Shown here one piece after another: positions 1 to 6,093 of a stretch of 6,093 nt of DNA. Source of the DNA: Lachnospiraceae bacterium. Its GTDB lineage: Bacteria; Bacillota_A; Clostridia; Lachnospirales; Lachnospiraceae. Location of the stretch: the NCBI GenBank assembly GCA_017542725.1, contig JAFXWR010000237.1, positions 1-6,093 of the forward strand, read 5' to 3'. The notes beneath the pieces were generated by a model. The model saw only the letters and a list, made by a program, of their open reading frames with translations, ran no database searches and was not told where the DNA came from. The position numbers and the translations under genes were made by a program. Position 1 is the stretch's first letter; the number at the start of each line of letters is the position of its first letter.

Positions 1-177
1 TCTATGTTAAAATTTTAGTTTCATTTTTTTAAAAAACATTTTTATGCCTTTCACATCAAAATGATGGCAGCACACACCTGTGTTGTCAAATTACTCGTAA
101 CTAAAATTCGACTAAAAATCGCCAACTATCCCTTCACGGATTGTCGACAAAACTCGGTTTATTTTAGCTGCACCTAT
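1..177 (-). other. AT-rich untranslated leader region, with no convincing gene
   Basis: No ORF with a credible ribosome binding site and family signature is present. If the 178-206 promoter is real, this is the start of its transcript. The minus-strand leader contains a small hairpin (TGCC 69-66 / GGCA 48-45 enclosing ATCA-TTT-TGAT) that overlaps an AAAGG ribosome binding site (51-47). Seven nt later an ATG (39-37) opens a ten-codon reading frame, MFFKKMKLKF, ending at 7. This could be a leader peptide or chance in A/T-rich sequence. A second TTGACA (89-84) has only a weak -10 (CATCAT, 66-61), with the inverted repeat ACACA-CC-TGTGT (72-83) in its spacer. Confidence 0.35.
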
Positions 178-219
178 ATTCTAAGACATAATTCACATTT
201 TGTCAACAATTATTTTAGC
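133..219. repeat. Pair of imperfect direct repeats carrying TTGTC(G/A)ACAA palindromes
   Basis: TTCAC, three variable bases, TTGTCGACAA and then TTATTTTAGC (133-168) recur as TTCAC, three bases, TTGTCAACAA and TTATTTTAGC (192-219). Bases 141-150 are a perfect 10-bp palindrome; 200-209 differs by one base and overlaps the -35 box of the 178-206 promoter. The palindromes are 59 bp apart. They may be operators for a dimeric regulator, which is not identified here. A shorter TTGTC at 83-87 lies 58 bp further left. Confidence 0.4.
178..206 (-). promoter_or_regulatory. Minus-strand sigma-A promoter for a gene left of the window
   Basis: On the minus strand a perfect -35 TTGACA (206-201), a 17-nt spacer (200-184) and a -10 TAGAAT (183-178, 5 of 6 matches) give an expected start of transcription near 171. 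It lies 18 nt past the terminator T-run, a typical place for the promoter of the next gene. The gene it serves is outside the window. Confidence 0.6.
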
Positions 220-224
220 GCAAT

Positions 225-250
225 AAAAAGGGACGACAGGATGTCGTCCC
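225..250 (-). terminator. Intrinsic terminator of the surface-protein gene
   Basis: In the minus-strand transcript a perfect 8-bp stem (GGGACGAC / GTCGTCCC) with loop AUCCU is followed at once by UUUUUAUUG. It begins about 33 nt after the stop codon. There is no T-run on the plus strand, so it should act in the minus direction only. The hairpin is supplied by a repeat element, so the element also serves as a terminator here. Confidence 0.85.
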
Positions 251-254
251 CTAC
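230..254 (-). repeat. Palindromic repeat element, perfect-stem variant
   Basis: On the minus strand it reads GTAGGGGACGAC, the loop ATCCT, then GTCGTCCC. The GTAGGGG head and CCC tail match the other two copies, and AATGTAGGGG is shared with the neighbouring copy. The inner arm is different and pairs without mismatch over 8 bp. It forms the hairpin of the terminator. Confidence 0.75.
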
Positions 255-258
255 ATTT

Positions 259-281
259 GGGCTCGCAGTGCTCGCCCCTAC
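259..281 (-). repeat. Palindromic repeat element, intergenic copy next to the stop codon
   Basis: On the minus strand it reads GTAGGGGCGAGC, the loop ACT, then GCGAGCCC. It begins one base after the TAA stop of the surface-protein gene. The arms pair as GGGC/GCCC and GC/GC around a symmetric GA/GA internal mismatch with a three-base loop. The same mismatch is kept in the coding copy at 5600-5622. It is followed, after AAAT, by a second member of the family (230-254). Confidence 0.8.
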
Positions 282-282
282 A

Positions 283-3200
283 TTATACTCCTGGTCCTAC
301 CACTTGAGTTGATAAGAATGTCGCTGGACCTGCTTGAGCTGCTGGCGCTGCTGGGCCTACTTGCATTGCCTGTGCTGGTTGTGGTCCTACGAATGCCGCT
401 GTCGCTGCATCTTGGATAGTCTTTACAGCTGCTTCTGCACTATATGTCATATTTGTAAGCGCACCGCTTGCATTAAATGTCATAGTGAGTCCGCCGATTG
501 TGATTGTCTGGTTACATACCATCTGACCATATCCAGCTCCTCTTTCTTCGCTTAAGTAGTATGTGTAATTGCCATCTTGAACTAAACCTGTCTGCATATA
601 ACCATTTGCATCAAACTTATACCATCCTGTCTGACCTGCATCATTAGTTACTGCTTGCCATACGTCTTTTACATTTTCACGTGTCATAAATGTCGTTACT
701 TGAAGTGTTACATTTCCGTTTGCATCTGTATTCCATTTTGCTTCATTTGATGGTAAATTGTATTCTGAAATTGCTGTTGTGTTTGCTGTTATTGATGGGT
801 TTTCCTTTACTTGATTTGCTAATGCAGCATATTGTTCTGCTATATTCATACCTGCTTGCACTTCTGCAACTGCTTGTTGAACTTGACTACTATTTGCTGC
901 ATCAGCAGATATACCTGCTGCAGCTACCATTTGAGTTACTTGAACTTGTGTTTGTTGTTTTACTGCTTCGCTCACATTAGTTTGAGTAAATTGTTGTGTT
1001 GCGTCACCTGTAAATCCTGACTCTGGTCCTACACCTTGAACTGTGCTAGCTCCTGGTGTGTTTGCATCTTGTGCTGGGACTGCACCACCGCCTCCACCGC
1101 CGCCGCCACCATTTCCTGGGCTGCTATTACTATTTCGATTAACTGATGGCTGCGCATTTTGTTTGCCGTTTTTCGACCATATACAATATAAGTATTCATC
1201 TCCAGCTATAAATACATTACTTGCTAATGATCCAGATAAGTCTTTATATCTTGAATAACCAACAAGAGTATATCCAGATCTTCTTGGCATAACAATTCCA
1301 ATTATCTTATCTGACGCTGTTCCTCCTGGGACATTTTCATATACCATCAAAGTGCTACTTTCTTGATGTACTTTTACTCCGCCGCTTGTTCCTTTATCTA
1401 CAACTTTACCATATGTTCCACCATTTGCGTCTATTTTTACAGTAAAATTACCTTTTACCATAAGTGGTGTAAATACGTCTCCATCTTTTATAGGAGCATT
1501 CATATCTACATCCTTCATGTCTTTTGTGTTCTTTCTTGGTGCTAATTTTGAAGCTGGTTCTTCATACTTCCAACCACAAAGTGCATATCCATACTCACTT
1601 CTATATCTATAATCTTGTTTTTCTATATAGTCAAACCACTCTCCAAATGTCATACCCTCTTTTACAGTTTGAGTCCAAGGTCCACCGCTATGATAACTTG
1701 CATTCCATCCCACAAAGTCTCTTATATCTGCTACATAGTCGTGAGGCAGTATTGCTCCCTTTATATTTGGTGCTTTTACGAATGTCAATGCACCTAAACT
1801 ATTTGATGGGTCTGTAAGTTTTACTGTAAATGTAACTGTTCTATCTACATACAAAGCTTTTAATACTATTTCATACTTTATCTCATCATCAATATAATGC
1901 ATATCGTCGCCAAAATGATTATCTTTTGTGTATTCTATATTGTAACGCTGTCTATGTAATTGTACTTCCCACTTATCAAATACTTTATTGTCAAGTGTAG
2001 GCTCTTCATATGATTTTTCATCATCTTTAATATTTGAAAGTAATTGCATATGTGGGACATTTTCAAATGTCTTTGTCTTGCTACCATCTCCAAACTTTCC
2101 TTCACCTGCATCAAATACCAAAGTAGCTTTAATATCTGTCCACTGCGCAGTAAACTTAGCTTCTTTTACTTTATCTTTGTCATAGCTTGTAGCTATTCTA
2201 TATTTATCAGTTACTTGCTCTCCTTTGTCATCTATCCAACCTACGAATGATAATTCACTACGGCTTGCTTTTGGAACCATGTTTTTAATATCTTTAAAGT
2301 ATGTTGCATAAGGAACTGTAAATGTTGATTCACCAATAAGTTCTCCACCATTTGCATCAAATGTAATAGTTGTATTTAATGGTTCTACTATAAGTTTACA
2401 TTTTATATGTCCCTCTATCTCAGTTTCAGGAGTTACATCTACACCATTCTCACCAAAAATTTTTATGCCTGTTATCTTGTATCCTTTTTCTGGTTGATTT
2501 TCAAGAGAGAAATCAAACATATTTTTGTATTTTTCTAAGTTAAAATGATCGCAATCTTTTAACTTTTGACCCATTTCACCATTAAAGGCTGCATAAGCTT
2601 CTTCTTTTCCATCTATCTCATAATAAAAGCTATATGTGTATTTTAGCACTGACCATTTTAAATGTATAATAGTATCTGTATTTAATACATAATTTCTATA
2701 TACTTCGTCACTATATTCACCGGTTTTGTCATTATAATTGAAAAACCATGCTGCTGCATTGGTTCTTATTGGGCTATATTGATAACCTTTTCTATAAAAA
2801 CTTGGAATATCTTTTTCAATGTCATCTATAGTTACTCCTTGTGGCACCATCAAAACTATATCTTTCATTTCAACTACATTATAAACTGGGTTTCCGTCTT
2901 CATCTTTAGTTTCTTCAATAGTCTCTGCACCATGTGTCTTAATAGTTAATTTAACATTTTTTGTTGCATCTATATATGATGCTACAAGACGAGTGTCCTT
3001 CTCTATAGCTTCATGCTCTCCAAAATATCTTACATCATTACCTTCTGCATCTACAAGTCTCCAACCTGCAAATACTTTGCTTGCATCACTTGGAGTTGGC
3101 ACTTCATAACCAGCACCTACATATTCTTTTATAGGTGTTATAGTATCAATTAATATGTTTTCAATTACTTTTTCTTTGCTATTATCAGCAAAATGTCCGT

Positions 3201-6075
3201 CTCCTGCATCAAGTGTGAGGTTAGCAGTAAACAATGCAACAACATCCATTGCTGACTTGTATGGTACAAATATTTTACTTCTATAATGGCTATTCTCATC
3301 AACCACAAGAGCGGTATCTCTATTAACTATAAGATTGTCCAAATCAAGATACTTAAACCACTGACCTGCAGCATAATTCAAATCATCAGTTCTTGTGCAT
3401 TGAACATATTTAAACCAAGTATCAAGTCCTGGTTTTGAAAATCCTACAATTGTTGGCATACCTTTATTAAAATATTCTTCAAAACTATCTACAGAAAGAG
3501 GTGGAACTCCACCAAATTTACCAACATCCAAGAAGTTAACTAGTGTTTTGTTAATCTTGTCATGGTCTACCTGATACCAACCAGCAAAATGGTATCCTTG
3601 TTTTGCATATTTATCAAAATCTGCATTATAAAGTTCAGTAACATTACTAATTGGTGTTCCTGAACCTAATTCCAAATACAATTTTTGTTTGTCAAAACTA
3701 AATACTGGGAATGGTGAATACATTTGAACTTGCATTGGTATTCTTCTTACATGCGGTGTAAATACATGTGGTTCAGCTCTATAAAGGTCTCCACCATACA
3801 ACCATGTATCTGCATATTTCCTGCCTTTATTATCTACATAAAAATTTTCACCATTTTCAAAGATATGCTTTCTCGTTTCATGGAGGCCATCTACATCACA
3901 CATCAATACATGTTCACATCCACCATACTTTTCCCTCTTTGGCTGCCAACCTATCGGATCACCGCTTTCTGGGAAATAAACTGAAGATATATCATTTGCA
4001 CCATGTTCTTCATGTAGCCAGCTATGAAATTCATAATTATAATCATCTACTTCACCATCATTATTTAAACATATAGGGTCTTCATAGCCTTCACAATCAT
4101 ATAAACTTCCTTCATAACAATCTTGAAAAACATCTTTGCCTTGCTTCACATCTCTTGCAGGAAAATCTATAGTAAACTCTTCTCTGCCACTTGCATACTT
4201 CATATTAGGTCCTGATTTAAATGTAAGTTTAAGAGGTTTCTTTTTCCAAACTGCAGTAAACTCCATAGGTCCTTCAACTATAATCTCACTAAAATCTACT
4301 GGTTTAAAATTTATATATTTTGAGTTAAGTCTATCTGGATGTTTTCCCTCTTGCCAACCAAGAAGGTCTCTATCATAAGCAACAGGAAGTTCAAATCCTA
4401 CTTCTTCTAAAGCTTCTGTTATAGTTTTACCTTTTAATGCAAAAATTTTTCTAGTTTTTCTAGCACTATAATCTCTTTTCTTTCCAAGTCTATCCGTAAA
4501 TATATATTTTGCAGAATCGTCAGGGAAAACTCCTGTTTCATATGCTATACTTGCAGCAGAATCTACTGCCACATGGAAATATCCCCCAGCATTAAGTGTT
4601 ATAAGGTATCTATCTTCCTCGTAGTGAGCTATATATTCTTCATTCCAACATATTGATGCTACTTTTTCATCTACATCCAAACCAAAAACAATTTCTCCTG
4701 GATTAGCAATATTTATGTCTTTATAATATGGGTCATATGGCTCTTTATCTATAAGTGGAACCCACCATCTTTCAAATCTCATATCCTTCATAGGTATTGG
4801 CTCTTTATAATTTGGCAATTTATGTATTGCTGTTCCTGGTTTACAGTATCCCATGTCATAAACTTTTTTTCTATTTTCCTCTATATCTTCTGCACCTTCA
4901 TCAAGGTAATAACCCATATCCCCTGCATTTAATTTTACATGTATACTTGCTACTTTATATACAGGAGTAATATATGGATCATGAGCATTGCCAGATAAAA
5001 CAGCCTGGTCTACAAAAGTATCTGTATCTTTTATAATATCGTTCTTCCCATTAAAGCACCATCCTAAAAGTTCAAGGCAATCATATACCGCTGGATATGT
5101 ATCTTTTGTATATGCAACTATACCATTTTCTTTTATAGTATCTAATATATTGGCATCATAAGGAAACTCTATAAAACTTTTACCATCTGACTCTACGCCA
5201 TTTACTAATACATGTTTTTCGATTCTAACTTTATATGTTTCTGGTTCCCATTTAGCATATATAGTTTTATCTTCTGTGAGGTCAACTATATCAGTTTCTT
5301 TTATCAATTCACCATCTCTCTCAAAAGAGTAACCAAGTAATTTGTATCCTCCTCTATGAAAGAGAATATCTTTATCAAACTCTCCGTACTCTTTGCCGTT
5401 TTCAACAACCTTGGTCTCTGGTATTGTGTAACCAGCTTCTGCTGAAACATCTGTACTTCCATTACCACCATGTGATTTATCATTCCAATTATAAGTGAGT
5501 GTGAATGTATTTACGCCATCACCAAAAAGAGCATCGCTTGCACTTGCGATGGTTTCTTTGACCTCTTCTACAACTATCTCTTCTACAGTTGTCTCTTCAG
5601 GGCTCGCTGAGCTCGCCCCTACGGATTCGTTTTCCTCTGCAGATTCGTTTTCTTCTACGGATTCGTTTTTCTCTGAAGATTCGTTTTCTTCTACAGATTC
5701 GTTTTCCTCTACAGATTCGTCTTCCTCTACAGATTCGTTTTCCTCTACAGATTCGTTTTCCTCTACAGATTCATTTTCTTCTACAGATTCGTTTTCTTCT
5801 ACAGGTGTCTCATCTTCCTCTGGCTCTTCAGAATTTTCTTTTTCATTAGAGATTTCTTCTTCAGAGTTCTCTTCCTCGTTCTCAACTTTTTCTTCTGCAG
5901 GATTCAAAAGTTCATCTTGATTATTTTCTACAAGATTTTCACTCTTCTCATCCTTTGCCATCTCTACGACAGCGTCAATTGAATTGGCAAGTGTGTGTAT
6001 CCCTGCACTTGTCATTACCATCGCAACAATCAATAAGATTGATGTGGCTTTCTTGATTAATCTTCCAATGCTCAT
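283..6075 (-). CDS. Large secreted surface protein with diverged InlB-type B-repeats and one C-terminal cell-wall-binding unit
   Basis: Complete 1930-residue ORF that starts at an ATG behind a good ribosome binding site and ends with TAA. Residues 1-30 are a signal peptide: basic GRLIKKA, a hydrophobic core at about 11-22, likely cleavage after HTLA. Residues 36-175 are acidic, with ten hexapeptides at 92-151. About 190-1635 is a chain of Listeria-Bacteroides (InlB B / Flg_new-like) units, recognised by starts such as FDANGG (1239-1244), LNAGG (494-498) and IDANGG (1548-1553), a central GY..x.GW, and ends such as IYAKW (272-276), FTAVW (606-610), FTAQW (1308-1312) and LYCIW (1629-1633). Many units are badly eroded. 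Nine glycines follow (1656-1664), then a Q/A-rich stretch, a cell-wall-binding unit (about 1802-1874) and a GP-rich tail. There is no LPXTG or membrane anchor, so non-covalent wall attachment or release is inferred. Proteins of this type act outside the cell, often in adhesion; no enzymatic domain is seen and the ligand is unknown. It appears to be transcribed alone, with its own terminator. Confidence 0.93.
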   Translation of the reverse strand: MSIGRLIKKATSILLIVAMVMTSAGIHTLANSIDAVVEMAKDEKSENLVENNQDELLNPAEEKVENEEENSEEEISNEKENSEEPEEDETPVEENESVEENESVEENESVEENESVEEDESVEENESVEENESSEKNESVEENESAEENESVGASSASPEETTVEEIVVEEVKETIASASDALFGDGVNTFTLTYNWNDKSHGGNGSTDVSAEAGYTIPETKVVENGKEYGEFDKDILFHRGGYKLLGYSFERDGELIKETDIVDLTEDKTIYAKWEPETYKVRIEKHVLVNGVESDGKSFIEFPYDANILDTIKENGIVAYTKDTYPAVYDCLELLGWCFNGKNDIIKDTDTFVDQAVLSGNAHDPYITPVYKVASIHVKLNAGDMGYYLDEGAEDIEENRKKVYDMGYCKPGTAIHKLPNYKEPIPMKDMRFERWWVPLIDKEPYDPYYKDINIANPGEIVFGLDVDEKVASICWNEEYIAHYEEDRYLITLNAGGYFHVAVDSAASIAYETGVFPDDSAKYIFTDRLGKKRDYSARKTRKIFALKGKTITEALEEVGFELPVAYDRDLLGWQEGKHPDRLNSKYINFKPVDFSEIIVEGPMEFTAVWKKKPLKLTFKSGPNMKYASGREEFTIDFPARDVKQGKDVFQDCYEGSLYDCEGYEDPICLNNDGEVDDYNYEFHSWLHEEHGANDISSVYFPESGDPIGWQPKREKYGGCEHVLMCDVDGLHETRKHIFENGENFYVDNKGRKYADTWLYGGDLYRAEPHVFTPHVRRIPMQVQMYSPFPVFSFDKQKLYLELGSGTPISNVTELYNADFDKYAKQGYHFAGWYQVDHDKINKTLVNFLDVGKFGGVPPLSVDSFEEYFNKGMPTIVGFSKPGLDTWFKYVQCTRTDDLNYAAGQWFKYLDLDNLIVNRDTALVVDENSHYRSKIFVPYKSAMDVVALFTANLTLDAGDGHFADNSKEKVIENILIDTITPIKEYVGAGYEVPTPSDASKVFAGWRLVDAEGNDVRYFGEHEAIEKDTRLVASYIDATKNVKLTIKTHGAETIEETKDEDGNPVYNVVEMKDIVLMVPQGVTIDDIEKDIPSFYRKGYQYSPIRTNAAAWFFNYNDKTGEYSDEVYRNYVLNTDTIIHLKWSVLKYTYSFYYEIDGKEEAYAAFNGEMGQKLKDCDHFNLEKYKNMFDFSLENQPEKGYKITGIKIFGENGVDVTPETEIEGHIKCKLIVEPLNTTITFDANGGELIGESTFTVPYATYFKDIKNMVPKASRSELSFVGWIDDKGEQVTDKYRIATSYDKDKVKEAKFTAQWTDIKATLVFDAGEGKFGDGSKTKTFENVPHMQLLSNIKDDEKSYEEPTLDNKVFDKWEVQLHRQRYNIEYTKDNHFGDDMHYIDDEIKYEIVLKALYVDRTVTFTVKLTDPSNSLGALTFVKAPNIKGAILPHDYVADIRDFVGWNASYHSGGPWTQTVKEGMTFGEWFDYIEKQDYRYRSEYGYALCGWKYEEPASKLAPRKNTKDMKDVDMNAPIKDGDVFTPLMVKGNFTVKIDANGGTYGKVVDKGTSGGVKVHQESSTLMVYENVPGGTASDKIIGIVMPRRSGYTLVGYSRYKDLSGSLASNVFIAGDEYLYCIWSKNGKQNAQPSVNRNSNSSPGNGGGGGGGGGAVPAQDANTPGASTVQGVGPESGFTGDATQQFTQTNVSEAVKQQTQVQVTQMVAAAGISADAANSSQVQQAVAEVQAGMNIAEQYAALANQVKENPSITANTTAISEYNLPSNEAKWNTDANGNVTLQVTTFMTRENVKDVWQAVTNDAGQTGWYKFDANGYMQTGLVQDGNYTYYLSEERGAGYGQMVCNQTITIGGLTMTFNASGALTNMTYSAEAAVKTIQDAATAAFVGPQPAQAMQVGPAAPAAQAGPATFLSTQVVGPGV
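286..393 (-). other. Region coding for a C-terminal Gly-Pro repeat tail
   Basis: The last 36 residues (1895-1930) carry four GP motifs (G at 1897, 1907, 1916 and 1927), three of them VGP, separated by Ala/Gln-rich spacers of similar length, and the protein ends VVGPGV. A further VGP stands at 1682-1684. The tail has no charged residues and no hydrophobic anchor. I do not recognise it as a known sorting signal. Confidence 0.6.
454..672 (-). other. Region coding for a single cell-wall-binding (choline/glucan-binding type) unit
   Basis: Residues about 1802-1874 contain TGWYKFDANGYMQTG, then YTYYLSEE, a Gly-rich turn and TMTFNASGALT. This is the pattern of the CW_binding_1 / glucan-binding repeat family, in which aromatic residues and GxxxTG turns bind wall polymer or glycan. 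Two such half-units are present, where most family members carry several in tandem, so binding may be weak. In a protein without LPXTG this is the only recognisable attachment module. Confidence 0.65.
1084..1110 (-). repeat. Poly-glycine linker (nine GGN codons)
   Basis: Nine consecutive glycine codons (residues 1656-1664) with mixed third bases (GGT, GGC, GGA). They separate the last B-repeat unit from the C-terminal part, within a Ser/Asn/Pro/Gly-rich stretch of about 1637-1695. Such linkers before cell-wall-binding repeats are common in Lachnospiraceae surface proteins and act as a flexible hinge. The GC-rich run could be slippage-prone, in steps of three. Confidence 0.85.
5600..5622 (-). 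repeat. Palindromic repeat element, in-frame copy inside the coding sequence
   Basis: Read on the minus strand this 23-mer is GTAGGGGCGAGC, the loop TCA, then GCGAGCCC. It matches the copy at 259-281 at 21 of 23 positions; the only differences are the two outer bases of the loop. It supplies residues 152-159 (V-G-A-S-S-A-S-P, the last codon completed by the next base), a neutral patch in an otherwise acidic Glu-rich stretch. It directly abuts the tenth VEENES unit, and its GTA codon occupies the place of the next unit's Val. This suggests a noncoding repeat that inserted here and is now translated. Confidence 0.8.
5623..5802 (-). repeat. Ten tandem 18-bp units coding for VEENES-type hexapeptides
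   Basis: Exactly ten 18-bp units code for residues 92-151. In order they read VEENES four times, VEEDES, VEENES twice, SEKNES, VEENES and AEENES. Most differences between units are silent (for example GAG against GAA), and the substitutions cluster in the units nearer the C-terminus. The product is a highly acidic, probably extended stalk between the signal peptide and the first B-repeat. Because the unit length is a multiple of three, gain or loss of units by slippage or recombination would change stalk length without breaking the frame. The array ends at base 5623, where the palindromic element begins. Confidence 0.92.
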
Positions 6076-6081
6076 TGGTCT

Positions 6082-6088
6082 TCCTCAC
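6082..6088 (-). promoter_or_regulatory. Ribosome binding site of the surface-protein gene
   Basis: On the minus strand GTGAGGA lies 6 nt before the ATG at 6075, an ordinary Shine-Dalgarno match and spacing. It fixes the start at this ATG rather than at Met19 or Met21, which would destroy the signal peptide. Only 18 bases of upstream sequence are in the window, so the promoter cannot be seen. Confidence 0.8.
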
Positions 6089-6093
6089 TTTAA

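What the first reader, a model, noticed from the sequence alone, without database searches (positions are those of the whole stretch)
5600..5622. A mobile-looking palindromic repeat is translated inside the surface-protein gene
The 23-bp element shares 21 of 23 bases with an intergenic copy beside the same gene's stop codon, and the flanks do not match, so the boundaries are sharp. In the coding copy it encodes V-G-A-S-S-A-S-P in the middle of an all-acidic stalk. Its first codon (GTA) coincides with the Val expected to start an eleventh VEENES unit, and EETTVEE follows. A net insertion of 21 bp (7 codons) after a resident GTAG would explain the layout and keep the frame. In this orientation one of the three frames carries a TAG at the element's head, so only two frames could accept it. 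This resembles in-gene Rickettsia palindromic elements; I know of no description of it in this kind of protein, though that is not checked.
Basis: partly seen in the sequence, partly recalled or inferred. Interest (0 to 1): 0.75.

Follow-up and report, generated by a model that had tools for sequence, protein, structure and literature searches.

The report
In-frame REP element in surface-protein stalk
A 23-base hairpin of a mobile-type repeat family sits, in frame, inside a giant surface protein of a bacterium; the same family is scattered through related genomes and lies in frame inside ordinary enzymes there, a known kind of event in a bacterial group where I found no report of it.

Summary
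Window 5600-5622(-) and 259-281(-) are two copies (21 of 23 bases) of one palindromic element; none is expected by chance. It is a GTAG-type REP (repetitive extragenic palindrome), not a Rickettsia (CGTC-type) element. In a Lachnospiraceae-related genus that carries relatives of the window protein's two ends, 11 of 12 genomes hold it (729 places at up to 2 mismatches, reversed controls 0). Y1 transposases (PF01797) occur in 10 of 12; 6 of the 12 matches lie beside copies of the element. In 1.377 Mb of one genome there are 142 copies, 47 inside ORFs of at least 100 aa; 19 of 20 such proteins scanned have Pfam domains. Related species show empty sites in PGI, threonine synthase and LeuRS. Other surface-protein stalks of the genus carry copies too. 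The three orthologues lack the element, but their stalks cannot be aligned base by base. Intragenic GTAG REPs are in print (PMC3733652). New here: the host group, the free fourth foot base, the fixed G.A internal mismatch.

The parts
5600..5622 (-). coding copy of the REP element: unpaired foot GTAG, stem GGGC/GCCC, internal GA/GA mismatch, stem GC/GC, loop TCA; encodes VGASSASP (residues 152-159)
259..281 (-). intergenic copy of the same element, 1 nt after the stop codon of the surface-protein gene; loop ACT
230..254 (-). third GTAG-footed hairpin (other stem family: perfect 9-bp stem, loop of 3), head-to-tail with the copy at 259-281 and followed by TTTTT: probable intrinsic terminator; look-alikes at up to 3 mismatches in the sequence held: G403 5, G359 1, G402 1
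283..6075 (-). 1930-aa surface-protein ORF: signal-like N terminus, acidic stalk, List_Bact (PF09479) repeat match; N- or C-terminal parts match proteins in all 12 genomes of the genus searched
5623..5802 (-). ten 18-nt units (VEENES and variants) directly upstream of the coding copy, in register with its GTA

Best explanation
The 23-bp sequence is one copy of a REP family native to the genus of the host. Its form is an unpaired GTAN foot (most often GTAG) followed by a hairpin GGGC-GA-GY-nnn-RC-GA-GCCC with a conserved G.A mismatch. Copies are spread, most likely, as single-stranded hairpins by REP-associated Y1 transposases (RAYTs) encoded in the same genomes. Most land between genes, often just after stop codons. 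Those that land in genes survive only if the total change keeps the frame and the encoded peptide is tolerated in a loop or linker. In the window one such copy was fixed at the end of the tandem-repeat part of an acidic surface stalk, where a few extra residues cost little. It most likely has no function of its own in the protein. Shown: family, structure, copy number, in-frame copies in conserved genes, empty sites in related species, Y1 transposase genes beside copies. Inferred: that these transposases move it, that the window copy is an insertion rather than an ancestral feature, and that it is neutral.
For: Two copies in the window, 0 expected. Family-wide sample: 1 of 397 genomes matched at up to 1 mismatch (G359, 42 places, controls 0). 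Genus of G359: 11 of 12 genomes, 729 places in all at up to 2 mismatches, reversed controls 0. G359 contigs C1-C5 (1.377 of about 1.9 Mb): 142 copies with the degenerate pattern, 0 in reversed and Markov controls. With those positions left free, the internal mismatch is GA/GA in 75 of 79 and the foot is GTA in 75 of 82; perfect-stem versions 0. The free inner pair covaries: T-A 87, C-G 42, T-G 5, C-A 3, G-G 5 of 142. Y1 transposases (PF01797): 10 of 12 genomes, 12 matches. Copies lie within about 70 nt of 5 of the 11 Y1 loci read (L066, L069, L070, L071, L151); the 12th (G401:C3) has listed copies on both sides by coordinates. Four of four Y1 proteins tested match NF047646 REP-associated tyrosine transposase (E 1e-16 to 4e-20). 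47 of 142 copies lie inside 29 ORFs of at least 100 aa; 20 of the 29 proteins were scanned and 19 have Pfam domains. Empty sites: PGI (filled in G359 and G404, empty in G403), threonine synthase (filled in G403, empty in G359), LeuRS (filled in G404, empty in G359) (names). Stalk copies: 2 of 12 N-terminal loci read (L026 three, L018 one), plus three in two G359 surface-type proteins; several of these are degenerate by 2-3 bases. 0 of 3 orthologues carry it. The element uses codons rare in this CDS: GGG 5 of 153 Gly, GCG 12 of 136 Ala, its own included.
Against: No genome is held for the window, so its own copy number and transposase are unknown. The four RAYT-like proteins score 61-72 bits, under NCBIfam's curated cut-off of 80. 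Six of the 11 Y1 loci read have no copies in the stretch held (L062-L065, L067, L068; some of these stretches are short on one side), and G359, rich in copies, shows no Y1 match (the genome may be incomplete). The fourth foot base is G in only 62 of 142, unlike the GTAG of most described families. The stalk is too variable to prove insertion in this gene. At MnmG and KsgA both G359 and G403 carry copies, so those sites do not show recent movement.
Confidence: 0.84

Rival explanations
1. The element spreads by template switching, gene conversion or hairpin-driven slippage between copies, not by a RAYT. The flanking partial copies and tandem units would be traces of that.
For: Partial heads lie 18, 20 or 21 nt upstream of some full copies. 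G404 PGI carries five tandem 18-nt head units before a full copy, and G404 LeuRS two such units before each of its two full copies (sequences). Six of 11 Y1 loci read are not beside copies. G359 has copies but no Y1 match.
Against: Dispersal to unrelated genes and intergenic sites, a conserved unpaired foot and mismatch, a pyrimidine at -1 in 93%, and Y1 genes bordered by copies all fit the RAYT model.
Confidence: 0.12
2. The copy has been taken into use: as a hinge or signal in the stalk, or as an mRNA hairpin that tunes expression of the long gene.
For: The RNA hairpin is predicted in its context (region z -2.0). Stalk copies recur in several surface proteins.
Against: Copies also sit in unrelated enzymes. 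Only 2 of 12 stalk loci read have one. The hairpin alone folds little better than shuffles (z -0.9 to -1.6).
Confidence: 0.06
3. It is an in-gene Rickettsia-type palindromic element (RPE), as the first reader suggested by resemblance.
For: It lies in frame inside genes, as RPEs do (PMC3733652, section 15).
Against: The foot is GTAN, not CGTC; the host group is another phylum; copies lie with Y1 transposases, which that paper's Table 1 lists for GTAG and not CGTC repeats.
Confidence: 0.02

Closest known systems
GTAG-tagged REPs and their RAYT/TnpA_REP transposases (REPtrons)
   Same: Unpaired GTA(G) foot, short imperfect hairpin, tens to hundreds of dispersed copies, copies bordering Y1 transposase genes, some copies inside genes in frame, copies supplying or hugging stop codons (in six G359 copies the TAG or TAA of the foot is the stop).
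   Different: Fourth foot base free (G 62, T 45, C 21, A 14 of 142); 2x2 G.A mismatch fixed; a third of the copies in G359 C1-C5 inside ORFs; host related to Lachnospiraceae, while PMC3733652 names Proteobacteria, Cyanobacteria, Chloroflexi and the PVC group for GTAG repeats.
TnpA_REP subclass 2.4 systems (PMC6006769, section 13)
   Same: Foot of the stem made of G-C pairs; in-frame REP insertions reported; 'double foot' GTAG...CTAC repeats, which also occur in G359 as a separate GGGCGGAT family.
   Different: There the in-frame cases described are in the transposase genes themselves; the subclass of the proteins here was not determined.
Rickettsia palindromic elements (RPE-4 and RPE-6 filed as CGTC REPs in PMC3733652)
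   Same: Short palindromes in frame inside conserved proteins.
   Different: CGTC foot, no associated transposase listed, different phylum.

Membership tests
GTAG REP / REPtron | unpaired GTAG tetranucleotide at the 5' foot of the hairpin | tested here: inconclusive
   Both window copies have GTAG. In G359 GTA is nearly fixed (75 of 82 exact hairpins) but the fourth base is G in only 62 of 142.
GTAG REP / REPtron | short hairpin, stem 5-13 bp, loop 2-20 (PMC3733652 Table 1) | tested here: met
   4 + 2 pairs around a 2x2 mismatch, loop 3.
GTAG REP / REPtron | many dispersed copies in the genome | tested here: met
   8-154 places in 11 of 12 related genomes, controls 0; the window's own genome is not held.
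GTAG REP / REPtron | Y1 (HUH) transposase of the RAYT kind flanked by copies | tested here: met
   PF01797 in 10 of 12 genomes; copies beside 5 of 11 loci read; NF047646 hits 4 of 4, all below its cut-off. Met in related genomes, not in the window's own.
GTAG REP / REPtron | transposase binds and cuts the single-stranded repeat | not testable with these tools
   needs purified protein
Rickettsia palindromic elements / CGTC REPs | CGTC foot | tested here: not met
   foot is GTAN
Rickettsia palindromic elements / CGTC REPs | in-frame copies inside conserved genes | tested here: met
MITE | terminal inverted repeats of an autonomous element and target-site duplication | not tested
   the 23-bp size speaks against it; no duplication search was run

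The most novel reading that the evidence does not exclude
REP heads act as seeds of new coding repeats. In this genus the 5' half of the element (GTAGGGGCGAGC plus 6-9 nt) is multiplied in tandem, in frame, in front of a full copy: five 18-nt units in G404 PGI, two before each full copy in G404 LeuRS. The ten VEENES units of the window, which have the same 18-nt period, the same register and 5-8 of 12 bases of the head, would be an old, acid-adapted array of the same origin. REP insertion would then be a source of new low-complexity protein segments, surface stalks included.
Probability: 0.17. Interest if true: 0.75.

Novelty: new variant of a known kind. Interest (0 to 1): 0.52.

Why it matters
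Coding palindromes are usually discussed for Rickettsia and a few REP-rich species. Here is a genus in which, in the one genome read at length, a third of the copies lie inside ORFs, among them tRNA- and rRNA-modifying enzymes, PGI, AroA and Maf, with related species at hand that show filled and empty sites. That makes two open questions testable by comparison: how REPs enter genes without breaking them, and whether they feed new peptide into proteins. It also warns that family alignments and fold predictions for these proteins contain mobile inserts.

Tried and rejected
Rickettsia-type origin: rejected, wrong foot. Chance: rejected, controls 0. Known RNA family: one match at E 0.71, far under its cut-off and elsewhere in the window. 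Copies in IMG/VR viral contigs: 0 exact matches to GTAGGGGCGAGCNNNGCGAGCCC, so no phage route was followed. Guide model in which the fourth foot base pairs with the cut site: no association with -1 (p 0.89) or -2 (p 0.91); there is association with +1 (p 1.2e-5), +2 (0.04) and +3 (0.0011). The +1 effect is avoidance of pairing, 12 of 142 against 33.8 +/- 4.8 in shuffles; the others are unexplained. Exact 21-bp insertion: not supported by empty sites in other genes, untestable in this one. The lengths 33 and 57 nt are seen in DNA alignments; 120 and 150 nt come from protein alignments times three, so being a multiple of 3 is not evidence there. Not clean: AroA (net 5 aa against the distant G410), Maf (the G404 allele is longer, net -14 aa), a P-type ATPase against a remote relative (net 17 aa). 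Six of the 47 in-ORF copies lie within the first 25 residues and may be upstream of the true start. ORFs were called mechanically, without a gene finder; 9 of the 29 ORFs with copies were not scanned against Pfam.

The search for full orthologues among genomes failed: the single-protein scan of genome contigs found none, and the alignment scan found only three repeat-domain matches at 28-36% identity. The genus was reached through one of those (L001, G001) by way of the element itself. A fourth protein hit, P0004, covers 6% of the query and was not counted as an orthologue.
Full report
What is there. The ORF 283-6075(-) encodes 1930 aa, with a signal-like N terminus, an acidic stalk and a match to the List_Bact repeat PF09479. 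At residues 152-159 the stalk reads VGASSASP, encoded by 5600-5622(-). A second copy, 21 of 23 bases alike, lies at 259-281(-), 1 nt after the TAA. A mismatch-tolerant scan finds these two only, with none in shuffles. Directly downstream of the second copy is another GTAG-footed hairpin, 230-254(-), followed by TTTTT, which scores as terminator-like.

The element. As single-stranded DNA both copies fold as GTAG foot, GGGC/GCCC stem, GA/GA mismatch, GC/GC, loop of 3. The folding energy by itself is unremarkable (z about -1). The case rests on the family, not on the energy.

The host. No genome is held for the window. Its protein has three orthologues in the protein collection at 65%, 46% and 46% identity; a fourth hit covers only 6%. 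The three were read and aligned; none has VGASSASP. An alignment scan of genome contigs gave three weak loci, one titled Lachnospiraceae bacterium. Of 397 genomes drawn from that genome's family, one (G359) has the element, with 42 places at up to 1 mismatch. All 12 genomes of the genus of G359 have matches to the N-terminal or C-terminal parts of the window protein, none to its whole length. L016, for instance, begins MSIGKVIKKFTSILLIVAMIMTSAGI, against MSIGRLIKKATSILLIVAMVMTSAGI in the window. I infer that the window's host is in or near this genus.

Copies in the genus. Eleven of 12 genomes hold the element (G359 95, G400 37, G401 84, G402 68, G403 117, G404 48, G405 10, G406 96, G407 12, G408 8, G409 154, G410 0; up to 2 mismatches; reversed controls 0). 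In 1.377 Mb of G359 there are 142 copies with a degenerate pattern, 0 in two controls. With the mismatch left free, GA/GA is found in 75 of 79, and no perfect-stem version exists. With the foot left free, GTA is found in 75 of 82. The free inner pair covaries (T-A 87, C-G 42, other 13). The base before the foot is a pyrimidine in 93%. G410 has no copy and no Y1 match.

Transposases. Y1 transposases (PF01797) are in 10 of 12 genomes, 12 matches. I read 11 loci: in 5 the gene is bordered by copies (L066, L069, L070, L071, L151), in 6 there are none in the stretch held. The 12th, G401:C3:3175-3474, has listed copies at 3126-3148 and 3646-3668. Four proteins, three of them from bordered loci, match NF047646 'REP-associated tyrosine transposase' with 61-72 bits, under its cut-off of 80. 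G359 itself has no Y1 match.

Copies in genes. 47 of 142 G359 copies lie inside 29 ORFs of at least 100 aa, 20 overlap an ORF end and 75 are intergenic, although ORFs cover about 92% of the sequence. So copies are still depleted in genes. 20 of the 29 proteins were scanned with Pfam; 19 have known domains: PGI, KsgA-type dimethylase, MnmG, MnmE, EPSP synthase, Maf, a SpoU methylase, an ACPS-type transferase, NAD(P)H-hydrate dehydratase, argininosuccinate lyase, a P-type ATPase and others. Sense phases 0, 1, 2 hold 16, 12 and 4 copies; antisense phases 0, 1, 2 hold 0, 10 and 5. In sense phase 0 the fourth foot base is G in 15 of 16, against 47 of 126 elsewhere (p 1.4e-5). That keeps Gly where other bases give Trp or Arg, so it looks like selection on the peptide.

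Filled and empty sites. 36 element-in-frame entries had an alignable relative in another genome. Clear empty sites: PGI filled in G359 (antisense) and in G404 (sense), empty in G403; threonine synthase filled in G403, empty in G359; LeuRS filled twice in G404, empty in G359. The names rest on PF00342, TIGR00260 and TIGR00396 above cut-off and Pfam. The differences are 57, 120, 33 and 150 nt; 57 and 33 were seen in DNA alignments, the other two are protein gaps times three. At MnmG and KsgA both G359 and G403 have copies. In Maf the relative without the element has a longer unrelated stretch. Elements thus tend to sit in loops that vary anyway.

The stalk. Of 12 N-terminal loci of surface proteins read, L026 (G402) has three in-frame copies in its stalk and L018 (G403) one. 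In G359 a 2882-aa protein has two and a 14,215-aa protein one, read antisense. In both G359 proteins, as in the window, the copies stand at or near the end of the tandem part of the stalk. So the window case is one of several. That the copy entered this gene as an insertion is inferred from the family, from its absence in 3 of 3 orthologues and from its rare codons.

Half copies. Partial heads precede some full copies at 18, 20 or 21 nt. In mechanically called coding context 13 of 18 such distances are multiples of 3, elsewhere 3 of 10. G404 PGI has five such 18-nt units. The VEENES array shares period and register with them, and 5-8 of 12 head bases. A stalk without an in-frame copy also has six-residue repeats (L020), so a common origin is a possibility only.

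What is known. PMC3733652 (abstract, passages, the first of four parts of the Results, section 15 and the first of two parts of the Discussion) describes 24 GTAG families, intragenic copies in several species and Rickettsia elements as CGTC repeats; its list of GTAG phyla does not include Firmicutes, a word with 0 occurrences in its text. PMC6006769 (passages and section 13) reports in-frame REPs in transposase genes. PMC8266576 (passages) reports that the foot and a stem bulge are needed for activity of the E. coli enzyme. Ten searches of the open library listed no paper that by title or abstract treats such elements in this group. Two gut-microbiota papers that hold both 'REP-associated tyrosine transposase' and 'Lachnospiraceae' were not opened. 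Most subscription papers are not held there.

Noticed in passing
window 230-254(-): A third GTAG-footed hairpin of another stem family ends the gene as a probable terminator; five look-alikes occur in the 140 kb of G403:C2 read.
   Followed up: partly
G359:C1:231993-274640 and other genomes of the genus: Very long surface-protein ORFs, 14,215 aa in G359 and an open frame of 14,398 aa in G408, share N-terminal or C-terminal parts with the window protein.
   Followed up: no
G359 contigs C1-C5: 40 of the 95 copies not wholly inside an ORF lie within 12 nt of a stop codon or overlap it; in six the foot itself supplies the stop. Only 7.8% of intergenic bases lie within 13 nt downstream of a stop.
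   Followed up: partly
G359 contigs C1-C5: The fourth foot base avoids pairing with the base just after the hairpin (12 of 142 against 33.8 expected), as if the foot had to stay unpaired.
   Followed up: partly
G359 contigs C1-C5: No in-ORF copy is read in antisense phase 0 (0 of 47), the frame that would give a hydrophobic peptide.
   Followed up: no
G359 (14 places), G407 (5), G403 (5), G404 (3), G402 (1): A second palindrome family, GTAGGGGCGGAT..ATCCGCCC, often with a closing CTAC ('double foot'), coexists in the sequence held.
   Followed up: no
L062, L063, L064: Longer Y1 proteins (253-264 aa; that of L064 runs to the end of the stretch) with no copies of the element in the stretch held.
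   Followed up: no
L069:1223-1465 and L053 (both G409): Dense head-to-tail runs of copies and half copies, in L069 beside a RAYT-type gene, some with a 20-nt spacing.
   Followed up: no
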